64,000 nucleotides of DNA from Promicromonospora sp. Populi. Its GTDB lineage: Bacteria; Actinomycetota; Actinomycetes; Actinomycetales; Cellulomonadaceae. Below are positions 1 to 64,000 of this stretch, piece after piece. The stretch covers positions 3,410,001 through 3,474,000 of the forward strand of contig NZ_CP163528.1 in NCBI RefSeq assembly GCF_041081105.1, written 5' to 3'. How positions within the stretch are numbered: position 1 is the stretch's first letter; every line of letters starts with the position of its first letter. The position numbers and the translations under genes are program-made. The notes below the pieces were generated by a model. That model saw only the letters and a program-made list of their open reading frames with translations. It had not been told where the DNA came from and searched no databases.

Positions 1-159
1 CGGGTCGATGAACGGGTACTTGTGGTTGTCGAACAGCCGGAAGAACTTGTCGAGGCGGACGTCGATGCTCGACGGCTGCAGCATCGACGCGTCGTACGGG
101 TCGAGGACAACGCGGTCGGCCTCGAGCTCGGCACGGATATCGCGGTCGGAGAGGAGCAC
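1..159 (-). CDS. dcd: dCTP deaminase, N-terminal part (runs off left edge)
   Basis: Dcd deaminates dCTP to dUTP (some family members also hydrolyse it to dUMP) to feed thymidylate synthesis in the cytosol. Only about 53 N-terminal residues lie inside the window. They read [13 protein letters not shown] and, further on, [18 protein letters not shown], the typical start of the family. GTG at 159 is chosen because family members begin at M/V-LLSDRD; an in-frame ATG at 222 would add 21 residues without family support. A dcd gene close to a tRNA-Gly gene is also what I remember from mycobacteria, so the context is ordinary. Confidence 0.88.
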
Positions 160-232
160 CCCGATACGGTACTGGGCGCTACCGGGCGGCGCCGCCCGGT
201 GGTAGGGCAGCGCCGTCGTCATCGGGCTGCTG

Positions 233-709
233 TCACCACTGCAGCGGCTTGAGCTTCGAGTCCACCGACCAGTAGCCCTTGCGCATCACGAGATACAGGA
301 TGCCTTCGATCGCGCCCCAGATCGCCGGCACGAACCACGCCTGCCCCAGCGACACCACCGTGATCAGCAGCATGATCCAGCCCAGGCCCTTGTAGCCGAG
401 GTAGAACCGGTGCGCGCCCACCACACCCAGCAGGATCCCGAGCAGGCCCGCGGTGATGCGGGACTTGCGCCCCGGTACGTGACCCACGGGCGGGGAGGGG
501 CGGTCGTAGTCGTACTGCTGCTGATAGTTCGCCGGGCTGCTGCCGCCGGCCGGCCCTGCCCCGGCGGTCTTCGGCTGCCTCGGCACCTTCGGCGTCTGCA
601 GCGCCCGGGTCTCGCGCTGCGACTGCGGGGGCCTGGGCGGACGCGGCGGAAGGGGCTTGGTCTCCTGGTAGATCGGCTCGGTCGGCTTCTCGCTGGGGTG
701 CTCGGTCAC
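233..709 (-). CDS. TM2 domain membrane protein
   Basis: A 158-aa protein with a long polar, proline-rich N-terminus (roughly residues 1-85) followed by a TM2 domain: a basic-Gly stretch [15 protein letters not shown], then [14 protein letters not shown], a second hydrophobic helix, and a short tail ending [14 protein letters not shown]. The HRFYLG turn between two helices is the TM2 hallmark. The molecular role of actinobacterial TM2 proteins is not established, so none is assigned. GTG at 709 is chosen as the start; reading further upstream would run through the tRNA gene. It is followed by dcd on the same strand after about 70 bp. Confidence 0.8.
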
Positions 710-865
710 TGCTGCTCCGGCTGCTCGGCGACACTCGCTCCGAAACCGGTTCGGGCATCCGGGCGAGGTTGGGTATGATCGGGTCGCGCACCAGGTTCGT
801 GGGTGCTGTTGCGGGAACCCTAGCGGGATTCTCAAACAGCAGATACCCATACAGAACCGGACGAT

Positions 866-936
866 GCGGGTGTAGTTCAATGGTAGAACTTCAGCTTCCC
901 AAGCTGATAGCGCGGGTTCGATTCCCGTCACCCGCT
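866..936 (+). tRNA. tRNA-Gly(CCC)
   Basis: A full cloverleaf can be drawn: acceptor GCGGGTG pairs with CACCCGC, the D-arm contains TTCAATGGTAGAA, the anticodon stem TCAGC/GCTGA encloses loop TTCCCAA (anticodon CCC), and the T-arm is GCGGGTTCGATTCCCGT. The discriminator base is T and the 3' CCA is not encoded. The gene is followed directly by a perfect 18-bp terminator hairpin. Confidence 0.95.
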
Positions 937-942
937 CAGCAA

Positions 943-983
943 GAACGCCGCAGTCCGGACCCACCGTCCGGACTGCGGCGTTC
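943..983. terminator. Terminator hairpin after tRNA-Gly
   Basis: Perfect 18-bp stem (943-960 with 966-983) around the 5-nt loop CCACC. It lies seven bases after the tRNA and just before the end of the oppositely oriented small gene at 1004, so it can serve both strands. Confidence 0.85.
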
Positions 984-1003
984 GTCTGTGTGGGGAGCAG
1001 TGC

Positions 1004-1375
1004 TCAACCCCGGACCGGCGCCGTCACGTGTAGCGAGACCGGGAGCCCGCGCTCAGCGGCCTGCACCCAGCCGCTCCAGCAGCGCCACAACACGGGCACC
1101 CGCCCGTCGTCGTGCCGCCCCGGGCGCTCGGCGAGATGGAGCATCCTGGCGAGCCTCAGCGCGTCGGGTACCCGCGCGGCGACGACCTCGACGGTCAGCA
1201 CCCGCACCACGTCGTCCTCGAGATCGAGGTGGTCCACACCCGCCCGGACGTCCAGCGTATGGATGTCGAAGATGTGGGCGATCATCGCCGTGACCCCGAC
1301 GAGCTCAGCCAGGTGCGCGCCCGGCGCCGGGCAGTCGTCAGGGTCGGGGCCGGGGTCACAGGAGCCGGCGCTCAC
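1004..1375 (-). CDS. Unknown protein, second gene of a translationally coupled pair
   Basis: A 123-aa protein I do not recognise. It starts with GTG at 1375, whose bases overlap the TGA of the upstream gene (GTGA), the usual sign of translational coupling. Visible parts are an N-terminal CDPGPDPDDC segment with two Cys flanking acidic-Pro residues, a middle region VRAGVDHLDLEDDVVRVLTV, and a C-terminus rich in Arg and Trp. No signal peptide or membrane helix is seen. It ends about 20 bp from the bidirectional terminator after tRNA-Gly. With its partner and the divergent GntR gene it may form a small regulated module next to the tRNA (inference). Confidence 0.6.
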   Translation of the reverse strand: MSAGSCDPGPDPDDCPAPGAHLAELVGVTAMIAHIFDIHTLDVRAGVDHLDLEDDVVRVLTVEVVAARVPDALRLARMLHLAERPGRHDDGRVPVLWRCWSGWVQAAERGLPVSLHVTAPVRG

Positions 1376-1671
1376 GCCGGCCACGACCGGGGCGCCCGCA
1401 TGCTCCCGCGCAGAGCGCCGTAGACGAACATGTCCATGCCGTTCCAGCGGCCGGTCCAGACCGTGAAGCCCGGTCGCGTGGCCGGATAGTCCGTCGCGGC
1501 GGTGATGCCGAGCTGAGCGGCGATGTCCGCTCCCTCGATCAGCCGCGCCGGATGCACGACCAGATGATCGCGAAACACCTCGACCCACTTGACCCTCGCG
1601 TCTCCCACCTCCGCCAGCAGCTCCGCCGCGCCGGCCGCAGAATCGGCCAGGCTGCCCGCAATCGTCGCCAT
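1372..1671 (-). CDS. Unknown small protein, first gene of the pair
   Basis: A 99-aa cytosolic-looking protein of unknown function. It begins MATIAGSLADSAAGAAELL and contains a conserved-looking core EVFRDHLVVHPARLIEGAD, then TRPGFTVWTGRWNGMDMFVYG. The start at 1671 is supported by a GGGAGGA stretch immediately before the ATG. It is divergent from the GntR regulator 140 bp away and overlaps the next gene by four bases. It is probably expressed from the intergenic region that holds the repeats described separately. Confidence 0.65.
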   Translation of the reverse strand: MATIAGSLADSAAGAAELLAEVGDARVKWVEVFRDHLVVHPARLIEGADIAAQLGITAATDYPATRPGFTVWTGRWNGMDMFVYGALRGSMRAPRSWPA

Positions 1672-1717
1672 TCCTCCCACCTCTCCGCACCTACCTCTAG
1701 GCGCATAGACAGCCTGT

Positions 1718-1789
1718 TGCGGGTTAACTGGGAGTCGCAACCGCTACGCCGAAAAGTTGCGTATACGCACTGGCTGCGGGTTAGGTGGG
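1718..1789. promoter_or_regulatory. Candidate GntR operator region between divergent genes
   Basis: Two direct copies of TGCGGGTTAnnTGGG lie at 1718-1732 and 1775-1789, 57 bp apart. A perfect 12-bp palindrome TGCGTATACGCA lies between them at 1758-1769; its GTATAC core fits the GT-N-AC type of GntR-family operator. The arrangement lies between the small coupled pair and the regulator gene. Binding is inferred from position and symmetry only. Confidence 0.5.
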
Positions 1790-1811
1790 TTCCGTGTCTA
1801 GAGAGGGACGT

Positions 1812-2531
1812 GTGACTGCCGCAAGCATCGCCAAGGATCTTCGTGCCGCGATCCGCTCCGGGACCTACAAACCGGGCGATCGTCTTCCGAGCGAAGCAGC
1901 GCTCATGTCGACCTACGGCGTGGCGCGCATGACCGCGCGCCACGGCCTGTCGATGCTCAAGGACGAGGGCCTGACCGTGACCCGGCACGGGTCCGGCGTG
2001 TTCGTCCGCGCCTTCGAGCCGATCGTGCGGGACAGCACGGGCGGAACGGTCGACGCGTCCACCGTGACCGCCGAGATCGACGAGACCGGCGCCGGGCTCA
2101 AGGTCCGCACCCTCGCCGTCACGGCAGAGGCCGAACCGTCCGAGAAGGTTCGCGCGGCGCTCGGCCTCGCCGACGGCGACAAGGTGACCGTGCGCGAGCG
2201 TCTGCACCTGCGGGAGCGCAAGCCCGTGCTGTTCGCGACGTCGTACCTGCCCGCGTCGATCGCTGGCGGGACACCGATAGCGGACCAGGAGGTCGGGCCG
2301 GGCGGCACGCACGCGCGCCTGACCGAGGCCGGGCACGCGCCGGTGCGGTTCCGCGAGGACGTGGTGGGCCGGATGCCGACGATCGAGGAGATCGAGGAGC
2401 TGCGGATCGAACCCGGCACCCCGGTGCTCTCGGTGACACGCACCGCGTTCACGCAGGACGGCACGCCGGTCGAGGTCAGCTACGTCGTGCTCGACGCCGG
2501 TGAGTTCATGCTCCGCTACGACATCGGCTGA
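1812..2531 (+). CDS. GntR-family (HutC-type) transcriptional regulator
   Basis: A 239-aa DNA-binding repressor or activator. Residues about 1-70 form the winged helix of the GntR family (SIAKDLRAAIRSGTYKPGDR, LPSEAALMSTYGVARMTARH, then TVTRHGSGVFVR). The C-terminal part (about 85-239) resembles the UTRA effector domain of HutC-type members, ending LSVTRTAFTQDGTPVEVSY. GTG at 1812 is chosen because GAGAGGGA lies just upstream; GTGs at 1794 and 1785 are alternatives. The ligand cannot be predicted. The gene is divergent from the two-gene unknown pair, which it may control. Confidence 0.85.
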   Translation: MTAASIAKDLRAAIRSGTYKPGDRLPSEAALMSTYGVARMTARHGLSMLKDEGLTVTRHGSGVFVRAFEPIVRDSTGGTVDASTVTAEIDETGAGLKVRTLAVTAEAEPSEKVRAALGLADGDKVTVRERLHLRERKPVLFATSYLPASIAGGTPIADQEVGPGGTHARLTEAGHAPVRFREDVVGRMPTIEEIEELRIEPGTPVLSVTRTAFTQDGTPVEVSYVVLDAGEFMLRYDIG

Positions 2532-2588
2532 GCCGGAGGTGCAGTGCAGGGTGGGGGCCGAGGAACGAGGCACGCGCCCGGAGCGGAA

Positions 2589-2624
2589 CCGCAGGCTCAG
2601 CCGACATGGGTAGAGCCTGAGCCG
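2589..2624. repeat. 36-nt intergenic element, copy 1
   Basis: Runs from CCGCAGGCTCAG to TAGAGCCTGAGCCG. GGCTCAG (2594-2600) can pair with CTGAGCC near the 3' end, so it may act as a terminator between the convergent GntR and pirin genes. It aligns without gaps to 6130-6165 (about 28 of 36 positions identical by hand count). Confidence 0.55.
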
Positions 2625-2625
2625 A

Positions 2626-3663
2626 TCAGCGGCCCGGCCGCGCCCTCGGCTTGAGGCGCAGGTCGGGCAGCTCCGGCGCGCGGAGCGGTCCGCTCCGGTA
2701 GCCCTGCACCTGGCCGAACCGGCGCCCGGCGGCGCCGTCGGCGTAGGTCGTCGAACCGTCGTCGAGGTCGGCGATCTGCGCCATCCAGTCGTCGCGAGCC
2801 CGGACGACGTCCTCGTGCGTGCGGCCCATGAAGTTCCACCACATGATGATGTCCTCGGCGAACGGCAGCCCACCGATCAGGACCGCCCGGGCCGGCGCCC
2901 CTGCGGCGGCGCGCACCAGGAGGGTGGGTCGCCCGGGCGCGGCGTAGCCGAGGTTCGACGGCGGCACCACGCTCTGCTCGAACGTCACCTCCCCGCTGTC
3001 CACGAGCAGGGCGTGCTCGTGCGCCGGGTCGACGTCGAGCCGCACCTCAGCGCCGGGCTCCAGGTCGACCTGCGCGCCCACGAGCGGCGTGTACGTCGTC
3101 GCGGGCGAGGCCAGCTCCTGACCACCCACCGCGAGGCGCCCGATGAACATCCGCACGACGGCGCCGTCGTGCCGGGCGACCGGCAGGTCGCCGTGGTGCT
3201 CGAAGTGCGGGTCGATGCCGAGGGCCGAACCGGGCAGCGCCGTCCACAGCTGCACACCGTGCAGCCGGGGTGGGCGCGACCCCTTGGGCGACTCCTCCGA
3301 GTGCGAGATGCCCACGCCCGCTGTCATGAGGTTGAGCTCGCCCGGCCGGACCGTCTGGAGCGAGCCCACCGAGTCGCGGTGCAGGATCTCGCCCTCGAAG
3401 AGCCAGCTCACCGTCTGCAGCCCCGTGTGGGGGTGCGGCGGGACCTGCATGCCCTCGCCGGACGTGACGTCGTCGGGCCCGTAGTGGTCGCTGAAGCACC
3501 AGGCCCCCACGAGCGAGCGCGCACGCTGTGGGAGGGTGCGGCGCACGTTCATCGCCCGTGGCCCCCCGAGGGGCACGTCGCGCGGGGTGAGAAGCTCGAC
3601 GCCGTCGCCCTGCTCGCCCGCGGTGCAGACCTGCTCGGCCGGCCGGATCTCGAGGTTGCTCAT
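2626..3663 (-). CDS. Pirin family protein
   Basis: A 345-aa two-domain cupin. The N-terminal domain carries the metal site of pirins: PPHPHTGLQTVSWLFEGEI with the paired His, then HRDSVGSLQ, GELNLMTAGVGISHSEE, and later LHGVQLW. The C-terminal cupin ends with the family motif GEP-like region IGGLPFAEDIIMWWNFM. Bacterial pirins are iron-binding; some have quercetinase activity and others are regulatory, so the substrate is unknown. The length exceeds most pirins because of a C-terminal basic-Pro tail. A TANNNT hexamer lies six bases before the ATG, suggesting a leaderless transcript. Confidence 0.85.
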   Translation of the reverse strand: MSNLEIRPAEQVCTAGEQGDGVELLTPRDVPLGGPRAMNVRRTLPQRARSLVGAWCFSDHYGPDDVTSGEGMQVPPHPHTGLQTVSWLFEGEILHRDSVGSLQTVRPGELNLMTAGVGISHSEESPKGSRPPRLHGVQLWTALPGSALGIDPHFEHHGDLPVARHDGAVVRMFIGRLAVGGQELASPATTYTPLVGAQVDLEPGAEVRLDVDPAHEHALLVDSGEVTFEQSVVPPSNLGYAAPGRPTLLVRAAAGAPARAVLIGGLPFAEDIIMWWNFMGRTHEDVVRARDDWMAQIADLDDGSTTYADGAAGRRFGQVQGYRSGPLRAPELPDLRLKPRARPGR

Positions 3664-3669
3664 ACACCG

Positions 3670-3675
3670 AGCCTA
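3670..3675 (-). promoter_or_regulatory. -10 hexamer TAGGCT, leaderless pirin mRNA
   Basis: TAGGCT on the minus strand sits six bases upstream of the pirin ATG and no Shine-Dalgarno sequence is present, as expected for a transcript starting at the start codon. Confidence 0.5.
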
Positions 3676-3723
3676 GAACCGGTCCAGGTTCCTGGGCAGT
3701 CCCGGGACTACCCCCGGGACAAG

Positions 3724-3757
3724 GCCAGGGCCCCCGGGGCAGGCCGGGGGCCCTGGC
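3724..3757. terminator. GC-rich hairpin downstream of the 336-aa gene
   Basis: A perfect 14-bp stem GCCAGGGCCCCCGG/CCGGGGGCCCTGGC around loop GGCAGG. On the minus strand it follows the gene ending at 4192 and precedes the pirin, so it probably terminates the former. Confidence 0.65.
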
Positions 3758-4102
3758 TTAACCGCGCACCCTGGTCCGCACTCAACGAGGACCAGAGCGT
3801 CGTGTCGACGTCACGACCCCGAGGTAACCGTCAGACCCGGATCGCCGGGCCTGTTCTCCACGGATACTTCGGACGCGGGCGGTTTTCCGGCCCCGTACGG
3901 GCACCTGTGGCGTCATCCACAGCCCGTACCGCGGTACGGGACGTCCCGTCGTTCTCCGGTCAACCATGTGTTCGATGCTCGGGCCGGTCGGTACTGCTGC
4001 AGCGCACCGCATCTGCACCCGAATCGTCGAACCATTGCCACGTTTCTATCCGCGTGTCGCACGACCGGCAACCGCTCCGGGGTTGTAATTTTCACCCTCT
4101 CT

Positions 4103-4181
4103 TTGCCCACAGTTCTATCCACAGGTAAAGCCCCGGATTTCCCGTACCACACACAGGGCTGTGGATAAAATCTGTGGAAAA
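4103..4181. promoter_or_regulatory. DnaA-box cluster, oriC-like
   Basis: Four 9-mers match the DnaA box TTATCCACA or its actinobacterial variant TTGTCCACA: TTGCCCACA (4103-4111), CTATCCACA (4115-4123), TGTGGATAA (4160-4168, exact on the minus strand) and TGTGGAAAA (4173-4181). A fifth, TCATCCACA, lies at 3913-3921. The other three in the cluster and the fifth differ from a consensus by one base. Spacing and the neighbouring AT-richer stretch resemble a replication origin, but no dnaA or dnaN is nearby. Confidence 0.5.
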
Positions 4182-4191
4182 CTCTCCGAGG

Positions 4192-5202
4192 TCAGACCCA
4201 GGCGCGAGAACTCTGTGCGCCGCCCGCTGTCGGGTCGCTGCGCCCGTCCAGCTCCTCCGGAGTGGCGATGAAGCCGCCGTCGTCCACGAGGATGCCCGCG
4301 ATGCGGCTCTGGAGCGTCACCGCGAGGCGGGCGAGCGAGGCGCGCATACGTGACCTGGCGATGACGTGCAGCCCGGACGCGTGCTCGAGCTCAAGATCGT
4401 AGGGGTCGGCCGGGAGCCAGCTCATGCGGTACACAAACGGTCCGTAGCTGCGCCAGTCCAGCGGCCCGAGCGAGCGCGGCACCCGGTCGACCCGCTCGAC
4501 GTCGACGACCAGCGCCCCGTCGTACGCCGTGCTGCCCGCGAGCGTGTAGCGCGGCGAGCCGTCGGGCGTGACCTGCTCGGCGGACACGTCGGCCGTCGCG
4601 ATGAAGGACCGCAGCATCGGCAGCAGGTCGGCCGCCAGGACGGCGTGCGCGGAGTAGAGCGCCAGGTTGACGGATGCGGAAGGGTCCGGGATCAGCGGCT
4701 GCCGGCCGTCGGTGAGCAGACCTCCGCCGGTCTTGCGGGCCGCAGCAACCATCCACTGCACGATGCGCAGCTCCTCACCCTGCGGGAGCGCATGGGGAAA
4801 GGCGCGGGCGATGCCGTCCCGGTCGTCGTACGACGTCGGTGCCGCGCCGCGCACGTCCCGCAGGCCGTCACCGCGCGCCACGGAGTACGCCTCCGCGTTG
4901 CCCGCGGAGATCTGCAGCTCAGCGAGGTGCGCCTCGCCGACCTCAAAGGGTCCGGTGGCCACATGCTCCTCCCCCAGGCGCATGACGCCGGGGATGAGCG
5001 CGTCGGGCTGTGCCATTCCCCGGAACCGGGCGCCGGCCATACGTCGGCTGCCCGCGGTGCGGGCCGGTTCTCGGAGCCACGCGATATCGGAGAACCACGC
5101 GGCCCCGAGCTCGCTCACGGCTACGGGGCCGTTGGTACTGGGCAGGATCAGAATGTGACCCGAGGCGTGTTCCGCTGGAAGCACACCCGCCAGAAATGTC
5201 AT
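4192..5202 (-). CDS. Unknown 336-aa protein
   Basis: I do not recognise a family. The protein is soluble in appearance, with no signal peptide or membrane helix. It begins MTFLAGVLPAEHASGHILIL, has a central Arg/Gly-rich segment, a helix-rich middle (LALYSAHAVLAADLLPMLRS) and a region DVERVDRVPRSLGPLDWRSY near residue 235. The ATG at 5202 has TAAAGT six bases upstream and no Shine-Dalgarno site, suggesting leaderless expression. It lies between the DnaA-box cluster and a divergent TetR gene. Coding use looks like its neighbours, so it is probably a real chromosomal gene. Confidence 0.7.
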   Translation of the reverse strand: MTFLAGVLPAEHASGHILILPSTNGPVAVSELGAAWFSDIAWLREPARTAGSRRMAGARFRGMAQPDALIPGVMRLGEEHVATGPFEVGEAHLAELQISAGNAEAYSVARGDGLRDVRGAAPTSYDDRDGIARAFPHALPQGEELRIVQWMVAAARKTGGGLLTDGRQPLIPDPSASVNLALYSAHAVLAADLLPMLRSFIATADVSAEQVTPDGSPRYTLAGSTAYDGALVVDVERVDRVPRSLGPLDWRSYGPFVYRMSWLPADPYDLELEHASGLHVIARSRMRASLARLAVTLQSRIAGILVDDGGFIATPEELDGRSDPTAGGAQSSRAWV

Positions 5203-5208
5203 GCGGGA

Positions 5209-5214
5209 ACTTTA
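5209..5214 (-). promoter_or_regulatory. -10 hexamer TAAAGT, leaderless start at 5202
   Basis: TAAAGT on the minus strand ends six bases before the ATG of the 336-aa gene; no ribosome binding site is present. Confidence 0.5.
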
Positions 5215-5504
5215 CTGCGGGCCACCTTCCACGATGATGCAGGCGTGTTACAGGGGTGAAACACGGTCGTGACAGTGCGCGCACTCTGCTGCAACGCATA
5301 GCGATCGGATTTCCGCGGGCACGCAGGTATATGCCAGCGAATATACATTTGGCGACTGAGTCTCAGAGCGGGAACGGCGAATGCATAGACATTCAGCACC
5401 ACAAAGACGGTGTATCCGGGCTTAACACCATCCGCGGGCTGGAGCCTGCCGCTGGCCCTGCCGGACCACCGATCCGGCGTCCCAGTTACCTGACGACGAA
5501 GGCA

Positions 5505-5510
5505 TATGAT
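5505..5510 (+). promoter_or_regulatory. -10 hexamer TATGAT, leaderless TetR mRNA
   Basis: TATGAT lies six bases upstream of the ATG at 5517, with no Shine-Dalgarno site between. Confidence 0.55.
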
Positions 5511-5516
5511 GTCAGC

Positions 5517-6128
5517 ATGCCCAAGATCATCGGGAAGAGCCTGCACGAGCACCGCCAGATGACTAGGCACAAGCTGTTCACCGCTCTGTCCACCCTCATG
5601 GCGGAGCGCGGGTTCGACACCATCACCCTGGCCGACATCGCCGCCGCGGCGCACGTCGGCCGGACCGCTGTCTACAACCACTTCCACGACAAGGAAGCGC
5701 TGCTCCTCGGGTTCATCACGCACGAGACCGAGCAGTACGCCCACACCCTGGAGCGGGCGCTCGACGGCGTGAGCGATCCCGTGGAACAGCTGCGTACCTA
5801 TATCCGCCAGCAGGCTCAGCTCACCCGCGTCTTCCATCTTGCCCCCGGTCCGGACCTGCGCACGGTCCTGTCCCGCGCCACGCAGCAGCGCCTGCGCGAG
5901 CACGCCGACATCGTGGAGGCGATCCTGCGTCGCATCCTGACTGCCGGGGTCGATGCCGGGACGTTCCCGCCCCAGGACATCGAGCCGACGGTGCACCTCG
6001 TCAACGCCTGCCTGTCCGGGCGCCTCATCCCCGACGAGCCGGTCGCGCGCGAGCGCACCATCCGCGCCGCGGAGGCGTTTGTGCTGCGGGCGGTCGGGGC
6101 ACGCGTCCCGGACCGCGTCCTCGCCTGA
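5517..6128 (+). CDS. TetR family transcriptional regulator
   Basis: A 203-aa one-component regulator. The N-terminal helix-turn-helix is clear: RHKLFTALSTLMAERGFDTI, TLADIAAAAHVGRTAVYNHF then HDKEALL. The C-terminal half is the variable ligand-binding domain. ATG at 5517 is chosen because it gives the usual family length and because TATGAT lies six bases before it; the open frame extends further upstream without support. The MFS exporter 64 bp downstream on the same strand is the likely target, and the dyads at 5327-5366 are candidate operators. The inducer is unknown. Confidence 0.88.
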   Translation: MPKIIGKSLHEHRQMTRHKLFTALSTLMAERGFDTITLADIAAAAHVGRTAVYNHFHDKEALLLGFITHETEQYAHTLERALDGVSDPVEQLRTYIRQQAQLTRVFHLAPGPDLRTVLSRATQQRLREHADIVEAILRRILTAGVDAGTFPPQDIEPTVHLVNACLSGRLIPDEPVARERTIRAAEAFVLRAVGARVPDRVLA

Positions 6129-6129
6129 G

Positions 6130-6165
6130 CCGCAGGCTCGGGCGATACAGATAGAGCTTGAGCGG
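6130..6165. repeat. 36-nt intergenic element, copy 2
   Basis: Starts CCGCAGGCTC and ends TAGAGCTTGAGCGG; related to 2589-2624. Its last 14 bases are repeated at once (TAGAGC[T/C]TGAGCGG at 6152-6165 and 6166-6179), giving a short tandem duplication before the MFS start. Confidence 0.5.
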
Positions 6166-6179
6166 TAGAGCCTGAGCGG

Positions 6180-6185
6180 TAGCCT
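6180..6185 (+). promoter_or_regulatory. -10 hexamer TAGCCT before the MFS gene
   Basis: TAGCCT ends seven bases before the GTG at 6193, so the exporter could have its own leaderless promoter in addition to read-through from tetR. Confidence 0.4.
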
Positions 6186-6192
6186 CTGGCGG

Positions 6193-7488
6193 GTGTCTTC
6201 CGCCGCCATTCCCTCCGGGCCTGCGCCCGAACCCGGACCGCTCGGCGGCGCGTTCACGCGGGTCGTCGCCGCCAACCTCAGCTCGAGCCTGGGCGACGGC
6301 GTCGCGCGTGTCGCCGCGCCGCTGCTGGCCGTCCAGCTCACGGACGACCCGCTGCTCGTGTCGCTCGTCGCGGTAGCCGCCCTGCTCCCGTGGCTCCTGT
6401 TCGCCATCCCGGCGGGTGTGCTCGTGGACCGCATCGACCGCCGTCTCGCCCTCGGCCTCGCGGGCGGCGTGCGTGCGCTCGTCGCGGGCGGCCTCCTCGC
6501 GTTGAGCGTCACCGGTGCGCTCACCATCTGGTGGCTCCTGCTGGTCGTGCTCCTGTACGGAGTACTGGAGACGGTGTACGACGGCGCCATCCGCGCCGTC
6601 GTGCCGTCGCTCGTCGGCAAGCGCGACCTGCCGCGGGCGAACTCCCGGATCGAGGCCACCGAGATCGTGGTGCAGCAGTTCGTCTCGCAACCGCTCACGT
6701 CGTGGCTGCTCGCGCTCTCTGCGGTCTGGGCGCTCGGGCTGAACACCGCCGCGTACGCCGTGGCGGGCGGGCTCGCCCTGGCGCTGCCCGCCATCGCGTC
6801 CGGCGTCGCCGGCCGACGGCGGAGCACCGAGCCGAGCGCGCCCGACGCCGATCAGGGCACCGCACGCACCACCGGCTGGCGGGCCGAGCTCGTCGCCGGC
6901 TTCCGGTTCATCTGGGCCGACTCGATGCTGCGGCCGCTGTGGATAGTGAGCGTGCTCATCGGTGTCTGCTGGGCAGCCATCACCTCGACTCTGGTGCTGT
7001 TCATCCTGGAGCGGCTCGACGTGCCCGAGGCCTGGTACGGCACCTTCCTGCTGGCGGGCGCCGCGGGCGCCCTGGCGGCGGCCGGGGTCACGAACCGGCT
7101 CAAGACGCGCTTCGGGACCGGGCCGGTCATGGCGGTCGCGAACGCGGTAGGCCTCGGGGCGTGGTTCCTCGCCGGCGCGTTCCCCCTGGCCTGGGTCGGG
7201 GCGATCGCCCTCTTCTTGACGTTCGGCAGCACAACGACGTGGAACGTGCTTGTCATGTCGCTGCGCCAGGCCGCGGTGCCGAACCACCTGCTCGGCCGGG
7301 TGCACGGCACGTGGCGCACCGCGCTGTGGGGCGCGATGCCGATCGGCTCCCTGCTCGGCGGCCTGCTGGCGCGCTCCGGCTACAGCACGCCGCTGCTCGT
7401 CGGAGCGGCGGCGGGCCTGGTGGTCACCGCCGTCGGGCACCGATACATCGTGTCCCTACCCGACCCCGAGACGCTCGACCCCGCATAG
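6193..7488 (+). CDS. MFS transporter (probable drug exporter)
   Basis: A 431-aa protein with about 12 hydrophobic helices. It has the MFS loop 2-3 motif in the form GVLVDRIDRRLALGLAGGV and a central cytoplasmic loop (about 205-235) rich in Arg, Ser and Asp. The family exports drugs or metabolites by proton antiport; the late motif RQAAVPNHLLGRVHGTWR is typical of the enterobactin-exporter-like/MFS_3 group. The start is GTG at 6193. Its position behind a TetR gene suggests substrate-induced expression. The real substrate cannot be read from the sequence. Confidence 0.85.
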   Translation: MSSAAIPSGPAPEPGPLGGAFTRVVAANLSSSLGDGVARVAAPLLAVQLTDDPLLVSLVAVAALLPWLLFAIPAGVLVDRIDRRLALGLAGGVRALVAGGLLALSVTGALTIWWLLLVVLLYGVLETVYDGAIRAVVPSLVGKRDLPRANSRIEATEIVVQQFVSQPLTSWLLALSAVWALGLNTAAYAVAGGLALALPAIASGVAGRRRSTEPSAPDADQGTARTTGWRAELVAGFRFIWADSMLRPLWIVSVLIGVCWAAITSTLVLFILERLDVPEAWYGTFLLAGAAGALAAAGVTNRLKTRFGTGPVMAVANAVGLGAWFLAGAFPLAWVGAIALFLTFGSTTTWNVLVMSLRQAAVPNHLLGRVHGTWRTALWGAMPIGSLLGGLLARSGYSTPLLVGAAAGLVVTAVGHRYIVSLPDPETLDPA

Positions 7489-7512
7489 CGCCGACAGCGC
7501 GGCCGAACCGGC

Positions 7513-8649
7513 TCAGATCCAGCGCTTCCAGCGGAAGACGCCGAACAGGCCCACGCTCACGAACAGCATCGCGACCAGGGCCACCGGGTAGCCGTAGACC
7601 CAGTCGAGCTCCGGCATGACTTCGAAGTTCATGCCGTAGATCGTGCCGACGAGGGTCGGGGCGAACAGGATTGCCGCCCAGCCCGAGATCTTCTTGACTT
7701 CCTCGCCCTGCCGGATGCTGACCTCGGACAGGTGCTTCATCTCCTCGTTCTGCCGCTGCGCCGCGAGCGTGGCGGCGACGGTGAGGATGTCGCGCAGCGC
7801 AGCCCGGAAGACCTCGATGCGGTCGGCGGCCTCGGTGAGGTGGTCGGCGACGTCGCGCAGGTAGGCCTGCAGCTCCTGGTGCACGCCGTACTTGTCGGCG
7901 CCCTTGGCGAGCGAGGCGCAGAGGCTCTGCTCGGGCCGGACCGCGCGCTGGAAGTCGATGACCTCGCGGGAGAGCTCGTAGATGCGCCGCGACACGTCGG
8001 GGACGCCGCCCCACACGTCGGACTCGATCTCGTCGATGTCGTGGTCCAGCCCCGCGACCACCGGCGCGTACCCGTCCACGACGCTGTCGAGGATGGCGTA
8101 CAGGACGGCCTCGGGCCCGCGGGCGAGCATCTCGGGGTCCGACTCCAGCCGGCAGCGCACCGCGGCGAGGTCGGGCGAGGCGCCGTGCCGCACGGTCACC
8201 ACGAAGTCCGGGCCCACGAACACGTGCAGCTCGCCGAACTCGACCTCCTCGGCGTCGTCCAGGTAGCGCGCCGCGCGCAGCACCACGAACAGGGTGTCGC
8301 CGTACCGCTCGATCTTGGGCCGCTGGTGCGCCTGGATGGCGTCCTCGATCGCGAGCGGGTGCAGGTCGAACTCGCGCGCGAGCGACGTCAGCTCGGCCTC
8401 GTCCGGCCGCTCCAGCCCGATCCAGGCCATGCCGCCGGGCCGGGAGCGGAGCGCGCTGAACGTCTCGGCGAGGTTGTCGTAGCCGGCGGTGCGGACGCCG
8501 TCGTCGTAGATCGCGGCCGCGACCACCGACGAGCGGGGTTCCGGCGCGACGGTGCGCGGGGTGCTGTCAGGGACGACGCCGACGGCGCGCCGCTGACGCA
8601 GGGCGCCCAGCAGCGGACGGGAGGGGCGGGAGGGCAGGAACGTGGCCAT
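7513..8649 (-). CDS. corA: CorA-type magnesium/divalent cation channel
   Basis: A 378-aa inner-membrane Mg2+ channel. The long N-terminal cytosolic domain contains LHPLAIEDAIQAHQRPKIERYG and the C-terminus has the two helices with the selectivity motif YGMNFE (in TIYGMNFEVMPELD), ending FRWKRWI. GMN and the basic tail are diagnostic. ATG at 8649 is chosen because AGGAG lies six bases upstream. The leader between 8650 and about 8900 holds a 13-codon ORF with a perfect ribosome binding site and several hairpins, so expression is probably attenuated in response to Mg2+ or translation state (inference). Confidence 0.95.
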   Translation of the reverse strand: MATFLPSRPSRPLLGALRQRRAVGVVPDSTPRTVAPEPRSSVVAAAIYDDGVRTAGYDNLAETFSALRSRPGGMAWIGLERPDEAELTSLAREFDLHPLAIEDAIQAHQRPKIERYGDTLFVVLRAARYLDDAEEVEFGELHVFVGPDFVVTVRHGASPDLAAVRCRLESDPEMLARGPEAVLYAILDSVVDGYAPVVAGLDHDIDEIESDVWGGVPDVSRRIYELSREVIDFQRAVRPEQSLCASLAKGADKYGVHQELQAYLRDVADHLTEAADRIEVFRAALRDILTVAATLAAQRQNEEMKHLSEVSIRQGEEVKKISGWAAILFAPTLVGTIYGMNFEVMPELDWVYGYPVALVAMLFVSVGLFGVFRWKRWI

Positions 8650-8730
8650 GGGGAACTCCTGGGGTCGAGCGCAGGAAACGGACTGCGAACGCACCGCAAC
8701 GCCGGACGGCCGTACTACCGGTGGACCTCA

Positions 8731-8785
8731 CGCCCAGAAAGTGGGCGGAGCGCACCGGTGCGCGAGAGCCCGCTGGGACGCGGGC
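8731..8785 (-). promoter_or_regulatory. Hairpin series in the corA leader
   Basis: In transcript order: GCCCGC-GTCCCA-GCGGGC (8785-8768), the 14-nt palindrome GCGCACCGGTGCGC (8763-8750) and CGCCCA-CTTTC-TGGGCG (8747-8731). They lie between the leader-peptide stop codon and the corA ribosome binding site, where alternative pairing could control read-through or corA translation. Confidence 0.55.
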
Positions 8786-8799
8786 CGGGAACCGTCAGC

Positions 8800-8841
8800 T
8801 CAGCTGCGGTTCGGACTACTCGGAGGCTCGCTACGTGTCAT
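8800..8841 (-). CDS. corA leader peptide MTRSEPPSSPNRS
   Basis: A 13-codon ORF ending in TGA, preceded by AAGGAGGTGG (8857-8848), one of the strongest Shine-Dalgarno sequences in the window, seven bases before the ATG. It is on the corA strand about 150 nt upstream of the corA start. The peptide contains EPP and SP. The E. coli/Salmonella mgtA leader peptide MgtL is likewise short and Pro/acidic-rich, and its poor elongation at low Mg2+ raises transporter expression. A similar role here is inferred; the peptide itself is unlikely to have another function. Confidence 0.65.
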   Translation of the reverse strand: MTRSEPPSSPNRS

Positions 8842-8905
8842 GCGCGCCACCTCCTTAAGGTCCAGGCGGCGGATCGCCGCACCGTCTCGTTCTCGACAGT
8901 GGCCC

Positions 8906-8935
8906 AGTCTAGCCATGCCCGCGCGTGGAATCGAA
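8906..8935 (-). promoter_or_regulatory. Candidate corA promoter
   Basis: On the minus strand TTCGAT (8935-8930) is followed after 18 bp by TAGACT (8911-8906), which fits -35 and -10 elements. Transcription would begin near 8899, giving a leader of about 250 nt that includes the hairpin GCGGC-GATCC-GCCGC (8880-8866), the leader peptide and the downstream hairpins. Confidence 0.4.
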
Positions 8936-8964
8936 CCCCTTCGAGAGCAGGATCACAGAACTCG

Positions 8965-9843
8965 TCACCAGGCGTCGTGGGCCCGGTGGTGCACCCCGGG
9001 CGGGGTGTGGAACTCCCGCGGCGTCGGCGACAGGTAGGCCCGCGCGAACTCCAGCGAGGCGGCCAGGTCGTCGTGGCGCTCGGCGGCCGTGCGCGCCGCA
9101 CGGGTCGAGATCTCCACGCAGACGTCGCCGCTCCACTTGCGCGCGACCAGCTCCTGCAGCACCTTCTCGGCCTGCATGCTGCCGCGGCCGGGCACCAGGT
9201 GCTCGTCCCGGGGGCCGTGGTTGCCGTCCGCGAGGTGCACGTGCCGCAGGCGGTCGCCGAAGACACCCAGCAGCATGAGCGCGTCCTGCTGCGCCACGCT
9301 CGCGTGCGACAGGTCGAGGGTCACGGCGTCGTAGTCGTGCTCGGCGGGGTCCCAGCCGGGCAGGTAGGCCTGGAACTCACGCTTGCCACCGCGCCACGGG
9401 TACATGTTCTCGACGGCGATCGTGATGCCCGTCTTCTCGCTCAGCGCGCGCACCTGCTCCTGGAACTGCCGCGCGTACTTGTACTGCCAGCGGAACGGCG
9501 GGTGCACCACCACGGTCTCCGCCCCGAGCTCGAGGGCCATGTCCGCGGTCCGTTCGAGCTTCGCCATCGGCGACCGGCCCCAGACCCGCTGGCTCACCAG
9601 GAGCGTCGGTGCGTGCACCGATCGCACGGGCATGCCCGTGTCGGCGGCGAGCTTCGCCAGGGACCGGGGGTTCTGCGTGACCTCCTCGGACCAGATCATC
9701 ACCTCGACGCCGTCGTAGCCGAGCTCGGCCGCTGACTCGAAGGCCAGCGGCACACGTCGGGGGAACACCGACGCCGTCGAGAGCGTGACCTGCACGTCTG
9801 GTGCAGCGCTCTCCTGCGAGTCGGTCCGGATCGGTTCGGGCAT
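8965..9843 (-). CDS. Sugar phosphate isomerase/epimerase family (TIM barrel)
   Basis: A 292-aa protein of the xylose isomerase-like TIM-barrel superfamily (AP_endonuc_2). Supporting segments are LSTASVFPRRVPLAFESAAE at the N-terminus, ELGYDGVEVMIW, PVRSVHAPTLL, ETVVVHPPF, ITIAVENMYP, DLSHAS, HVHLADG and DVCVEIS, which match barrel strands with the metal-binding Glu, Asp and His positions. The exact substrate, possibly a sugar or inositol derivative, is unknown. ATG at 9843 is chosen because AAGGTGG lies about six bases upstream; a GTG at 9852 is less likely. The gene sits alone between ptsI and corA. Confidence 0.8.
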   Translation of the reverse strand: MPEPIRTDSQESAAPDVQVTLSTASVFPRRVPLAFESAAELGYDGVEVMIWSEEVTQNPRSLAKLAADTGMPVRSVHAPTLLVSQRVWGRSPMAKLERTADMALELGAETVVVHPPFRWQYKYARQFQEQVRALSEKTGITIAVENMYPWRGGKREFQAYLPGWDPAEHDYDAVTLDLSHASVAQQDALMLLGVFGDRLRHVHLADGNHGPRDEHLVPGRGSMQAEKVLQELVARKWSGDVCVEISTRAARTAAERHDDLAASLEFARAYLSPTPREFHTPPGVHHRAHDAW

Positions 9844-9901
9844 GCGGGCCACCTTAAAGCGACTACGTGACTGGAATGTGACCTGAGGGTTCAGATGAGG
9901 T

Positions 9902-11552
9902 TCAGGTGAGAAGACGTTCTCGGACGGCGTCGCGCGCCGCCTGCGCCGTCGGGAGGTCGAGAACCGCCCGGGCCAGCGCCGCGCACTCGTCGCGGGACAC
10001 CCCGGCCAGGGTGCTGGCTACGTCGGCCAGCGCACGGGGTGTCATAGACAGTGACGTTACGCCAAGCCCCACGAGGACGGGAGCGAGGAGGGGATCGGCC
10101 GCCGCCTCGCCGCACACACCCACCGGGACGCCGTGCAGCGCGCCGCCCTCGCACGCCAGGCGGACGAGCTGCAGGACGGCGGGCTGCCACGGGGTCGACA
10201 GGGCGGCCACACCGGCCAGGTCGCGGTCGGCCGCCATCGTGTACTGCGTGAGGTCGTTGGTGCCGAGGCTCGCGAACGACACCTCCGCCAGCACGTGCCG
10301 CGCCTGCAGCGCGGCGGCGGGGGTCTCGATCATCACGCCCGACTGCGCCAGGCCGTGGGCGGAGCACGCGGCGGCGAAGTCGCGGGCCTCGTCGACGGTG
10401 GCGACCATCGGCGCCATCACCCAGACCTCGGCCGTCTCCGCGGCGGCCGCCTGCGCTATCGCGTCCAGCTGGCGGTCCAGCACGTCGGGGTGCGCGACGG
10501 CGGTGCGCAGCCCCCGGACGCCGAGCGCCGGGTTGTCCTCGTGGTCCGGGGTGAGGAACCGCATCGGCTTGTCCGCGCCGGCGTCGAGCGTGCGGACCAC
10601 CACCCGGCCGCCCGGGAAATGGGACAGGACCGCCCGGTAGGCGGTCACCTGCTCCTCGATGCTGGGCTCCTCGCCGCGGCCCAGGAAGCAGAACTCGGTA
10701 CGGAACAGGCCCACGCCGCGCGCGCCCGCCGCGGCCGCCGCCTCTGCCGCCGCCGGGTCCGCGACGTTCGCGACGAGCTCCACCTCGACCCCGTCGCGGG
10801 TGACACCCCGGCCGTCGAAGGTGGCGGCGGTGATCCGGCGCCGGGCTCCCTCGACGTCGTCCGCGGACGGGGTGCGCAGGACGGTGCCGAGCGTGCCGTC
10901 CACCACGATCTCCTCGCCGTCGACGAGGTCGCCCGCACCGGGCAGGGCGACGACCGCCGGGATTCCGAGGGCGCGGGCCAGGATCGCCATGTGCGAGGTG
11001 GGGCCGCCACGCGCTGTCACGACCGCGGTGACCACTGCCGGGTCCAGCATGGCGGTGTCGGCCGGGGCTAGGTCGCTCGCGACCAGCACAAACGGGTGCC
11101 CCGGGTCGGGCACGCCCGGCGGGGCGGCGCCCGTGAGCGCGGCGACTATGCGGTCCCGCACGTCCCGCACGTCGCGGGCGCGCTCCGACATGGGCGGGCC
11201 GAGCGCCTCAAGCTGCAGGGCTACCGAGCCCGCCGCGTCCCACACGGCACGCTCCGGGGTGAGGCGGTCCTCCCGGACTCGGCGAGCTGCGCCGGCGGCG
11301 AGGGTCGGGTCGGCGGCCATGGCCGCCGTGACCGCCAGGACGTCGGCCGCGGTGCCCGCTGCGCGACTCGCGCGCTCCGCCAGGTCCGACTCGACCCGTG
11401 CGGCCGCCTCCTCGACGGCGCGGACGGCGTCGTCGGCCGAACCCGTCAGGCGACTGGTCCGCGGCTCCGGGACGCGGGCCGGGCATCCGGACCACTACGC
11501 CCACCGCCCGACCCGGGCTCGCCGGGACTCCCGTGAGCCTCTCGCTCGTCAT
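9902..11552 (-). pseudogene. ptsI: PTS enzyme I, apparent frameshift near the N-terminus
   Basis: Phosphoenolpyruvate-protein phosphotransferase, which passes phosphate from PEP to HPr. The C-terminal 470 residues are intact in one frame: the phospho-His site GGPTSHMAILARALGIP, the PEP-binding region GVGLFRTEFCFLGR and the late motif GVCGEAAADPLLAPVL. The true N-terminus MTSERLTGVPASPGRAVG lies in another frame starting at ATG 11552 with GGGGGGAAG upstream. The frames join if one base is removed in the GGG run at 11481-11483 (plus strand); then RMPARVPEPRTSRLTGSADD follows smoothly. The repaired length of about 549 aa is right for the family. Without repair the best start is ATG 11320, losing the HPr-contacting N-terminus. 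It is divergent from an EIIA gene. Confidence 0.85.
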
Positions 11553-11720
11553 CCGTGCGCTTCCCCCCAAGCTCTTCGTCGAGTGCGCTCGGAACGTTAC
11601 ACGCGAGCGCCCCGAGGGGCGAGACTCAGTTGCGGAGGCGGGGACGGGCCTGCCACGCCGGTCGGCGCGTCAGGCAAAGAAAAGCTCTCGGCACAGTCCG
11701 TGGTCTGACAAGATGACACC

Positions 11721-12218
11721 ATGGCTGAGGCCCTGATCGTCGGCTCCCCCGTCGCAGGACGGGTGGTCGCGATGCGCGACGTGCCCGATCCTGTCTTCGC
11801 CGAGAGCATCGTGGGACCGGGGCTCGCGATCGATCCCGACCCCGGGCTCGGTGGGCGCGTCGTCGCGCCGTGCGCGGGGGTGGTGGTGAAGCTGCACCCC
11901 CACGCGTTTGTGCTGTTGGCGCCGCCCGCGGAGGAACCGGAGCCGGGCGCGGCCCCCGGCGGCCGGGGAGTCCTCGTACATCTTGGCATCGACACCGTCC
12001 AGCTCAAGGGCGAGGGTTTCACGCTGCTGGTCGCCGAGGGGGACACGGTGGTGGCCGACCAGGACCTCATCGTCTGGTCCCCCACCGCGGTGTCCGACGG
12101 CGGCCGCTCGCCCCTGGTGCCCGTCGTCGCCCTGGACCTGGGGCCCCGCGGCCTCGACGAGCTGGTCCGGCCGGGCACGCGCGTCCAGGCAGGGGATCCC
12201 CTGTTCCGCCTGACGTGA
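11721..12218 (+). CDS. PTS glucose-family IIA component
   Basis: A 165-aa EIIA(Glc)-type phosphocarrier that accepts phosphate from HPr and hands it to an EIIB domain. Family features are PVAGRVVAMRDVPDPVFAE near the N-terminus, GPGLAIDP, the first conserved His in VVVKLHPHAF, and the phosphorylated His in VLVHLGIDTVQLKGEGF. It ends VQAGDPLFRLT, the usual family end. ATG at 11721 gives the normal length. It is divergent from ptsI across 168 bp, and no EIIB or EIIC lies in the window, so it may serve several permeases. Confidence 0.9.
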   Translation: MAEALIVGSPVAGRVVAMRDVPDPVFAESIVGPGLAIDPDPGLGGRVVAPCAGVVVKLHPHAFVLLAPPAEEPEPGAAPGGRGVLVHLGIDTVQLKGEGFTLLVAEGDTVVADQDLIVWSPTAVSDGGRSPLVPVVALDLGPRGLDELVRPGTRVQAGDPLFRLT

Positions 12219-12223
12219 CGCCC

Positions 12224-12229
12224 TAGGGT
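12224..12229 (+). promoter_or_regulatory. -10 hexamer TAGGGT, leaderless HAD mRNA
   Basis: TAGGGT ends seven bases upstream of the ATG at 12237, without a Shine-Dalgarno sequence. Confidence 0.5.
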
Positions 12230-12236
12230 CGTGGGC

Positions 12237-12881
12237 ATGGTGCGCACCGTGGTGTTCGACGTCGGAGAAACGCTGATCGACGAGTCCCGGATCTGGCTTC
12301 GCTGGGCCGAACGGCTCGGCGTCCCGCCGCTCACATTCCTCGGTGTGCTCGGCGGCTGCGCCGCGCTCGACCTGCCCCACCGGGATGCGTTCGAGATGGT
12401 CCGGCCAGGGCTGGACGTCGACGCCGAGATCGCGCGCTGGGCCCGGGACGACCCGGACGGCCTGCGGAACGGGTTCGACGCCGAGGATCTCTACCCCGAC
12501 GTCCGGCCTGCGTTGACCGCACTGCGCGAGGCCGGCTACGACGTCGTCATCGCCGGGAACCAGCCGCCGGAGGCGCGTGCCGCGCTGGAGGCGATGGACC
12601 TGCCCGCGAGCGCGATCCGCACCTCGGACGAGTGGGGTGTGGAAAAGCCCGAACCCGAGTTCTTCGCCAAGGTCGCCGAGCTGTCCGGGGTAGCGCCCGA
12701 GGAGATCGCCTACGTCGGTGACCGGCTGGACAACGACGTGCTCCCCGCGGCCGACGCCGGGATGCGGCCGATCCTGCTTCGCCGCGGGCCGTGGGGATAC
12801 CTGCACGCGCGTCGCCCCGAGGCGTCGCGCGCGACGGTGATCGGCTCGCTGACCGAGCTGCCCGAGGTGCTGTCGCGCTGA
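12237..12881 (+). CDS. HAD-superfamily hydrolase
   Basis: A 214-aa phosphatase-like protein. Motif I is present as VVFDVGETLID; note that the second Asp of the usual DxD is Gly-Glu (DVGET), a variant seen in several HAD hydrolases. Motif II lies near VVIAGNQPPEA, the motif III Lys in WGVEKPEPEFF and motif IV in IAYVGDRLDNDVLPA. This fits the haloacid dehalogenase-like phosphatases that act on small phosphorylated metabolites. The start follows a leaderless promoter signature. It is transcribed in the same direction as the EIIA gene, 18 bp downstream, but probably has its own promoter. Confidence 0.85.
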   Translation: MVRTVVFDVGETLIDESRIWLRWAERLGVPPLTFLGVLGGCAALDLPHRDAFEMVRPGLDVDAEIARWARDDPDGLRNGFDAEDLYPDVRPALTALREAGYDVVIAGNQPPEARAALEAMDLPASAIRTSDEWGVEKPEPEFFAKVAELSGVAPEEIAYVGDRLDNDVLPAADAGMRPILLRRGPWGYLHARRPEASRATVIGSLTELPEVLSR

Positions 12882-12925
12882 CCTGGCGCAGGCCGACGGG
12901 CGCTGGGCCCGCCGGCCCGGGTGCC

Positions 12926-14932
12926 TCAGCCGCGCAGCGGGAGCGTGAGTCCGGCGTCGCCGTCCGGCACCACCCGGACCGGGACGCCCCAGTCCTGCTG
13001 CGCCAGGTGGCAGGCCGGGAAGACGTCGGGGTCCGGCTCGCCGTTCGGCAGCAGCGGCACCTCGTCGCACGACGCAGCCTTGGCGGTCACGTGCAGTACG
13101 CCCTCGGTCACCTCGGGGTTGATCACCAGGTCCCGGAACAGGTCGGTGCCGCTCCCGGCGCCCGAGAGCAGCAGCTCGGGTGGTGTCGAGCTGACCTGGA
13201 GCGACGTCGACGGACCCCAGCGCTCGTCGAGCTTCTGGCCCGGGGCGGGCACAAACGGCACGTCCACCCGGAGCGCCCCGGCGCCGATGTCCGTGGCGGG
13301 GCGGGCCACCCGGTGCGCGCCGTCGTCGAGCACCTCGCCCGCGAGGCTCGCCGGGAGCGCCACCCGGGTAAGCCGGTGCGCCGCCGACTCCACCACCAGC
13401 AGGTGCACGGCGTCGCCGGCGACCTCGACGAGCACGTCCGATGGCTCGGCCAGGTCCTTCGCCAGGGTCGTCACCTCGCCGGACGCCGGGTCGTAGCGGC
13501 GCAGCGCGCCGTTGTAAGTGTCCGCGACAACGACGGAGCCGTCGGGCAGCGTGGCCACACCGAGCGGATGCTGCAGCAGCGCCTGGCCCGCGGGTCCGTC
13601 GCGGTGCCCGAAGTCGAACAGCCCCTGGCCGACGGCGGTCTCGATCGTCACGTCGGTCTCGTCCACGGGGACGACACGGCGCAGCGCAGAGGTCTCGGCG
13701 TCGGCGAGCCAGAACGAGCCATCGGGGGCTGGGGCGAGGCCCGACGGCTGTGCGAACCAGGCGCCCACACCGGGGCCGTCCTCCAGGCCCTCGTTCATCG
13801 TGCCCGCGAGCAGGCGCACAGCACCCGACCCGTCGAGGGCGCCCGGATCGAACGACCACAGCGTGTGGCTCCCCGCCATGGCGACGACGAACGCGCAGAG
13901 CTCGTCGGACCACGTCAGATCCCACGGGGAGCTCAGCCGAACCTGGCGAGCGAGATGGACCGCAGCCGGGTCGAACGCCTCGGCCGGCCCGCCGATGTCC
14001 GGACGATGCGCCGCACCCCGCGGAACGTCGGCCCCACCGACCCACTCCGCCCGCAGCACCACGTTCTCCTGGCCGCCCACCATGAACTGCTCGCCCGTGC
14101 CCGCGACCGTGAAGACGACCCCGTCGGACAGCCGCACGCCCCGCAGGGCGTGGTTGACCGTGTCGGCCACCACGGCGTCGTACCCCAGCGAGGCCCGGAG
14201 GTCCTCCGGCACCAGGCACAGGCCGTTCGGCTCGCTGAACCGCGCCTCGCCGGCGCCGCCGTCCAGCAGCCCGCGCTCGCCCGACCCGATGCGCCGCACG
14301 AGCGTCTTGCCGTCGGGCGCGAGCTCGGCGAGCGAGTGGTGCCCGGCGTCCGCGACCAGGAGGTTCCCGTTCGGCAGGGCGAGCACCTTCGCAGGGAAGC
14401 GCAGCGTGCCCGACGCCGGAGCCGGCGGCACGTACGGCCCGGACCCGCGGTGCAGCGTGCCCTTGGCCGCGTGCTCGGCGATCAGGTCGCCCACGAGCGC
14501 GGCGATCGCGGAGCCGTGCCCCTCGCCCGCCATCTGCGCCACGATGTAGCCCTCGGGGTCGATCACCACGAGCGTGGGCCACGCCCGCGCCGTGTACGCA
14601 CCCCAGGTGACGAGCTCCGGGTCGTCCAGTACGGCGTGCCGCACCTCGTACCGCTCGACGGCGGCGGCGAGCGCGTCCGGGTCGGCCTCGTGCTCGAACT
14701 TGGGCGAGTGCACGCCGATGATGACGAGCTCGTCGCGATGCTGCTCCTCGACCTCGCGCAGCTCGTCGAGGACGTGCAGGCAGTTGATGCAGCAGAAGGT
14801 CCAGAAGTCGAGGACGACTACCTTGCCACGCAGGTCGGCGAGGGTGACGTTGCGGCCACCGGTGTTCAGCCAGCCGCGCCCGACAAGCTCGGACGCGCGG
14901 ACCCGGGGCAGATTCTGGACCTGAGTGCTCAC
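12926..14932 (-). CDS. Thioredoxin-like/NHL-repeat protein (NHLRC2-type)
   Basis: A 668-aa protein with an N-terminal thioredoxin fold (about residues 1-150) and a C-terminal beta-propeller of NHL repeats. The redox site appears as FWTFCCINCLHV, and thioredoxin features such as VVVLDFWTF and WPTLVVIDPEG follow. Propeller blades are seen as FPAKVLALPNGNLLVADAGH, PNGLCLVP and HPLGVATLPDGSVVVADTYN. The architecture matches animal NHLRC2 and its bacterial relatives; function is unknown, perhaps surface or cytosolic redox. No signal peptide is evident. GTG at 14932 starts at the conserved segment and follows a small gene ending at 14943. Confidence 0.85.
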   Translation of the reverse strand: MSTQVQNLPRVRASELVGRGWLNTGGRNVTLADLRGKVVVLDFWTFCCINCLHVLDELREVEEQHRDELVIIGVHSPKFEHEADPDALAAAVERYEVRHAVLDDPELVTWGAYTARAWPTLVVIDPEGYIVAQMAGEGHGSAIAALVGDLIAEHAAKGTLHRGSGPYVPPAPASGTLRFPAKVLALPNGNLLVADAGHHSLAELAPDGKTLVRRIGSGERGLLDGGAGEARFSEPNGLCLVPEDLRASLGYDAVVADTVNHALRGVRLSDGVVFTVAGTGEQFMVGGQENVVLRAEWVGGADVPRGAAHRPDIGGPAEAFDPAAVHLARQVRLSSPWDLTWSDELCAFVVAMAGSHTLWSFDPGALDGSGAVRLLAGTMNEGLEDGPGVGAWFAQPSGLAPAPDGSFWLADAETSALRRVVPVDETDVTIETAVGQGLFDFGHRDGPAGQALLQHPLGVATLPDGSVVVADTYNGALRRYDPASGEVTTLAKDLAEPSDVLVEVAGDAVHLLVVESAAHRLTRVALPASLAGEVLDDGAHRVARPATDIGAGALRVDVPFVPAPGQKLDERWGPSTSLQVSSTPPELLLSGAGSGTDLFRDLVINPEVTEGVLHVTAKAASCDEVPLLPNGEPDPDVFPACHLAQQDWGVPVRVVPDGDAGLTLPLRG

Positions 14933-14942
14933 CGGCCCATTG

Positions 14943-15158
14943 TCACTCCTGGGGCGTGCTGCCCTTCGGGGCGTCCGGCTTGCGGGCACGCCACTGCTCG
15001 ACCAGGGCCTTGTCGGCCCGGCGGCGTGTGAGGTCGCTCTTGCTGGAGTGCACGGCCGCCCGGTGCGCGAGCAGAGCGGCACGGTCGCGCTCAAGAGCCC
15101 ACATCAGAGCCTGGCGCACGTCAGCGCGACTTACCCGTGCGCTCCGTGTCTCGTCCAT
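14943..15158 (-). CDS. Unknown 71-aa protein
   Basis: A small, very charged protein, MDETRSARVSRADVRQALM followed by WALERDRAALLAHRAAV, that looks largely helical. I know no family. It ends 11 bp before the start of the thioredoxin-NHL gene on the same strand, and AGGAGTGA at its end could be the downstream ribosome binding site, so it may be the first gene of that operon. An ATG at 15170 would add four residues. No competing gene exists on the other strand. Confidence 0.45.
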   Translation of the reverse strand: MDETRSARVSRADVRQALMWALERDRAALLAHRAAVHSSKSDLTRRRADKALVEQWRARKPDAPKGSTPQE

Positions 15159-15238
15159 CGTCCCGATCATTCTCGCCGTCTCAGTTCCACCGGCGCCCAG
15201 GTGCGGTCGCCGCCAACGATTCAGGAGGTCACCCGGGG

Positions 15239-15346
15239 ATGTTTTGTGACATCCCAGGTCTACCTGGCTTTCACCCGGTCATGATTGGGTGTAGCAGAGG
15301 AACGTACCGTGCAAACCCGGCGGCGGTATATCCGTCTATCGGATGA
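15239..15346 (+). CDS. Possible 35-aa small ORF upstream of the protease
   Basis: AGGAGGT lies nine bases before the ATG at 15239, and the frame continues for 35 codons, ending VYPSIG. The start codon is buried in the hairpin GGGATGT-N6-ACATCCC (15236-15255), followed by CCAGGT-CT-ACCTGG (15254-15267). It could be a leader peptide or an accidental ORF. The composition (two Cys, several Gly and Pro) suggests no known family. Confidence 0.3.
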   Translation: MFCDIPGLPGFHPVMIGCSRGTYRANPAAVYPSIG

Positions 15347-15419
15347 CTTTGTGGGACAGACCGGCGTGTCGCCACTTGGCGTGCCGCGCCGCGTGGGTGG
15401 GTGAAGAGAGGATCAGGGC

Positions 15420-16481
15420 ATGGACCGCGACCAGGCCAGGAAGATGAAGGAGCAGCTCGCAGCCTTCGCCCGAGAGCTCGCCGAGAAGCACGGAGTCGTG
15501 GCTACCCCGCGGTCGGTAGGCAGCCAGTCGGTCGCCGAGGCCGCCGACGTCGTACGCGCCCCGACCCTCGCGCTCGGCCTGGTACCCCAGGCCGAGGGCG
15601 GCTTCGGTATCGCTGTCCGGTACCGGCTCGGGGTTCCCCGGGCGCGTTCGATAGTGCGCAAGATCTCGGCGGAGGTCGGGCCCGACGTCGACGTCCGCCG
15701 CACCGGCCGAATCCGCCCCGTCAGCGACCTGGGTCCACGCCCGCCCGCACCGACGTCGCAGGCCGACGGCGACACGGACCGGAGCCGGCCGCTGCGACCC
15801 GGCATCTCGATCGGCCACGTGGGGGTCACGGCGGGCACGCTCGGCGCCTTCGTGACCCGCACCGGTCCCGGTGCGGTCGACGGCGAGCTGTACGCACTCT
15901 CCAACTACCACGTCCTGGCCGGGTCGCCGGCGGCCCAGCCGGGCGACATCGTCCTGCAGCCCGGACCCGCCGACGGCGGGCTCGCGCCGGGCGACCGGAT
16001 CGGCGAGCTCACGCAGGTTGTGGACCTGGACGCCGTCGAGCCGTCCTACACGGACGCCGCGATCGCGCGGCTCGACAACGTCCCGGTCGACTTCGAGTAC
16101 CCCGTGGGGCGCGTGGTGAAGACCGCGCGGGCCCTCGGTGGTGAGATCGTCGGCAAGATCGGCCGCACGACGGCGATCACCCGCGGGCGGGTCACCGCCA
16201 TCGAGCTCGACGACGTCATAGTCGGCTACGAAGACCTCGGTGCGCTCGCCTTCGACGACCAGATCGAGATCGAGTGCCTCGACGACGGCCCGTTCTCCCG
16301 GGGCGGCGACTCGGGGGCGCTCGTGTACCGGGAGGACGGGGTGGCGCTCGGCCTGCTGTTCGCCGGGTCGGAGTCCGGCGGGCGCAGCGGGAAGGGTCTC
16401 ACCTACGCCAACCCGATCGACCGGGTGTTCGACATCCTCGGGATCGAGCTGGCCGGAGAGCCGGCTCGACCGTTCGGATGA
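15420..16481 (+). CDS. Trypsin-like serine protease, probably cytosolic
   Basis: A 353-aa protein with a chymotrypsin-type domain (about residues 125-345). The triad is visible: His in LSNYHVLAG, Asp in PSYTDAAIARL, Ser in SRGGDSGALVY. GKIGRTTAITRGRVTA is also typical. The N-terminus (DRDQARKMKEQLAAFARELAE) is a charged helix, not a signal peptide, so the enzyme should stay in the cytosol unless exported another way. Residues about 42-105 form a separate domain that resembles the small protein encoded next at 16714. GAGAGGA about eight bases before the ATG serves as ribosome binding site. The substrate is unknown. Confidence 0.8.
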   Translation: MDRDQARKMKEQLAAFARELAEKHGVVATPRSVGSQSVAEAADVVRAPTLALGLVPQAEGGFGIAVRYRLGVPRARSIVRKISAEVGPDVDVRRTGRIRPVSDLGPRPPAPTSQADGDTDRSRPLRPGISIGHVGVTAGTLGAFVTRTGPGAVDGELYALSNYHVLAGSPAAQPGDIVLQPGPADGGLAPGDRIGELTQVVDLDAVEPSYTDAAIARLDNVPVDFEYPVGRVVKTARALGGEIVGKIGRTTAITRGRVTAIELDDVIVGYEDLGALAFDDQIEIECLDDGPFSRGGDSGALVYREDGVALGLLFAGSESGGRSGKGLTYANPIDRVFDILGIELAGEPARPFG

Positions 16482-16713
16482 CGCCCCTGATGAGGCTCAG
16501 GCGGCGTTCGGCATGCGCACCAGCGTTTCCCGCGCCGGGCGTGTCGCCGTCGGCGATGATGGGCTCGGGCGTGTTCGCCCGGCGCGTCGTGGAGCACAAC
16601 CCGGCTGACCTGCGACGCCGTCCGAGGCCCCGGAATGTGTCCGAACCCATCTCCCGGACCGCTGGTAGGGGGTAGACACGGGGGACACAATGGATGACCA
16701 GGAGGTGATCGGG

Positions 16714-17058
16714 ATGGCAACACTTGACGAGGCTCGGTCGGCAAAAGCCGCATTGCGGAAAAAAGTTACCGGGCTCGACGGTGTGATCGGAGTTGGCGTC
16801 GCCCCTGAGTTCACGACGGCCCTCGGACATGCACCGCGCGAATATCCGGCACGTCCCCACACCGGGCCGGGCAGATCGGGCGGATCCCCCGTCGAAGTAC
16901 TCCCCGACGAGGTCTCGGTGGAGCAGGTCACCGGACCCGGCGGAAGCTGGGTGCTGCAGGTCAACGTGACGGACCCGGGCCTGGTGGACAAGGTCCCCGA
17001 AGAGATCTCTGACGTCGCAGTGCGCGTCCGGGTAGTGGGGGCCGTCCGAGCGGGCTGA
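16714..17058 (+). CDS. Small protein resembling the protease N-terminal domain
   Basis: A 114-aa protein, unknown family. ATG at 16714 is chosen over 16690 because AGGAGGTG lies six to seven bases before it. The core reads VTGLDGVIGVGVAPE near the N-terminus and WVLQVNVTDPGLVDKVPEEI then VAVRVRVVGAVRAG at the end. A parallel pattern occurs in the preceding protease (GIAVRYRLGVPRARSIVRK, VDVRRTGRIRPV). It may be a stand-alone copy of that domain, possibly a regulator or substrate of the protease (inference). The middle is rich in Pro, Gly and Thr. Confidence 0.65.
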   Translation: MATLDEARSAKAALRKKVTGLDGVIGVGVAPEFTTALGHAPREYPARPHTGPGRSGGSPVEVLPDEVSVEQVTGPGGSWVLQVNVTDPGLVDKVPEEISDVAVRVRVVGAVRAG

Positions 17059-17081
17059 CGCACGTCAGCCGCCCGGACGGC
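17041..17081. terminator. Bidirectional terminator between 16714 and S9 genes
   Basis: Nested stems GCCGTCCG/CGGACGGC and GGCTGACG-CA-CGTCAGCC. The hairpin includes the stop codon of the plus-strand gene and lies just before the end of the minus-strand S9 peptidase. Confidence 0.7.
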
Positions 17082-17086
17082 GTGCC

Positions 17087-19279
17087 TCAGCCGAGGGTGG
17101 TCGGCAGCTCCGGCTTCTCGTCCAGCACCTGCTCGGCGAGGAACGCCGAGATCACCTGGTACCAGACCTTGGCGTTCTGCGGCGTGAGCACCCAGTGGTT
17201 CTCGTCCGGGAAGTACAGGAACCGGTGCACGGTCTCCCCGTCGTCCGACGCCGGGAGGCCCGACTTGGTGAGCAGCTCGAACCACAGGCGCAGGCCTTCA
17301 CCGACCGGCACGCGGTAGTCCTTGTCCCCGTGGATCACGAGCATCGGCGTGCGGATCTCGCCCACCGACAGGTGCGGGCTGTTCTCCAGCGCCATCTCCG
17401 GCGTCATCTCGCGCGCCCAGTAGAACCCCGCGTCCGTGGTCGGGCCGAACTGGTCCAGCGCCCACAGGCTCGCGTGCGTCACCACCGCCCGGAACCGGTC
17501 GGTGTGCCCGGCCACCCAGTTGGCCATGTAGCCGCCGAACGAGCCGCCCATCGCGGCCGTACGGGTCTCGTCGATCTCCGGCAGCGCCTCGGCGGCGTCG
17601 GTGATCGCCATGAGGTCCGTGAACGGCGCCCTGCCCCAGGCGCCCCAGCCGCGCTGGATGAACTCCTGGCCGTACCCGGTCGACAGCGCCGGGTCCGGCA
17701 GCAGCACGGCGTACCCCTGCGCCACCATCAGCCACGGGTTCCAGCGCCAGCTCCAGGCGTTCCACGAGCCGAGCGGGCCGCCGTGGATCCACAGCAGGAG
17801 CGGGGCCTTGGCCTCCGGCCCGACGTCGGCAGGCAGCGCGAGCCAGGCGCGCACGCGCGTGCCGTCCTCGGTGGTGGTCTCGATCTCGGTGAGGGTGCCC
17901 GGCAGGGCCGGGGCCGGCACCGGCGAGCGCAGGAGGTCCGCGGCGACCGGCGTCCGCTCCCCCGGTGCGCCCGAGGCGAGGAAGGCTGCGAGGCCGATCC
18001 GCACCGGCTCGGCGGGCGCCGCGTAGGAGGTGCGCAGTGCGAAGACGGTGGCGCCGTCGGGAGTGACGGAGAGGTCGGAGAAGACCGCGTCGTCGGCGGT
18101 CAGCTTCTCGACGATCACGTCGCCGCCCGGGAGCGCCGCCGAGAACGTGAGCAGGAAGACCGGGCCGCGGCCGTCGTCGTCGGCCTGGACCAGCAGGCCG
18201 CTGCCGTCCGGGAGCCAGGTGGGGCGGCCGGGCCAGCGGTCCCAGTCGTCGGCGAGGACCACCGGTTCGGCTGAGCCGTCGGTCGGGACCAGGGCGAGGC
18301 GGACCACCGGGGCCTCGTCCGGGGACGAGATGGACTCGGTCACGTAGGCGACCCAGGCGCCGTCGGGCGAGATGCGTGGTGCGCCTGCATCGCCGTCCGG
18401 GTCGTCGACGAGTACCCGGCGGTCGCCGGTCGCGGTGTCGATGGCGACCAGGTGGCTCCGGAGTGCCGCGCCGGGGTCGCTGACGCTCCAGCTGCTGACG
18501 AGCGTGCTGCCGTCGGCGGACAGGTCCGCCGAGTGCTCGTCGAGGTGCCGGCCGGGCCCGGTGAGGTCACGCAGGTCGAGGTGCGTGCCGGGGGCGGAGG
18601 CTTGGTCCGGTGCTGCGTCCGGCGCCGGGTCTCCCGGCGCCGCGCCGTCCGGCGTAGGAGCGGCTGGCAGCGGCACCGCCGGGGCGTCGGCGAGGGCCGC
18701 GAGGTCGCCCGCGAAGCGTCGCTCCTGGTCCGGGCCGAGGTCGTGGTCCCAGAACCGGACCGGGTAGCCGGTGTGCAGGATCGCTGACACCTTCTGGTCC
18801 TTGCGGGCCTTGCGCAGCTTGGCGTCCTGCTTCAGGTCCTGCGCGGAAGGCAGGAGGCCGGCGGCGACGCTGACCGTGTCGGCGTCGCGCGCCGTGAGCG
18901 TGCCGGAGACGCCGCCTGGCGGGGCCGCGATCACGCGGGCCTCGCCGCCGCCCGCCGGCAGGAGCCAGAGGACGGGCCCCCGCTCGTCGCCGTCCTTGCC
19001 GTCCGGGTCGGGCCGGGCGGAGGTGAAGAGCAGGTCGCCGGTCCGGGTGAAGACGGCGGACGACTCGCCCTTCGCCGAGCGGGTCAGGCGGCGGGGCGGG
19101 GTCTCGCCCGTCGGGTCCACCTCCCACAGCGCGGTGCGATACCCGGTGCGCTCGGCGTCGAGCGTCTGGAGGGTGGCGACGAGCCGGGTGCCGTCCTGGC
19201 TGGCCGTGAGGCCGGTGACACGCGGGACGGCGACGTAGTGGTCGAGGTCGTGGAACGGGGTCTGTGGGGATTCGCTCAC
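17087..19279 (-). CDS. S9-family prolyl oligopeptidase-like peptidase
   Basis: A 730-aa cytosolic serine peptidase. The N-terminal two thirds form a beta-propeller (repeats such as SPDGAWVAYVTESISSPDEA and WLPDGSGLLVQADDDG); the C-terminal alpha/beta-hydrolase domain carries LLLWIHGGPLGSWNAWSWRW, the nucleophile Ser in AAMGGSFGGYMANW, the Asp in IHGDKDYRVPV and the His in PDENHWV. This matches the acylaminoacyl-peptidase/dipeptidyl-peptidase branch. GTG at 19279 starts the first conserved segment. It is convergent with the small gene ending at 17058 across a terminator. Confidence 0.93.
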   Translation of the reverse strand: MSESPQTPFHDLDHYVAVPRVTGLTASQDGTRLVATLQTLDAERTGYRTALWEVDPTGETPPRRLTRSAKGESSAVFTRTGDLLFTSARPDPDGKDGDERGPVLWLLPAGGGEARVIAAPPGGVSGTLTARDADTVSVAAGLLPSAQDLKQDAKLRKARKDQKVSAILHTGYPVRFWDHDLGPDQERRFAGDLAALADAPAVPLPAAPTPDGAAPGDPAPDAAPDQASAPGTHLDLRDLTGPGRHLDEHSADLSADGSTLVSSWSVSDPGAALRSHLVAIDTATGDRRVLVDDPDGDAGAPRISPDGAWVAYVTESISSPDEAPVVRLALVPTDGSAEPVVLADDWDRWPGRPTWLPDGSGLLVQADDDGRGPVFLLTFSAALPGGDVIVEKLTADDAVFSDLSVTPDGATVFALRTSYAAPAEPVRIGLAAFLASGAPGERTPVAADLLRSPVPAPALPGTLTEIETTTEDGTRVRAWLALPADVGPEAKAPLLLWIHGGPLGSWNAWSWRWNPWLMVAQGYAVLLPDPALSTGYGQEFIQRGWGAWGRAPFTDLMAITDAAEALPEIDETRTAAMGGSFGGYMANWVAGHTDRFRAVVTHASLWALDQFGPTTDAGFYWAREMTPEMALENSPHLSVGEIRTPMLVIHGDKDYRVPVGEGLRLWFELLTKSGLPASDDGETVHRFLYFPDENHWVLTPQNAKVWYQVISAFLAEQVLDEKPELPTTLG

Positions 19280-19327
19280 GCGCCCGTCCTATCACGCCGC
19301 CCCTGGGTTGTGGGCGGGATTTTTGGG

Positions 19328-21376
19328 TCAGCCCTCGCCGCGCTTGGCTGCCTGGTCCGCCTTCTCGGCCAGCATCCTGTTGTACGCCTCCAGCTCGGCG
19401 TCGCCGTCGCGCTCTGCCTTGCGGTCGGTGCGCTTGGCCTCGCGCGCGTCGGACCGGGTCCAGGAGATGGCGACGCCGATCGCGAGCAGCAGGGTCGGCA
19501 GCTCGCCGATACCCCAGGCGACGGCGCCGCCCGTCTGCTGGTCCTCGATGGCGCTGGCCCCCCAGGGGCGGCCCATGAGCCCGAACCAGTCGGGCACGAG
19601 CAGCGCGGTGCCCGAGGTCAGCGTCACGCCGAAGAAGGCATGGAACGCCATCGTGGCGAACAGCAGCACGAGCCGCAGCGGGTAGCTGGGCCGGGAGGGC
19701 CCGGGGTCGACGCCGATCAGCGCGTTCGCGAAGAGGTAACCGACGAGCGTGAAGTGGGCGACCATCCACAGGTGGCCGGCGTAGGTGGTGAGCGCGAGCT
19801 CGAACAGCGGCGTGAAGTAGAAGACGATCATGCCGCCCGCGAACAGGACGGCGGCCACCACCGGGTTGGCCATGAACCGGCCGAAGGCGGAGTGCACCAG
19901 GAGCAGGACCCACTCGCGCGGGCCCCGCGAGTCGTCCTTGCGCGCGGGAACGGCCCGGGCGAGCAGGGTGACCGGGGCGGCGAGCACGAGGAACAGCGGC
20001 ACCACCATCGCCAGGACCATGTGCTGCACCATGTGGGCGCTGAACAGGACGTGCCCGTATGCGGCCGCGCCGCCGTTGGTGGCCCAGAACAGCACCACCA
20101 TGCCGAGGCACCAGGAGATGGTGCGGCCCACGGGCCAGGCGTCCCCGCGGCGGCGTAGCCGCAGCGCCCACCGCACGTACACGAACACGGCGGCCGCGCA
20201 GGCGAACGCGAGGATGACGTCCCACTGGAACTCGGTGAGCCAGCGCAGCGGCGTGGGCTCGGGCGGCAGCGGGTGGCCGGTGACGAGCTCGGCCGGGGTG
20301 GCGTCGACGATCTCGTCGTCGGGCACAGGAGGCGCCGTAGAGCCGAGAGCTACCGCCACGCCCGACACCGCGCCCATCACGCCGACCTCCACGGCGGCGA
20401 GCCGCCAGAACAGCCCGATTGCGGCGTTCCTGGTGCTGGTCCCGGTGGAGAGCCGCGCGATGACCGTGCTGCGGTGCAGGTAGCCCAGCCCGCCGAGCAC
20501 AACGAGCAGCACCGCCTTCACCACGAGCAGGATCCCGTAGTCGGTGCTGAGCCCGTCGATCGAGCCGATCCGGATCCAGGCGCTGACCAGGCCCGAGACC
20601 GCGACGGCGACGAAGCACCAGAACGCGATCTCGGAGTAGCGGCGGATCACGTCGGCGGTCGCCGCGTACCGCACGCCGATGAAGACGATGGCGCCGAGCC
20701 CACCGATCCAGAGGGCCGCGCCGCCGAGGTGCAGGAACAGGGCCGAGATAGCCAGGTCGTGGCTGGAGGCTCCGGCGGCGTGGCCGGTCGAGGACTGCAT
20801 GCCCAGCGCCACCAGCGGCAGCGCGAGGGTGCACAGCGCACCCGTGGACCCGCGGACCAGGAGCGCGACGGCGGCCGTCACGGCCGCGATGATCACGATC
20901 CCCAGGTAGGTGCGCCCGAGGGGGATGGTGGAGACGTACTCCATGAGCGCCGGGCCGAACCCCTCCGCGTCCAGGGGCAGGTACGTGGACCATGAGAACC
21001 GAAGCACCAGCTGCACGAGCGCCGCGAGGGTCCACAGGCCGGCGGAGACCCCCGCGACCCCGAGGGCGCGGTCCACCAGCGGCCCGCGGGGCAGCACCCA
21101 GGCCGCCAGCGCGAGCGCGCCGACGGTGATCGCCACTGCCAGCTCGGTTACCACCGTCGCGACGGGCATGCCCCACCGCACGACGACGCCGGGGTCGGCG
21201 AAGTTGGCGAACGCGGTGAAGGCACCGGAGAACGTGCCCGCCGCGAAGAGCGCGGCCAGCGCCACGAGGGCCGCCGCTGGCAGGGCGCCGACGAGCCACG
21301 ACGGGCTCGTGGGGCCGCTCGCGGGGCTGGTCCGGGCGGCTCTGCTGGTCCTGTTCCGGGCGTCGGTCGGGGTCAC
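19328..21376 (-). CDS. CopD-CtaG fusion membrane protein
   Basis: A 682-aa multi-pass membrane protein. The first half is a CopD-like copper-resistance domain with helices including HDLAISALFLHLGGAALWIG, whose His and polar residues may bind copper. The second half is a Caa3-type CtaG domain (WDVILAFACAAAVFVYVRW, SAHMVQHMVLAMVVPLFLVL, HFTLVGYLFANALIGVD), which helps deliver copper during cytochrome oxidase assembly. The C-terminus is charged and cytosolic. Fusions of CopD and CtaG are common in actinobacteria. GTG at 21376 follows TAGGCT by seven bases, suggesting a leaderless mRNA. Confidence 0.9.
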   Translation of the reverse strand: MTPTDARNRTSRAARTSPASGPTSPSWLVGALPAAALVALAALFAAGTFSGAFTAFANFADPGVVVRWGMPVATVVTELAVAITVGALALAAWVLPRGPLVDRALGVAGVSAGLWTLAALVQLVLRFSWSTYLPLDAEGFGPALMEYVSTIPLGRTYLGIVIIAAVTAAVALLVRGSTGALCTLALPLVALGMQSSTGHAAGASSHDLAISALFLHLGGAALWIGGLGAIVFIGVRYAATADVIRRYSEIAFWCFVAVAVSGLVSAWIRIGSIDGLSTDYGILLVVKAVLLVVLGGLGYLHRSTVIARLSTGTSTRNAAIGLFWRLAAVEVGVMGAVSGVAVALGSTAPPVPDDEIVDATPAELVTGHPLPPEPTPLRWLTEFQWDVILAFACAAAVFVYVRWALRLRRRGDAWPVGRTISWCLGMVVLFWATNGGAAAYGHVLFSAHMVQHMVLAMVVPLFLVLAAPVTLLARAVPARKDDSRGPREWVLLLVHSAFGRFMANPVVAAVLFAGGMIVFYFTPLFELALTTYAGHLWMVAHFTLVGYLFANALIGVDPGPSRPSYPLRLVLLFATMAFHAFFGVTLTSGTALLVPDWFGLMGRPWGASAIEDQQTGGAVAWGIGELPTLLLAIGVAISWTRSDAREAKRTDRKAERDGDAELEAYNRMLAEKADQAAKRGEG

Positions 21377-21383
21377 GCGCTCC

Positions 21384-21389
21384 AGCCTA
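21384..21389 (-). promoter_or_regulatory. -10 hexamer TAGGCT, leaderless copD-ctaG mRNA
   Basis: TAGGCT on the minus strand ends seven bases before the GTG at 21376. Confidence 0.5.
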
Positions 21390-21509
21390 GGCGCGCCGCA
21401 GAGCGGTTCCGAACGTGTCCGGGTCATCCGGTCGACCACACGTCGACCACGACCTGAGCACCCCAGAATCGGGCATTCCGGGAACGTTCAGGAAAAATTC
21501 GGTCGGATT

Positions 21510-21590
21510 ATGCACCAAACCCAACCCTTTAGCCCTCTACTACGTTGTGACCAGTGTGGACCTCGCGAACATCATCACCGAGACCGATGA
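21510..21590 (+). CDS. Possible uORF overlapping the whiB7 start
   Basis: ATG at 21510 opens a 26-codon frame (MHQTQPFSPLLRCDQ...) that passes over the whiB7 start codon in another frame and stops at 21590. In mycobacteria and Streptomyces, whiB7/wblC is preceded by an uORF that senses antibiotic-stalled ribosomes. No Shine-Dalgarno site is visible, so the uORF is tentative. Confidence 0.3.
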   Translation: MHQTQPFSPLLRCDQCGPREHHHRDR

Positions 21591-21828
21591 CTCCGTACCG
21601 TGCTCGGAACAGCCCGAGCTCTGGTTCGCGGAACACCCCGCGGACCTCGAAGAAGCGAAACGCGCCTGTGCGGTCTGCCCGCTCAAGGCCCAGTGCCTGG
21701 CGGGCGCGCTCGACCGCCGCGAGCCCTGGGGCGTCTGGGGCGGAGAGATCGTCGTCGACGGCACGGTGCGCAGCCGCAAGCGTCGTCGCGGCCGGCCGCG
21801 CTCGATCGGGGGCATGCGCGTGGCGTGA
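21547..21828 (+). CDS. whiB7: WhiB7-type redox/antibiotic-response regulator
   Basis: A 93-aa iron-sulfur transcription factor. Four Cys ligands are seen: one in SVPCSEQPELWF, two in CAVC and one in AQC. They are followed by REPWGVWGGEI, the G-V-W-G-G turn of the family, and by the basic RRRGRPRS, an AT-hook motif specific to WhiB7. WhiB7 binds the primary sigma factor and activates intrinsic resistance genes at promoters with an AT-rich patch upstream of the -35 element. GTG at 21547 is taken as start; GTG 21556 is possible. The AT-rich GGAAAAATTC at 21491-21500 may be its autoregulatory site. Confidence 0.92.
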   Translation: MTSVDLANIITETDDSVPCSEQPELWFAEHPADLEEAKRACAVCPLKAQCLAGALDRREPWGVWGGEIVVDGTVRSRKRRRGRPRSIGGMRVA

Positions 21829-21909
21829 CCGCCGCGCGGCGTGACTGCCGCGTAGCCAGCGAACGTTGCCCGAGGCACGGCGATCGAGCGGTCGCCGTGA
21901 GATGCCGGA

Positions 21910-21965
21910 GCAGTGCGCCTGTCCGTACCACGGATCTCCCAGACCGATCCGGAGGGGCGCACTGC
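21910..21965. other. Structured hairpin element downstream of whiB7
   Basis: GCAGTGCGCC (21910-21919) pairs perfectly with GGCGCACTGC (21956-21965). The enclosed 36 nt contain CCGT-ACC-ACGG. This is not needed as terminator, since a better one follows at 22024, so it could be a small structured RNA or 3' UTR element. Confidence 0.35.
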
Positions 21966-22023
21966 ACCGGTAGCCTTGTATCAGGCCATTTGAACGTGCC
22001 AGACCCCGCAGGTCACACAAAAA

Positions 22024-22063
22024 TGTCAGACCCTCAGTCACGCAGGTGGCTGAGGGTCTGACA
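22024..22063. terminator. Bidirectional terminator between whiB7 and E2 genes
   Basis: Perfect 14-bp stem TGTCAGACCCTCAG/CTGAGGGTCTGACA with a 12-nt loop. It is followed by CTTTTGT on the plus strand and preceded by an A-run (T-run on the minus strand). Confidence 0.9.
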
Positions 22064-22083
22064 CTTTTGTGAGCCTCTGGAGC

Positions 22084-23561
22084 TCAGCTCCAGACCAGGC
22101 CGTGCGCCGGCTCTTCGAGCACCCGCGCGACGTCGGACAGGAACCGTGCACCCAGCTCGCCGTCGGCCAGGCGGTGGTCGAAGCTGAAGCTGAGCTGCGT
22201 CACCCAGCGCGGCTTGACCTTGCCCTTGTGCACCCAGGGCTGCTTGCGGATCGCGCCGAAGGCGAGGATCCCCGCCTCCCCCGGGTTCAGGATCGGCGTA
22301 CCGGTGTCGATGCCGAAGACACCCAGGTTGGTGATCGTGATGGTGCCGTCGGACATGTCGGTGACCGAGGTGCGTCCGGCCCGCGCGGTCGCCGTCAGCC
22401 CCGCCAGGGCCTTGGCGATGCCGAGCAGGTCGAGCGTGTGCGCGTCCTTGATGTTCGGCACCACGAGTCCGCGCGGGGTCGCCGCGGCGATCCCCAGGTT
22501 CACGTAGTGCTTGTAGATGATCTCCTGGGCCGCGTCGTCCCACGAGGCGTTGATCTGCGGGTGCCGCTTGACGGCGAGCAGCACCGCCTTGGCCGCGATG
22601 AGCAGCGGCGTCACCTTGACGTCAGTGAAGTCGCGGTCCTCCTTGAGCTTCGCGACCAGCGTCATCGACTTCGTGACGTCGACCGTGTGCAGGACCGTCA
22701 CGTGCGGGGCGGTGAACGCGCTGGCCACCATGGCCTCGGCGGTGCGCTTGCGGACGGACCGCACCGGGACGCGCGTCCGCCGCCCGTCCGGTGAGACCAC
22801 GCCCGAGGCGAGCCACGGCTCGTCGTCGGGGTAGCTCGTCAGCTTCTGCACCGACGAGCGCTCGGCGTGCGCCACCACGTCCTCGCGCGTCACGATGCCG
22901 CCCGGACCTGACGCGTGCACACCCGCCAGGTCCACCCCCAGGTCCTTGGCGAGCTTGCGGACCGGCGGCTTGGCCAGCACACGAGCCCGCGCGGCGGTGG
23001 TGGTACCGACGTCCGACGCCGGCGCGGGGCCGGCGGTGCGGGCGTGGTGACCGCGACGGGCGCGGCCACCGGCGCGGGCGTCGCCACCGGCGCGGGCGTC
23101 GCCACCGGTGCAGGCGTGGCGACTGCGACGGGCGCGGTGGGGGCCGCGGCCGGCGCCGACGACTGGTGCCGCCGACGCCGTCCGCTCGGCTTCGCCTCGG
23201 CGGTGCCGTAACCGACCAGCACCGATCCGGAGCTCTCGTCCTCATCGCCGCCGGCCGCGGGGGCACCACCGGAGGCGGCGCCGTTCGGCGTCGACCCGGC
23301 CGGGCCGGCGTCGTCGGACACCGTGATCTCGATGATCGGGGTGCCGACGTCGACGGTGGTGCCCGACGCCACGAGCAGCGCCGACACCGTGCCGTTCCAG
23401 GGCGACGGCAGGTCCACGAGGGACTTTGCCGTCTCGATCTCGACGATCGTCTGGTTGATCTCGACGGTGTCGCCGACTGCGACCTGCCACTCGACGATCT
23501 CGGCCTCGGTGAGGCCTTCACCGACGTCGGGGAGTGGGAACCTCTGGGTCTTCAAGCTCAC
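22084..23561 (-). pseudogene. 2-oxoacid dehydrogenase E2 (acyltransferase), frameshift in the linker
   Basis: Dihydrolipoamide acyltransferase, the core of the dehydrogenase complex. The lipoyl domain reads LPDVGEGLTEAEIVEW with the lipoyl Lys in EIETAKSLVDLPSPW. After a Pro-Ala linker (PAPVATPAPVA repeats) the frame changes. The E1/E3-binding domain (LAKPPVRKLAKDLGVDLAGV) and catalytic domain (LSFSFDHRLADG with the active His and Asp) continue in another frame. Inserting one base near 23021-23033 in a GC-rich stretch restores a continuous protein of about 491 aa. GTG at 23561 begins just before the lipoyl motif. It is the last gene of the operon. Confidence 0.88.
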
Positions 23562-23578
23562 TCTCGGCTCACTCCTGG

Positions 23579-24622
23579 TCAGTGCGCGAAGGCACGGTCG
23601 ACGGCGTCGAGCACACGATCGACGCTCGGCAGGTACTCGTGCTCGTGCTTCGCCACCGGGTACTGGGTGTGGAAGCCGCCCACGCGGAGCACGGGCGCCT
23701 CGAGCGCGTAGAAGCACTCCTCGGTGACCCGGGCCGCGATCTCGGCACCTGCGCCGAAGAACACGGGTGCCTCGTGGATGACGACGCAGCGCCCCGTCTT
23801 GCGCACGCTGGAGACCAGCGTGGCGGTGTCGAGCGGGGAGACTGCGCGCAGGTCGAGCACCTCGGCGGAGCGGCCCTCCTCAGCGAGAGCGTCAGCGGTC
23901 TTGAGCGCGGTAGCGACGGACGGACCGTAGGCGACGAGCGTGACGTCGGTGCCCTGGCGGAGCACCTTTGCGACGTTGAGCGTGTCCGTGCCGAGCGGCG
24001 TGTCCAGGTCGACCGGGCCCTTGCCCCAGTAGCGGCTCTTGGGCTCGAAGTACAGCACGGGGTCCGGGGAGGCGATGGCCTCCTGGATCATCGTGTAGGC
24101 GTCCTGCGGGTTGCTCGGCGAGACCACGCGCAGGCCCGCGGTGTGCGCGAACAGCGCCTCCGGGCTCTCGCCGTGGTGCTCCACGCCGCCGATGCCGCCG
24201 CCGTACGGGATGCGGATCACTACGGGCAGCTGCACCGCGCCACGCGTGCGGTTGTGGATCTTCGAGAGCTGCGTGGTGATCTGGTTGAACGCTGGGAAGA
24301 CGAACCCGTCGAACTGGATCTCGCAGACGGGCCGGTAGCCGCGCATGGCCAGGCCGATGGCGGTGCCGACGATGCCGGACTCCGCCAGTGGCGTGTCCAC
24401 CACGCGCTGCTCGCCGAACTCGGCCTGCAGGCCGTCGGTCACCCGGAAGACGCCGCCCAGCGGGCCGATGTCCTCGCCCATGAGCATTACCTTGTCGTCA
24501 CGCCGCATCGCGGCGCGCAGGCCTTCGTTGACCGCCTTGCTCAGCGACAGCGTCGTGGTGCCAGACGCCGGTGCAGGGGCGCCGCCGGAGGTGGTGTGCG
24601 TTCGTTCCGCCATGGTTGTCAT
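23579..24622 (-). CDS. 2-oxoacid dehydrogenase E1 beta subunit
   Basis: A 347-aa transketolase-like subunit that, with E1 alpha, decarboxylates a 2-oxoacid using thiamine diphosphate and acylates the lipoyl group of E2. Conserved segments include VMLMGEDIGPLGGVFRVTDG, RVVDTPLAESGIVGTAIG, EIQFDGFVFPAFNQI, RIPYGGGIGGVEHHGES and VIHEAPVFFGAGAEIAARV. ATG at 24622 overlaps the TGA of E1 alpha (ATGA) and has GGGAGG seven bases upstream. The gene order E1alpha-E1beta-E2 fits branched-chain 2-oxoacid dehydrogenase (bkd) or a Gram-positive type pyruvate dehydrogenase; I favour bkd, because actinobacteria normally use homodimeric AceE for pyruvate. Confidence 0.93.
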   Translation of the reverse strand: MTTMAERTHTTSGGAPAPASGTTTLSLSKAVNEGLRAAMRRDDKVMLMGEDIGPLGGVFRVTDGLQAEFGEQRVVDTPLAESGIVGTAIGLAMRGYRPVCEIQFDGFVFPAFNQITTQLSKIHNRTRGAVQLPVVIRIPYGGGIGGVEHHGESPEALFAHTAGLRVVSPSNPQDAYTMIQEAIASPDPVLYFEPKSRYWGKGPVDLDTPLGTDTLNVAKVLRQGTDVTLVAYGPSVATALKTADALAEEGRSAEVLDLRAVSPLDTATLVSSVRKTGRCVVIHEAPVFFGAGAEIAARVTEECFYALEAPVLRVGGFHTQYPVAKHEHEYLPSVDRVLDAVDRAFAH

Positions 24623-25788
24623 CGTGCGCCTCCCTGCGCTGAGTCCGCGATCGCGTACTGGGGGGCCGGCGGGTCGCCGGCGTCGTAGGCCTCGTACCAG
24701 GCCCGTTCCGCGGCGACGACGCCGTGGGGGGTGGCGTACACGTCGTCGAACGTGCTCGCGACGGCCGAACCTCCGTCGAGGGCACGGACGCCGGTGCGCA
24801 GCGCTGCGCTCAGCTCGTCGCCCGTAGCCTTGATCTCGGCGACGAAGTCGTCGTCGAGCGCGTCCTCGGCCCGCAGCAGCGCGCCGAGACGGTCGATCGG
24901 GTCGAGGAGGCGCCACTGCTCCTCCTGCTCGGAGCTGCGGTAGCGGGTCGGGTCGTCCGACGTCGTGTGGGCGCCCATGCGGTAGGTGAACGCCTCGATG
25001 AAGCTGGGGCCCTCACCCGCGCGCGCCCGCTCGAGCGCCTCCTGCGTGGCGGCGTACACGGCGAGCACGTCGTTGCCGTCGACCCGCAGGCTGGGCAGGC
25101 CGAACGCCTCACCCCGCTGGTAGAGCGGGCTCCGCGTCTGCCTGATGGTGGGCTCGGAGATGGCCCACTGGTTGTTCTGCAGGAAGAACACGACGGGCGC
25201 GTTGTTCACGGCGGCGAACACCATGGACTCGTTGACGTCACCCTGCGAGGTGGCGCCGTCACCGAAGTAGGTGATGACGGCGGTGCCGTCGTGCTTGTCG
25301 TGCGGGGTGCCGTCCCGCTGGACGCCCATCGCGTAGCCGGTGGCGTGCAGGGCGTGCGCACCGATGACGATCGTGTAGACCTGGGTGTTGAACTCGTTCG
25401 GGTTCCACCCACCGTGGTCCGAACCGCGGAAGAACCGCAGCCGATCGACAGGGTCCACTCCGCGGACGTGCAGCACTCCGTGCTCCCGGTACGACGGGAA
25501 GACGTAGTCCTGCGGCCGCAGGGCGTGGGCACTGCCGACCTGCGCGGCCTCCTGGCCACGAGCCGGCGCGAACAGAGCGAGCTCGCCCTGGCGCTGCAGT
25601 GAGGTCGCCTCGTCGTCGAAACGGCGAGTCAGGACCATGTCGCGGTACATGCCTCGAAGGTCTTCCGAGGTCAGAGCAGCGGCGCGGTCGCGATATCCCT
25701 TGGTAGCGCGTGTGGTGACGCGGTTGCCTTGGGGATCGAGTAGCTGCAACGTCGGGATCGCCTCGTTGGAGCTGATATTCGTAGTCAC
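24619..25788 (-). CDS. 2-oxoacid dehydrogenase E1 alpha subunit
   Basis: A 389-aa thiamine-diphosphate enzyme subunit, first gene of the operon. The cofactor motif GDG...NN is seen in VITYFGDGATSQGDVNE and APVVFFLQNNQWA. Other family segments are MYRDMVLTRRFDDEATSLQR, ELALFAPARGQEAAQVG, YREHGVL and FIEAFTYRMGAHTTSDDPTR with the phosphorylation-loop region. GTG at 25788 follows GGAGGAAGC. Substrate choice (branched-chain versus pyruvate) is not decided by the sequence. Control probably runs through the nested inverted repeat at 25900-25949. Confidence 0.93.
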   Translation of the reverse strand: MTTNISSNEAIPTLQLLDPQGNRVTTRATKGYRDRAAALTSEDLRGMYRDMVLTRRFDDEATSLQRQGELALFAPARGQEAAQVGSAHALRPQDYVFPSYREHGVLHVRGVDPVDRLRFFRGSDHGGWNPNEFNTQVYTIVIGAHALHATGYAMGVQRDGTPHDKHDGTAVITYFGDGATSQGDVNESMVFAAVNNAPVVFFLQNNQWAISEPTIRQTRSPLYQRGEAFGLPSLRVDGNDVLAVYAATQEALERARAGEGPSFIEAFTYRMGAHTTSDDPTRYRSSEQEEQWRLLDPIDRLGALLRAEDALDDDFVAEIKATGDELSAALRTGVRALDGGSAVASTFDDVYATPHGVVAAERAWYEAYDAGDPPAPQYAIADSAQGGAR

Positions 25789-25899
25789 GCTTCCTCCTTC
25801 GACTGCGGACGCGAGCGCCCGCTGTTGCGGAGACGCCCGGTCCGTTCCGGGGACCTTTCCATCCTGGCACGGGTCCGGCCGGAAATTTAGCCGATCCGC

Positions 25900-25949
25900 A
25901 ACCTACGCTCTCGTAGCCTACGCAAGCGTAGGCTACGGGTCCGTAGGTT
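25900..25949. promoter_or_regulatory. 50-bp nested inverted repeat before the dehydrogenase operon
   Basis: The outer arms AACCTACG (25900-25907) and CGTAGGTT (25942-25949) and the inner arms CGTAGCCTACGC (25912-25923) and GCGTAGGCTACG (25926-25937) form one symmetric element with four CCTACG/CGTAGG half-sites. A TAAATT hexamer (25889-25884, minus strand) downstream could be the -10 element, placing the repeat over the -35 region. It could be an operator or the hisC terminator. Confidence 0.6.
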
Positions 25950-26075
25950 GGTCTGCCGCGATGTCGGCCAATCTCTCGGGCGGCCGTTTGTCGGAACCCA
26001 CCAACAGCCGCGACGCAGTCTCTGCCGACCGGGTCCGGGACCTGGCCTGGAGCGCCTGGGTCTCGCCGGGCCGAG

Positions 26076-27164
26076 TCAGCGCCAGGCCGACGCGATCGTC
26101 AGGAATGCGTCGTTCGCCTCAGGCTCGCCGATGCTTACGCGCAGCCCGTCGCCGGCGAACGGGCGCACCAGTACGCCGGCCGCCTTCGCCTCGGCGGCGC
26201 GTTGCATAGTTGACTCGCCCAGGCCGAACCAGACGAAGTTCGCCTGCGTCTCCGGGAGGTCCCAGCCCTGGTCACGCAGGCTCCCGACGACGCGCGTGCG
26301 CTCGCCGACCAGAGCCTCGACCCGCTCCAGCAGCTCGCCCTGCGCCGTCGGCTCCAGCGACGCCAGTGCGGCGACCTGTGCCACGTGCGAGACGCCGAAC
26401 GGCGTCGACACGGCGCGGATGCCCGCGGCCAGGCGCGGTTCGGCGACCGCGTAGCCGACCCGCAGCCCGGCCAGCCCGTACGCCTTGGACAGGGTGCGCA
26501 GCAGCACCACGTTGGCGTGCCGCCGCAGCAGGTCGACGCCGTCGGCCACCTGGGGATCGCGGACGAACTCGAGGTAGGCCTCGTCCACCACGACGAGCAC
26601 GTCCTTGGGCACCGCCGCGAGGAACGTCTCCAGCTCGTCGGCGTGCACCGCCGGGCCCGTCGGGTTGTTCGGCGTGCAGACCAGCACCACCCGGGTGGCG
26701 GGCGTGACGGACGCGGCCATCGCGGGCAGGTCGAGCCGGCCGGTGCCCTCCTGGACCGGGACCAGAACGGCCTTGCCGCCGGCCACCGCTACGGCGATCG
26801 GGTACGCCTCGAAGGACCGCCACGGGAACACGACCTCGTCCCCGTGCTCGACGACGGCCTGCAGCACGTGCGACAGCACCGCCACGGAGCCGTTGCCGAC
26901 CACCACGTTCTCCGGCGCGACCCCGGTACGCGCCGCGAGCGTCTCGACAAGCTCGCCCGCGTACATGTCCGGATACCGGTTCGCCTCTGCCGCGGCGCGC
27001 GCTATCGCGTCCAGCACCGACGGCAGCGGCGAGTAGGGGTTCTCGTTCGACGACAGCTTCCAGGCCTGTGCGCCGGCGCCGGCACGCGCGCCGGGGACGT
27101 AAGCGGGCAGCGACGACACGGCACGGCGGAGCGGTACGGATGCTTCTTCCACGGGGGTCAGCAT
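26076..27164 (-). CDS. hisC: Histidinol-phosphate/aromatic aminotransferase
   Basis: A 362-aa PLP-dependent class I/II aminotransferase. Key parts: KLSSNENPYSPLPSVLDAI at the N-terminus, VVVGNGSVAVLSHV, the LVCTPNNPTGPAVH Asn-binding loop, VDEAYLEFV with the Asp that contacts the PLP nitrogen, the PLP Lys in LLRTLSKAYGLAGLRVGYAV, and a C-terminal Arg in LRVSIGEPE. Members act on histidinol-phosphate or aromatic amino acids; in actinobacteria this type next to a holin-like gene is usually a second copy outside the his operon. ATG at 27164 is 15 bp from the divergent neighbour start. Confidence 0.88.
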   Translation of the reverse strand: MLTPVEEASVPLRRAVSSLPAYVPGARAGAGAQAWKLSSNENPYSPLPSVLDAIARAAAEANRYPDMYAGELVETLAARTGVAPENVVVGNGSVAVLSHVLQAVVEHGDEVVFPWRSFEAYPIAVAVAGGKAVLVPVQEGTGRLDLPAMAASVTPATRVVLVCTPNNPTGPAVHADELETFLAAVPKDVLVVVDEAYLEFVRDPQVADGVDLLRRHANVVLLRTLSKAYGLAGLRVGYAVAEPRLAAGIRAVSTPFGVSHVAQVAALASLEPTAQGELLERVEALVGERTRVVGSLRDQGWDLPETQANFVWFGLGESTMQRAAEAKAAGVLVRPFAGDGLRVSIGEPEANDAFLTIASAWR

Positions 27165-27178
27165 GCCACGATGGCCAG

Positions 27179-27586
27179 ATGAAGATAGTGGCGCGCATCG
27201 TCATCACCGCACTCGCAATCGCACTGTCGGCCCTGATCCTCGGCTCGCACATGGACATCGTGAGCAACGGGACCACCCTCGGCGCGATCCTCGCCACCCT
27301 GGGGGTCGCGATCGTGTACGGCCTGGTCCACATGATCGTGAAGCCGATCGTCCAGCTGATCTCGCTCCCGCTCTACATCCTCACGCTCGGCCTGGTGTCG
27401 TTGCTGGTCAACACGCTCATGCTGTGGATCACGACGCTCATCACCAACCAGTCGTGGTTCTCCGACACGCCCAACTGGGGCCTGGAGGTGACCGGCGGCT
27501 TCTGGTGGTTCCTGCTGGCGGCGCTCGTGATCTCGGTGGTGCAGACCATCCTGCTGGCGCTGCTGCCGAAGCGGATCTCTGACTGA
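27179..27586 (+). CDS. Phage-holin-family (4-TMS) membrane protein
   Basis: A 135-aa protein with four hydrophobic segments: ARIVITALAIALSALIL, GAILATLGVAIVYGLVHMIV, LPLYILTLGLVSLLVNTLML and FWWFLLAALVISVVQTILLA. The motif VKPIVQLISLPLYILTLGL is typical of the mycobacterial-type holin superfamily found on bacterial chromosomes without phage genes. A role in membrane or envelope homeostasis is possible. ATG at 27179 starts the first helix. It is divergent from hisC and convergent with the esterase gene. Confidence 0.85.
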   Translation: MKIVARIVITALAIALSALILGSHMDIVSNGTTLGAILATLGVAIVYGLVHMIVKPIVQLISLPLYILTLGLVSLLVNTLMLWITTLITNQSWFSDTPNWGLEVTGGFWWFLLAALVISVVQTILLALLPKRISD

Positions 27587-27604
27587 GGCGCCGCGCACCG
27601 GTGG

Positions 27605-29140
27605 TCACGGGTCGGCCCGTTCGGCCCGGTAGAAGCTGGTGCTCACCACCCTCCCGTCCAGCCGGACGGCGATCCGGTCGGCCACCTCGGTCACCCGCGG
27701 GTCGCCCGACCCGGTCGCGAGGTCCAACGTGCGGATGTGCGTCGCTATCGAGTGCGCCTGCGGCAGGCTGCCCGACGCCGCCCGGTCGCCTGCGTGGTCC
27801 GAGTCCCGCAGCGACCGGACGACCGTCACGCGGTCCCGCGTGCGCGGGTTCTCCGCGGCGGAGCGGCCATCGGTGTTCGAGACCAGCTCCTCCGGCGTCT
27901 CCAGGTTCAGCACCGGCACCCCCGGCGGCGTGGCCAGCAGGCCTGTCGGTGACCCGGCGGTGACCAGAGCGCCGATCCGGTACCGCTCCGCGAAGCCCGC
28001 CCGGGCCAGCAGCGCCCCGGCCGCGATCCCACCCAGGCTGTGCCCAACGAGGGTCACTGGCTCGTCGGGTCCGACGCCGGAGTCCGCGAGCGCCTGCTCG
28101 ATCGCCGCCGTTGCGCCGTCGGCGTCGCCGGCGACCAGCTCGAGGTCGGTCCGGCCGTCCCAGGGATGGTCCGCGGGCAGCGCCGCCTGGGTACCGGGGA
28201 CCAGCACGGTCCAGGACACTGCGCCGTCGGCCCCCGTCACTTTCTGGACGGCCACTGTGGCCGCGGGCACTCCGGTGCGGCTCGGGTAGAGGTCGTCGAC
28301 CCGGGCGAGGGCCTCCTGCACTGACCACGCTCCGGTGTCGGCCCAGGCCGGGGCTGCGCCGTCCGGGAGATCCTCGGGGGCGAGCCGCGTGACCCGGATA
28401 CCGGGAGCGTCGTTCCCGAGCAGCGGTGCCTCGCGGGCCACGTGCGCGAGCACGCCGGCCCCTCCGGCGGCCCCCGTGCGACCCTGCGCGAGCCCCGGCT
28501 GGGCCAGGGCGACCCCGTGGCCCGCACCGGCGAACGCCTCGTCCGAGTAGGGCGCCAGGCCGCGGGTCGCGGTGGCCGCGGCGAGCCCGAACCCCGCCGG
28601 GGAGAGGCCGCCGGTGAGTACTCCCGCGCGCAGCCGGCCCGCCAGCTCGGCACCGCCCAGGATGCCGACCCCGACGAGCCCGGCCCAGCCCAGGCTGCCG
28701 GCCACCACCGCGGGAATGAAGGTCCCAGCGGTGATCGCCGCGCCCAGCACCCGCTCGGCCGTCGGCTCCGCGTCCTCGTACAGGCCCGCCGCCCGCAGCA
28801 GGCGCCAGCCCAGCAGGTCGCACAGCTCGGCCCGGGCGACGAGGCACCGCGCCGCGTCTCGCGCGGCCGCCTCGAGCGCCAGGGCGGCCGGCGCGAGCCA
28901 GGCGGCCTGGTCGAGGGCGGCGGCGGGCCGGCCCACCGCGCCGGGCAGCACCAGGTCAGCGCTCGCCGCGGCGCACCGCACCGCGGCCGCTCTGAGGTCC
29001 TGGGCGGCGCCCGCCATCCGCGCCGCCGCGCGCCGCACCGAGTCGGACTCGACGCTGGTGGCGCCCGCTCCCCCGAAGACCGTCATGGTGTCCGCCGGGG
29101 CACGCGGGCCTTCCGGTGGACCGAGCCCGGCCGCCGTCAT
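27605..29140 (-). CDS. Alpha/beta hydrolase with N-terminal helical domain
   Basis: A 511-aa putative esterase. The C-terminal part carries the nucleophile elbow LVGHSLGGIAAGALL and a GTQ-containing strand WTVLVPGTQAALP; a late His lies in LPQAHSIATH. The first 200 residues are almost all helical and Ala-rich, starting SVESDSVRRAAARMAGAAQD, much like the helical N-terminus of ESX-associated proteins. ATG at 29140 overlaps the stop of the WXG100-like gene (ATGA), so the two are translationally coupled. No Sec signal is visible. A type VII-linked lipase is one reading (inference); no ESX genes are in the window. Confidence 0.75.
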   Translation of the reverse strand: MTAAGLGPPEGPRAPADTMTVFGGAGATSVESDSVRRAAARMAGAAQDLRAAAVRCAAASADLVLPGAVGRPAAALDQAAWLAPAALALEAAARDAARCLVARAELCDLLGWRLLRAAGLYEDAEPTAERVLGAAITAGTFIPAVVAGSLGWAGLVGVGILGGAELAGRLRAGVLTGGLSPAGFGLAAATATRGLAPYSDEAFAGAGHGVALAQPGLAQGRTGAAGGAGVLAHVAREAPLLGNDAPGIRVTRLAPEDLPDGAAPAWADTGAWSVQEALARVDDLYPSRTGVPAATVAVQKVTGADGAVSWTVLVPGTQAALPADHPWDGRTDLELVAGDADGATAAIEQALADSGVGPDEPVTLVGHSLGGIAAGALLARAGFAERYRIGALVTAGSPTGLLATPPGVPVLNLETPEELVSNTDGRSAAENPRTRDRVTVVRSLRDSDHAGDRAASGSLPQAHSIATHIRTLDLATGSGDPRVTEVADRIAVRLDGRVVSTSFYRAERADP

Positions 29141-29388
29141 CCCGAACCGCCCGCGGCGAGGTAGGCGGCACGCCGCATCGCCTCCTCCACCAGGGACAGG
29201 TCTCGCACGACGGCGCGCACCGCATCGCCGACCTCCGCCCGGTACAGCCGCGCCGCGGGCGACTCCCACTCCACCTCCATGGCTGCCCGCAGCTGGTCCG
29301 TCCCACGGGCCACCAGCTCCAGCGCGGCCGCGAGCGCCGCCGTCGGGTCTCCTCTGCCGGGCCCGGGTGGCAGGCACGCATCGTTCAT
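29137..29388 (-). CDS. WXG100-like small protein
   Basis: An 83-aa helical protein. A central W-x-S motif (EVEWESPAARLYRAEVGDAV) separates two helices (ALAAALELVARGTDQLRAAM and VRDLSLVEEAMRRAAYLAAG), the architecture of ESAT-6/WXG100 family proteins. ATG at 29388 is preceded by GGGAGAG five bases upstream, and the TGA overlaps the next ATG. It probably pairs with the helical N-terminus of the downstream hydrolase. The resemblance rests on pattern, since the motif is WES rather than WxG. Confidence 0.6.
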   Translation of the reverse strand: MNDACLPPGPGRGDPTAALAAALELVARGTDQLRAAMEVEWESPAARLYRAEVGDAVRAVVRDLSLVEEAMRRAAYLAAGGSG

Positions 29389-29601
29389 TGGCTCTCCCTC
29401 GTGGTTCGGCCTCGGTCGTTCTTCCTCGTACGACGACGCTAGGCGTGCGCCGGGCGCCGTCGTCGGCCCTGGACAGGCGCCTGTGCACAGGTGGCCGAGA
29501 AGGGTGGCTGTGGTCGGGCTCGCGCCCGCGGAACGGCGTCACGAGGGTCTGTGCGCGCCGTCGACGAATCCCGGACGGGCGCGCGTGGGAGAATGGAGCA
29601 C

Positions 29602-31092
29602 GTGCCTGAGACGACCACTTCCCCCGCAAGCACGGCCAGTGCCGCCGCCGCCCGCGTCACCCTGGCGGACGTGAGCCCGGCCATCGCGCTCGGACCGCTC
29701 GACGGGCGGTACCGCAAGAGCGTCGCCCCGCTGGTGGACCACCTGAGCGAGGCCGCGCTGAACCGCGAGCGCATCCACGTCGAGGTGGAGTGGCTGATCA
29801 CCCTGTGCAACGGCGCGCCCGGCATCGAGGCACCCGTGGTCCCTGGCGCCCCCACGCTGTCGCCGCAGGAGGTCGACTACCTCCGCGCGATCCCTGCGAC
29901 GTTCGGCGCGGCCGAGATCGCCGAGCTGGCCGAGATCGAGCGCGAGACCGTCCATGACGTCAAGGCCGTCGAGTACTTCATCAAGCGCCGCATCGCCGCC
30001 GCGCCGGAGGCTCTGGGCAGCACCAGCCTGCCCGCGGCGAGCGAGCTCGTGCACTTCGCGTGCACCAGCGAGGACATCAACAACCTGTCGTACGCGCTGA
30101 TGGTGCGGGGCGCGGTCCGGGCGGTGTGGCTGCCGGCCGCTACCGCCGTCGTCGACCAGCTCGCCGGTATGGCGCGGGAGCACGCCGCCGCGCCGCTGCT
30201 CAGCCGCACGCATGGGCAGCCGGCGACACCGTCCACCCTGGGCAAGGAGCTCGCCGTCCTGGCGCACCGCCTGCGGCGTCAGCTCCGCCGTGTCGACGGC
30301 GCCGAGTACCTGGGCAAGCTGAACGGCGCAACCGGCACCTACGGCGCGCACACGGTCGCCGTCCCGTCCGCGGACTGGCCTGCGGTCTCCAAGGCGTTCG
30401 TCGAGGGTCTTGGCCTGGACTGGAACCCGCTGACCACGCAGATCGAGTCGCACGACTGGCAGGCCGAGGTCTACGCCGACGTCGCGCGCTTCAACCGGAT
30501 CCTGCACAACCTCGCGACCGACGTGTGGACGTACATCTCGCTCGGGTTCTTCACGCAGATCCCGGTCGAGGGCGCCACGGGCTCGTCCACGATGCCGCAC
30601 AAGGTGAACCCGATCCGGTTCGAGAACGCCGAGGCCAACCTCGAGATCTCGTGCGCGCTCCTGGACACGCTGTCGGCGACGCTCGTGACGAGCCGCCTGC
30701 AGCGCGACCTCACCGACTCGACGACGCAGCGGAACATCGGCCCGGCGTTCGGGCACAGCCTGCTCGCGATCGACAACGTGTCGCGCGGCCTGGACCGCCT
30801 CGCCGTGAACGAGACCCTGCTGCGCGAGGACCTCGACGCCAACTGGGAGGTGCTGGGCGAGCCCGTCCAGTCCGCCATGCGCGCGGCGTCCGTCGCGGGC
30901 GTGCCCGGCATGGAGAACCCGTACGAGCGCCTCAAGGACCTCACCCGCGGCCAGCGGGTGGACGGCGTGCGCATGCGCGAGTTCGTGGCGGGCCTGGGCC
31001 TGCCCGACGACGTCGCCGCACGGCTCGCGGCCCTGACCCCCGCCACGTACACGGGCCTGGCCGAGCAGCTGGTGCACGACTACCTGGACTGA
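29602..31092 (+). CDS. purB: Adenylosuccinate lyase
   Basis: A 496-aa enzyme of purine biosynthesis that cleaves SAICAR and adenylosuccinate. The fumarase-superfamily signature is GATGSSTMPHKVNPIRFENA, and other conserved parts are AIALGPLDGRYRKSVAPLVD, CTSEDINNLSYALM, LSRTHGQPATPSTLGKELAV and QIESHDWQAEVYADV, matching the long (E. coli-type) PurB. GTG at 29602 with upstream GGAGAATGGAG is taken as start; ATG at 29593 is possible. It is divergent from the WXG100-like/esterase pair. Confidence 0.95.
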   Translation: MPETTTSPASTASAAAARVTLADVSPAIALGPLDGRYRKSVAPLVDHLSEAALNRERIHVEVEWLITLCNGAPGIEAPVVPGAPTLSPQEVDYLRAIPATFGAAEIAELAEIERETVHDVKAVEYFIKRRIAAAPEALGSTSLPAASELVHFACTSEDINNLSYALMVRGAVRAVWLPAATAVVDQLAGMAREHAAAPLLSRTHGQPATPSTLGKELAVLAHRLRRQLRRVDGAEYLGKLNGATGTYGAHTVAVPSADWPAVSKAFVEGLGLDWNPLTTQIESHDWQAEVYADVARFNRILHNLATDVWTYISLGFFTQIPVEGATGSSTMPHKVNPIRFENAEANLEISCALLDTLSATLVTSRLQRDLTDSTTQRNIGPAFGHSLLAIDNVSRGLDRLAVNETLLREDLDANWEVLGEPVQSAMRAASVAGVPGMENPYERLKDLTRGQRVDGVRMREFVAGLGLPDDVAARLAALTPATYTGLAEQLVHDYLD

Positions 31093-31129
31093 CGCCCACC
31101 CGGCGCGGGGGGGCGGGCGCACCACTCCA

Positions 31130-31135
31130 TACGAT
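31130..31135 (+). promoter_or_regulatory. -10 hexamer TACGAT before the amidohydrolase
   Basis: TACGAT ends seven bases before the ATG at 31143; GGAGC between the two could also act as a ribosome binding site. Confidence 0.4.
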
Positions 31136-31142
31136 GGAGCGC

Positions 31143-32498
31143 ATGAACCGCTCCACCCCACCCAGCACCGCGTACCTCGACCATCTGGTCGCCGAGACCG
31201 CGGGGCGGCGGGAAGCTCTGGCCGGGTCAGCATCCGCGGCTGACGGCTCGAGCGGATCCGCGGACGACGGCGGCGCGCCCGCCGCGCTGCACGCCGCGGT
31301 GGAGCGGGCGGCCGAACGGCTCGAGCCGGAGATCGCGGAGATCGTCCGGCGGCTGCACGAGCACCCTCAGCCGGCCTTCGAGGAGCACCGCAGCGCTGCG
31401 ACGCTGGTCGAGGTGCTGGCGCGGCACGGCATCAAGGCGGAGCTCGGGTCCCACGGGGTGCCGACGGCGTTCCGGGCCGAGGCCGGGGATCCCGCCGGTC
31501 CCACCATCGCGATCTGCGCGGAGTACGACGCCCTGCCCGGCATCGGCCACGCCTGCGGGCACAACATCATCGCGGCGGCCGCCGTCGGCGCATTCGTCGC
31601 GCTGCACCAGGTCCTGGCCGACGACGACGCCCCGGCCGGCCGCGTCGTCCTGCTCGGGACGCCCGCCGAGGAGGGGCACTCCGGCAAGGAGGTCCTGGCG
31701 CGCAACGGGGCGCTGGAGGGCATCGACGCCGCGATCATGGTGCACCCGTACGGGCTCGACGTCGCCGACCAGGTCTGGCTCGGCCGCCGCCTCCTGACCT
31801 GGACGTTCACCGGACGGCCCGCGCACGCCTCCGCCCAGCCGTACATGGGCCGCAACGCGCTGGACGCCGCCACCCTCGCCTATCAGGGCATCGGCCTGCT
31901 GCGGCAGCAGATGCCGCCGGTGGACCGTGTGCACGCGACGATCGCGGAGGGCGGTACGCGGCCGAGCATCATCACGGAGCGGGCCGTTGTGCACCTGTAC
32001 GCGCGGTCGAAGTACGTGGACACCCTGCGTGACCTCTCGCGTCGCCTCGACGACGTCGCGCGCGGTGCGGCCCTGATGACCGGCACCGACGTCGAGATCA
32101 GCTGGGACGACGGCGCCCACCCGAGCCTCCCGGTGCGCACCAACCGGGCGCTCACCGAGCGCTGGGTCACCGCGCAGCGGCGGCGCGGCCGGGACCCGCT
32201 GCCCGCCGGTGTGCTCTCGGAGACGCTCGCGGCGTCCACCGACTTCGGCAACTTCTCCTTCCGGATCCCCGGCATCCACCCGCTGGTGCAGGTCGCGGCC
32301 CCGGACATCGCCCTGCACACCGCCGAGTTCGCGGCCGCCGCGGCGACCCCGGCGGCGGTGTCCGCCGCCGTCGACAGCGCGGCGGGACTCGCGTCGACAG
32401 CCCTGGACTACCTGTCCGACGCCGGGCTCCGCGCCGCCGTGCACGAGGAGTTCGCCGCGGAGGGCGGCGCCGTCGACGTCGTGCGGTACTTCGACTGA
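31143..32498 (+). CDS. M20-family amidohydrolase
   Basis: A 451-aa metallohydrolase of the peptidase M20D/AbgB-like group that removes acyl or amide groups from amino-acid derivatives. Metal-binding parts are visible: AICAEYDALPGIGHACGHNI, LGTPAEEGHSGKEVLARNGA, MVHPYG, then the dimerisation-lid HASAQPYMGRNALDA. The first 45 residues are a Ser/Ala-rich extension. ATG at 31143 follows a good -10 hexamer. The gene is 50 bp after purB but seems independently transcribed. Confidence 0.88.
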   Translation: MNRSTPPSTAYLDHLVAETAGRREALAGSASAADGSSGSADDGGAPAALHAAVERAAERLEPEIAEIVRRLHEHPQPAFEEHRSAATLVEVLARHGIKAELGSHGVPTAFRAEAGDPAGPTIAICAEYDALPGIGHACGHNIIAAAAVGAFVALHQVLADDDAPAGRVVLLGTPAEEGHSGKEVLARNGALEGIDAAIMVHPYGLDVADQVWLGRRLLTWTFTGRPAHASAQPYMGRNALDAATLAYQGIGLLRQQMPPVDRVHATIAEGGTRPSIITERAVVHLYARSKYVDTLRDLSRRLDDVARGAALMTGTDVEISWDDGAHPSLPVRTNRALTERWVTAQRRRGRDPLPAGVLSETLAASTDFGNFSFRIPGIHPLVQVAAPDIALHTAEFAAAAATPAAVSAAVDSAAGLASTALDYLSDAGLRAAVHEEFAAEGGAVDVVRYFD

Positions 32499-32499
32499 C

Positions 32500-32540
32500 G
32501 GTCAGGGACTACGGGCGGTCAGGGACCACGGGCGGTCAGG
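32500..32540. repeat. 17-bp tandem repeat between convergent genes
   Basis: GGTCAGGGACTACGGGC, GGTCAGGGACCACGGGC, then a partial GGTCAGG; the last unit includes the TetR stop codon. Confidence 0.7.
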
Positions 32541-33180
32541 CGCGCGGGCCGTAGGCGCGCAGGAAGGTCGCCACCGCACGGTCGGCGATGCGGGCCAGGT
32601 CCGCGGCCGGAAAGCTTGCGCGGCCGAGCAGCATCGCCTCGTTGATCGGCGAGGCCATGACGAGCCAGTTGAAGTCCGTCGCAGCGGCCGCCGGATCGTC
32701 CACGACCAGCCGACCCTCGCGGGCGAGCTCCGCGAACCGGGCCGCGAGGCCGTCGATCGTCCGGCCCGGACCCTGGGCGAAGAAGGCCTGCCCGTGCTCG
32801 GGGAATCGGCCCGCTTCGGCGATCACCAACCGGCGCAGCGCGAGTACCCGAGGCGCAAGCACGGCACCGAGCTGCCGGACGGCGAGCTCGTGCAGGTCCG
32901 CGGCCAGGTCGTCCCCGGTGCCGAGCCGGTCGATCTCGGCGGAGACCGGGTCGGCAACCACGTTGACGGCACCGCCGACCACCGCGGCGAAGAGGCGCTC
33001 CTTGTCGACGAAGTGCTGGTAGACGGTCTGTTTGGCGACCCCCGCGGCGCGCGCGACCACGTCCATGCTCGTCCCGCGGAAGCCGTTGTCGAGAAAGACT
33101 CTCGTCGCCGCTTCGAGAATCGCCACCTGCTTTCGGCTCGGCGGCTCGGAGTGGGCTGCGGGGGGAAGTTGATCGACCAC
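32536..33180 (-). CDS. TetR family regulator controlling the SMP-30 gene
   Basis: A 214-aa repressor. The helix-turn-helix is VAILEAATRVFLDNGFRGTS, MDVVARAAGVAKQTVYQHF then VDKERLF, as in AcrR-type regulators. The C-terminal domain ends LARIADRAVATFLRAYG, the region of the TetR_C family that binds the ligand. GTG at 33180 is chosen as start from the family length. It is divergent from the SMP-30 gene, and the intergenic palindrome at 33213-33230 is its probable operator, giving autoregulation and control of the neighbour. Confidence 0.88.
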   Translation of the reverse strand: MVDQLPPAAHSEPPSRKQVAILEAATRVFLDNGFRGTSMDVVARAAGVAKQTVYQHFVDKERLFAAVVGGAVNVVADPVSAEIDRLGTGDDLAADLHELAVRQLGAVLAPRVLALRRLVIAEAGRFPEHGQAFFAQGPGRTIDGLAARFAELAREGRLVVDDPAAAATDFNWLVMASPINEAMLLGRASFPAADLARIADRAVATFLRAYGPRA

Positions 33181-33199
33181 AGAGCAAAAGTACGCTACG

Positions 33200-33230
33200 T
33201 TGACCGACAAGACTAGACGGTCCAGTCTAG
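33200..33230. promoter_or_regulatory. Promoter and TetR operator
   Basis: Perfect dyad CTAGAC-GGTCCA-GTCTAG (33213-33230) preceded by TTGACC (33200-33205), a fitting -35. TAGAC...GTCTA palindromes are common operators of TetR/AcrR regulators in actinobacteria. The site is shared by both divergent genes. Confidence 0.75.
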
Positions 33231-33246
33231 CGATAAGGAGCTGATC

Positions 33247-34095
33247 ATGACCGTGCTACTCCCTCCCCCGCGACTGCTCACCGATGACCTGACGATGGTC
33301 GAGTCCGGACGCTGGCACGACGGCCGGCTGTGGTTCGCCCACTGGGGCAGCGGTGAGGTGATCGCCGTCGACCTGGCAGGTAGGCGTGAGGTCGTCGGGC
33401 CGGGCCACGACACGATGGGCTGGTCGATCGACTGGCTGCCCGACGGCCGCCTGCTCGTCACCGGCCCGGATGAGCTGACCCGGGTCGAGCCGGACGGCAC
33501 GACGGTTCAGCACAGCCCGCAAGGCGCTAACGAGCTTGTCGTCGACCCGGCCGGCCACGTCTACGTCAACGGTGCCGACTTCGACTTCGCCGGCGGCGGT
33601 GCACCCGAACCCGGCTGGATTCGCCTGGTCGAACCCGACGGCACCACGCGGGACGTCGCCGGCGACATCGACTTTCCCAACGGCATGGTGGTCACTCCCG
33701 ACGGCTCCACGCTGGTGGTCGCGGAGTCCTTCGCCGGCCGGCTGTCGGCCTTCGACATCGCGGCGGACGGCTCGCTGTCCGGCCGTCGCACCTGGGCGGA
33801 AGGACTCGGACCGGACGGTCTCTGCATCGACGCCGAGGGCGGCATCTGGTGCCAGACCGCCGACACGTTCGCGCACACCGGGAGCGGTCCTGCGGGTGCG
33901 GTGGTCCGGGTGCTCGACGGCGGGGAGGTCACCCACCGCATCGAGACCGAGCTGCCCTGCTTCGCGTGCGCACTCGGCGGCCCGGAGAATCGGCACCTGT
34001 TCCTCCTGTGCAACGAGTTCGAGGGCATCGACCAGCTCGGTGCGGTGCTCGCCCGGCGCAGCGCGCGGATCTACGTCACCGAAGTTCCCGCGTAG
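33247..34095 (+). CDS. SMP-30/gluconolactonase-family protein
   Basis: A 282-aa six-bladed beta-propeller enzyme of the lactonase family. Blades are visible as ESGRWHDGRLWFAHWGSGEV, SIDWLPDGRLLVTG, DFPNGMVVTPDGSTLVVAES and GPDGLCIDAEGGIWCQT, including the Glu, Asn and Asp positions that bind Ca2+ or Zn2+. Members hydrolyse sugar lactones; the substrate here is unknown. ATG at 33247 follows AAGGAG with six-base spacing. Expression is very likely repressed by the divergent TetR through the palindrome directly upstream. Confidence 0.85.
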   Translation: MTVLLPPPRLLTDDLTMVESGRWHDGRLWFAHWGSGEVIAVDLAGRREVVGPGHDTMGWSIDWLPDGRLLVTGPDELTRVEPDGTTVQHSPQGANELVVDPAGHVYVNGADFDFAGGGAPEPGWIRLVEPDGTTRDVAGDIDFPNGMVVTPDGSTLVVAESFAGRLSAFDIAADGSLSGRRTWAEGLGPDGLCIDAEGGIWCQTADTFAHTGSGPAGAVVRVLDGGEVTHRIETELPCFACALGGPENRHLFLLCNEFEGIDQLGAVLARRSARIYVTEVPA

Positions 34096-34123
34096 AGCAG
34101 CTACTACACCTCGCTGCGACAGG

Positions 34124-34148
34124 CTCGGTTCCAAGACATGAAACCGAG
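34124..34148. terminator. Hairpin after the SMP-30 gene
   Basis: CTCGGTT (34124-34130) pairs with AACCGAG (34142-34148). It is short, but placed 28 bp after the stop codon. Confidence 0.4.
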
Positions 34149-34250
34149 GAGCCGAATCGTTACGACGGGCTTATACGGGCGAAACGTTCGGTTCCTAACT
34201 TCGGGATCGCGCAGTGCACCGGCGCGCGCGATACGAAGGAGCGTTGACCT

Positions 34251-35609
34251 ATGACTCTTCCCGGACACCAAGACAGACGCACGGCGGCTGACACCCTGGT
34301 CTCAGCACTGGGCCGGCGCCGGTTCCTGCAGGCAGCGCTCGGCGTGGGGGCAGGGTCGGCACTGGCGGCCGGGTCTGCGGTGCCGGCCGCGGCGACGACG
34401 TCGGCTGCGGCAGCGACGTCGGCAAGGTTCTCCGGCGTCCTGCAGCCCGGCCGCGGCCGCATCCCGGGCAACGTCTACCTGGGCTCCGACGTCGAAGACG
34501 TGCTGTGGGGCTACGTCCCGTCCGTGCACGCCGACGCCGTGGCGCGGGTGCGCTCGGGGCGGACCATCACCATCGACTCCGTGTCCCACGAGGGCATCCT
34601 CGAAGACCAGGGCCGCGACCCTGTCGCCTACTTCGCCGAGCACGGCGTGCGACGGCGCGACGTGCTCGACGACGCCGCCGAGATCGCCGCCGGGTACTCC
34701 CGCACCTCACGCAACTTCGACGTCGACGGGCCGCACATCGTGACCGGTCCCGTGTTCGTGGAGGGCGCCGAGCCGGGCGACGTGCTGAAGATCGAGACGC
34801 TCGAAGCCACGCCGCGCGTGCCGTACGGCGTCGTCTCGTCACGGCACGGCAAGGGCTCGCTGGCCGCAACGGCCACCGGCGCCCCAGCAGGGATCACGCT
34901 CGACGAGGTGATGCCGCCCGTCGAGACCGACGGGCGCGGCACCGGCATCCCGACCGACTACGGCAACGTGTCCGTGTTCGCCGAGGTGCAGGGCAACCGC
35001 GCGACGATGGGATCGGGCAGGGGCCGGGTGCGGTTCCCGCTGCGGACCTTCTTCGGGATGATGGGCGTCGCCTTCGCCGAGACGACAAACCTCACCGCAC
35101 CCGAGGCAAACTCGATCCCGCCGACCCTCGGTGGCGGCAACATCGACATCAGCCACCTGGGCGCCGGCTCCACCTTCTACCTTCCGGTCAGCGCCGAGGG
35201 CGCGCTCTTCTACGTCGGGGACCCGCACATGGCGATGGGCGACGGCGAGGTCGCGCTCACCGCGATGGAGGGCTCGCTGCGCGGGACGTTCCGGCTCACG
35301 GTGTGCAAGCCCGGCTCCGGGGACGCGCCCTCGGTCGCGTACTCCTACCCGTTCGCCGAGACCAGGGACGCGTGGATCCCGATCGGTCTGTCCGACCCGG
35401 ACGGCTCGGTGGGCGGGCAGCTCAGCGACCTCGACGTCGCGATGCGCCGGGCCGTCGTCAACGCGCTCGACTTTCTCGAGCACGACCACGGCCTGGACCG
35501 GGCGGTCGCGTACGCCTACCTGTCGGCGGCGGCCGACTTCGCGATCTCGCAGGTCGTCGACCGGACGGTGGGTGTGCACGGCCTGATCCGGAAGTCCGAC
35601 CTGGGCTGA
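34251..35609 (+). CDS. Tat-exported acetamidase/formamidase-family protein
   Basis: A 452-aa protein of the FmdA/AmdA family (amide hydrolysis to acid and ammonia). It begins with a twin-arginine signal, LGRRRFLQAALGVGAG followed by SALAAGSAVPAAA, so the enzyme is exported folded. The mature part has VTGPVFVEGAEPGDVLKIE, GGNIDISHLGAGSTFYLPV and LFYVGDPHMAMGDGEVALTA, typical of the family's metal site. Most family members are cytosolic, so export is a notable difference. AAGGAG about nine bases upstream supports ATG at 34251. The substrate is unknown. Confidence 0.85.
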   Translation: MTLPGHQDRRTAADTLVSALGRRRFLQAALGVGAGSALAAGSAVPAAATTSAAAATSARFSGVLQPGRGRIPGNVYLGSDVEDVLWGYVPSVHADAVARVRSGRTITIDSVSHEGILEDQGRDPVAYFAEHGVRRRDVLDDAAEIAAGYSRTSRNFDVDGPHIVTGPVFVEGAEPGDVLKIETLEATPRVPYGVVSSRHGKGSLAATATGAPAGITLDEVMPPVETDGRGTGIPTDYGNVSVFAEVQGNRATMGSGRGRVRFPLRTFFGMMGVAFAETTNLTAPEANSIPPTLGGGNIDISHLGAGSTFYLPVSAEGALFYVGDPHMAMGDGEVALTAMEGSLRGTFRLTVCKPGSGDAPSVAYSYPFAETRDAWIPIGLSDPDGSVGGQLSDLDVAMRRAVVNALDFLEHDHGLDRAVAYAYLSAAADFAISQVVDRTVGVHGLIRKSDLG

Positions 35610-35668
35610 GCGGGCCCGGGCCACATCCTGGCCGCGAAAACAGCAGGCCCGGAAGCGGCGAGCAGCCT

Positions 35669-35674
35669 TATGGT
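35669..35674 (+). promoter_or_regulatory. -10 hexamer TATGGT, leaderless start at 35681
   Basis: TATGGT ends six bases before the ATG at 35681 without a ribosome binding site. Confidence 0.5.
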
Positions 35675-35680
35675 CGGGCC

Positions 35681-36055
35681 ATGACGACGCCGGAGATCGC
35701 TCCTGTCGACACCTGGCTCGCTGTCACGCGCGAGGACGGCGAGACCGTTGGCTACCTCGAACCCGTGACCGACGACTACGCCGACGTGATCCCGCGCAAC
35801 CGCCTCGGTCACGCCGTCGGCGATGCCAGTGACTATCACGCGGCCGAGGAACTTGTGCTCGACCGCGGTCTGCATGAGCTCGCTGAACCCTGGCTGCTCG
35901 ACGGCGAAGGCCCCGAGCTCACCGTCATCGAGCTCTCCCCCGAGGGCATAGTGCTGCGCGACGCGTTCCTGTCCAAGGCGCTGATCGCGACACAGCGCAT
36001 ACAGGTCCCGTGGCCGGACACAGCGGGCCGCCTCCGCCTCGCTCCTCCTCGTTGA
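35681..36055 (+). CDS. Unknown 124-aa protein
   Basis: A small acidic protein with no recognised domain. It reads WLAVTREDGETVGYLEPVTD, then LLDGEGPELTVIELSPEGIV, LRDAFLSKALIATQRIQVPW, which looks like a compact beta-rich fold. No signal peptide or membrane helix is seen. TATGGT six bases before ATG 35681 supports this start and a separate leaderless transcript. The stop codon overlaps a long terminator hairpin. Possible paralogues elsewhere cannot be checked here. Confidence 0.65.
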   Translation: MTTPEIAPVDTWLAVTREDGETVGYLEPVTDDYADVIPRNRLGHAVGDASDYHAAEELVLDRGLHELAEPWLLDGEGPELTVIELSPEGIVLRDAFLSKALIATQRIQVPWPDTAGRLRLAPPR

Positions 36056-36109
36056 GTGCGGGATGTTCGTTCGGTCCGCAGGTGTTGACCGAACGAATAT
36101 CCCGCACTC
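36054..36109. terminator. Strong terminator, 23-bp stem
   Basis: Arms 36054-36076 and 36087-36109 pair over 23 positions with one mismatch, around a 10-nt loop. It separates the 124-aa gene (plus) from the convergent YhgE/Pip gene (minus) and can serve both. Confidence 0.88.
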
Positions 36110-36124
36110 GACGGTGCGTTCTGG

Positions 36125-38375
36125 TCAGGCTGGGCGGAGGAGCTCCGTGACTCGGACCGTCCGCTGACGCGCCACGATGAGCGTGGTCACCGCCAGGCCT
36201 GCGAGGGCCCACAGGGCCATCGCGGCGATCGCCGTCCCGATGCCGCCCGTGCCACCCTCGACGAGCCGCACGAGGCCGACCTGGCCCGGACCCACCGGGA
36301 GGAACCCGGCCAGTCCCGCCAGCACGCCCGGCACCGTCGACACCACACCCGTCGCGATCACAAGCACCGCCATCAGGAGGCTCACGCCCCGGCCGATGTG
36401 CCCGAACGCGGCGGCCAGCGCCTGGTTGACCGCCACGAAGGCGACCGAGACCAGCGCGCCGAAGCCCATGGTCGCGAACCATCCACCGAGGTCCAGGCCC
36501 TCGATCCCGGCCAGGACCGCACCCGTCGCCAGGCCGGTGACCAGGCCGATCGCCGCCGGGATACCGAACGTCTCGAGCACCAGCCGGAGCGCGCCACGGG
36601 TGGACCCGAGGGCGTGCAGCGGCACCGGCGAGAACACGAGCATCAGCGCGAGCGCGCCGAGCCAGAGCGCCAGCACAGCAAACATCGGGCCCGTCGTGCC
36701 GGTGTTGAGGTCGGTGACCTCGCCGTCCGTTGCGACAGGGTCGGCCACCACGGACGCGAGCGACTGGCGCTCGTGCTCCGTGTAGTTCGGGATCTCCTCG
36801 GTGGCCTGGCCCAGGCCGTCGGAGAGGTCCGTCGCCCCGCCGGCCAGCTCGCCGACGCCGTCGGCCAGTCCGTCCACACCGGTCGCGAGCTGGTCGGATC
36901 CCGTCTCAAGCTGGCCGACGCCGCTGGCCAGCTCCGTAGCCCCCGAGGCGATGCCGCCGGCGCCGCCGGAGAGCTCCTCGGCGGCACCCGACAGCTCGGC
37001 CACACCGACCGCAGCCTGGTCGGCGCCGGTCTGCAGATCAGCGAGGCCACCCGAGAGCTGGTGCGCACCGCCCGCCAGGGCCGACGCGCCGCCGGATACC
37101 TGCTGCGCGCCACCGGAGAGCTGGTTCGCGCCCTGAGAAAGGCCAGCGATGCCGGCAGTCAGCTCGTACAGGCCCGTGGGCTTCGATCCGGGAGTGCCCG
37201 GCAAGCCCGGATGCACCGTCGGCTACCTGCTGGGCCCCGACCTCAAGCTCCTTGAGGTCCGGCAGCTGGGCGCACAGAGCCGTGAGCCGAGGATCGAGCG
37301 CAGGGGTGGTACACGACTGCTCAAGACCCTGGACCAGCTGAGTCACCCCACCGGACACACCCTCCGCACCTGTCGCCAGCTGCGACGCGGCCGCCGCCGG
37401 GCCAGGCGCCCCTTCGCTTCCCTCAAGCTTCGCGGAAGTCTCCGCCAGCCCAGCTGCCAGGCCCTGCGCACCCGACGCCACACCCTGCGCACCAGTCGCG
37501 AGGTCGTCAGCGCCTGACGCGAGGTCTGCGGCGCCCGCGGCGGACTGCCCGGCACCGTCGGCCAGCTGGCTCACGCCCGCCGCCGCCTGGTTCGCACCCG
37601 TAGCCCACTGCCCCGCGCCGGAGGCCCACTGGCCCGCGCCGCCCGCCAGGCTCGTCACGCCGTCGCCCACCCCGGCTATGCCGTCCGAGGTCTGGTGCGC
37701 GCCGTCGGCCAGCTCCTGTGCGCCCTCGCCCGCGTCGGTGGCACCGCTGGCGAGCTGGTCGGCGCCGTCGGCGGCCGTGCCCAGCTCTTCCGACAGTGTG
37801 GAGAAGCCCACGAGCACGTTGTCCACGTAGGTCTCGGTGAGGGTGCTGCCGAGCACGCCGGTGGCGGTCTGCGCCACGACCTGCGCGAGAGCGTCGTCGA
37901 GCACGCGTCCGTCGGGAGCGGTGGCTACGTCGATGGTCGCCTGCTCCGCCTCCGTCGGGTCGTCCCCGCTGAACGACGTCGCCGCCGCAGAGAAGCCCTC
38001 CGGGATGGTGATGACCGCCGAGTAGGTGCCGTCGGCCAGTCCGTCGGCGGCGCTCGCCGCGTCGGAGATCTCCCAGTCGTAGCTCGCGTCGGACGCCGGG
38101 ATCGCCGCCGCCTCGCCGGCTTCGGCGTCGGCCGACTCGCCGCCGCTCACCAGACCCGCGGCGAGCTGGCGGCCGAGCGGCACGGTCTGGCCGTCGATCT
38201 CCACCGGCTCGTCGAGGTTGACGATCGCGGCCTTGACGGTGTCGAGGCGCTCCTGCGGGTTCCACAGGGCAGAGATGAGCAGCCCCAGGATCATCAGGGG
38301 AAGCAATGCCACGGCGACGGCGCGCCACGGGTTGCGGAAGGGCTCGGGCCGGAGCCATCTCGTTGCGGTTGTCAT
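36125..38375 (-). pseudogene. YhgE/Pip family membrane protein, frameshifted
   Basis: A large ABC-2-like membrane protein. The N-terminus has a helix LPLMILGLLISALWNP followed by a long extracellular region with heptad-like Gly-rich repeats (SGATDAGEGAQELADGAHQT, QLADGAGQSAAGAADLASG). The C-terminal membrane part contains GPMFAVLALWLGALALMLVF and further helices. The N-terminal frame ends just after SGLAG; the C-terminal frame resumes at TPGSKPTGLYELTAG. Removing one base around 37194-37213, in a run of G/C triplets, joins them into about 749 aa. ATG at 38375 overlaps the MMPL stop (ATGA) and follows AGGAGGTG. Function is unknown; such proteins often accompany RND or ABC exporters. Confidence 0.82.
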
Positions 38376-41215
38376 GCGCGCACCTCCTGTTCGGTCAGGT
38401 CTGCTTGTTGATCGGGGATCGCACCCGGGGACGTGTCGTAGGTGCTCGGGCCGACGTCCAGCACCGGGGTGCCGACTGGCGCCAGGTCGGTCGCCGCGAA
38501 GCCGGTCGAGCCGAGCAGCACCGCGACCCCCGCGGCCTGTGCGCCGGCCACGGCCTGCGCCAGCTCTGCACGCGCCGCCAGGTCGCCAACCGTCTCGGTG
38601 GCGTCCACGACCAGCACTCTCGGCTTGTCGCGCAGTGACCGGCGGACCGCCTCGGCGGGATGTCCGCCCTCGGCCGCCGAGTCGACGACCGCTACCTTGT
38701 GCCGCACGGACGACGCGCGCTCGGGCAGCACCAGCCCGGCGGTCTTCGCCACACCGCCCGATACCTTCAGCCGCCCTGCGACAGCGAGCAGGAACGCGCT
38801 CACCGGGGCCGTGGCATCACCGTGCACGAGCAGCGTGCCGCCGTCGGGCACCCGGACGCTTACCGGGCCGACGATCACACCGGACCGGCCGTGCACCTCG
38901 AGGTCTCCGGTCGCCACCGCGTCGGTAGCACCCGGCTCCGGCCAGTCCACGAGCGACAGCTCGCGGGCCAGGCCCTCGCCCTCCACGTCGAACGACGGCA
39001 GCACCCGGTCGAGCCACTTCGGCATGTACCAGGCCTTCTCGCCCAGCAGCGCGAGCACGGCGGGGACGAAGACCATGCGCACCACGAACGCGTCGACGGC
39101 GACGCCGACGGCGAGGCCGAGCGCGATCGGTTTGAGGTTCATGTCGCCGTGCGGGACGAACGCCACGAAGACAGCGATCATGATGATCGCCGCGGCGGTG
39201 ACGACCTTGGCCGAACCCTGGAACCCGCTCGTGATCGCGTGCTTGGCGCTGCCGCCGTGCACGAAGTCCTCGCGCATGCGGGACACGAGGAACACCTCGT
39301 AGTCCATCGCGAGGCCGAACAGGATGCCCATGAGCACGATCGGCATGAAGCTGATCACCGGCCCGGTGCGGGTCACGTTGAGCGCCTCGGCGAGCACGCC
39401 GTGCTCGAACACGAGGGAGACCACGCCGAACGCGGCGCCCACGGAGAACAGGTAGCCCACCGTCGCCTTGATCGGCACCGCGATGGAGCGGAACACCATG
39501 GTCAGCAGGATCAGCGACAGGCCGACCACAACGAGGGCGAACGGCAGCAGCGCGTCACCGAGCTTGTCGGACACGTCGATACCGACGGCCGTGAAGCCGG
39601 TGACCGCGAGGTCCACGCCGTACTCGTCGAGGAAGTAGTCGTGCTGTGCGCGGATCTCGCGCACCAGGTCCTCGGTCTGGGCCGACGTCGGGCCGCCCTC
39701 GGGGACCACCTGGATGATGCCGGTGTCCGCTGTCGGGTTCGGGGTGGCGAGGGGGACGTCGGCCACACCCGGCAGATCCGCGATCTCGTCGCCGATCTGG
39801 TCCATGAGCGCTACCGGGTCGGTGCTGGTCACGATGGAGCCGGTCACGATCAGCGGGCCGTTGAAGCCGTCACCGAAGTGCTCGGAGACGAGGTCGTAGG
39901 TGACGCGAGCCGGATCGTCCTCCTCCATCACGCCGGCGTCCGGGAGCGCGAGGCGCAGGTCCAGGGCGGGCAGGCTGAGCGCGCTCATGGCTGCGATGAC
40001 CAGCACGACGGTCAGCGCCGGGACCTTGGTCACTGCCCGTACCCACCCGGTGAAGAAGCGGTTGGGCCGCTGCTCGGACGAGGGCACCGTGGCGGCGGCA
40101 CGCGACCGGGGCGCCTCGGCGCCGTCGGCGACCGCTGCCGCCCGGGCGGCCCGGTCCTGCTCGGCCGCCTCGCGCCGTGCGCGGCGCGACGGCTTGGGCC
40201 GCAGCCGCTCCCCCGCGAATCCGAGCAGCGCCGGCAGGAGTGTGAGGGACACCAGCACGGTGACACCTACCGTCACCGCCGCCGCGACACCCATGATGGT
40301 GAGGAACGGGATGCCGGCAACTCCCAGGCCGACGAGCGCGATCATCACGGTGAGGCCGGCGAACACGACGGCGGAGCCGGCAGTCGCGGTCGCCCGCGCG
40401 ATCGACTCGTCGACGGCCAGCCCCTTGCCGAGCTGTTCCCGGTGCCGGGACACGATGAAGAGGGCGTAGTCGATGCCGACCGCCAGGCCGAGCATCACTG
40501 CCAGCATGGGCGTGGTCGAGTTGATCGGGCCGAGGGCCGTCGCGGCGAACAGCAGCCCCATCGACGCTCCGACGCCGAGCAGGGCGTTCAGCAGCGGCAG
40601 GCCGGCGGCCACGAGCGAGCCGAGCGTGAGGACGAGCACCACCAGCGCGACCAGCAGGCCGATGCCCTCGGTGAGCGTCAGCTCGGGAAAGCTCGAGGAG
40701 AAGAGCTGGCCACCCAGGTGCGCCTCCGCGCCGTCGGGCAGGGACTGCGCGAGCACGTCGGCCTCCACGCCCAGCGCGTCCTTGGTCTCCTGAGTGATGG
40801 AGCCCTGATCGCCGTCGAGCTGGATCGTCAGCAGCGTCGCGCGCTCGTCGTCGGACACCGAGGCCGGCATCTGATCGTCGTACGGCGAGGTGACCACCTC
40901 GACCTGGGAAACGTCGCCAAGCTCCTCGACGCCGTCCTCGATTGCCGTGCGCATTGCGGCGTCGTTGATCGACCCGCCTTCGGGCGCGACCACAATTACC
41001 TGCGCCGAGGCGCCACTGACCTGCGGGAACGTAGCCGCGAGGCGGTCGAGCGCCTCCTGGGACTCCGTGCCGGGGATGGACACCTGGTTGTCGAGGCCTT
41101 GCTGCAGCAGGCCGGCCGCACCGCCCACGAGGACGAGCGCCACGACCCAGATGGCTACGACGAGCCGACGGGCGCGGACGGCCCAGCGGCCGAGCGAGTA
41201 AAGAACGGAGGACAC
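38372..41215 (-). CDS. MMPL/RND-family exporter with a C-terminal ABC-like domain
   Basis: A 947-aa transporter. It has two copies of the MMPL unit: a transmembrane helix, a periplasmic domain, and the helix bundle with GLAVGIDYALFIVSRHREQL (first copy) and GLAMDYEVFLVSRMREDFVH (second copy). Such proteins export lipids or drugs using the proton gradient. The last about 174 residues (38372-38896) form an added domain: GPVSVRVPDGGTLLVHGDAT aligns with the ABC ATPase start and RDKPRVLVVDATETVGDLAA with its Walker B region, but the Walker A Lys is missing. GTG at 41215 is taken because AGGAG lies five bases upstream. It is coupled to the YhgE/Pip gene. Confidence 0.88.
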   Translation of the reverse strand: MSSVLYSLGRWAVRARRLVVAIWVVALVLVGGAAGLLQQGLDNQVSIPGTESQEALDRLAATFPQVSGASAQVIVVAPEGGSINDAAMRTAIEDGVEELGDVSQVEVVTSPYDDQMPASVSDDERATLLTIQLDGDQGSITQETKDALGVEADVLAQSLPDGAEAHLGGQLFSSSFPELTLTEGIGLLVALVVLVLTLGSLVAAGLPLLNALLGVGASMGLLFAATALGPINSTTPMLAVMLGLAVGIDYALFIVSRHREQLGKGLAVDESIARATATAGSAVVFAGLTVMIALVGLGVAGIPFLTIMGVAAAVTVGVTVLVSLTLLPALLGFAGERLRPKPSRRARREAAEQDRAARAAAVADGAEAPRSRAAATVPSSEQRPNRFFTGWVRAVTKVPALTVVLVIAAMSALSLPALDLRLALPDAGVMEEDDPARVTYDLVSEHFGDGFNGPLIVTGSIVTSTDPVALMDQIGDEIADLPGVADVPLATPNPTADTGIIQVVPEGGPTSAQTEDLVREIRAQHDYFLDEYGVDLAVTGFTAVGIDVSDKLGDALLPFALVVVGLSLILLTMVFRSIAVPIKATVGYLFSVGAAFGVVSLVFEHGVLAEALNVTRTGPVISFMPIVLMGILFGLAMDYEVFLVSRMREDFVHGGSAKHAITSGFQGSAKVVTAAAIIMIAVFVAFVPHGDMNLKPIALGLAVGVAVDAFVVRMVFVPAVLALLGEKAWYMPKWLDRVLPSFDVEGEGLARELSLVDWPEPGATDAVATGDLEVHGRSGVIVGPVSVRVPDGGTLLVHGDATAPVSAFLLAVAGRLKVSGGVAKTAGLVLPERASSVRHKVAVVDSAAEGGHPAEAVRRSLRDKPRVLVVDATETVGDLAARAELAQAVAGAQAAGVAVLLGSTGFAATDLAPVGTPVLDVGPSTYDTSPGAIPDQQADLTEQEVRA

Positions 41216-41265
41216 GCACACTCCTGGGAGAGGTGGGGCACAACAGGGGACGTTCGATGCACCAC

Positions 41266-41295
41266 TGTATCGGATACGCCGGTGTATCCGATACA
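41266..41295. promoter_or_regulatory. Twin palindromic operators between mmpL and tetR
   Basis: TGTATCGGATAC (41266-41277, core GTATC-G-GATAC) and TGTATCCGATACA (41283-41295) are palindromes in themselves and inverted to each other, separated by 5 bp. They are probably the binding sites of the divergent TetR regulator over the mmpL promoter. Confidence 0.7.
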
Positions 41296-41340
41296 CGCTT
41301 GTATTGATAGACTGGTCACTTGCCACCCCGAGGAGTTGCC

Positions 41341-42045
41341 GTGACCACCGAGCCCGCCACAGACGTCGGCTCCGGGTCGTCCGTCGAGCGCGCGTTCGCC
41401 ACGGCCCTGACCCCGCGCCGTGAACGAACCCGCGAGCGTCTGCTTGACGCCGCCTTCACCGTCTTCGCCCGCCAGGGCATCCACGGCGCGTCCATCGAGG
41501 CCGTCTGCGAGGCCGCCGGGTTCACCCGCGGCGCCTTCTACTCGAACTTCAGCAGCAAGGAAGAGCTGTTCCTCGCGCTCGCCGAACGGGCGATGCGCCG
41601 GCAGCTCGCCGCGCTGGAGTCCGTCGGCAAGGAGCTGGAGCCCGACATCATGCGGTGCGGCACCTTGGATCCAGACACGATCCAGGCCGTCCTCGCGGTA
41701 GTGGTCACCGACCACGGAGACGCCCGGCAGTGGGCGATGATGCGCGCGGAGCTGGAGCTGCTCGCGATGCGCGACCCCGCCGTCGGCCTCCCGTTCCTTG
41801 CTCAGGAGGAGACGCTCCGCAAGGAGCTTGCCTCGGCGATCGAGCGCCTCCTGGGCGACCTCGGCCTGCGGTTCACCGTCGACCGGCGGACAGCGGTCGA
41901 CCTGCTGCTCAGCGTCTACGAGTCGTCCGCACGGATGGCGGCGGTCGCGGGCTCCACCGCCGAGACACCAGAGGACGACGGCGCCGTAGCGGGCACCGCC
42001 GTCCTGAGCGATCTGGTCAATCTCCTGGTGACGACCGTCGACTGA
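41341..42045 (+). CDS. TetR family regulator of the MMPL operon
   Basis: A 234-aa repressor. The DNA-binding region is TRERLLDAAFTVFARQGIHG, ASIEAVCEAAGFTRGAFYSN, FSSKEELFLALAERA, close to AcrR-type regulators. The rest is a helical ligand domain with MMRAELELLAMRDPAVGLPF. GTG at 41341 is preceded by GAGGAG with six to seven bases spacing. It is divergent from mmpL-yhgE, and the twin palindromes at 41266-41295 lie in between, which supports local repression relieved by an unknown ligand. Confidence 0.88.
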   Translation: MTTEPATDVGSGSSVERAFATALTPRRERTRERLLDAAFTVFARQGIHGASIEAVCEAAGFTRGAFYSNFSSKEELFLALAERAMRRQLAALESVGKELEPDIMRCGTLDPDTIQAVLAVVVTDHGDARQWAMMRAELELLAMRDPAVGLPFLAQEETLRKELASAIERLLGDLGLRFTVDRRTAVDLLLSVYESSARMAAVAGSTAETPEDDGAVAGTAVLSDLVNLLVTTVD

Positions 42046-42078
42046 TCCCCGGCCCGGAGTCGGCCGACGAGGCTGCGG

Positions 42079-43770
42079 TCAGGCCAGCGCTTCGTCGACC
42101 AGCGTCTTCGCAGCGGCCTGCACCTCGGTGAGGTGCTCGGCGGACACGAACGACTCCGCGTAGATCTTGTACACGTCCTCGGTGCCGCTGGGGCGCGCGG
42201 CGAACCAGGCGTCCGCCGTCGTCACCTTGAGCCCGCCGATCTTCGCGCCGTTTCCGGGCGCCTCGGTGAGCTTCGCCGTGATCTCCTGCCCGGCGAGCGT
42301 GGTGGTGGTGACGTCCGACGGCGACAGCGCGCCGAGCCGGGCCTTCTGCTCCCGCGTGGCGGCGGCGTCGACGCGGGCGTACCAGCTCTCCCCGTACTGC
42401 TCGACCTGTGCGGCGTGGTGCTCCGACGGGGACTTGCCCGTGGCCGCGAGGATCTCCGAGGCGAGCAGCGCGAGCAGGAGCCCGTCCTTGTCGGTGGACC
42501 AGACGCGGCCGTCCTTGCGCAGGAACGACGCGCCCGCGGACTCCTCGCCGCCGAACCCGACCTCGCCGGAGAGCAGGCCCGGGACGAACCACTTGAAGCC
42601 GACCGGCACCTCAACGAGGCGCCGGCCGAGCCCGCCGGCGACCCGGTCGATGAGCGCGGACGACACGAGGGTCTTGCCGATCGCGGCGCCCGTGGGCCAG
42701 CTCGGCCGGTTTCCGCCGTAGAGGTATTCGATGGCGACGGCGAGGAAATGGTTGGGGTTCATCAGGCCGTCGGCGGTGACGATGCCGTGCCGGTCGGAGT
42801 CCGCGTCGTTGCCGGTGGCGACGTCGAAGGGCGCCTCCGCCCCGGACGGGAGGTCCGTCATCCGCTGCACCAGCGAGGCCATCGCGTACGGCGAGCTGCA
42901 GTCCATGCGGATCTTGCCGTCCCAGTCGAGCGTCATGAACGCCCAGCGCGGGTCGACCTGGGGGTTCACGACGGTGAGGTCGAGGTCGTACCGCTCGGCG
43001 ATCGCCCCCCAGTACTCGACCGACGCCCCGCCCAGCGGGTCGGCCCCGATGCGCACTCCCGACGTCCGGATGATCTCCAGGTCCAGCACGCTCGCGAGGT
43101 CGTCCACGTAGGTCGAGAGGTAGTCGTGCCGGTGCGTGGTCTCGGCCGCGAGCGCCTGGTCGAGCTGCACCCGCTTCACCTGCCCGATTCCGGTGCGCAG
43201 GAGCTCGTTGGCCCGGTCCGCGATCCACCCGGTCGCCTCGGAGCCGGCGGGGCCGCCGTGCGGCGGGTTGTACTTGAAGCCGCCGTCGCGCGGCGGGTTG
43301 TGGGACGGCGTCACGACTATCCCGTCGGCGAGCCCGGCGCCTGGCGCGGCCAGGCCGGGAGTGCCCTCGGCGAACCGCGTCTGGTTGTGCAGCAGGATCG
43401 ACTGGCTGACGGCGGGTGTCGGCGTCCACGAGTCGCGTGCGTCGACCATGACGTCGACGTCGGCCGCGGCAAGCACCTCGAGCGCCGTCTGCCAGGCCGG
43501 GTGGGACAGCGCGTGCGTGTCCCGCCCGATGAACAGGGGGCCGTCCGTGCCCTGGTCACGCCGGTACTCAACGATGGCCGCGGTGATCGCGACGATGTGC
43601 GCCTCGTTGAAGGCGTGGTCCAGGCTCGACCCCCGGTGGCCGGACGTGCCGAACACGACCTGCTGGCCGGGGTCGTCCGGGTCCGGGGTGAGGTCGTAAT
43701 AGGCACCGACCACCTGGTCGACGTCGATCAGGTCGCTGGACTGGGCGGGAGTTCCGGCACGGGCATCCAT
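42079..43770 (-). CDS. pgm: Phosphoglucomutase (alpha-D-glucose phosphate-specific)
   Basis: A 563-aa enzyme that interconverts glucose 1- and 6-phosphate, linking glycogen, trehalose and cell-wall sugar synthesis to glycolysis. The catalytic Ser is in GIVVTPSHNPPRDGGFKYNP; the metal-binding loop DxDxDR appears as ATGNDADSDRHGIV; the sugar-binding loop is FGGEESAGASFL; and the phosphate-binding end is AARPSGTEDVYKIY. The N-terminus contains VVFGTSGHRGSSL. Length is normal. ATG at 43770 is used. It is divergent from the rhodanese gene. Confidence 0.96.
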   Translation of the reverse strand: MDARAGTPAQSSDLIDVDQVVGAYYDLTPDPDDPGQQVVFGTSGHRGSSLDHAFNEAHIVAITAAIVEYRRDQGTDGPLFIGRDTHALSHPAWQTALEVLAAADVDVMVDARDSWTPTPAVSQSILLHNQTRFAEGTPGLAAPGAGLADGIVVTPSHNPPRDGGFKYNPPHGGPAGSEATGWIADRANELLRTGIGQVKRVQLDQALAAETTHRHDYLSTYVDDLASVLDLEIIRTSGVRIGADPLGGASVEYWGAIAERYDLDLTVVNPQVDPRWAFMTLDWDGKIRMDCSSPYAMASLVQRMTDLPSGAEAPFDVATGNDADSDRHGIVTADGLMNPNHFLAVAIEYLYGGNRPSWPTGAAIGKTLVSSALIDRVAGGLGRRLVEVPVGFKWFVPGLLSGEVGFGGEESAGASFLRKDGRVWSTDKDGLLLALLASEILAATGKSPSEHHAAQVEQYGESWYARVDAAATREQKARLGALSPSDVTTTTLAGQEITAKLTEAPGNGAKIGGLKVTTADAWFAARPSGTEDVYKIYAESFVSAEHLTEVQAAAKTLVDEALA

Positions 43771-43832
43771 ACAGCCGATACTGCCAGGTACCGGGCGTGT
43801 CCGTCGCCGCCGGAGTGCTCGCGTCGCCGTCG

Positions 43833-43838
43833 TAGGCT
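43833..43838 (+). promoter_or_regulatory. -10 hexamer TAGGCT, leaderless rhodanese mRNA
   Basis: TAGGCT ends six bases before the ATG at 43845; no ribosome binding site is present. Confidence 0.5.
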
Positions 43839-43844
43839 GAAGAC

Positions 43845-44180
43845 ATGTTCCCGCCGATGCAGCCCGAGGTCCCCTCGGTCCACCCCAGTGAGCTCGATCC
43901 GACGTCGCCCGTCCCCGACGGTTCAGTACTGCTGGACGTGCGCGAGCAGCACGAGTGGGACGCCGGCCACGCTCCGGGCGCCGTGCACATCCCGCTGAGC
44001 GACCTGCCCGCGCGGTTCGGGGAGCTCGACGCCGAGGCGCCGATCCTGGTCATCTGCCACTCCGGTGGCCGCTCGGCGAGTGCCACCCAGTGGCTCAACG
44101 ACGCCGTGGGCTTCGAGGCGACGAACCTCGACGGCGGCATCGTGGCCTGGCAGGGCGCGGGACTTCCCGTCGAGCGCTGA
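43845..44180 (+). CDS. Rhodanese-like domain protein
   Basis: A 111-aa single-domain sulfurtransferase. The core shows VLLDVREQHEWDAGHAPGAV and HIPLSDLPARFGELD, then the active-site loop VICHSGGRSASATQWL with the persulfide-forming Cys, and LDGGIVAWQGAGLPV at the end. Such small rhodaneses move sulfur or detoxify cyanide; the partner is unknown. ATG 43845 fits a leaderless transcript; Met 43857 is an alternative. It is divergent from pgm across about 75 bp and convergent with the GH10-like gene. Confidence 0.9.
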   Translation: MFPPMQPEVPSVHPSELDPTSPVPDGSVLLDVREQHEWDAGHAPGAVHIPLSDLPARFGELDAEAPILVICHSGGRSASATQWLNDAVGFEATNLDGGIVAWQGAGLPVER

Positions 44181-44200
44181 CGCGCTCGGCTCGGTGACGC

Positions 44201-45901
44201 CTACTCGGTGACGCGCGGCCGGCTCGGGCCGGTCTCGTTCCAGACCCGGTCCAGCGCCGTCACGACGTAGGTGTAGTGCAGGTTGGGCACGGCCGAGGCG
44301 TCGAGCCAGGACTGGATGCGCCCGCCCGTGGAGCGGAACGTCCCTACGAGGTTCGCCGGGTCGTCCGTGTCCACGGTTCTCGCGTAGCCCGGCACGCGGT
44401 ACACCGCGAACGACGTCGCCCGGGAGGCCCTGGCGCCCATGTCGGCCACGTGGATCTGGACGCCGTCGGACACCCTGCGGGCCTTCGTGAGAACCGGGGT
44501 GACCACGGGCACGGCCGGCAGGTGCGGCATCGGCGGCACGAGTGCCAGGTTCTGGTAGTGGTCCTCGATGACCTGCGACATGGCGCCCTGCGGGTCGGCG
44601 GGCACGTGCTTCGCCGAGTAGTAGACGTTGCCGTGGATCGGTCCGACGTCGTGGCTGACCTCACGGCACAGGTCGAGGTGGTTGGAGAGCTCGGCCGGGT
44701 CGGTGAAGACCCCGCTCGTCACCTTGTAGAGGGCCTCACCGATGTACAGCTGGGTGCCGGACTGCGCCGCGATCTCGGCCCACCACGGGACGAGGGCCGC
44801 GTAGTCGGCGATCGCGAGCCCGATCTGCCAGTAGACCTGCGGGTTGATGTAGTCGAGCCAGCCTTCGAGCACCCACTTGCGGGTGTCGGCGAACTGGTCG
44901 TCGTACGACTCGGACCCGCCCGTGTCCGAGCCCAGCGGGTCGGTGGTGCTGTTGCGCCAGATGCCGAACGGGCTGATCCCGAACTTGACCCAGGGCTTGG
45001 CCTCCTTGATGCGGCCGCTCATCGTCTCGACGAAGCGGTCCACGTTGCCCCGGCGCCAGTCCTCGATCGTGTCGAAGCCCGCGCCGTACTGCTCGTACGT
45101 CCCGGCGTCGGGCAGTACCTGGCCGGCCACCGGGTACGGGTAGAAGTAGTCGTCGAAGTGCACACCGTCGATGTCGTAGTTCTCGACCGCGTGCAGGATC
45201 GCCCGCTGGATGTGCTCCTGCGCCTCGGGGATGCCCGGGTCGAAGTAGAGCCTGCCGCCGTAGGGCCACACCCAGTCCGGGTGCTGCCGCGCGGGATGGT
45301 CGGCGACGAGCTGCGCCAGATCGGCCTGCATCGACACGCGGTAGGGGTTGAACCAGGCGTGCAGCTCGATGTTGCGCTTGTGCGCCTCGGCGACCATGAA
45401 TCCGAGCGGGTCGTAACCCGGGTCCTGCCCCTGCGTGCCGGTCAGGTACTGCGACCACGGCTCGTACGGGCTCTCCCAGAACGCGTCGGCAGTGGGCCGG
45501 ACCTGCACGAACACGGCGTTCAGCCGGTTCTCCTGGGCCACGTCGAGCCAGTGCAGGAACTCGGCCTGCTGGCTCGCCGCGTCGAGGCCGCTGGCCGAGG
45601 GCCAGTCGATGTTGACCACGGAGGCGATCCACATGGCACGCAGCTCACGCTTCATCCTCGGGTCGGACGACGGCGGCGGTGTGGCGTTGCCCGTCATGGC
45701 CGGGGCGCCGAGCGCCGTTGCGGGGTCCAGGGCCGCGATCGTGACGCTGATCGCCGCGGCCGCCGTGCCCGTCGCCGCCATCGTGAGGAACTCACGCCGC
45801 CCCATCCCCGACATCAGCCCCGCCGCCTTGGCCGGTGGAAGCGACCTGGTGCGCGCATAGGCGGGCAGGTGTGTCGCCTCGTGGCGGGCGGGTTGCCTCA
45901 C
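44201..45901 (-). CDS. Tat-exported glycosyl hydrolase-like 10 (GHL10) protein
   Basis: A 566-aa secreted hydrolase. The N-terminus has a twin-arginine signal MGRREFLTMAATGTAAAAIS starting about 30 residues in. The catalytic part is the GHL10/DUF187 TIM barrel: RELRAMWIASVVNIDWPS, NAVFVQVRPTADAFW, ELHAWFNPYRVS, GVHFDDYFYPYP with likely catalytic Asp residues, and WVLEGWLDYINPQVYWQIG. The last about 100 residues look like a fibronectin III-type domain. Related proteins act on peptidoglycan or polysaccharides. GTG at 45901 is chosen because GGAGGT lies six to seven bases upstream. Confidence 0.85.
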   Translation of the reverse strand: MRQPARHEATHLPAYARTRSLPPAKAAGLMSGMGRREFLTMAATGTAAAAISVTIAALDPATALGAPAMTGNATPPPSSDPRMKRELRAMWIASVVNIDWPSASGLDAASQQAEFLHWLDVAQENRLNAVFVQVRPTADAFWESPYEPWSQYLTGTQGQDPGYDPLGFMVAEAHKRNIELHAWFNPYRVSMQADLAQLVADHPARQHPDWVWPYGGRLYFDPGIPEAQEHIQRAILHAVENYDIDGVHFDDYFYPYPVAGQVLPDAGTYEQYGAGFDTIEDWRRGNVDRFVETMSGRIKEAKPWVKFGISPFGIWRNSTTDPLGSDTGGSESYDDQFADTRKWVLEGWLDYINPQVYWQIGLAIADYAALVPWWAEIAAQSGTQLYIGEALYKVTSGVFTDPAELSNHLDLCREVSHDVGPIHGNVYYSAKHVPADPQGAMSQVIEDHYQNLALVPPMPHLPAVPVVTPVLTKARRVSDGVQIHVADMGARASRATSFAVYRVPGYARTVDTDDPANLVGTFRSTGGRIQSWLDASAVPNLHYTYVVTALDRVWNETGPSRPRVTE

Positions 45902-46099
45902 GTGCTTGACCTCCGGTACTGGCTGCTGGGGGTTGGTGCCGTGGTGCTCGGTGATGTGGTTGTGCTGCTGCGACCTTGCTGCTGTGGTCCCGCTGCTGCG
46001 CTCCTGCAAAGTTGGCCGGCGCCGAGCCGGAAACACTGAGGTGACAAACAATGCCACCGGGCGGCGCCGTGGGGAAACTCTCGCACATGTCGCTACGGA

Positions 46100-46144
46100 T
46101 GTGAAGTTTACAAAGTGATCGAGATCATGAAACTTACTTTCACA
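46100..46144. promoter_or_regulatory. 45-bp dyad upstream of the GHL10 gene
   Basis: TGTGAA (46100-46105) and TTCACA (46139-46144) flank a centre TGATC-GA-GATCA (46116-46127); AAGTTT (46104-46109) and AAACTT (46130-46135) add nearly symmetric half-sites. It is about 200 bp upstream of the hydrolase start and suggests a sugar-responsive regulator site. Confidence 0.4.
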
Positions 46145-46168
46145 CCTCGCTGACCGGCCACTACGGCC

Positions 46169-46477
46169 TCATTCCGGCGTGTGCCCCCGCAGCAGATCGT
46201 CGTACTCGGGCGCGTGCTTGCGGACGTAGGCCCGGATGTAGGGGCACATCGGCACGATCTTGTCGCCCGCGTCGCGCACCATACCGAGCGCGGCCTTCGC
46301 GAGCTGCCCCGCCAGCCCCTGGCCCTCGTACTCCTCGAACACCTCGGTGTGCACAAAGATGACAGTTCCCGGATCTCTCTGGTAGACGGCGAAGCCGGCC
46401 AGCTTGCCGTCGACACTCACCTCGAAACGGGACTCCTCTGGGTTGTCGGTCACCGTCACCTGCGGTTCGTCGGTCAT
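46169..46477 (-). CDS. GNAT-family N-acetyltransferase (YidJ-like)
   Basis: A 102-aa short acetyltransferase of the Acetyltransf_CG type. It reads TDNPEESRFEVSVDGKLAGF, FVHTEVFEEYEGQGLAGQLA, with the acetyl-CoA loop Q-x-x-G-x-A in EGQGLAGQLAK, then KIVPMCPYIRAYVRKHAPEY, the family end. These small GNATs are common and of unknown substrate. ATG at 46477 gives the normal length. It is divergent from the MFS gene at 46542. Confidence 0.88.
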   Translation of the reverse strand: MTDEPQVTVTDNPEESRFEVSVDGKLAGFAVYQRDPGTVIFVHTEVFEEYEGQGLAGQLAKAALGMVRDAGDKIVPMCPYIRAYVRKHAPEYDDLLRGHTPE

Positions 46478-46541
46478 GGGAACATCGTGGCCCACCGGAA
46501 ACAGCGGGACCAGTGTCAGTGGTCGATGCGACACTCGAACC

Positions 46542-47762
46542 GTGCCAGAGACTGCCGCAACACCCAGATCCAATCCGTACGCGGCAGTGCTCCGCACTCC
46601 TGGCGCGCTGAAGTTCTCCGCGGCCGGGGCGCTCGCCCGGCTACCCATGTCGATGATCGGCATCGGAGCGGTGCTCATGGTGCAGGGCCTCTACGACAGC
46701 TACGCCATGGCGGGCCGGGTCGCCGCGGTGCTGGGTCTGGCCCAGGCGTTCCTCGCCCCGCAGATCGCACGCTGGGTGGACCGGCGCGGCCAGCGGTCCG
46801 TGCTGCTGCCGGCGCTCGCCGTCTCCGCCGTCGGCCTGGGCGGGCTCATCACCGCGGCAATGCTCGGCGCGCCCGAATGGGTGCTGTGGCCGTTCGCCGC
46901 ACTCGCCGGTGCGAGCCAGGGCTCCTACGGCTCCATGGTCCGCGCGCGCTGGAACCACGCGCTCGACGACCCGCGTCGCCTGCACACCGCGTACTCGCTG
47001 GAGTCCTCGATCGACGAGCTGGTCTACATCGTGGGCCCGGTGCTCGCCACGACGCTCGCCACCGCCGTCGCGGCGCCGTCGGCCCTGGTGGTCGCCGGGA
47101 TCGCGACGGTGGTGGGCGGTCTGCTGTTCTTGATGCAGCGCGCCACCCAGCCGCCCGTCGTAGTGCCCGACGCCGAGGCGCGGCACCGCGCAGTCGTCCT
47201 CACTCCCGGCATGCCGGTGCTGGTGCTCGTCTTCGTGGCGATGGGCATGATCTTCGGCTCCACGGAGGTCTCCACCGTCGCGTTCGCCGAAGAGCTGGGT
47301 AGCAAGGGTCTGTCCGGTGTGGTCCTCGCGGTGTTCGCGCTCGGCTCGCTGCTCGCCGGCCTCCTCTACGGGGCCCGCCACTTCACGAGCCCGGCGTCGC
47401 ACCGGTTCGTGATCGGGATGGCGACGCTCGGCGCCGGCGTGTCCCTGTTCCTCCTGGCGAACTCGCTCTGGATGCTGGCGGTCGTGATGTTCGTGGCCGG
47501 GCTCGCGATCGCGCCCACCATCATCACCGGCAACGGCCTGGTGCAGGAGATGGTCAGCAGGCACCAGCTCACCGAGGCGTTGACCTGGGTGGGCACCTCG
47601 ATCGGGATCGGCACGTCGCTGGGCGCGTCGGTTGCAGGCGCGCGCGTGGACGCAGCCGGAGCGGACGCGGGCTTCCTGGTCGCCGTCGGCGCGGGCTGGT
47701 TCGCCGCCCTGCTGACCCTGGCCGCGAGCCGCACGCTCCTGAGAAAGCCGGCGGCGCGGTAG
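46542..47762 (+). CDS. MFS transporter
   Basis: A 406-aa protein with about 12 membrane segments. The first loop carries IARWVDRRGQRSVLLPALAV, a variant of the MFS A motif, and later helices include VLVFVAMGMIFGSTEVSTVA and FVIGMATLGAGVSLFLLANS. The group (MFS_1, sugar or drug exporter-like) has unknown substrates. GTG at 46542 follows GACACT by six bases, which fits leaderless expression and places the start right before the first helix. It stands alone between GNAT and NfeD genes. Confidence 0.82.
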   Translation: MPETAATPRSNPYAAVLRTPGALKFSAAGALARLPMSMIGIGAVLMVQGLYDSYAMAGRVAAVLGLAQAFLAPQIARWVDRRGQRSVLLPALAVSAVGLGGLITAAMLGAPEWVLWPFAALAGASQGSYGSMVRARWNHALDDPRRLHTAYSLESSIDELVYIVGPVLATTLATAVAAPSALVVAGIATVVGGLLFLMQRATQPPVVVPDAEARHRAVVLTPGMPVLVLVFVAMGMIFGSTEVSTVAFAEELGSKGLSGVVLAVFALGSLLAGLLYGARHFTSPASHRFVIGMATLGAGVSLFLLANSLWMLAVVMFVAGLAIAPTIITGNGLVQEMVSRHQLTEALTWVGTSIGIGTSLGASVAGARVDAAGADAGFLVAVGAGWFAALLTLAASRTLLRKPAAR

Positions 47763-47887
47763 CTGACCCCTCCTCGATCCTGGCTGGAGCCGGTTGACCG
47801 GCACTTCACCCGCTCTACCGCCAGATCGCGGAAGCCTTCCTGATACGTTTTAGCCGACTTTTACAAAACTTCAAGAACGGACCCGGG

Positions 47888-48352
47888 ATGCTCGTCTTCA
47901 TCATCATCGGCCTCCTCGGGCTGGCGCTCGCGATTACCTCTTTGGTGATCGGCGACTTCTTCGAGCTGGCCGACGGCGCGCTCTCGGGCACCTCGCTAGG
48001 CGCAGGAGCCCTGCTGTTCGGCGCGACCGGCATGGTGGTGCTGTCCTCGGGACTTCAGCCGTGGGTCGCCTACCCGGCCGGCCTTGTGGTCGCCGTGCTG
48101 GTGATCATCCTGGTCAACGTGATGATCAAGCGCCTCAAAGCAGGTGACGACGGCACCCCCGTCTCCCTGGTCGGCATCCAAGGCACCGTGACGTCGGACG
48201 TCGACCGCGGCCACGGCGAGGTGTCGCTCGACGCCACCACAGAGCTCGAGACCCGGCTCGCGTTCTCCGACGAGCCGATCGAGCAGGGCCTTCGGATCAT
48301 CGTCGTCGAACAGCACGGCGCACGCGTCAAGGTCGAGCCCGTCCCGCGCTGA
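47888..48352 (+). CDS. NfeD-like membrane protein
   Basis: A 154-aa protein with two to three N-terminal helices (MLVFIIIGLLGLALAITSLV, LGAGALLFGATGMVVLSSG, VAYPAGLVVAVLVIILVNV) and a C-terminal OB-fold domain (TPVSLVGIQGTVTSDVDRGH, LETRLAFSDEPIEQGLRIIV). NfeD proteins assist flotillins in membrane microdomains. It lies about 100 bp upstream of the flotillin gene, the usual pairing. Confidence 0.85.
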   Translation: MLVFIIIGLLGLALAITSLVIGDFFELADGALSGTSLGAGALLFGATGMVVLSSGLQPWVAYPAGLVVAVLVIILVNVMIKRLKAGDDGTPVSLVGIQGTVTSDVDRGHGEVSLDATTELETRLAFSDEPIEQGLRIIVVEQHGARVKVEPVPR

Positions 48353-48449
48353 AGCGCTCCGACGCTCCTCGCAAGAACCGCGCGCACGATCCCTTTACCG
48401 GCTGGGACCGACCTTCGGCCTGGCCACCGCCCTTACCCCAGGAGCCGAG

Positions 48450-49931
48450 ATGGAACTGACCGGTCAACTAGTGGGCATCATCGCCGTAGTGGCGGGTGTG
48501 CTCGCGATCTTCCTCGTCCTCGCGTTCATCGCGAGCCGCATCCGGCGCGTACCGCCGAACGAGGCGTTGATCATCGTGGGCCGCGGTGCGGGCAAGTCCG
48601 AGGCGCAGATGGCGAGCCAGCGCGTAGTGGTCGGCGGCCGGGCGTTCGTGTGGCCGGTGCTGCAGCAAGGCTTCGCGATCTCCCTGGAACAGCGGCAGAT
48701 CGGCATCACTGTCGAGGGCGTCGACAAGAACCGCATCAAGATCGCGATCAAGGCGTCGATCAACTTCAAGGTGCGCGGTGACGAGGAAGGCGTGCGGCGA
48801 GCAGCCCAGCGCTTCCTGTCCCAGCAGCATCTGCTGACCGAGATCATCAAGGAGTCTCTCGAGGGCTCGCTGCGGTCGATCGTCGGCGACATGACGATCG
48901 AACAGATCATCTCGGACCGCAAGGGCCTGTCCGACCGCGTGGTGCAGTCCACCAAGACGGACCTCTCGGAGCAGGGCCTCCAGGTCGACCTGCTGAACAT
49001 CTCCGACATCTCGACGCCCGGGTCGGACTACCTCGCGAACCTCGGCCGCGCCGAAGCCGCCAACGCCCGTCAGCTCGCCGAGGTGTCCGAGGCGGAGGCC
49101 AACCGGGCCGCGGAGTTCGCCGTGATCGAGGCGGCCGAGCAGATCGCCGTACGCAAGAAGGCCCTCGACCTCAGGAAGGCCACCATCAAGGCGGAGACGG
49201 ACCGGGCGAATGCCGAGGCCGACGCCGCCGGCCAGCTCGCCCGCGCCGAGCAGGACCGCCTCGTGGCCCAGCAGGAGCGCGAGGCCATGGCCGAGAAGGC
49301 TCGCGTGGAGCAGGAGCGCCTCGACATCGAGGTGCGCAAGCCGGCCGAGGCTCAGGCGTACGCGGAGGTCCAGGGTGCCAATGCCCGTCGCGATGCCAAC
49401 AACGCGGCCACGGAGGCCGAGGCGTTCAAGCGCACCACCATCGCCGAGGCGAACAAGACTGCCGCGCTGCAAGACGCCGAGGCGTCCGCCGAATCGGTGC
49501 GCCGCGCCGGTGAGGCTGAGCGGGACAGGCAGGTGGCGCTGGCCGCCGGTATCGAGGCCGAAGGCCGGGCGCGCGCCATCGCCGTCGAGGCGGAGGGACT
49601 TGCGGAGGCAACCACTATCGATGCCAAGGCCGAGGCGCTGCGCAAGTACGGCGAGGCCGCTCTGGTGCAGGAGCTCATCGAGCGCCTGCCCGACATCGTG
49701 CGCGCCGCCGCCGAGCCGATCGCCTCGATCCAGGGCATGACTGTGATCTCGACCGACGGCGCCTCAGCGATCACGAAGAGCGTGACCTCCGTGCTCGGCG
49801 AGGGCCAGGGGGTCATCAAGCAGCTCACAGGCGTGGACATCAACCAGCTCATCTCGAACCTGGCAGGACAGACCAACGGCGCCGGCTCGAGCTCGGCCGG
49901 TAAGACCACGGACGTCGCCCCGAAGAGCTGA
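48450..49931 (+). CDS. Flotillin/SPFH-domain protein
   Basis: A 493-aa membrane-anchored scaffold protein. After an N-terminal helix (IIAVVAGVLAIFLVLAFIAS) comes an SPFH domain (VGGRAFVWPVLQQGFAISLE, IEQIISDRKGLSDRVVQSTK) and then a long Ala/Glu-rich coiled coil (AEADAAGQLARAEQDRLVAQ, VEQERLDIEVRKPAEAQAYA), as in flotillins. The C-terminus has PIASIQGMTVISTDGAS. Flotillins organise membrane domains. AGGAG six bases before the ATG supports the start. It pairs with the NfeD-like gene upstream. Confidence 0.93.
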   Translation: MELTGQLVGIIAVVAGVLAIFLVLAFIASRIRRVPPNEALIIVGRGAGKSEAQMASQRVVVGGRAFVWPVLQQGFAISLEQRQIGITVEGVDKNRIKIAIKASINFKVRGDEEGVRRAAQRFLSQQHLLTEIIKESLEGSLRSIVGDMTIEQIISDRKGLSDRVVQSTKTDLSEQGLQVDLLNISDISTPGSDYLANLGRAEAANARQLAEVSEAEANRAAEFAVIEAAEQIAVRKKALDLRKATIKAETDRANAEADAAGQLARAEQDRLVAQQEREAMAEKARVEQERLDIEVRKPAEAQAYAEVQGANARRDANNAATEAEAFKRTTIAEANKTAALQDAEASAESVRRAGEAERDRQVALAAGIEAEGRARAIAVEAEGLAEATTIDAKAEALRKYGEAALVQELIERLPDIVRAAAEPIASIQGMTVISTDGASAITKSVTSVLGEGQGVIKQLTGVDINQLISNLAGQTNGAGSSSAGKTTDVAPKS

Positions 49932-49943
49932 CCCACCCCCTAT

Positions 49944-50003
49944 GTTGTGGGCGGGATCGTTGTGACCAGGCACCCGTCACCGGCGCAACGATCCGCCCGC
50001 AAC
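49944..50003. terminator. Terminator between flotillin and MFS genes
   Basis: GTTGTGGGCGGGATCGTTGTG (49944-49964) pairs with CGCAACGATCCGCCCGCAAC (49984-50003) with one bulge and G-U pairs. It serves the convergent flotillin and MFS genes. Its first 14 bases (GTTGTGGGCGGGAT) also occur at 19307-19320. Confidence 0.75.
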
Positions 50004-50008
50004 AAGGA

Positions 50009-51312
50009 TCAGGGTTCCGGGTGGCGCGCGTCGTAGCCCCAGAACCGCGGCGTCAGGCGCACGATCAGCCAGAGCAGCACCACGCAGGTGAGCCCGCCGA
50101 CGACGGCCGCCCACCCCTCGCCGAACCACGCCGCCTCGGCGCCGAGGACCATCTCGCCGAGTCGCGGCCCGCCCGCGACCACCACGATGAACACCCCTTG
50201 CAGGCGACCGCGCATGTGGTCGGGGGTGGCGGTCTGCAGGATGCTCTGCCGGAACACCGACGACACGCTGTCCGAACCGCCCGCGAACGCAAGGGCGATC
50301 CCGGCCGCCACGACCGCCCAGACGATCGCCCCGTCCGGTGAGCCCCGCCCCACCAGGACGAGGACCAGCCCGAACGCGGCGATCGACAGGCCCCACGCGG
50401 TGATCGACCAGATGATCACCTGCCCCTGCTTGCGCATGCGCGTCAGCCCGCCGGAGAACACGCTCGCGAGGATGCCGCCGATGGCGAAGGCCGCCGCGAG
50501 CACACCCGTCGTCGTCTCGCCGCCACCCAGGTAGATGACGCCGGCCGCCGGCCACAGGACGCGCGGGAAGGCGAGGACCATCGCGCAGATGTCGACGAGG
50601 AACGTGGTGCGCACGTTCGGCTGGGTGGCGAGGTAGCGCAGGCCGTCCAGGACCGAGCGCAGCCCGCTGGCGCGCACGCGGCCGTCCGGGGCCGTGCCGT
50701 CGGCGGCGGAAAGCTCCGGGAGCACGGGCGGCAGCCGGAACACCGCCCAGAGGGCCGCGAGGAACAGCACCATGTCCAGGGTGTACGCCAGGCGTAGCCG
50801 AGCTGGGCCACGAGCAGCGCACCGATCAGGGGGCCGCCGGTCAGCGAGATGTTCATCGACAGCGTCGAGAGCGCGTTCGCAGCGGGCATCAGCTCCCTGG
50901 GCAGCAGCCGGGGGATGATCGCCGACCGGGCCGGGTTGTTGATCGCGAACGCCGCGCTCTGGAGGGCGACCAGCCCGTACAACAGCTGCACCGACTCGAG
51001 GTCCAGCCAGGCCTGCGCGGCGATACCGGCCACGACCAGCCACAGCACCGCCGACGACAGGAGGGACACCTTGCGCCGGTCGTACCGGTCCACCAGCGCC
51101 CCGCCGTACAGGCCGAGCGCGACCAGCGGGACCAGCGAGAACAGGCCCAGCAGGCCCACCGCGAGCGTGGACCCGGTCAGCGCGTAGATCTGCAAGCCCA
51201 CCGCGACGATGGTCACCTGCGTGCCGATGTTCGAGATCGACAGCCCGAACCACAGACGCCGGAAGTCCGGCGACACCCTCAGCGGTGTGGTGTCGGCGAG
51301 CAGATGGCGCAT
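50009..51312 (-). pseudogene. MFS transporter, frameshifted
   Basis: A transporter of about 434 aa once repaired. The N-terminal frame reads DFRRLWFGLSISNIGTQVTI, ALVDRYDRRKVSLLSSAVLW (MFS A motif) and ALLVAQLGYAW; the C-terminal frame resumes at AYTLDMVLFLAALWAVFRL and ends VRLTPRFWGYDARHPEP. Adding one G in the plus-strand segment 50786-50791 (TGG to TGGG on the gene strand) gives LGYAWAYTLDMVLF. ATG at 51312 starts the first helix. Substrate unknown. The break is as likely an assembly indel as a real mutation. Confidence 0.82.
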
Positions 51313-51633
51313 GGTGCTCCGATCGTAGGCCCCGGTCCGACGCCGGCCGAGGGCCTCCGCTGTGACGTGCGCCTCCCGCGCACGGGAGAGGGCACGGCAG
51401 AGGGCATGACAGGGGGCATGACAGAGCGGGCGCTCAGGTCACCCCCCGATGGCCTGAGCTCCCGCTCTGTTCTGTCCCGGTCCGCGGGCCGGGGCGCCCC
51501 CCAGCGGCGCCCCGACCCCACGAACCTGCCGACCCGGATTTGGGACGGCCCCCGAAGTGAGCCACCGTGGTGACTCACAACCGGAACCGCACCCCGGGCC
51601 GTTGTCTCCGTCAGAACATGGTCAGACCACGTT
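51313..51633. other. Intergenic region with two terminators
   Basis: About 320 bp with no convincing gene. It holds a near-perfect 18-bp hairpin at 51421-51470, probably terminating the repeat-protein gene, and presumably the promoter of the MFS gene to the left. The hairpin at 51608-51640 overlaps the stop codon of the repeat-protein gene. Confidence 0.6.
51421..51470. terminator. 18-bp hairpin downstream of the EEPGT-repeat gene
   Basis: ACAGAGCGGGCGCTCAGG (51421-51438) pairs with CCTGAGCTCCCGCTCTGT (51453-51470) with one mismatch. Confidence 0.7.
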
Positions 51634-51640
51634 CTAACGG
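51608..51640 (-). terminator. Palindromic hairpin over the repeat-protein stop
   Basis: On the minus strand CCGTTAGAACGTGGTC and GACCATGTTCTGACGG pair over 16 positions (two G-U), including the TAG stop codon of the gene ending at 51634. Confidence 0.6.
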
Positions 51641-52743
51641 CGACGTAAGCGGAGCACCGCGATCCCCAGCCCCAGAAGGAGCGAGATCAGCGAGAGCTGC
51701 CCCGTGATCAGGTGTCCCGGCTGGATGTTGGCTGTACCCGGTACGACCACCGGTTCCGCCACCTCCGCGGGCTCAGGCAATGTGTCGTGCAGGCTTTCGC
51801 TCAGGCCACCCGGCAGGATCGTCCCGTCGTACTCGGACGGCGCGGGAGCAGGCTTGGCATCGTCGCCCCAGCCGATGTCGACGCTGTCGTCACCATCGGT
51901 GCTTCCAGAGTTGGCGGTGCTGTCGGCAAGGAGGTCTCGCGCGGCATCCGGCGCCGAGGCAGGCAGGCTCTGGCTGGTCACACCGTGGCGACCGGAGGTC
52001 TTGCCCGGGCCAGAACCCGTGCTGTCGACATCGTGGTCGAGGCGGGTGGGAGTCACGTTGCCGCGAGGCGTCTCGGATCCACCCGGGTGGTGGCCGGATC
52101 CGGGAGGGGTGGTTCCAGGAAGATCGACGCCCGGCTCTTCGACGCCCGGCTCCTCCGTACCTGGTTCCTCCGTACCTGGTTCCTCGGTGCCCGGCTCTTC
52201 CGTTCCCGGCTCCTCCGTTCCCGGCTCCTCCGTTCCCGGCTCCTCCGTTCCCGGCTCCTCCGTACCCGGTTCTTCGGTGCCCGGCTCCTCCGGCAGGGGG
52301 ACCTCCGGTAAGGGGACCTCGATATCGGTCGGCGGGACACCAAGCAGGTCGCTGACCAGCCCGTTCTCGCCCAGCGTCCCGTCGACAACTCCGGCGACGT
52401 CGACGTGCACGAGCGAATCAAGTATTCCGTCCCGGCCGACGATGTCGCCCACCAGGCCCGCGTCGACGTCCCTGTCGACCTCGGTGTCGACATCCGTGTC
52501 CGCGTCAAAGTCTTCGGCCGGTGTCTCAGCCAGCTCGTCTTCCGTGCCTGCCGGGGGCGCGACGTCGCCAGGCGCGTCCGGGTCGCCGCGTGTGTCGGCG
52601 GCTTCCTGGCTGGTCTCGGTGGTCCCCTGAGTGACTGGATCCAACAGACCTTCCCCCGCGGCGTGCGCGGTGGAGGCGCCGACGACCACGAGGCCGCCCG
52701 CAACAAGTACCGTGTACAGGGCGCGTCGGATGCTTCTGTCCAT
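51634..52743 (-). CDS. Secreted repeat protein with EEPGT repeats and C-terminal anchor
   Basis: A 369-aa surface protein. It starts with a Sec signal (RALYTVLVAGGLVVVGASTA then HAAGE), followed by an acidic region (EDFDADTDVDTEVDRDVDA) and 11 copies of a five-residue unit: nine EEPGT and two EEPGV, coded by 15-nt DNA repeats at 52126-52290. A Pro/Gly/Ser-rich wall-spanning part follows, and the C-terminus has a helix LITGQLSLISLLLGLGIAVL plus LRRRR-like basic tail. No LPXTG motif is present, so sortase anchoring is unproven. It lies 80 bp downstream of another surface-protein gene on the same strand. Confidence 0.75.
   Translation of the reverse strand: MDRSIRRALYTVLVAGGLVVVGASTAHAAGEGLLDPVTQGTTETSQEAADTRGDPDAPGDVAPPAGTEDELAETPAEDFDADTDVDTEVDRDVDAGLVGDIVGRDGILDSLVHVDVAGVVDGTLGENGLVSDLLGVPPTDIEVPLPEVPLPEEPGTEEPGTEEPGTEEPGTEEPGTEEPGTEEPGTEEPGTEEPGTEEPGVEEPGVDLPGTTPPGSGHHPGGSETPRGNVTPTRLDHDVDSTGSGPGKTSGRHGVTSQSLPASAPDAARDLLADSTANSGSTDGDDSVDIGWGDDAKPAPAPSEYDGTILPGGLSESLHDTLPEPAEVAEPVVVPGTANIQPGHLITGQLSLISLLLGLGIAVLRLRRR
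52126..52290. repeat. 15-bp tandem repeat array (11 units) in a surface-protein gene
   Basis: Units such as CGTTCCCGGCTCCTC; four consecutive units (52201-52260) are identical, the others differ at one to four positions. It encodes (EEPGT/V)11 and could vary in length by slippage. Confidence 0.9.
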
Positions 52744-52823
52744 ACGTCTCTCCTTGGCTGGCGTGGAGCCGACGGAAATTCACCGTCGGGAGGTGCCGCA
52801 CACGAGGGCGCGACCCAGCCAGG

Positions 52824-54263
52824 TCAGGCAGGAGAGACAGGGATGTCCGTGTAGCTGCTCGCCAGCTTGGCGCGCGACTCGTCCGTCGCGACGCGCCAGG
52901 TGCGAGCGCGGAAGATCAGGAGCGCGGCGAGGACGGCGAGGAGCTCGCCGCCCAGCAGCTTGAACTGGGGTCCGCCGCCGCCCAGGAGGCCGGCAGCACC
53001 CGCGACGACCGCGTTCCCGGCGCCCCCGGCGGCGAGCGGGAAGCCCGCGCCGAGGAGGCCGGGGCCGTCCGAGTGGACGACGTCCGCCATCGCAACGCTC
53101 AGCGCACGCGCGGTGTCCGCGGCGGTGATGCCCTCAAGGGCGCTCACCTGCGGCAGGTCGAGCATCGTGCCCTGGTCCCGGAGAGAGGTCCAGACCACGA
53201 CCGAGACGGCACCGGAGGCCTGCAGCGCCCTCGGGTCCGTCGACTCCGCGTTCCCGGTCTGGTCGACCGGGATCGCCGTAGTGGGCCCGCCGGGTGCAGC
53301 GGGCAGTCCTGGCGCCGGCAGTCCTGGCGCAGGCAGCGCGGGCGCCGGAACGAGCGGCTCCACGATCGGGTTCAGCGGCTCCACAACCGGGGCGAGAACC
53401 TCACCCACAGGTGCGATCACCTCGCCGACCGGAGCCAAGATCGGCGCGAGGGCATCCGTGACCGGAGCGGTCGCCGGCTCGAGCGCGCGGACGATCGGGG
53501 CGGTCACGCCGCCGACGACGTCGGTCACCGGAGAGACCAGGTCGACCACCGGGTGGAGCAGACCGCTGGTCACGGGGGCGAGCGGCTTCGTGACCGCGCC
53601 GAGCACCGGCGCCAGTGGGGAAACAATCTGCCCGACGACGCCGGTCACCGGCTTGAGCTGCTCACCGAGCGGCTCGGTCACCGGCTTGATGGCCGTGCCA
53701 ACCTGCTCGGTCACCGGCTTCAGGACGGGATCGGAGATCTGCTCGACGACCTCGGCGACCTGCGCCACTGGCTTCTTGGTGATCCCGGAGACGGCCTCGG
53801 CTACGGGCTCCGTCACTGCCGTCCGGACCGGCTTCGTCACCGGCGCGGCCGCCTGCGCGGCAGGCTTCGTCGCCGGCTCGGGCGCGGCCTGCGCGGCGGG
53901 CTTCGGCGCAGCCTCGGCGTTCTGCTCGGGCGCGGGGGCGGCTGACTCCTGTGCGGGCGGCTCCGTTGCCGCCCCGCCGCCGCCCGGCCCTGCCTGCTCA
54001 ACAGGAGCCTGCTCAACCGAAACCCGGGTCAGCCCGAGTACGTCGGTAGTCCTCACGAGGGTCTGCGCCGTCGCCTCCACCGTGTCGCTGAGGGCGGAGC
54101 CGAGCGTCCCGGCGTCGGCGGCACTCGAATCGGCGGCACTTGACGGAGCCGCGAGAGTGACGCCGAGCGCGAGGCCCGCAGCGCTGAGGGCGAAGGTTCC
54201 GACGGCGCGCGCGACAAGACGACGGAGGTTGTCCCCCGTGCCCGTCAGCGCGTCCTTCGACAT
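52824..54263 (-). CDS. Secreted protein with degenerate PV-rich repeats
   Basis: A 479-aa protein of unknown function. It has an N-terminal signal (VARAVGTFALSAAGLALGVT then LAAPSSA), an Ala/Pro/Glu-rich region, and a long series of degenerate units containing PV(T/V) (KPVTEPLGEQLKPVTGVVGQ, APVTSGLLHPVVDLVSPVTD), predicted amphipathic. The C-terminal part has a helix LLGGELLAVLAALLIFRART followed by a charged cytosolic tail ending DIPVSPA. ATG at 54263 follows GGGTGGGAG. It lies upstream of the EEPGT protein in the same direction, so the two may form an operon of envelope proteins. Confidence 0.7.
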   Translation of the reverse strand: MSKDALTGTGDNLRRLVARAVGTFALSAAGLALGVTLAAPSSAADSSAADAGTLGSALSDTVEATAQTLVRTTDVLGLTRVSVEQAPVEQAGPGGGGAATEPPAQESAAPAPEQNAEAAPKPAAQAAPEPATKPAAQAAAPVTKPVRTAVTEPVAEAVSGITKKPVAQVAEVVEQISDPVLKPVTEQVGTAIKPVTEPLGEQLKPVTGVVGQIVSPLAPVLGAVTKPLAPVTSGLLHPVVDLVSPVTDVVGGVTAPIVRALEPATAPVTDALAPILAPVGEVIAPVGEVLAPVVEPLNPIVEPLVPAPALPAPGLPAPGLPAAPGGPTTAIPVDQTGNAESTDPRALQASGAVSVVVWTSLRDQGTMLDLPQVSALEGITAADTARALSVAMADVVHSDGPGLLGAGFPLAAGGAGNAVVAGAAGLLGGGGPQFKLLGGELLAVLAALLIFRARTWRVATDESRAKLASSYTDIPVSPA

Positions 54264-54465
54264 CGGACTCCCACCCTCCGGCCCCAGTGGCCAGCAGATA
54301 TGTATGCAGATTCAATCTGCGCGGGGTTCCGGATATCGGCAACTGCACACCTGCGGTTTGCGGATCGAGAGTTTTGTGCTTCAGAACTGCGACATGTCGG
54401 AAGATGGGCGTTATCCCAGCCATCGCGCGGCAATGCGCACCATCGGCCCTGCCTCGGGACCCTGT

Positions 54466-54498
54466 GGGTGAACTCTGCCGAGCGGGTGAACTCTGCCG
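54466..54498. repeat. 18-bp direct repeat upstream of the surface-protein genes
   Basis: GGGTGAACTCTGCCG occurs at 54466-54480 and again at 54484-54498 (period 18), next to the end of the MbfA-like gene. Confidence 0.6.
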
Positions 54499-54500
54499 GG

Positions 54501-55688
54501 TCAGCCGACGGTGGCACCGAAGACGAGCCCGAGGACGTACGTGACGCCCGCCGCCCCGAGGCCGATACCGATCTGGCGCAGCGCCCTGGTGAGCGGCGAC
54601 GTCCCCGACAGCAGCCCGACGACGGCGCCGGTCACCAGCAGCGCGATCCCGACGAGCGCCGTCGCGACGATCACGGCTGCCAGCCCTTCGAGACCGAACA
54701 GGTAGGGCAGCACCGGGATCACGGCGCCCGATGCGAAGAAGCAGAAGGAGGAGAGCGCCGCGCCCCAGGCCGTGCCGTGCGTCTCGAGATCGTCGACGGC
54801 GCCGGTCGGCTCGTCGTCGAGCGAGGCCTGCAGGAGCCGCCCCCGGCTGTCGGCGGGCGAGACGGCGAGCCGGGCGAGCACGGCGTCCGCACGCGCCGTC
54901 GCCTCCTCGATGCTCATGCCCCGCGCCCGGTACACGAGCGCGAGCTCGTTCGCGTCGACGTCGAGGTTGGGCAGGGCGGCGTCGGCATCGGGTGACGGCG
55001 ACGACGCCTCCAGCAGCTCCCGCTGCGACCGCACCGACACGAACTCGCCGGCGCCCATCGAGAGGGCGCCCGCGAGGAGGCCCGCGAGCCCGGACAGCAG
55101 GACGGTGCTCGTCGCCACCCCGGACGCACCGATGCCCAGCACCAGCGCGAGGTTCGACACGAGCCCGTCGTTCGCGCCGAAGACGGCGGCGCGGAACGTG
55201 CCCGACAGCCGGTTCCGGCCACGGGTCGCGAGCGCCCGCACCACCTCTTCATGGATCTGCTCGTCGGCCGCCATGGTGACGGTGGCATCGGCGTCGTGCG
55301 AGTACGACGAGCGGGCCTCGGCCCGCTGCGCCAGCGCCAGCACGAAGACCCCGCCGAAGCGGCGGGCGAGGAAGCCGAGCCCCCGGGTACGGAGGTCGCC
55401 GCGCACGGGCGGGCCGACGTCGGGACCCAGCAGCGCGAGCCAGTGCGACTCGTGCCGCTTCTCCGCACGCGCGAGGGCGAGCAGGATGTCGCGCTCCTCG
55501 CCGGTGCGTCGCCCGGCGAGGTCGCGGTAGACGGCGGCCTCGGCGCGCTCGTCGGCCAGCAGCCGGCGCCACCTCCGGATGTCCGAGCGGCTCCGGCTCC
55601 GGGCGGGGCGAGGCTCGGGCGCGTGCTCGACGGGTGTCGGCGCGCTGTCGGACGGGTATCGGGCGGGGCCGGACGGGACGTGAGGCAC
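54501..55688 (-). CDS. MbfA-like iron transporter (ferritin-like plus VIT1 domain)
   Basis: A 395-aa protein. After a basic-Pro N-terminus comes a ferritin-like four-helix domain (ADERAEAAVYRDLAGRRTGE, LARAEKRHESHWLALL, ADEQIHEEVVRALA) with Glu/His iron ligands, then a VIT1/CCC1 membrane domain (GTFRAAVFGANDGLVSNLAL, LSMGAGEFVSVRSQRELLEA and later helices). The combination matches MbfA iron exporters, which remove excess Fe2+. GTG at 55688 starts the protein; the alternatives lack support. It is divergent from the RNase H-like gene. Confidence 0.87.
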   Translation of the reverse strand: MPHVPSGPARYPSDSAPTPVEHAPEPRPARSRSRSDIRRWRRLLADERAEAAVYRDLAGRRTGEERDILLALARAEKRHESHWLALLGPDVGPPVRGDLRTRGLGFLARRFGGVFVLALAQRAEARSSYSHDADATVTMAADEQIHEEVVRALATRGRNRLSGTFRAAVFGANDGLVSNLALVLGIGASGVATSTVLLSGLAGLLAGALSMGAGEFVSVRSQRELLEASSPSPDADAALPNLDVDANELALVYRARGMSIEEATARADAVLARLAVSPADSRGRLLQASLDDEPTGAVDDLETHGTAWGAALSSFCFFASGAVIPVLPYLFGLEGLAAVIVATALVGIALLVTGAVVGLLSGTSPLTRALRQIGIGLGAAGVTYVLGLVFGATVG

Positions 55689-55832
55689 ACCGTCATCATG
55701 CCCAGGGAATGCCGCGCGTGGGTTTCGTGGCTCCGGCGCCCGGATTTCGCCCCACCGAACTCCGGGCCGGCCCGGGCTTCGACGTCGTGTCGCCCGGCCA
55801 GCCGTACGGATTCTCGGGCAGAAGGATGCACA

Positions 55833-56444
55833 ATGGACGCCGTGATCATCGTCAGCACGCACGGGTCGGCCGCACCCGGCGGCGCGATCGGATGGGCGTG
55901 GATCAACCACGCGGGTGGCCAGTTCGACTCGGGCGGCGCTGCCCGTGGAGACGACCAGGTCGCGGCGCTCTCAGCCCTGCTGCGCGCGATCGAGGCACAC
56001 CCCGGCGACGAGCCCCTGCTCGTCGAGTCCAGCTCGCAGTACGCCATCCGCTCCGTGTCCGAATGGTCCGAAGGGTGGAAGCGCAACGGCTGGCGCTCCC
56101 CGTCGGGCGAGCCTGTCCCCAACCTCGACCTGGTGGAGGGTGTGGACCGTGTCGTCGCGGAGCGCACCGGGCCGGTCCGGTTCCACTGGGTACGGGGACA
56201 CGTGGGCAACCCTTATAACGAGCGCGTCGATCAGCTCGCCGGCTTCGCCGCCGAGGAATGGGCGGCGGGACGCGGCGGCGTCGGCGAGATGCTTGTGCCC
56301 GACGCCGGGATGATCCCCGACGCCGAGCTGCGCCGCGGGAGCCTCACCGCCGAGACCCGCGAGATACCGGTACACCTGACACCGCCGGCCCCGGTGGGAT
56401 CCGGGGCCGGGCGGACATGGGTGGCGGAGACCCTGTTCGACTGA
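55833..56444 (+). CDS. RNase HI-like protein lacking catalytic acids
   Basis: A 203-aa protein of the RNase H fold. The family order is clear: IIVSTHGSAAPGGAIGWAWI (usual TDGS), DDQVAALSALLRAIEAHP, VESSSQYAIRSVSEWSEGWK (usual DSQY), RNGWRSPSGEPVPNLDLVEG and WVRGHVGNPYNERVDQLAG. In active RNase HI the acids are Asp10, Glu48, Asp70 and Asp134; here the first is His (THGS), the second apparently Ala, the third Ser (SSSQY), and only the last Asp (ERVDQ) remains. It is therefore probably a non-catalytic nucleic-acid-binding relative, with a 50-residue C-terminal extension. ATG at 55833 follows GAAGGAT. Confidence 0.8.
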   Translation: MDAVIIVSTHGSAAPGGAIGWAWINHAGGQFDSGGAARGDDQVAALSALLRAIEAHPGDEPLLVESSSQYAIRSVSEWSEGWKRNGWRSPSGEPVPNLDLVEGVDRVVAERTGPVRFHWVRGHVGNPYNERVDQLAGFAAEEWAAGRGGVGEMLVPDAGMIPDAELRRGSLTAETREIPVHLTPPAPVGSGAGRTWVAETLFD

Positions 56445-56455
56445 CGGTAAACGGA

Positions 56456-56502
56456 CTGCGCCCCTGACTCGCCGCACTTGGTGCGGCGAGTCAGGGGCGC
56501 AG
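56456..56502. terminator. Terminator with 21-bp perfect stem
   Basis: Arms 56456-56476 and 56482-56502 pair perfectly around CTTGG. It lies between the convergent RNase H-like and lyase genes. Confidence 0.92.
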
Positions 56503-56534
56503 GGTCGGTCGGTCGGACGACGGCGTCGGCCCGG

Positions 56535-58046
56535 CTAGAGACCGACCAGCAGGAGCTCCTCCGCGGTCCGGGCTACCGGCGCGACCCGACCGGTGGTGAC
56601 CGGTGCGACGTCGGCGGCGTCGTCCATCTGCTTGACCGTCTCGCGGACGGACAGCGGCACCGGCTGCGCCGTGCGGGCGCTGAACTCGAGCCTGTCGGCC
56701 ACGGCGCGCGCGTGCTGCGCCATCTCGTGCGCGATCGTGACGCTCTCGCCAAGGTAGGCGCTCGGGTCGATCAGGCGGCAGATCTCCGCGCGGTCGAAGT
56801 ACGCGCTGACCGTCGCGTTGCGGACCAGCAGGTCGAGGAACTGCGCGTCGCCGCACGCCGACTCCTGCGCCACCTCGTACACGACCTCGTGCGCCTTCTG
56901 CCGGCCGATGCGCTCGCCCAGCTCCATCATGAGCGACTCCGAGCCGATGAGGCCCTCGCTCAGGGCGAGGTTGGCGCGCATACGCTGCTCGTCCAGCTCG
57001 AGGCCGTCGAGGATCACGTCGAGGCGGGTCAGGATGTCGCCGGCCAGGACGGTCGCGCGCCGGACCGTCTCCTCCAGGAGGTCGGTCATGCCGCCGTTGG
57101 CCTCGTGGTCGTGCTGCATCGACTCGAGGGCGGGCGCGGCGAGGGCGCGCAGCTGGGCGCTCATCGACAGGAGGTCGAGGGCGAGCTGCGGGTTGCGCTT
57201 GTGGGGCATCGTCGAGCTGCCGACGGTGCCGTCCGGGATCGGCTCGAACGCCTCGCCGAACTCCGGCTGCATCATCGAGTAGATGTCCTTGCCGATCTTG
57301 CCGGCGGTCCCGGCGACCTGGCCGAGGACAAGCACAAGCTCGACGATCCCGTCGTTGATCGCGCGTGACGGGACCGGCATGGTGCCGAGCCCGAGGTGGT
57401 TGGCGACCCGGCGCTCGACCTCACGCCCGGCGGGGCCGAACGAAGCGAACGTGCCGACGGCGCCGCCCATGAGGACCCGGAACAGCCGGTCCTCGAGGCG
57501 TTCGAGGCGGTCGGTGTGCGCCGTGAGCTCGTCGATCCAGACCGCAACCTTGAAGCCGAACGTCACCGGCACAGCGTGCTGGCTGTGCGTGCGGCCGGCC
57601 ATCGGCACCGCTGCGGAAGCGTCCGCCTGCTTCGACATGCCGCGCAGCACCTTGGCGAGCAGGTCCTTGACGGCGCGCTGCGCGTCGCGCAGCACCAGCA
57701 CGTCGGCCGTCTGGGTGATGTTCTGCGTGGTGGCACCCCAGTGCACCCAACCGCCGTGCTCGCGCCCGACGACGCGGGCGAACTCCTCGATCAGCGGCAT
57801 GAGCGGGTGGCTTGCCGACACGGTCTCGGCCGCCACGCGCACGAGGTCCAGCTTCTCGATCTGCGCGGCCTGCGCGATCGCCTCGCCCGCCGGCTCCGGG
57901 ATCAGGCCTACCTCGGCCTCGGCGAGCGCGAGCGCCGCCTCGACGTCGAGCCTCGCCTGGAATCGGTTCTCGACACTGAAGAGGTGCGCGATCCCGGCGT
58001 CGGGCACACGACCGTCAGTAAAGTGTCGAATCGATTCGTCGTTCAT
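56535..58046 (-). CDS. Fumarase/aspartase-superfamily lyase (PurB/PcaB-like)
   Basis: A 503-aa second lyase in the window, different from purB. The signature is GTVGSSTMPHKRNPQLALDL; other segments are VHWGATTQNITQTADVLVLR, GRTHSQHAVPVTFGFKVAVW and MQHDHEANGGMTDLLEETV. It is closer in pattern to adenylosuccinate-lyase-like or 3-carboxymuconate cycloisomerase-like enzymes than to fumarase. Since the neighbours degrade hydroxyquinol rather than protocatechuate, a muconate role is not proven. ATG at 58046 begins MNDESIRHFTDG. The gene follows a 470-bp region with direct repeats. Confidence 0.8.
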   Translation of the reverse strand: MNDESIRHFTDGRVPDAGIAHLFSVENRFQARLDVEAALALAEAEVGLIPEPAGEAIAQAAQIEKLDLVRVAAETVSASHPLMPLIEEFARVVGREHGGWVHWGATTQNITQTADVLVLRDAQRAVKDLLAKVLRGMSKQADASAAVPMAGRTHSQHAVPVTFGFKVAVWIDELTAHTDRLERLEDRLFRVLMGGAVGTFASFGPAGREVERRVANHLGLGTMPVPSRAINDGIVELVLVLGQVAGTAGKIGKDIYSMMQPEFGEAFEPIPDGTVGSSTMPHKRNPQLALDLLSMSAQLRALAAPALESMQHDHEANGGMTDLLEETVRRATVLAGDILTRLDVILDGLELDEQRMRANLALSEGLIGSESLMMELGERIGRQKAHEVVYEVAQESACGDAQFLDLLVRNATVSAYFDRAEICRLIDPSAYLGESVTIAHEMAQHARAVADRLEFSARTAQPVPLSVRETVKQMDDAADVAPVTTGRVAPVARTAEELLLVGL

Positions 58047-58515
58047 CCCTGGTAACCCCACTCAGCTCTTGTGTCGTACGTGATTGGACGTGCTCTGGCT
58101 GCCGCGTCCCCGTCTCGGGGCCGGGCTGCCGGCGAGTTCCTTCCACGTCGTACCGGCCGCCGCGGGACCTTGCCCGCCTGGCTTGCCGTGCCGAACTCGC
58201 CGTACCCCATGCGTGTGCATCAACCTGCTGTACCGACCTGCTGTACCGAATTGTGGAAGAAGGTGTACGGGCAAGGCTAGCGGAAGTGTTTCCAGAATGT
58301 AACGGGAGTGAGGTCTGTCACATGATTTGTAGGCGCCGCACGGCCCCAGACCTGCTGTTCGACGCCGATTACCGGGCCAGCGGGTGAACTTTCGGGAGAT
58401 TGGCGGCTGTCTCGCATGGCGGGACGACGCGAGCCCGGCCGCAACTGCCACTGGGTGGCGTGCGGCCGGGCTCTCTGCTGAGGCACCAGCTGTGCGGAGC
58501 GAGCGCGGGTGCGGG
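58047..58515. other. 469-bp gap with direct repeats and a possible small ORF
   Basis: Contains the tandem ACCTGCTGTACCG (58223-58235 and 58236-58248), a TACATT hexamer on the minus strand (58301-58296) that could be the lyase -10, and the terminator at 58431-58473. A 52-codon minus-strand frame (58062-58220, starting MHTHGVRRVRHGK, with AGCAGGT upstream) ends 16 bp before the lyase start; it is basic and of doubtful reality. Confidence 0.45.
58431..58473. terminator. Terminator after the 46-aa gene
   Basis: GAGCCCGGCCGCA (58431-58443) pairs with TGCGGCCGGGCTC (58461-58473); an inner GCCAC/GTGGC extends it. Confidence 0.75.
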
Positions 58516-58656
58516 TCAGCCCGTGGGCGCGTCGTCGGCCGGGGTTTCGCTCTCCTCGCGTTGCGACACGTAGGTGTCGGCGACGCTCCGATGCAAGAGC
58601 GTGATCCGGCGAGGGTTGGCGATGGAGTGGTACTGGGCGTTGTCGGCGTCCGTCAT
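58516..58656 (-). CDS. Unknown 46-aa protein
   Basis: A small gene that starts with ATG at 58656, preceded by GGAGGAGG with suitable spacing, and ends before a 13-bp terminator hairpin, so it is a complete transcription unit of its own or the tail of the dioxygenase operon. The protein, MTDADNAQYHSIANPRRITL then LHRSVADTYVSQREESETPA, is polar with a basic centre and an acidic-Pro tail, and has no Cys. No family is recognised. Confidence 0.5.
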   Translation of the reverse strand: MTDADNAQYHSIANPRRITLLHRSVADTYVSQREESETPADDAPTG

Positions 58657-58813
58657 GGTCCTCCTCCGGTGCAGGCGTACGGCTACGGTGCACGTGGTTC
58701 TCCGCTGATGTGCGGGTCTCCTATTTTTGTTGCTACCGGGCCGCGGAGTCGACACAAGAGGCTGTGACATGGCCCTCATCAGGGCGTCGCAACCTTGTCG
58801 CGCGCGCGATCGT

Positions 58814-59722
58814 TCAGTCGGCCGGGGCCAGCACGACGTCGAACCGCGTGCGCGACCACATGCCCTCGACCGCGCGGCCGTCGGGCGTGGGGGTGCCCGC
58901 CGGCTGCTCCTCGAAGTCCATGACGAGCGAGTCCTTGACACCGAACACCGAGTCCGACGCGAGCTGCTCGTCGCCGCGCACGAAGATGTGGGTCACGAGC
59001 GTCCGCAGCCCGGGCGCGGTCACCATGAAGTGCAGGTGCGCCGCGCGCATGGGCGATCGGCCCGACGCCGCGAGCAGCGCGCCGACAGGCCCGTCGTGCG
59101 GGATCGGGTACGGCGTCGGCGTGATCCCCCAGAAGCGGTAGCCGCCGTCGTCCTCCGAGAAGAGGTGGGCGCGACCAGACGTGCGGTCGTCGCCGTACTG
59201 GACGTCGTAGAAGCCGTCCTCGTCCGCCTCCCACACCTCGATGCGCGCGCCCGGCACGGGTTTTCCCGACGTGTCGGTGACCGTGCCCTCGACCCAGCAG
59301 GGCTGGCCGGTAGCTCCGCCCGCGATGTCCCCGCCGTTGTTGATGAACGGCGCGTCGTCCACGAAGAACGGGCCGAACACCGTGGCCTCCGTGGCGCCTC
59401 CGTAGGCCTCGTTGTTGATGGCGATGGTCTGCATGGAGGCACCCAGCACGTCGGACAGCAGGATGAACTCCTGCCGCTTGTCGTCGGTGATGTGCCCGGC
59501 GGTGGTGAGGAAGCTGATGCCCTGGTTCCACTCGTCCTCGGTGATCCGCACCTCGCGCAGGAACGCGTGCAGGTGCCGGGTCAGGGACTGCAGGACGGTC
59601 CGCAGCCGCTCGTCGTCGGCGCCGTCGAACGATGCCACCACGCGGTCGGTGAGCTCCTGCTCCCGGGCGGCCTGCTCCCGGGTCGCCCGCTCGCCGCCCA
59701 CCTGCTCGCCGGTCTCACTCAT
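58814..59722 (-). CDS. Intradiol dioxygenase (hydroxyquinol 1,2-dioxygenase-like)
   Basis: A 302-aa non-haem Fe(III) enzyme that cleaves a catechol or hydroxyquinol ring between the hydroxyls. The Fe ligands are visible: Tyr in GFYDVQYG, Tyr in [14 protein letters not shown] and the two His in RAAHLHFMV. The N-terminal linker domain ([34 protein letters not shown]) is typical of the hydroxyquinol/catechol group. The hydroxylase gene upstream overlaps it by eight bases, suggesting one operon for resorcinol-to-maleylacetate conversion. ATG at 59722 is the start. Confidence 0.9.
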
Positions 59723-61538
59723 CGTGACCTCCCCTGCCGAGTATCGCCTTCAGTGCGTCGCCCAGCGCGGCCGCCGGGTCGTCGGCGAGCGTCTGCGCGC
59801 GCCACGCCACGTGCGAGTCCGGGCGGACCAGGATCGCGCCCGACTCCTCGACGCCGCGCATCTTGGCCCAGTCGTAGTAGGTGTCGATGACCTCCCGGCC
59901 CGGCCCGATGACGACGGCCTCGAGCGGCACCCCGAGCTCGTCGGCGACCTTCGCGGCAGCGTCGGCCCATGCCTCGCCCGCGATACCCGTGACCAGGGTG
60001 AACTGCCCGTACGGAACGAGGTCGTGGGTCGAGATCTTGTAACCGTCGACGTCGGCCAGCCAGACGTGCGGGAACCGCGCGCCCGGCACCGTGGACTGCT
60101 TGTAGTAGAGCTCGGGGTCGCGCTCGTCGAGCGGCTTCGGCGATCCGTCGGGGACGACGGCGACCGACTCGTAGAACTGACCCATGTCCACGCCGTGGGC
60201 GTTGAACTCGTAGTTCTTGAGGTCCATCGCCTCGACCAGTGCCGCCCGCTTGGCCTCGCCCGCTGGGGTGTTCGCCTTGCGCTCGTCGATCGCTGCCTGC
60301 ATCGCCTCCGGGGTCTCGGCGTCGAGCACACCGAGCACCTCCATGAACCGGAACTCGCCGCCCGACTTGTTGGCCCGCAGCACTATCTGCTCGGCGACGG
60401 GGGCGCGCTCGGTCGAGTACGTGTCGAGCAGGGACGGCGCCGCCTGGCCGTTCAGCACCGCCGCGATCTTCCACGCCAGGTTGTACGAGTCCTGGACGGA
60501 CGTGTTGGACCCGAGCCCGTTGCTCGGCGGGTGCCGGTGCACGGCGTCGCCGGCACAGAGGACACGGCCCTTCTGGAGGTGGGTCGCGTACATCTGGTTG
60601 TTGCCCCACAGCGAGTAGCCGGTGATCTCGACGTCCAGATCGTCCACGCCTACGAGCTGGCGCACGATCTCGGCGGCAGCGGCGTCGTCGAGCTGCGGCG
60701 GATCGCCCGTGATGTCGTATCCCCAGACGATGAGCCACTCGTTCCACGGCCGGACCATCCGGACCAGGCCCGCGCCGATGCCGCCCACGTTCGAGCCGGG
60801 CTGCAGCACCCAGTACAGGACGGACGGGCGGTGTCCCACGAGGTCCGTGAGGTCGGCCTTGAAGGTGATGTTCATGGAGCCGGCGATGTCCATCGCGCCC
60901 TCCATGGGCAGGGCGATGTCGGCGGCCACCTGGGAGCGGGCGCCGTCGCCGCCGATCAGGTACTTCGACCGGATCGTGTACCGGACGCCGGTGACGCGGT
61001 CGAGGACAAGGGTGCTGACACCGTCGTCGTCCTGGGTGTGGCTCAGGTACTGAGTGGAGAACCGCGACTCGGTACCGCGCTCGGTGGCGTTCTTCACCAG
61101 GATCGGCTCGAGGTAGGTCTGCGGGATGTCCACCGTGAGCGACGGCGAGGCGAGGCGCGCGTCGCCCTCGCGGGCGGGGTGCGTCTCCCAGGTGAGGATG
61201 CGGCCGATCTCCTCGCCCGCGATCGTCGTGCAGAACACCGTGTCGCCCACGAGCTCGTGGGGCGTCGCGTCCGCGAGGACCTGGTCCTCGATACCGAGGT
61301 CGCGGAAGATCTCCATGGTCCGCTGGTTGGTGATGTGCGCGCGGGGCGTGTTCGCCGTCCAGCGGTACTTGGTGATCATGATGTTGCTGATCCCCAGGCT
61401 CGCCAGGAACAGGGCCGCGGAAGCGCCGGCGGGCCCGGAGCCCACGACCAGCACGTCCGTCTCGACAACTATGTCGGTGCTCGTGTCCGTGCTGCTGGGG
61501 AGTTCGGTCGCGGTCTGACCGTCGTCGAAATCAGGCAT
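59715..61538 (-). CDS. FAD-dependent aromatic hydroxylase (resorcinol/phenol type)
   Basis: A 607-aa flavoprotein monooxygenase. The FAD motif GxGxxG is in [20 protein letters not shown], the DG motif in [16 protein letters not shown] and the GD motif in [20 protein letters not shown]. The length, with a thioredoxin-like C-terminal domain, fits the phenol/2,4-dichlorophenol hydroxylase group. In Corynebacterium a similar enzyme next to hydroxyquinol dioxygenase hydroxylates resorcinol (remembered). It overlaps the dioxygenase by eight bases. The AraC gene lies 65 bp upstream on the same strand. The real substrate is inferred. Confidence 0.88.
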
Positions 61539-61603
61539 GCGTCAGAGCGTGGCGCAGTCTCGCGCGCGAGAAAAGTGCTGACCAGGGAAGTCGGCCGAAA
61601 CCC

Positions 61604-62617
61604 TCAAGGCCTGCGAAGCAGACCCATATGCCTGCGGGCCTCCGACGGCGACATCCCCGCCTGCTCCCGGAACACACGCGAGAACTGTGCGGCCGACGAG
61701 AACCCGCAGCGCAGGCCGATCGCCTCGACGGTCTGCTGCTCGTACGACGGCATACGCAGCATCCGTCCTGCCATCTCCACCCGACGACGGGCGACGAACC
61801 GCGGCACGCTCGTGCCGCGCTCGGCGAACACACGCGAGAGCTGCCGCTCGCTCAGGCCGATCGCGTCGGCGATCCGACGAGCGGACAGCGTGGGGTCGCG
61901 CAGCCACTGCCGCACGTACTGCGCGGCCGCCGCGAAGTGCGCGCCGGCAGTCTGCGCCCCAGCCGCCGCGGGCTGCGCCACCACTGCCGCGACCAGGTCG
62001 AGAGCCGCCCCCTCGTCGGCGACGCCGTCGCCCTTGGGCCCCACGGCGCGGGCGACGAGGGCGGCCAGGGCCGCCGCGTAGGAGCTGATGCCCGACGGCG
62101 GTCGGGTGCCCGACGTGCCCGACGTGCCCGACGTGCCGAAGTCGATCATCTGGGCCGTGCGCGGCACGGTGCCGCCAACCGCGCGGAAGACGTCGTGCGG
62201 GATCTTGATCGCGAGCTCCTCCAGACCCTGGGAGAACCCGCGCAGGAACGGCCGGTCGGCGTCGCACACCAGGAGCTGGCCGGGGCGCAGCATCCGCACG
62301 CCGTCGTCGTGACAGAAGAACGCCTCGCCCACGAGCGTGAAGTACAGGGCAACGGACCCGGTGGGGCGGCTGCGGACCATGCCAGCGGTGCGCTCGACGG
62401 CGTGCGGGTTGGCCTCGACGTGCGCCAGATGCAGCCGGTCCAGCTGGAGGTTGGCCTCCGATGCCTCGAGCGTCTCCTCGTCGAGCATGCGGCACTGCAG
62501 CGCCACCAGGGCGTCGGCGTTGTGCTCCTCCCACAGCTCGATCCGCCGCACTGTGGGCAGGCCTCGCGTGGAGAAGCGGTCGACGGCGCCGTGCGACGCC
62601 AACGTGGCACGGGTCAC
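61604..62617 (-). CDS. AraC-family regulator (FeaR-like)
   Basis: A 337-aa activator with an N-terminal cupin-like ligand domain (AraC_binding_2 type, AFFCHDDGVRMLRPGQLLVC) and a C-terminal double helix-turn-helix (LSARRIADAIGLSERQLSRV, then AIGLRCGFSSAAQFSRVFRE). A GTSGTSGTSGT stretch near residue 165 comes from repeated 9-nt units at 62105-62130. GTG at 62617 is supported by TACCCT seven bases upstream (leaderless). It probably activates the downstream hydroxylase-dioxygenase genes in response to an aromatic inducer. Confidence 0.85.
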   Translation of the reverse strand: MTRATLASHGAVDRFSTRGLPTVRRIELWEEHNADALVALQCRMLDEETLEASEANLQLDRLHLAHVEANPHAVERTAGMVRSRPTGSVALYFTLVGEAFFCHDDGVRMLRPGQLLVCDADRPFLRGFSQGLEELAIKIPHDVFRAVGGTVPRTAQMIDFGTSGTSGTSGTRPPSGISSYAAALAALVARAVGPKGDGVADEGAALDLVAAVVAQPAAAGAQTAGAHFAAAAQYVRQWLRDPTLSARRIADAIGLSERQLSRVFAERGTSVPRFVARRRVEMAGRMLRMPSYEQQTVEAIGLRCGFSSAAQFSRVFREQAGMSPSEARRHMGLLRRP

Positions 62618-62624
62618 GTTCCCC

Positions 62625-62630
62625 AGGGTA
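62625..62630 (-). promoter_or_regulatory. -10 hexamer TACCCT, leaderless araC-type mRNA
   Basis: TACCCT on the minus strand ends seven bases before the GTG at 62617. Confidence 0.45.
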
Positions 62631-62708
62631 GGTGCAGCGCACAGCCCGCACCAGGATCGGCGGTGGTCAGGGGGTGCATCCGGGCGCCAGTCGCGGGATG
62701 CTCGGTCC

Positions 62709-63386
62709 ATGCCTCTGAAGCCCTCGCGCGACCCCCAGCTCGTGTTGCTCCGGCACGGCCAGACCGAGTGGAGCGTGAGCGGGCAGCACACCGGGCGCAC
62801 CGACCTCCCCCTCACGGCGGCCGGCGAGGACCAGGCCCGGTCGGCGGCGGATACGCTCGCGGACTACGAGTTCGCCGCGGTCTACACGTCGCCGCTCGCC
62901 CGGGCGCGGCGGACGGCGGAGCTGGTGGGCTACCCCGACGCCGTCGTCGACGAGGACCTCGCCGAGTGGGACTACGGGCCCGTCGACGGCCTTACCTCGC
63001 ACGACGTCTCCGGGATCCTGGGCCGCGAGTTCATGATCTTCGACGACGGCGTCCGCGTGCTGCCGCCGTCCGCCGAGCACGGCGACGGGCGGCCCGGCGA
63101 GACCCTCGACGAGGTCGCCGTGCGAGCGGCGCGGATCATTACCCGGGCGGAGGAGTCGCTCGCCGGCGCGGCCGGGGCTGAAGCTGGGTCGGGCACGGCG
63201 TCGGGCACCGGCGGCGACGTGCTGCTCGTCGCGCACGGGCACCTGCTGCGTGTGCTCGCCACCGTCTGGCTCGGCGTGGACCCGCGCCTGGCGGCCCGGT
63301 TCGAGCTGGGCACCGCCGCCGTCTGCCTGCTCGGCTACGGGCACAATCTGCGCACCATCGAGGGCTGGAACCTGGCCGCGCAGTAG
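62709..63386 (+). CDS. Histidine phosphatase family protein
   Basis: A 225-aa phosphoglycerate mutase-like phosphatase. The phosphohistidine motif is LVLLRHGQTEWSVSGQHTGR, the second conserved part is FAAVYTSPLARARRTAELVG, and the catalytic Glu and second His occur in DLAEWDYGPVDGLT and LLVAHGHLLRVLATVWLG. Such enzymes dephosphorylate sugar or other small phosphates; the substrate is unknown. It is 22 bp upstream of the PH-domain gene on the same strand. Confidence 0.88.
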   Translation: MPLKPSRDPQLVLLRHGQTEWSVSGQHTGRTDLPLTAAGEDQARSAADTLADYEFAAVYTSPLARARRTAELVGYPDAVVDEDLAEWDYGPVDGLTSHDVSGILGREFMIFDDGVRVLPPSAEHGDGRPGETLDEVAVRAARIITRAEESLAGAAGAEAGSGTASGTGGDVLLVAHGHLLRVLATVWLGVDPRLAARFELGTAAVCLLGYGHNLRTIEGWNLAAQ

Positions 63387-63408
63387 GTTCAAGCAGTAGG
63401 TTCGCGGC

Positions 63409-63900
63409 ATGAGGGAAGAGCACCTCGCCGACGGCGAGACCATCGTGTTGCAGCTGCGCACGCATCCGAAGAAGGTCATCAAGCCGATCCTGCTGCTCCT
63501 GGTGCTGGTCGCGGCCCTCATCGCGCTCTGGGTGCTGCCGCTGCCGGTCGACCAGATCGTGCTGTGGTTCGCGACGCTCGCGATCGTGGTGCTCGGCCTC
63601 GCGGCCGCCGCCGCACCTTTCCTGCGCTGGCGCACCACGCGCTACATCGTCACCAACCAGCGTGTCGCGCTGCGCACCGGCATCCTGACGCAGACCGGCC
63701 GGGACATCCCGCTCTACCGGATCAACAACGTCACGTTCGAGAAGCAGCTCAGCGACCGGTTCTTCGGCTGCGGCACCCTCGTGATCTCCGACGGCACCGA
63801 CCAGCCGGGCATGGTGCTCGAGGACGTGCCCGACGTCGAGCAGGTGCAGCGCACCCTGCAGGACCTGATCCGCGAGGGCAAGCAGATCAGCGACGACTGA
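63409..63900 (+). CDS. PH-domain membrane protein
   Basis: A 163-aa protein. Two membrane helices (KPILLLLVLVAALIALWVLP, IVLWFATLAIVVLGLAAAAA) are followed by a bacterial PH (bPH2-like) domain, RTTRYIVTNQRVALRTGILT, QTGRDIPLYRINNVTFEKQL, GCGTLVISDGTDQPGMVLED. The C-terminus is charged. These proteins are common in actinobacteria near the membrane; their role is not established. It may form an operon with the histidine phosphatase. Confidence 0.85.
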   Translation: MREEHLADGETIVLQLRTHPKKVIKPILLLLVLVAALIALWVLPLPVDQIVLWFATLAIVVLGLAAAAAPFLRWRTTRYIVTNQRVALRTGILTQTGRDIPLYRINNVTFEKQLSDRFFGCGTLVISDGTDQPGMVLEDVPDVEQVQRTLQDLIREGKQISDD

Positions 63901-63946
63901 GGCCGAGTCTCAGGGCGTTGCCTCCCAGAGCGCACTGATTGCATGC

Positions 63947-64000
63947 TCACGGACATCCTGCCGCTCGGGTCACGGACATCCTGCCGCTCATGTCACCGGC
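63947..64000. repeat. 23-bp tandem repeat at the right edge
   Basis: TCACGGACATCCTGCCGCTC begins at 63947 and again at 63970 (period 23, spacers GGG and ATG); a third copy begins TCACCGG at 63993 and is cut by the window end. It lies about 50 bp after the PH-domain gene. It may be the edge of a repeat array or of a mobile element. Confidence 0.7.

Follow-up and report, generated by a model that had tools for sequence, protein, structure and literature searches.

Leader peptides that read Mg2+ have been elucidated in enterobacteria. A short open reading frame (ORF) upstream of a corA gene in the actinobacterium Promicromonospora sp. Populi (contig NZ_CP163528.1, positions 3,410,001 to 3,474,000; this whole stretch of 64,000 nucleotides is called the window below) raises the question of whether a comparable device operates there, and how far it extends. 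The first-pass annotation of this DNA had proposed a 13-codon ORF with a strong ribosome site ahead of corA, and both are borne out by the sequence and kept in relatives. The reading that we favor, to which we give a probability of about two in three, is that the ORF encodes a cis-acting leader peptide, in which translation through two successive proline codons of the form CCY-CCN reports Mg2+ and sets the expression of the transporter.

The features of the locus are collected in Table 1. The gap between the leader ORF and corA amounts to 150 nt, and the leader is preceded on the minus strand by a TIM-barrel gene (PF01261) that ends at 8965. When the core pattern was sought in the organism's own genome with up to two mismatches, the window match alone was found to adjoin a Mg2+ transporter, and a second CorA (at ~3.92 Mb) and an MgtE (at ~4.59 Mb) have no core-pattern match nearby. 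A candidate tRNA remnant at 8935 was rejected, as ARAGORN recovers solely a tRNA-Gly at 866-937. Farther upstream of the TIM-barrel gene the window codes for a PEP-utilising enzyme (9902-11320; PF02896, PF00391), probably PTS enzyme I, and on the opposite strand to it an ORF at 11721-12218 resembles, by eye, a PTS IIA-like component.

Table 1. Features of the corA leader region, in window coordinates, with the basis of each assignment
Feature	Position	Strand	Basis
Possible -35 TTCGAT, 18 nt before the -10 box	8930..8935	minus	by eye; TTCGA upstream of TAGACT in 12/13 genus loci
-10-like box TAGACT	8906..8911	minus	13/13 genus loci
Hairpin P0, GCGGCG-ATC-CGCCGC, upstream of the ORF	8866..8880	minus	RNAalifold, 13 genus loci: all stem cells paired, almost invariant
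Possible stem P1, GGAC/GUCC + GGAGGU/GCCUCC	8813..8863	minus	RNAalifold in genus, nearly invariant
Ribosome site of the leader ORF, AAGGAGGTGG	8856-8847	minus	sequence
Shine-Dalgarno AGGAGG of the leader ORF, 8 nt spacing	8850..8855	minus	sequence
Leader ORF MTRSEPPSSPNRS including stop, 13 codons	8800..8841 (ATG 8841 to TGA 8800)	minus	102 loci and synonymous core changes
Core GAG CCT CCG AGT (E-P-P-S), proposed sensing codons	8818..8829	minus	codons fixed in 82 distinct instances
Hairpin P2, GAACCG...CGGTTC, across the ORF stop codon	8789..8812	minus	compensatory change
Hairpin P3, CCCGC/GCGGG	8769..8784	minus	RNAalifold in genus
Palindrome P4, GCGCACCGGTGCGC	8750..8763	minus	sequence; nearly invariant in genus
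Hairpin P5, GCCC/GGGC	8732..8746	minus	RNAalifold in genus, variable loop
Shine-Dalgarno AGGAG of corA	8656..8660	minus	sequence; AGGAG in 12/13 genus loci
corA, CorA-family Mg2+ transporter	7513..8649	minus	PF01544, E 3.5e-60; own-genome match

Coding constraint on the leader ORF

The leader ORF was recovered at 102 loci, a count into which several genomes enter twice through two collections, and 82 of these instances are distinct from -40 to +60. Conservation was followed most closely in a CorA survey, in which 59 related genomes were searched with the window CorA and gave 30 loci (L003-L032), further matches being mostly weaker; the ORF was scored by the presence of ...SEPP among the first codons after a start. 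Among the matches listed, the ORF is present in 21 of the 30 loci, comprising 21/21 at CorA identities of at least 69% and 0/9 at 54-66%. This split exceeds chance. Close relatives thus keep the ORF, whose absence from them would, by the first-pass annotation, have spoken against the reading. Across the 13 loci of the window's own genus the ribosome site and the ORF are nearly identical and many flanking positions vary.

Examination of the six core codons across the CorA survey revealed six alternative codons, all of them synonymous and all at the third position, in contrast to the equal mixture with nonsynonymous changes that the first-pass annotation had named as a refutation. Variants that differ in length by one codon (MRSEPPS, MTRSEPPS, MQRSEPPS, PPSDS) preserve the reading frame. 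Because the core changes in this survey are synonymous and the length changes frame-preserving, the leader ORF is likely to be translated, and, as judged from these alignments, it is conserved as a coding sequence. Four MgtE loci that the motif had missed read MHSEPPS, MCSEPPS, MRGEPPS and MLGEPPS; since the R and the S before the core change amino acid in these loci, E-P-P-S emerges as the invariant core. The E-P-P lies at residues 4-6 in 49 loci and at residues 5-7 in 53, and the peptide tail drifts between clades, giving total lengths of 11-33 residues.

These patterns also bear on the possibility that what is conserved is an RNA element, either a riboswitch or a protein-binding site, to which the ORF is incidental. 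Such an element would be in keeping with a codon choice fixed beyond the peptide (CCY, AGU), with the stable structures predicted for the leader, and with the ORF tail in the g51 genomes, which is conserved at wobble positions too. The synonymous, third-position nature of the core changes in the CorA survey argues against it, as do the one-codon indels that preserve the frame, the G-rich ribosome site and ATG or GTG start that precede the core in all 82 distinct instances, and the lack of any Rfam match to the leader in the tested loci. On balance we consider an RNA element with an incidental ORF quite improbable, and retain the translated leader peptide as the preferred reading.

Association with Mg2+ importers of unrelated families

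The leader ORF precedes CorA in 73 loci (55 distinct), one clade of MgtE in 28 (26 distinct) and an NRMT-like NRAMP in one. When about 85,000 named species genomes were scanned with the core pattern, 42 stretches were recovered, 40 of them with an in-frame start; the other two (L053 and L059) were rejected for want of an in-frame start codon. Of the 40, 39 lie before CorA and one (L058) before the NRAMP. The carriers before CorA are Promicromonospora, Isoptericola, Myceligenerans, Antribacter, Krasilnikoviella, Xylanimonas, Puerhibacterium, Cellulomonas, metagenome-assembled genomes (MAGs) and Klenkia, which we take to be a member of an order other than the window's; the leader occurs both inside and outside the latter order.

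A second pattern, applied to 394 genomes of the class, gave 22 matches as against five for the backward control. These fall before CorA in 12/12 g279 genomes and one other genome, and before MgtE in three g51 and two g49 genomes. The remaining four (L083, L084, L097, L102) were set aside as chance matches, having CCG/AGC codons, no ribosome site that convinces by eye and, within 1.5 kb, nothing that the CorA, MgtE or NRAMP queries matched. A sample of g49 yielded the leader in 10/199 genomes (backward control 0) and one of the g51 family in 13/201 (backward control 1), in every case before the same MgtE clade, and among sampled g51 genomes it is present in 15/15. A sample of the phylum gave matches in 2/296 genomes (backward control 1); both are g51, and hence no leader was found outside the class in this small sample. 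In a separate scan the backward control gave three matches against a single true one, that of the window itself. Across the scans there were no motif matches combining the fixed codons, a start and a ribosome site away from Mg2+ transporters.

The MgtE assignment is based on PF01769/PF03448 in the five loci tested and on 72-99% identity in the rest. An orthologue query in 32 chosen genomes recovered 30 MgtE loci, with the leader in 15/15 at 72-99% identity (11 of these 15 coming from genomes chosen for having the motif) and in 0/15 at 28-30%. In terms of gene context, therefore, the leader is found before Mg2+ importers that belong to two unrelated families, perhaps to three, in several actinobacterial groups. 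Its earlier description as the leader of a Mg2+ channel gene, corA, was right to tie it to Mg2+ transport and too narrow in scope, given that the leader stands before MgtE as well and, in a single case, before an NRMT-like NRAMP. As a separate observation, all seven genomes of one g279 sample lack an MgtE_N match, while 12 g279 genomes carry the leader before CorA; the leader-bearing CorA may be a main Mg2+ importer in g279.

This breadth of context is informative with respect to another alternative, namely a small functional protein, the product of the ORF, that would work on the transporter or on some other target and not through its translation in cis. Mg2+-related microproteins are known, and the N-terminal residues are strongly conserved. 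The tails, however, differ between clades over a range of 11 to 33 residues, the same core stands before structurally unrelated transporters, and the fixation of rare codons would be unexpected for a trans-acting protein. We accordingly hold a small protein of this kind to be very improbable, and the cis-acting leader peptide remains our preferred explanation.

The single NRAMP case comes from one actinomycete MAG, in which the leader ORF MRSEPPSSRSAGPSLLVLREI lies at L058:5892-5957. The best PDB match of the encoded protein is the Mg2+ transporter EleNRMT (7qia), with an E-value of 3.3e-47 as against 2.1e-16 for the next. By eye it displays the NRMT-type TxxA in helix 6, and DxxA instead of the DxxG motif with which NRMTs are described in the excerpted text of PMC8806188. 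No leader of this type was seen in 30 loci of other NRAMP homologues in the class. M-boxes (RF00380, 139-145 bits) were detected upstream of 4 of the 12 closest L058 homologues (49-59% identical), namely L188, L189, L210 and L212, all of genus g50, on the same strand and 480-680 nt ahead of the aligned start; at these four, an EPP leader of the type searched for was not found. Because of these M-boxes, the clade of the L058 NRAMP is apparently placed under Mg2+ regulation elsewhere by a different device.

These observations bear in turn on what the leader peptide might read. A cue other than Mg2+ is conceivable, such as prolyl-tRNA, another divalent metal, or the capacity for EF-P function or tRNA methylation: Pro-Pro is in general translated slowly and in dependence on EF-P, and CorA- and NRAMP-type transporters can carry other metals. 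CorA and MgtE are, on the other hand, known chiefly as Mg2+ transporters, the L058 NRAMP groups with the Mg2+-transporting EleNRMT and M-boxes stand upstream of 4/12 of its homologues; moreover, the cues just listed could themselves be the means by which Mg2+ is read. A leader peptide reading something other than Mg2+ thus appears unlikely, and the Mg2+-reading leader peptide is the form of the hypothesis developed below.

Fixed codons and comparison with known Mg2+ leaders

In the 82 distinct instances the first proline codon is CCT in 61 and CCC in 21, with neither CCG nor CCA, and the serine after Pro-Pro is AGT in 82/82; these counts are not independent, because the loci are related by descent. 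As some of the scans demanded CCY and AGT codons, the 43 loci from sets without that demand are of particular relevance (21 from the CorA survey, 18 from the class scan after dropping the four chance matches, and four from the MgtE survey), and in these CCY and AGU are likewise present in 43/43. In the downstream transporter genes (49 genes, four clades), CCY makes up 36-61% and CCU 1-12% of proline codons, and AGU 0.4-8% of serine codons. According to the excerpts of a review (PMC6335274), CC[C/U] followed by a pyrimidine is a context dependent on m1G37-tRNA that is tied to Mg2+ sensing in mgtL. This context is present here in 82/82 distinct instances and in 43/43 unselected loci.

These features lead us to a tentative proposal, which we hold at clearly below even odds: the fixed CCY-CCN-AGU string, beyond the peptide it encodes, could be the Mg2+ gauge itself, combining the Mg2+-dependent m1G37 methylation of tRNA-Pro by TrmD with slow decoding of AGU. 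Whether through descent, transfer or convergence, one such module would have come to stand before CorA, MgtE and NRMT-like importers in actinobacteria, where it would take the place of the M-box. A different reason for CCY would be that CCUCC sequesters the ORF's own Shine-Dalgarno, and two Antribacter loci with GGGGG do have CCC. Counter to this, 19 of the 21 distinct CCC instances have GGAGG, which entails an A-C mismatch, and one GGGGG instance has CCU. Another candidate output, a +1 frameshift at CCY-C, was rejected: reading in the +1 frame can continue beyond the stop in 82/82 distinct instances, but shuffles allow this as well (the product over 16 representatives being 0.16).

The leader shares several features of the MgtL and CorL type, being a short ORF in the 5' leader of a Mg2+ importer gene with early acidic and proline residues and m1G37-type codons. 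It resembles MgtL, encoded before mgtA in Salmonella and E. coli, in these early residues and in the type of proline codons (PMC6335274 and PMC11282234, in excerpt); unlike MgtL, it has E-P-P-S with one acidic residue where the excerpted account of MgtL gives E-P-D-P (PMC11282234), and the genes that follow it code for CorA, MgtE and, once, an NRMT-like NRAMP rather than for MgtA. CorL of Salmonella and E. coli is likewise encoded before corA, its translation being inversely linked to corA expression with the involvement of Rho; it is described in the excerpted source as having a conserved N-terminal region, a single proline and, in E. coli, a UUG start (PMC11552253), in contrast to the Pro-Pro with fixed codons seen here, which is found before non-CorA families as well. 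By kind, we infer with good reason that this is a Mg2+-reading leader peptide, MgtL/CorL-like in mechanism; it appears to form a family separate from both, CorL being set apart by its description and not its letters.

Among other known systems, the corA RNA motif is also a conserved element upstream of corA, but it comes from Gammaproteobacteria and metagenomic DNA and is a proposed riboswitch, which the excerpted text does not describe as coding (PMC6429828). The M-box (ykoK, RF00380) also controls Mg2+ genes but is an aptamer RNA, and its covariance model finds no match in window positions 8000-10400 or in 14 leader loci; the same window segment has no match to any Rfam family even at E-values up to 5. 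Rv1805A, in the pe20 M-box leader of M. tuberculosis, is, like the present ORF, a conserved actinobacterial uORF, and its Mg2+-responsive leader is described as subject to Rho-dependent termination; unlike the present ORF, Rv1805A lies downstream of an M-box, is mycobacteria-specific and has one widely conserved proline, at position 7, in the excerpts of PMC12810186. Amino-acid attenuators have an intrinsic terminator with a U run behind a leader ORF rich in the amino acid that they regulate; the window leader has no terminator-like site and corA is not a biosynthesis gene. We found no description of this leader in the PMC full-text literature (subscription papers are mostly outside this coverage), where the sole match to the peptide strings is a paper on Campylobacter. 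The family therefore appears to be undescribed in Rfam and in the literature covered.

If the proposed reading is true, the Actinomycetota would have a separate family that applies the same logic to unrelated importers, which would suggest that reading Mg2+ through hard-to-translate prolines is a general solution. The natural variation, with E-P-P-S kept, CCY and AGU fixed and the tail free, would separate the effects of peptide and codons, and so bear on whether MgtL-type sensing works through ribosome destabilisation or tRNA methylation. The leader would also serve as a DNA motif for annotating the regulation of Mg2+ importers.

Promoter, RNA folds and the proposed output

The upstream promoter put forward in the first-pass annotation finds support in a conserved -10-like box. 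Most clades have a TANNNT box ahead of the ORF: in 21/21 CorA-survey loci it is 64-102 nt upstream, in 12/12 g279 loci about 50 nt upstream, and it occurs in 4/6 other loci of the 394-genome class scan, the exceptions being L098 and L104. When the same stretches are shuffled, the expectation per locus is 0.35 in the genus and 0.10 in the others. No such box was seen upstream of the ORF in L058, L098, L104 or three Klenkia loci. A strict E. coli-type sigma-70 scan of the window leader gave no match, and the promoter claim rests for this reason on conservation. A scan of the window leader for intrinsic terminators found no terminator-like site.

The window leader folds better than its shuffles (z -2.61; 0/200 as good). 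The hairpin across the stop codon, P2, is the sole one for which compensatory change across genera lends support: 91 of 96 cells are paired in 16 chosen Promicromonosporaceae sequences, with double-sided change at three pairs, and 7/5000 arm shuffles reach 91/96, a figure that, as the sequences are related, is no true probability. The putative stem P1 would pair the ORF's own Shine-Dalgarno with the Glu-Pro-Pro codons, a pairing that other genera do not keep in perfect form. All three stretches annotated earlier as hairpins after the ORF are present in the sequence, but for the P4 palindrome RNAalifold on the genus alignment prefers a CACCGGU partner further down over the local hairpin. Hairpins with a 5' arm starting right after the core are predicted in g51 and g279 too. 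On average, folding after the core beats shuffles by a modest margin in 12/12 clades (clade mean z -0.5 to -2.9), though it is weak in several clades, not seen in every sequence, and different between genera. A chain of pairing near 8690-8656 was noticed by eye alone, and we make no claim on it.

In the mechanism that we envisage, transcription would start upstream of the ORF, and the ORF would be translated from its strong ribosome site, with the early Glu-Pro-Pro-Ser, having CCY for the first proline and the rare AGU for serine, presenting a difficult passage kept by selection. With ample Mg2+ the ribosome would reach the stop codon inside hairpin P2 and the importer would be shut down; at low Mg2+ it would lag or drop off at Pro-Pro, the leader RNA would switch state and the importer would be made. 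We infer that Mg2+ is the signal, as well as its direction, the stalling or drop-off and the output step, the direction being taken from MgtL and CorL as excerpted in PMC11282234 and PMC11552253.

Concerning the output, the opening of the transporter start site was modelled (52 loci, four clades), and its mean cost is 0.3-1.3 kcal/mol higher when a ribosome occupies Pro-Pro, in each of the four clades; single loci are mixed, and a ribosome at the stop codon shifts the cost in both directions. The notion that stalling frees the transporter start site is thus not supported, the mean change in cost having the wrong sign, a result that bears on this one output step. The translation-coupled Mg2+ control proposed in the first-pass annotation is supported in part, namely in a probably translated leader ORF with conserved EPP codons, its tie to Mg2+ transport and a conserved -10 box upstream. 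As that model gives no support, transcription termination, likely by Rho, becomes our first guess for the output, by analogy with MgtL, CorL and the Mycobacterium M-box leader.

Predicted pairing between the ORF tail and the downstream leader, relative to sequences from other clades, is better in g51 (z of mean -2.0) and in G708 and NRMT, each a single-sequence clade; it lies between -0.9 and +0.6 in eight clades and is worse in Myceligenerans (+1.7). In the g51 loci (L099-L101, L144-L155) the second half of the ORF, which reads CGAAGGCCGCGCGGCGCC in most of them, is the part conserved at wobble positions too, and folding predictions pair this tail with bases a short way ahead of mgtE.
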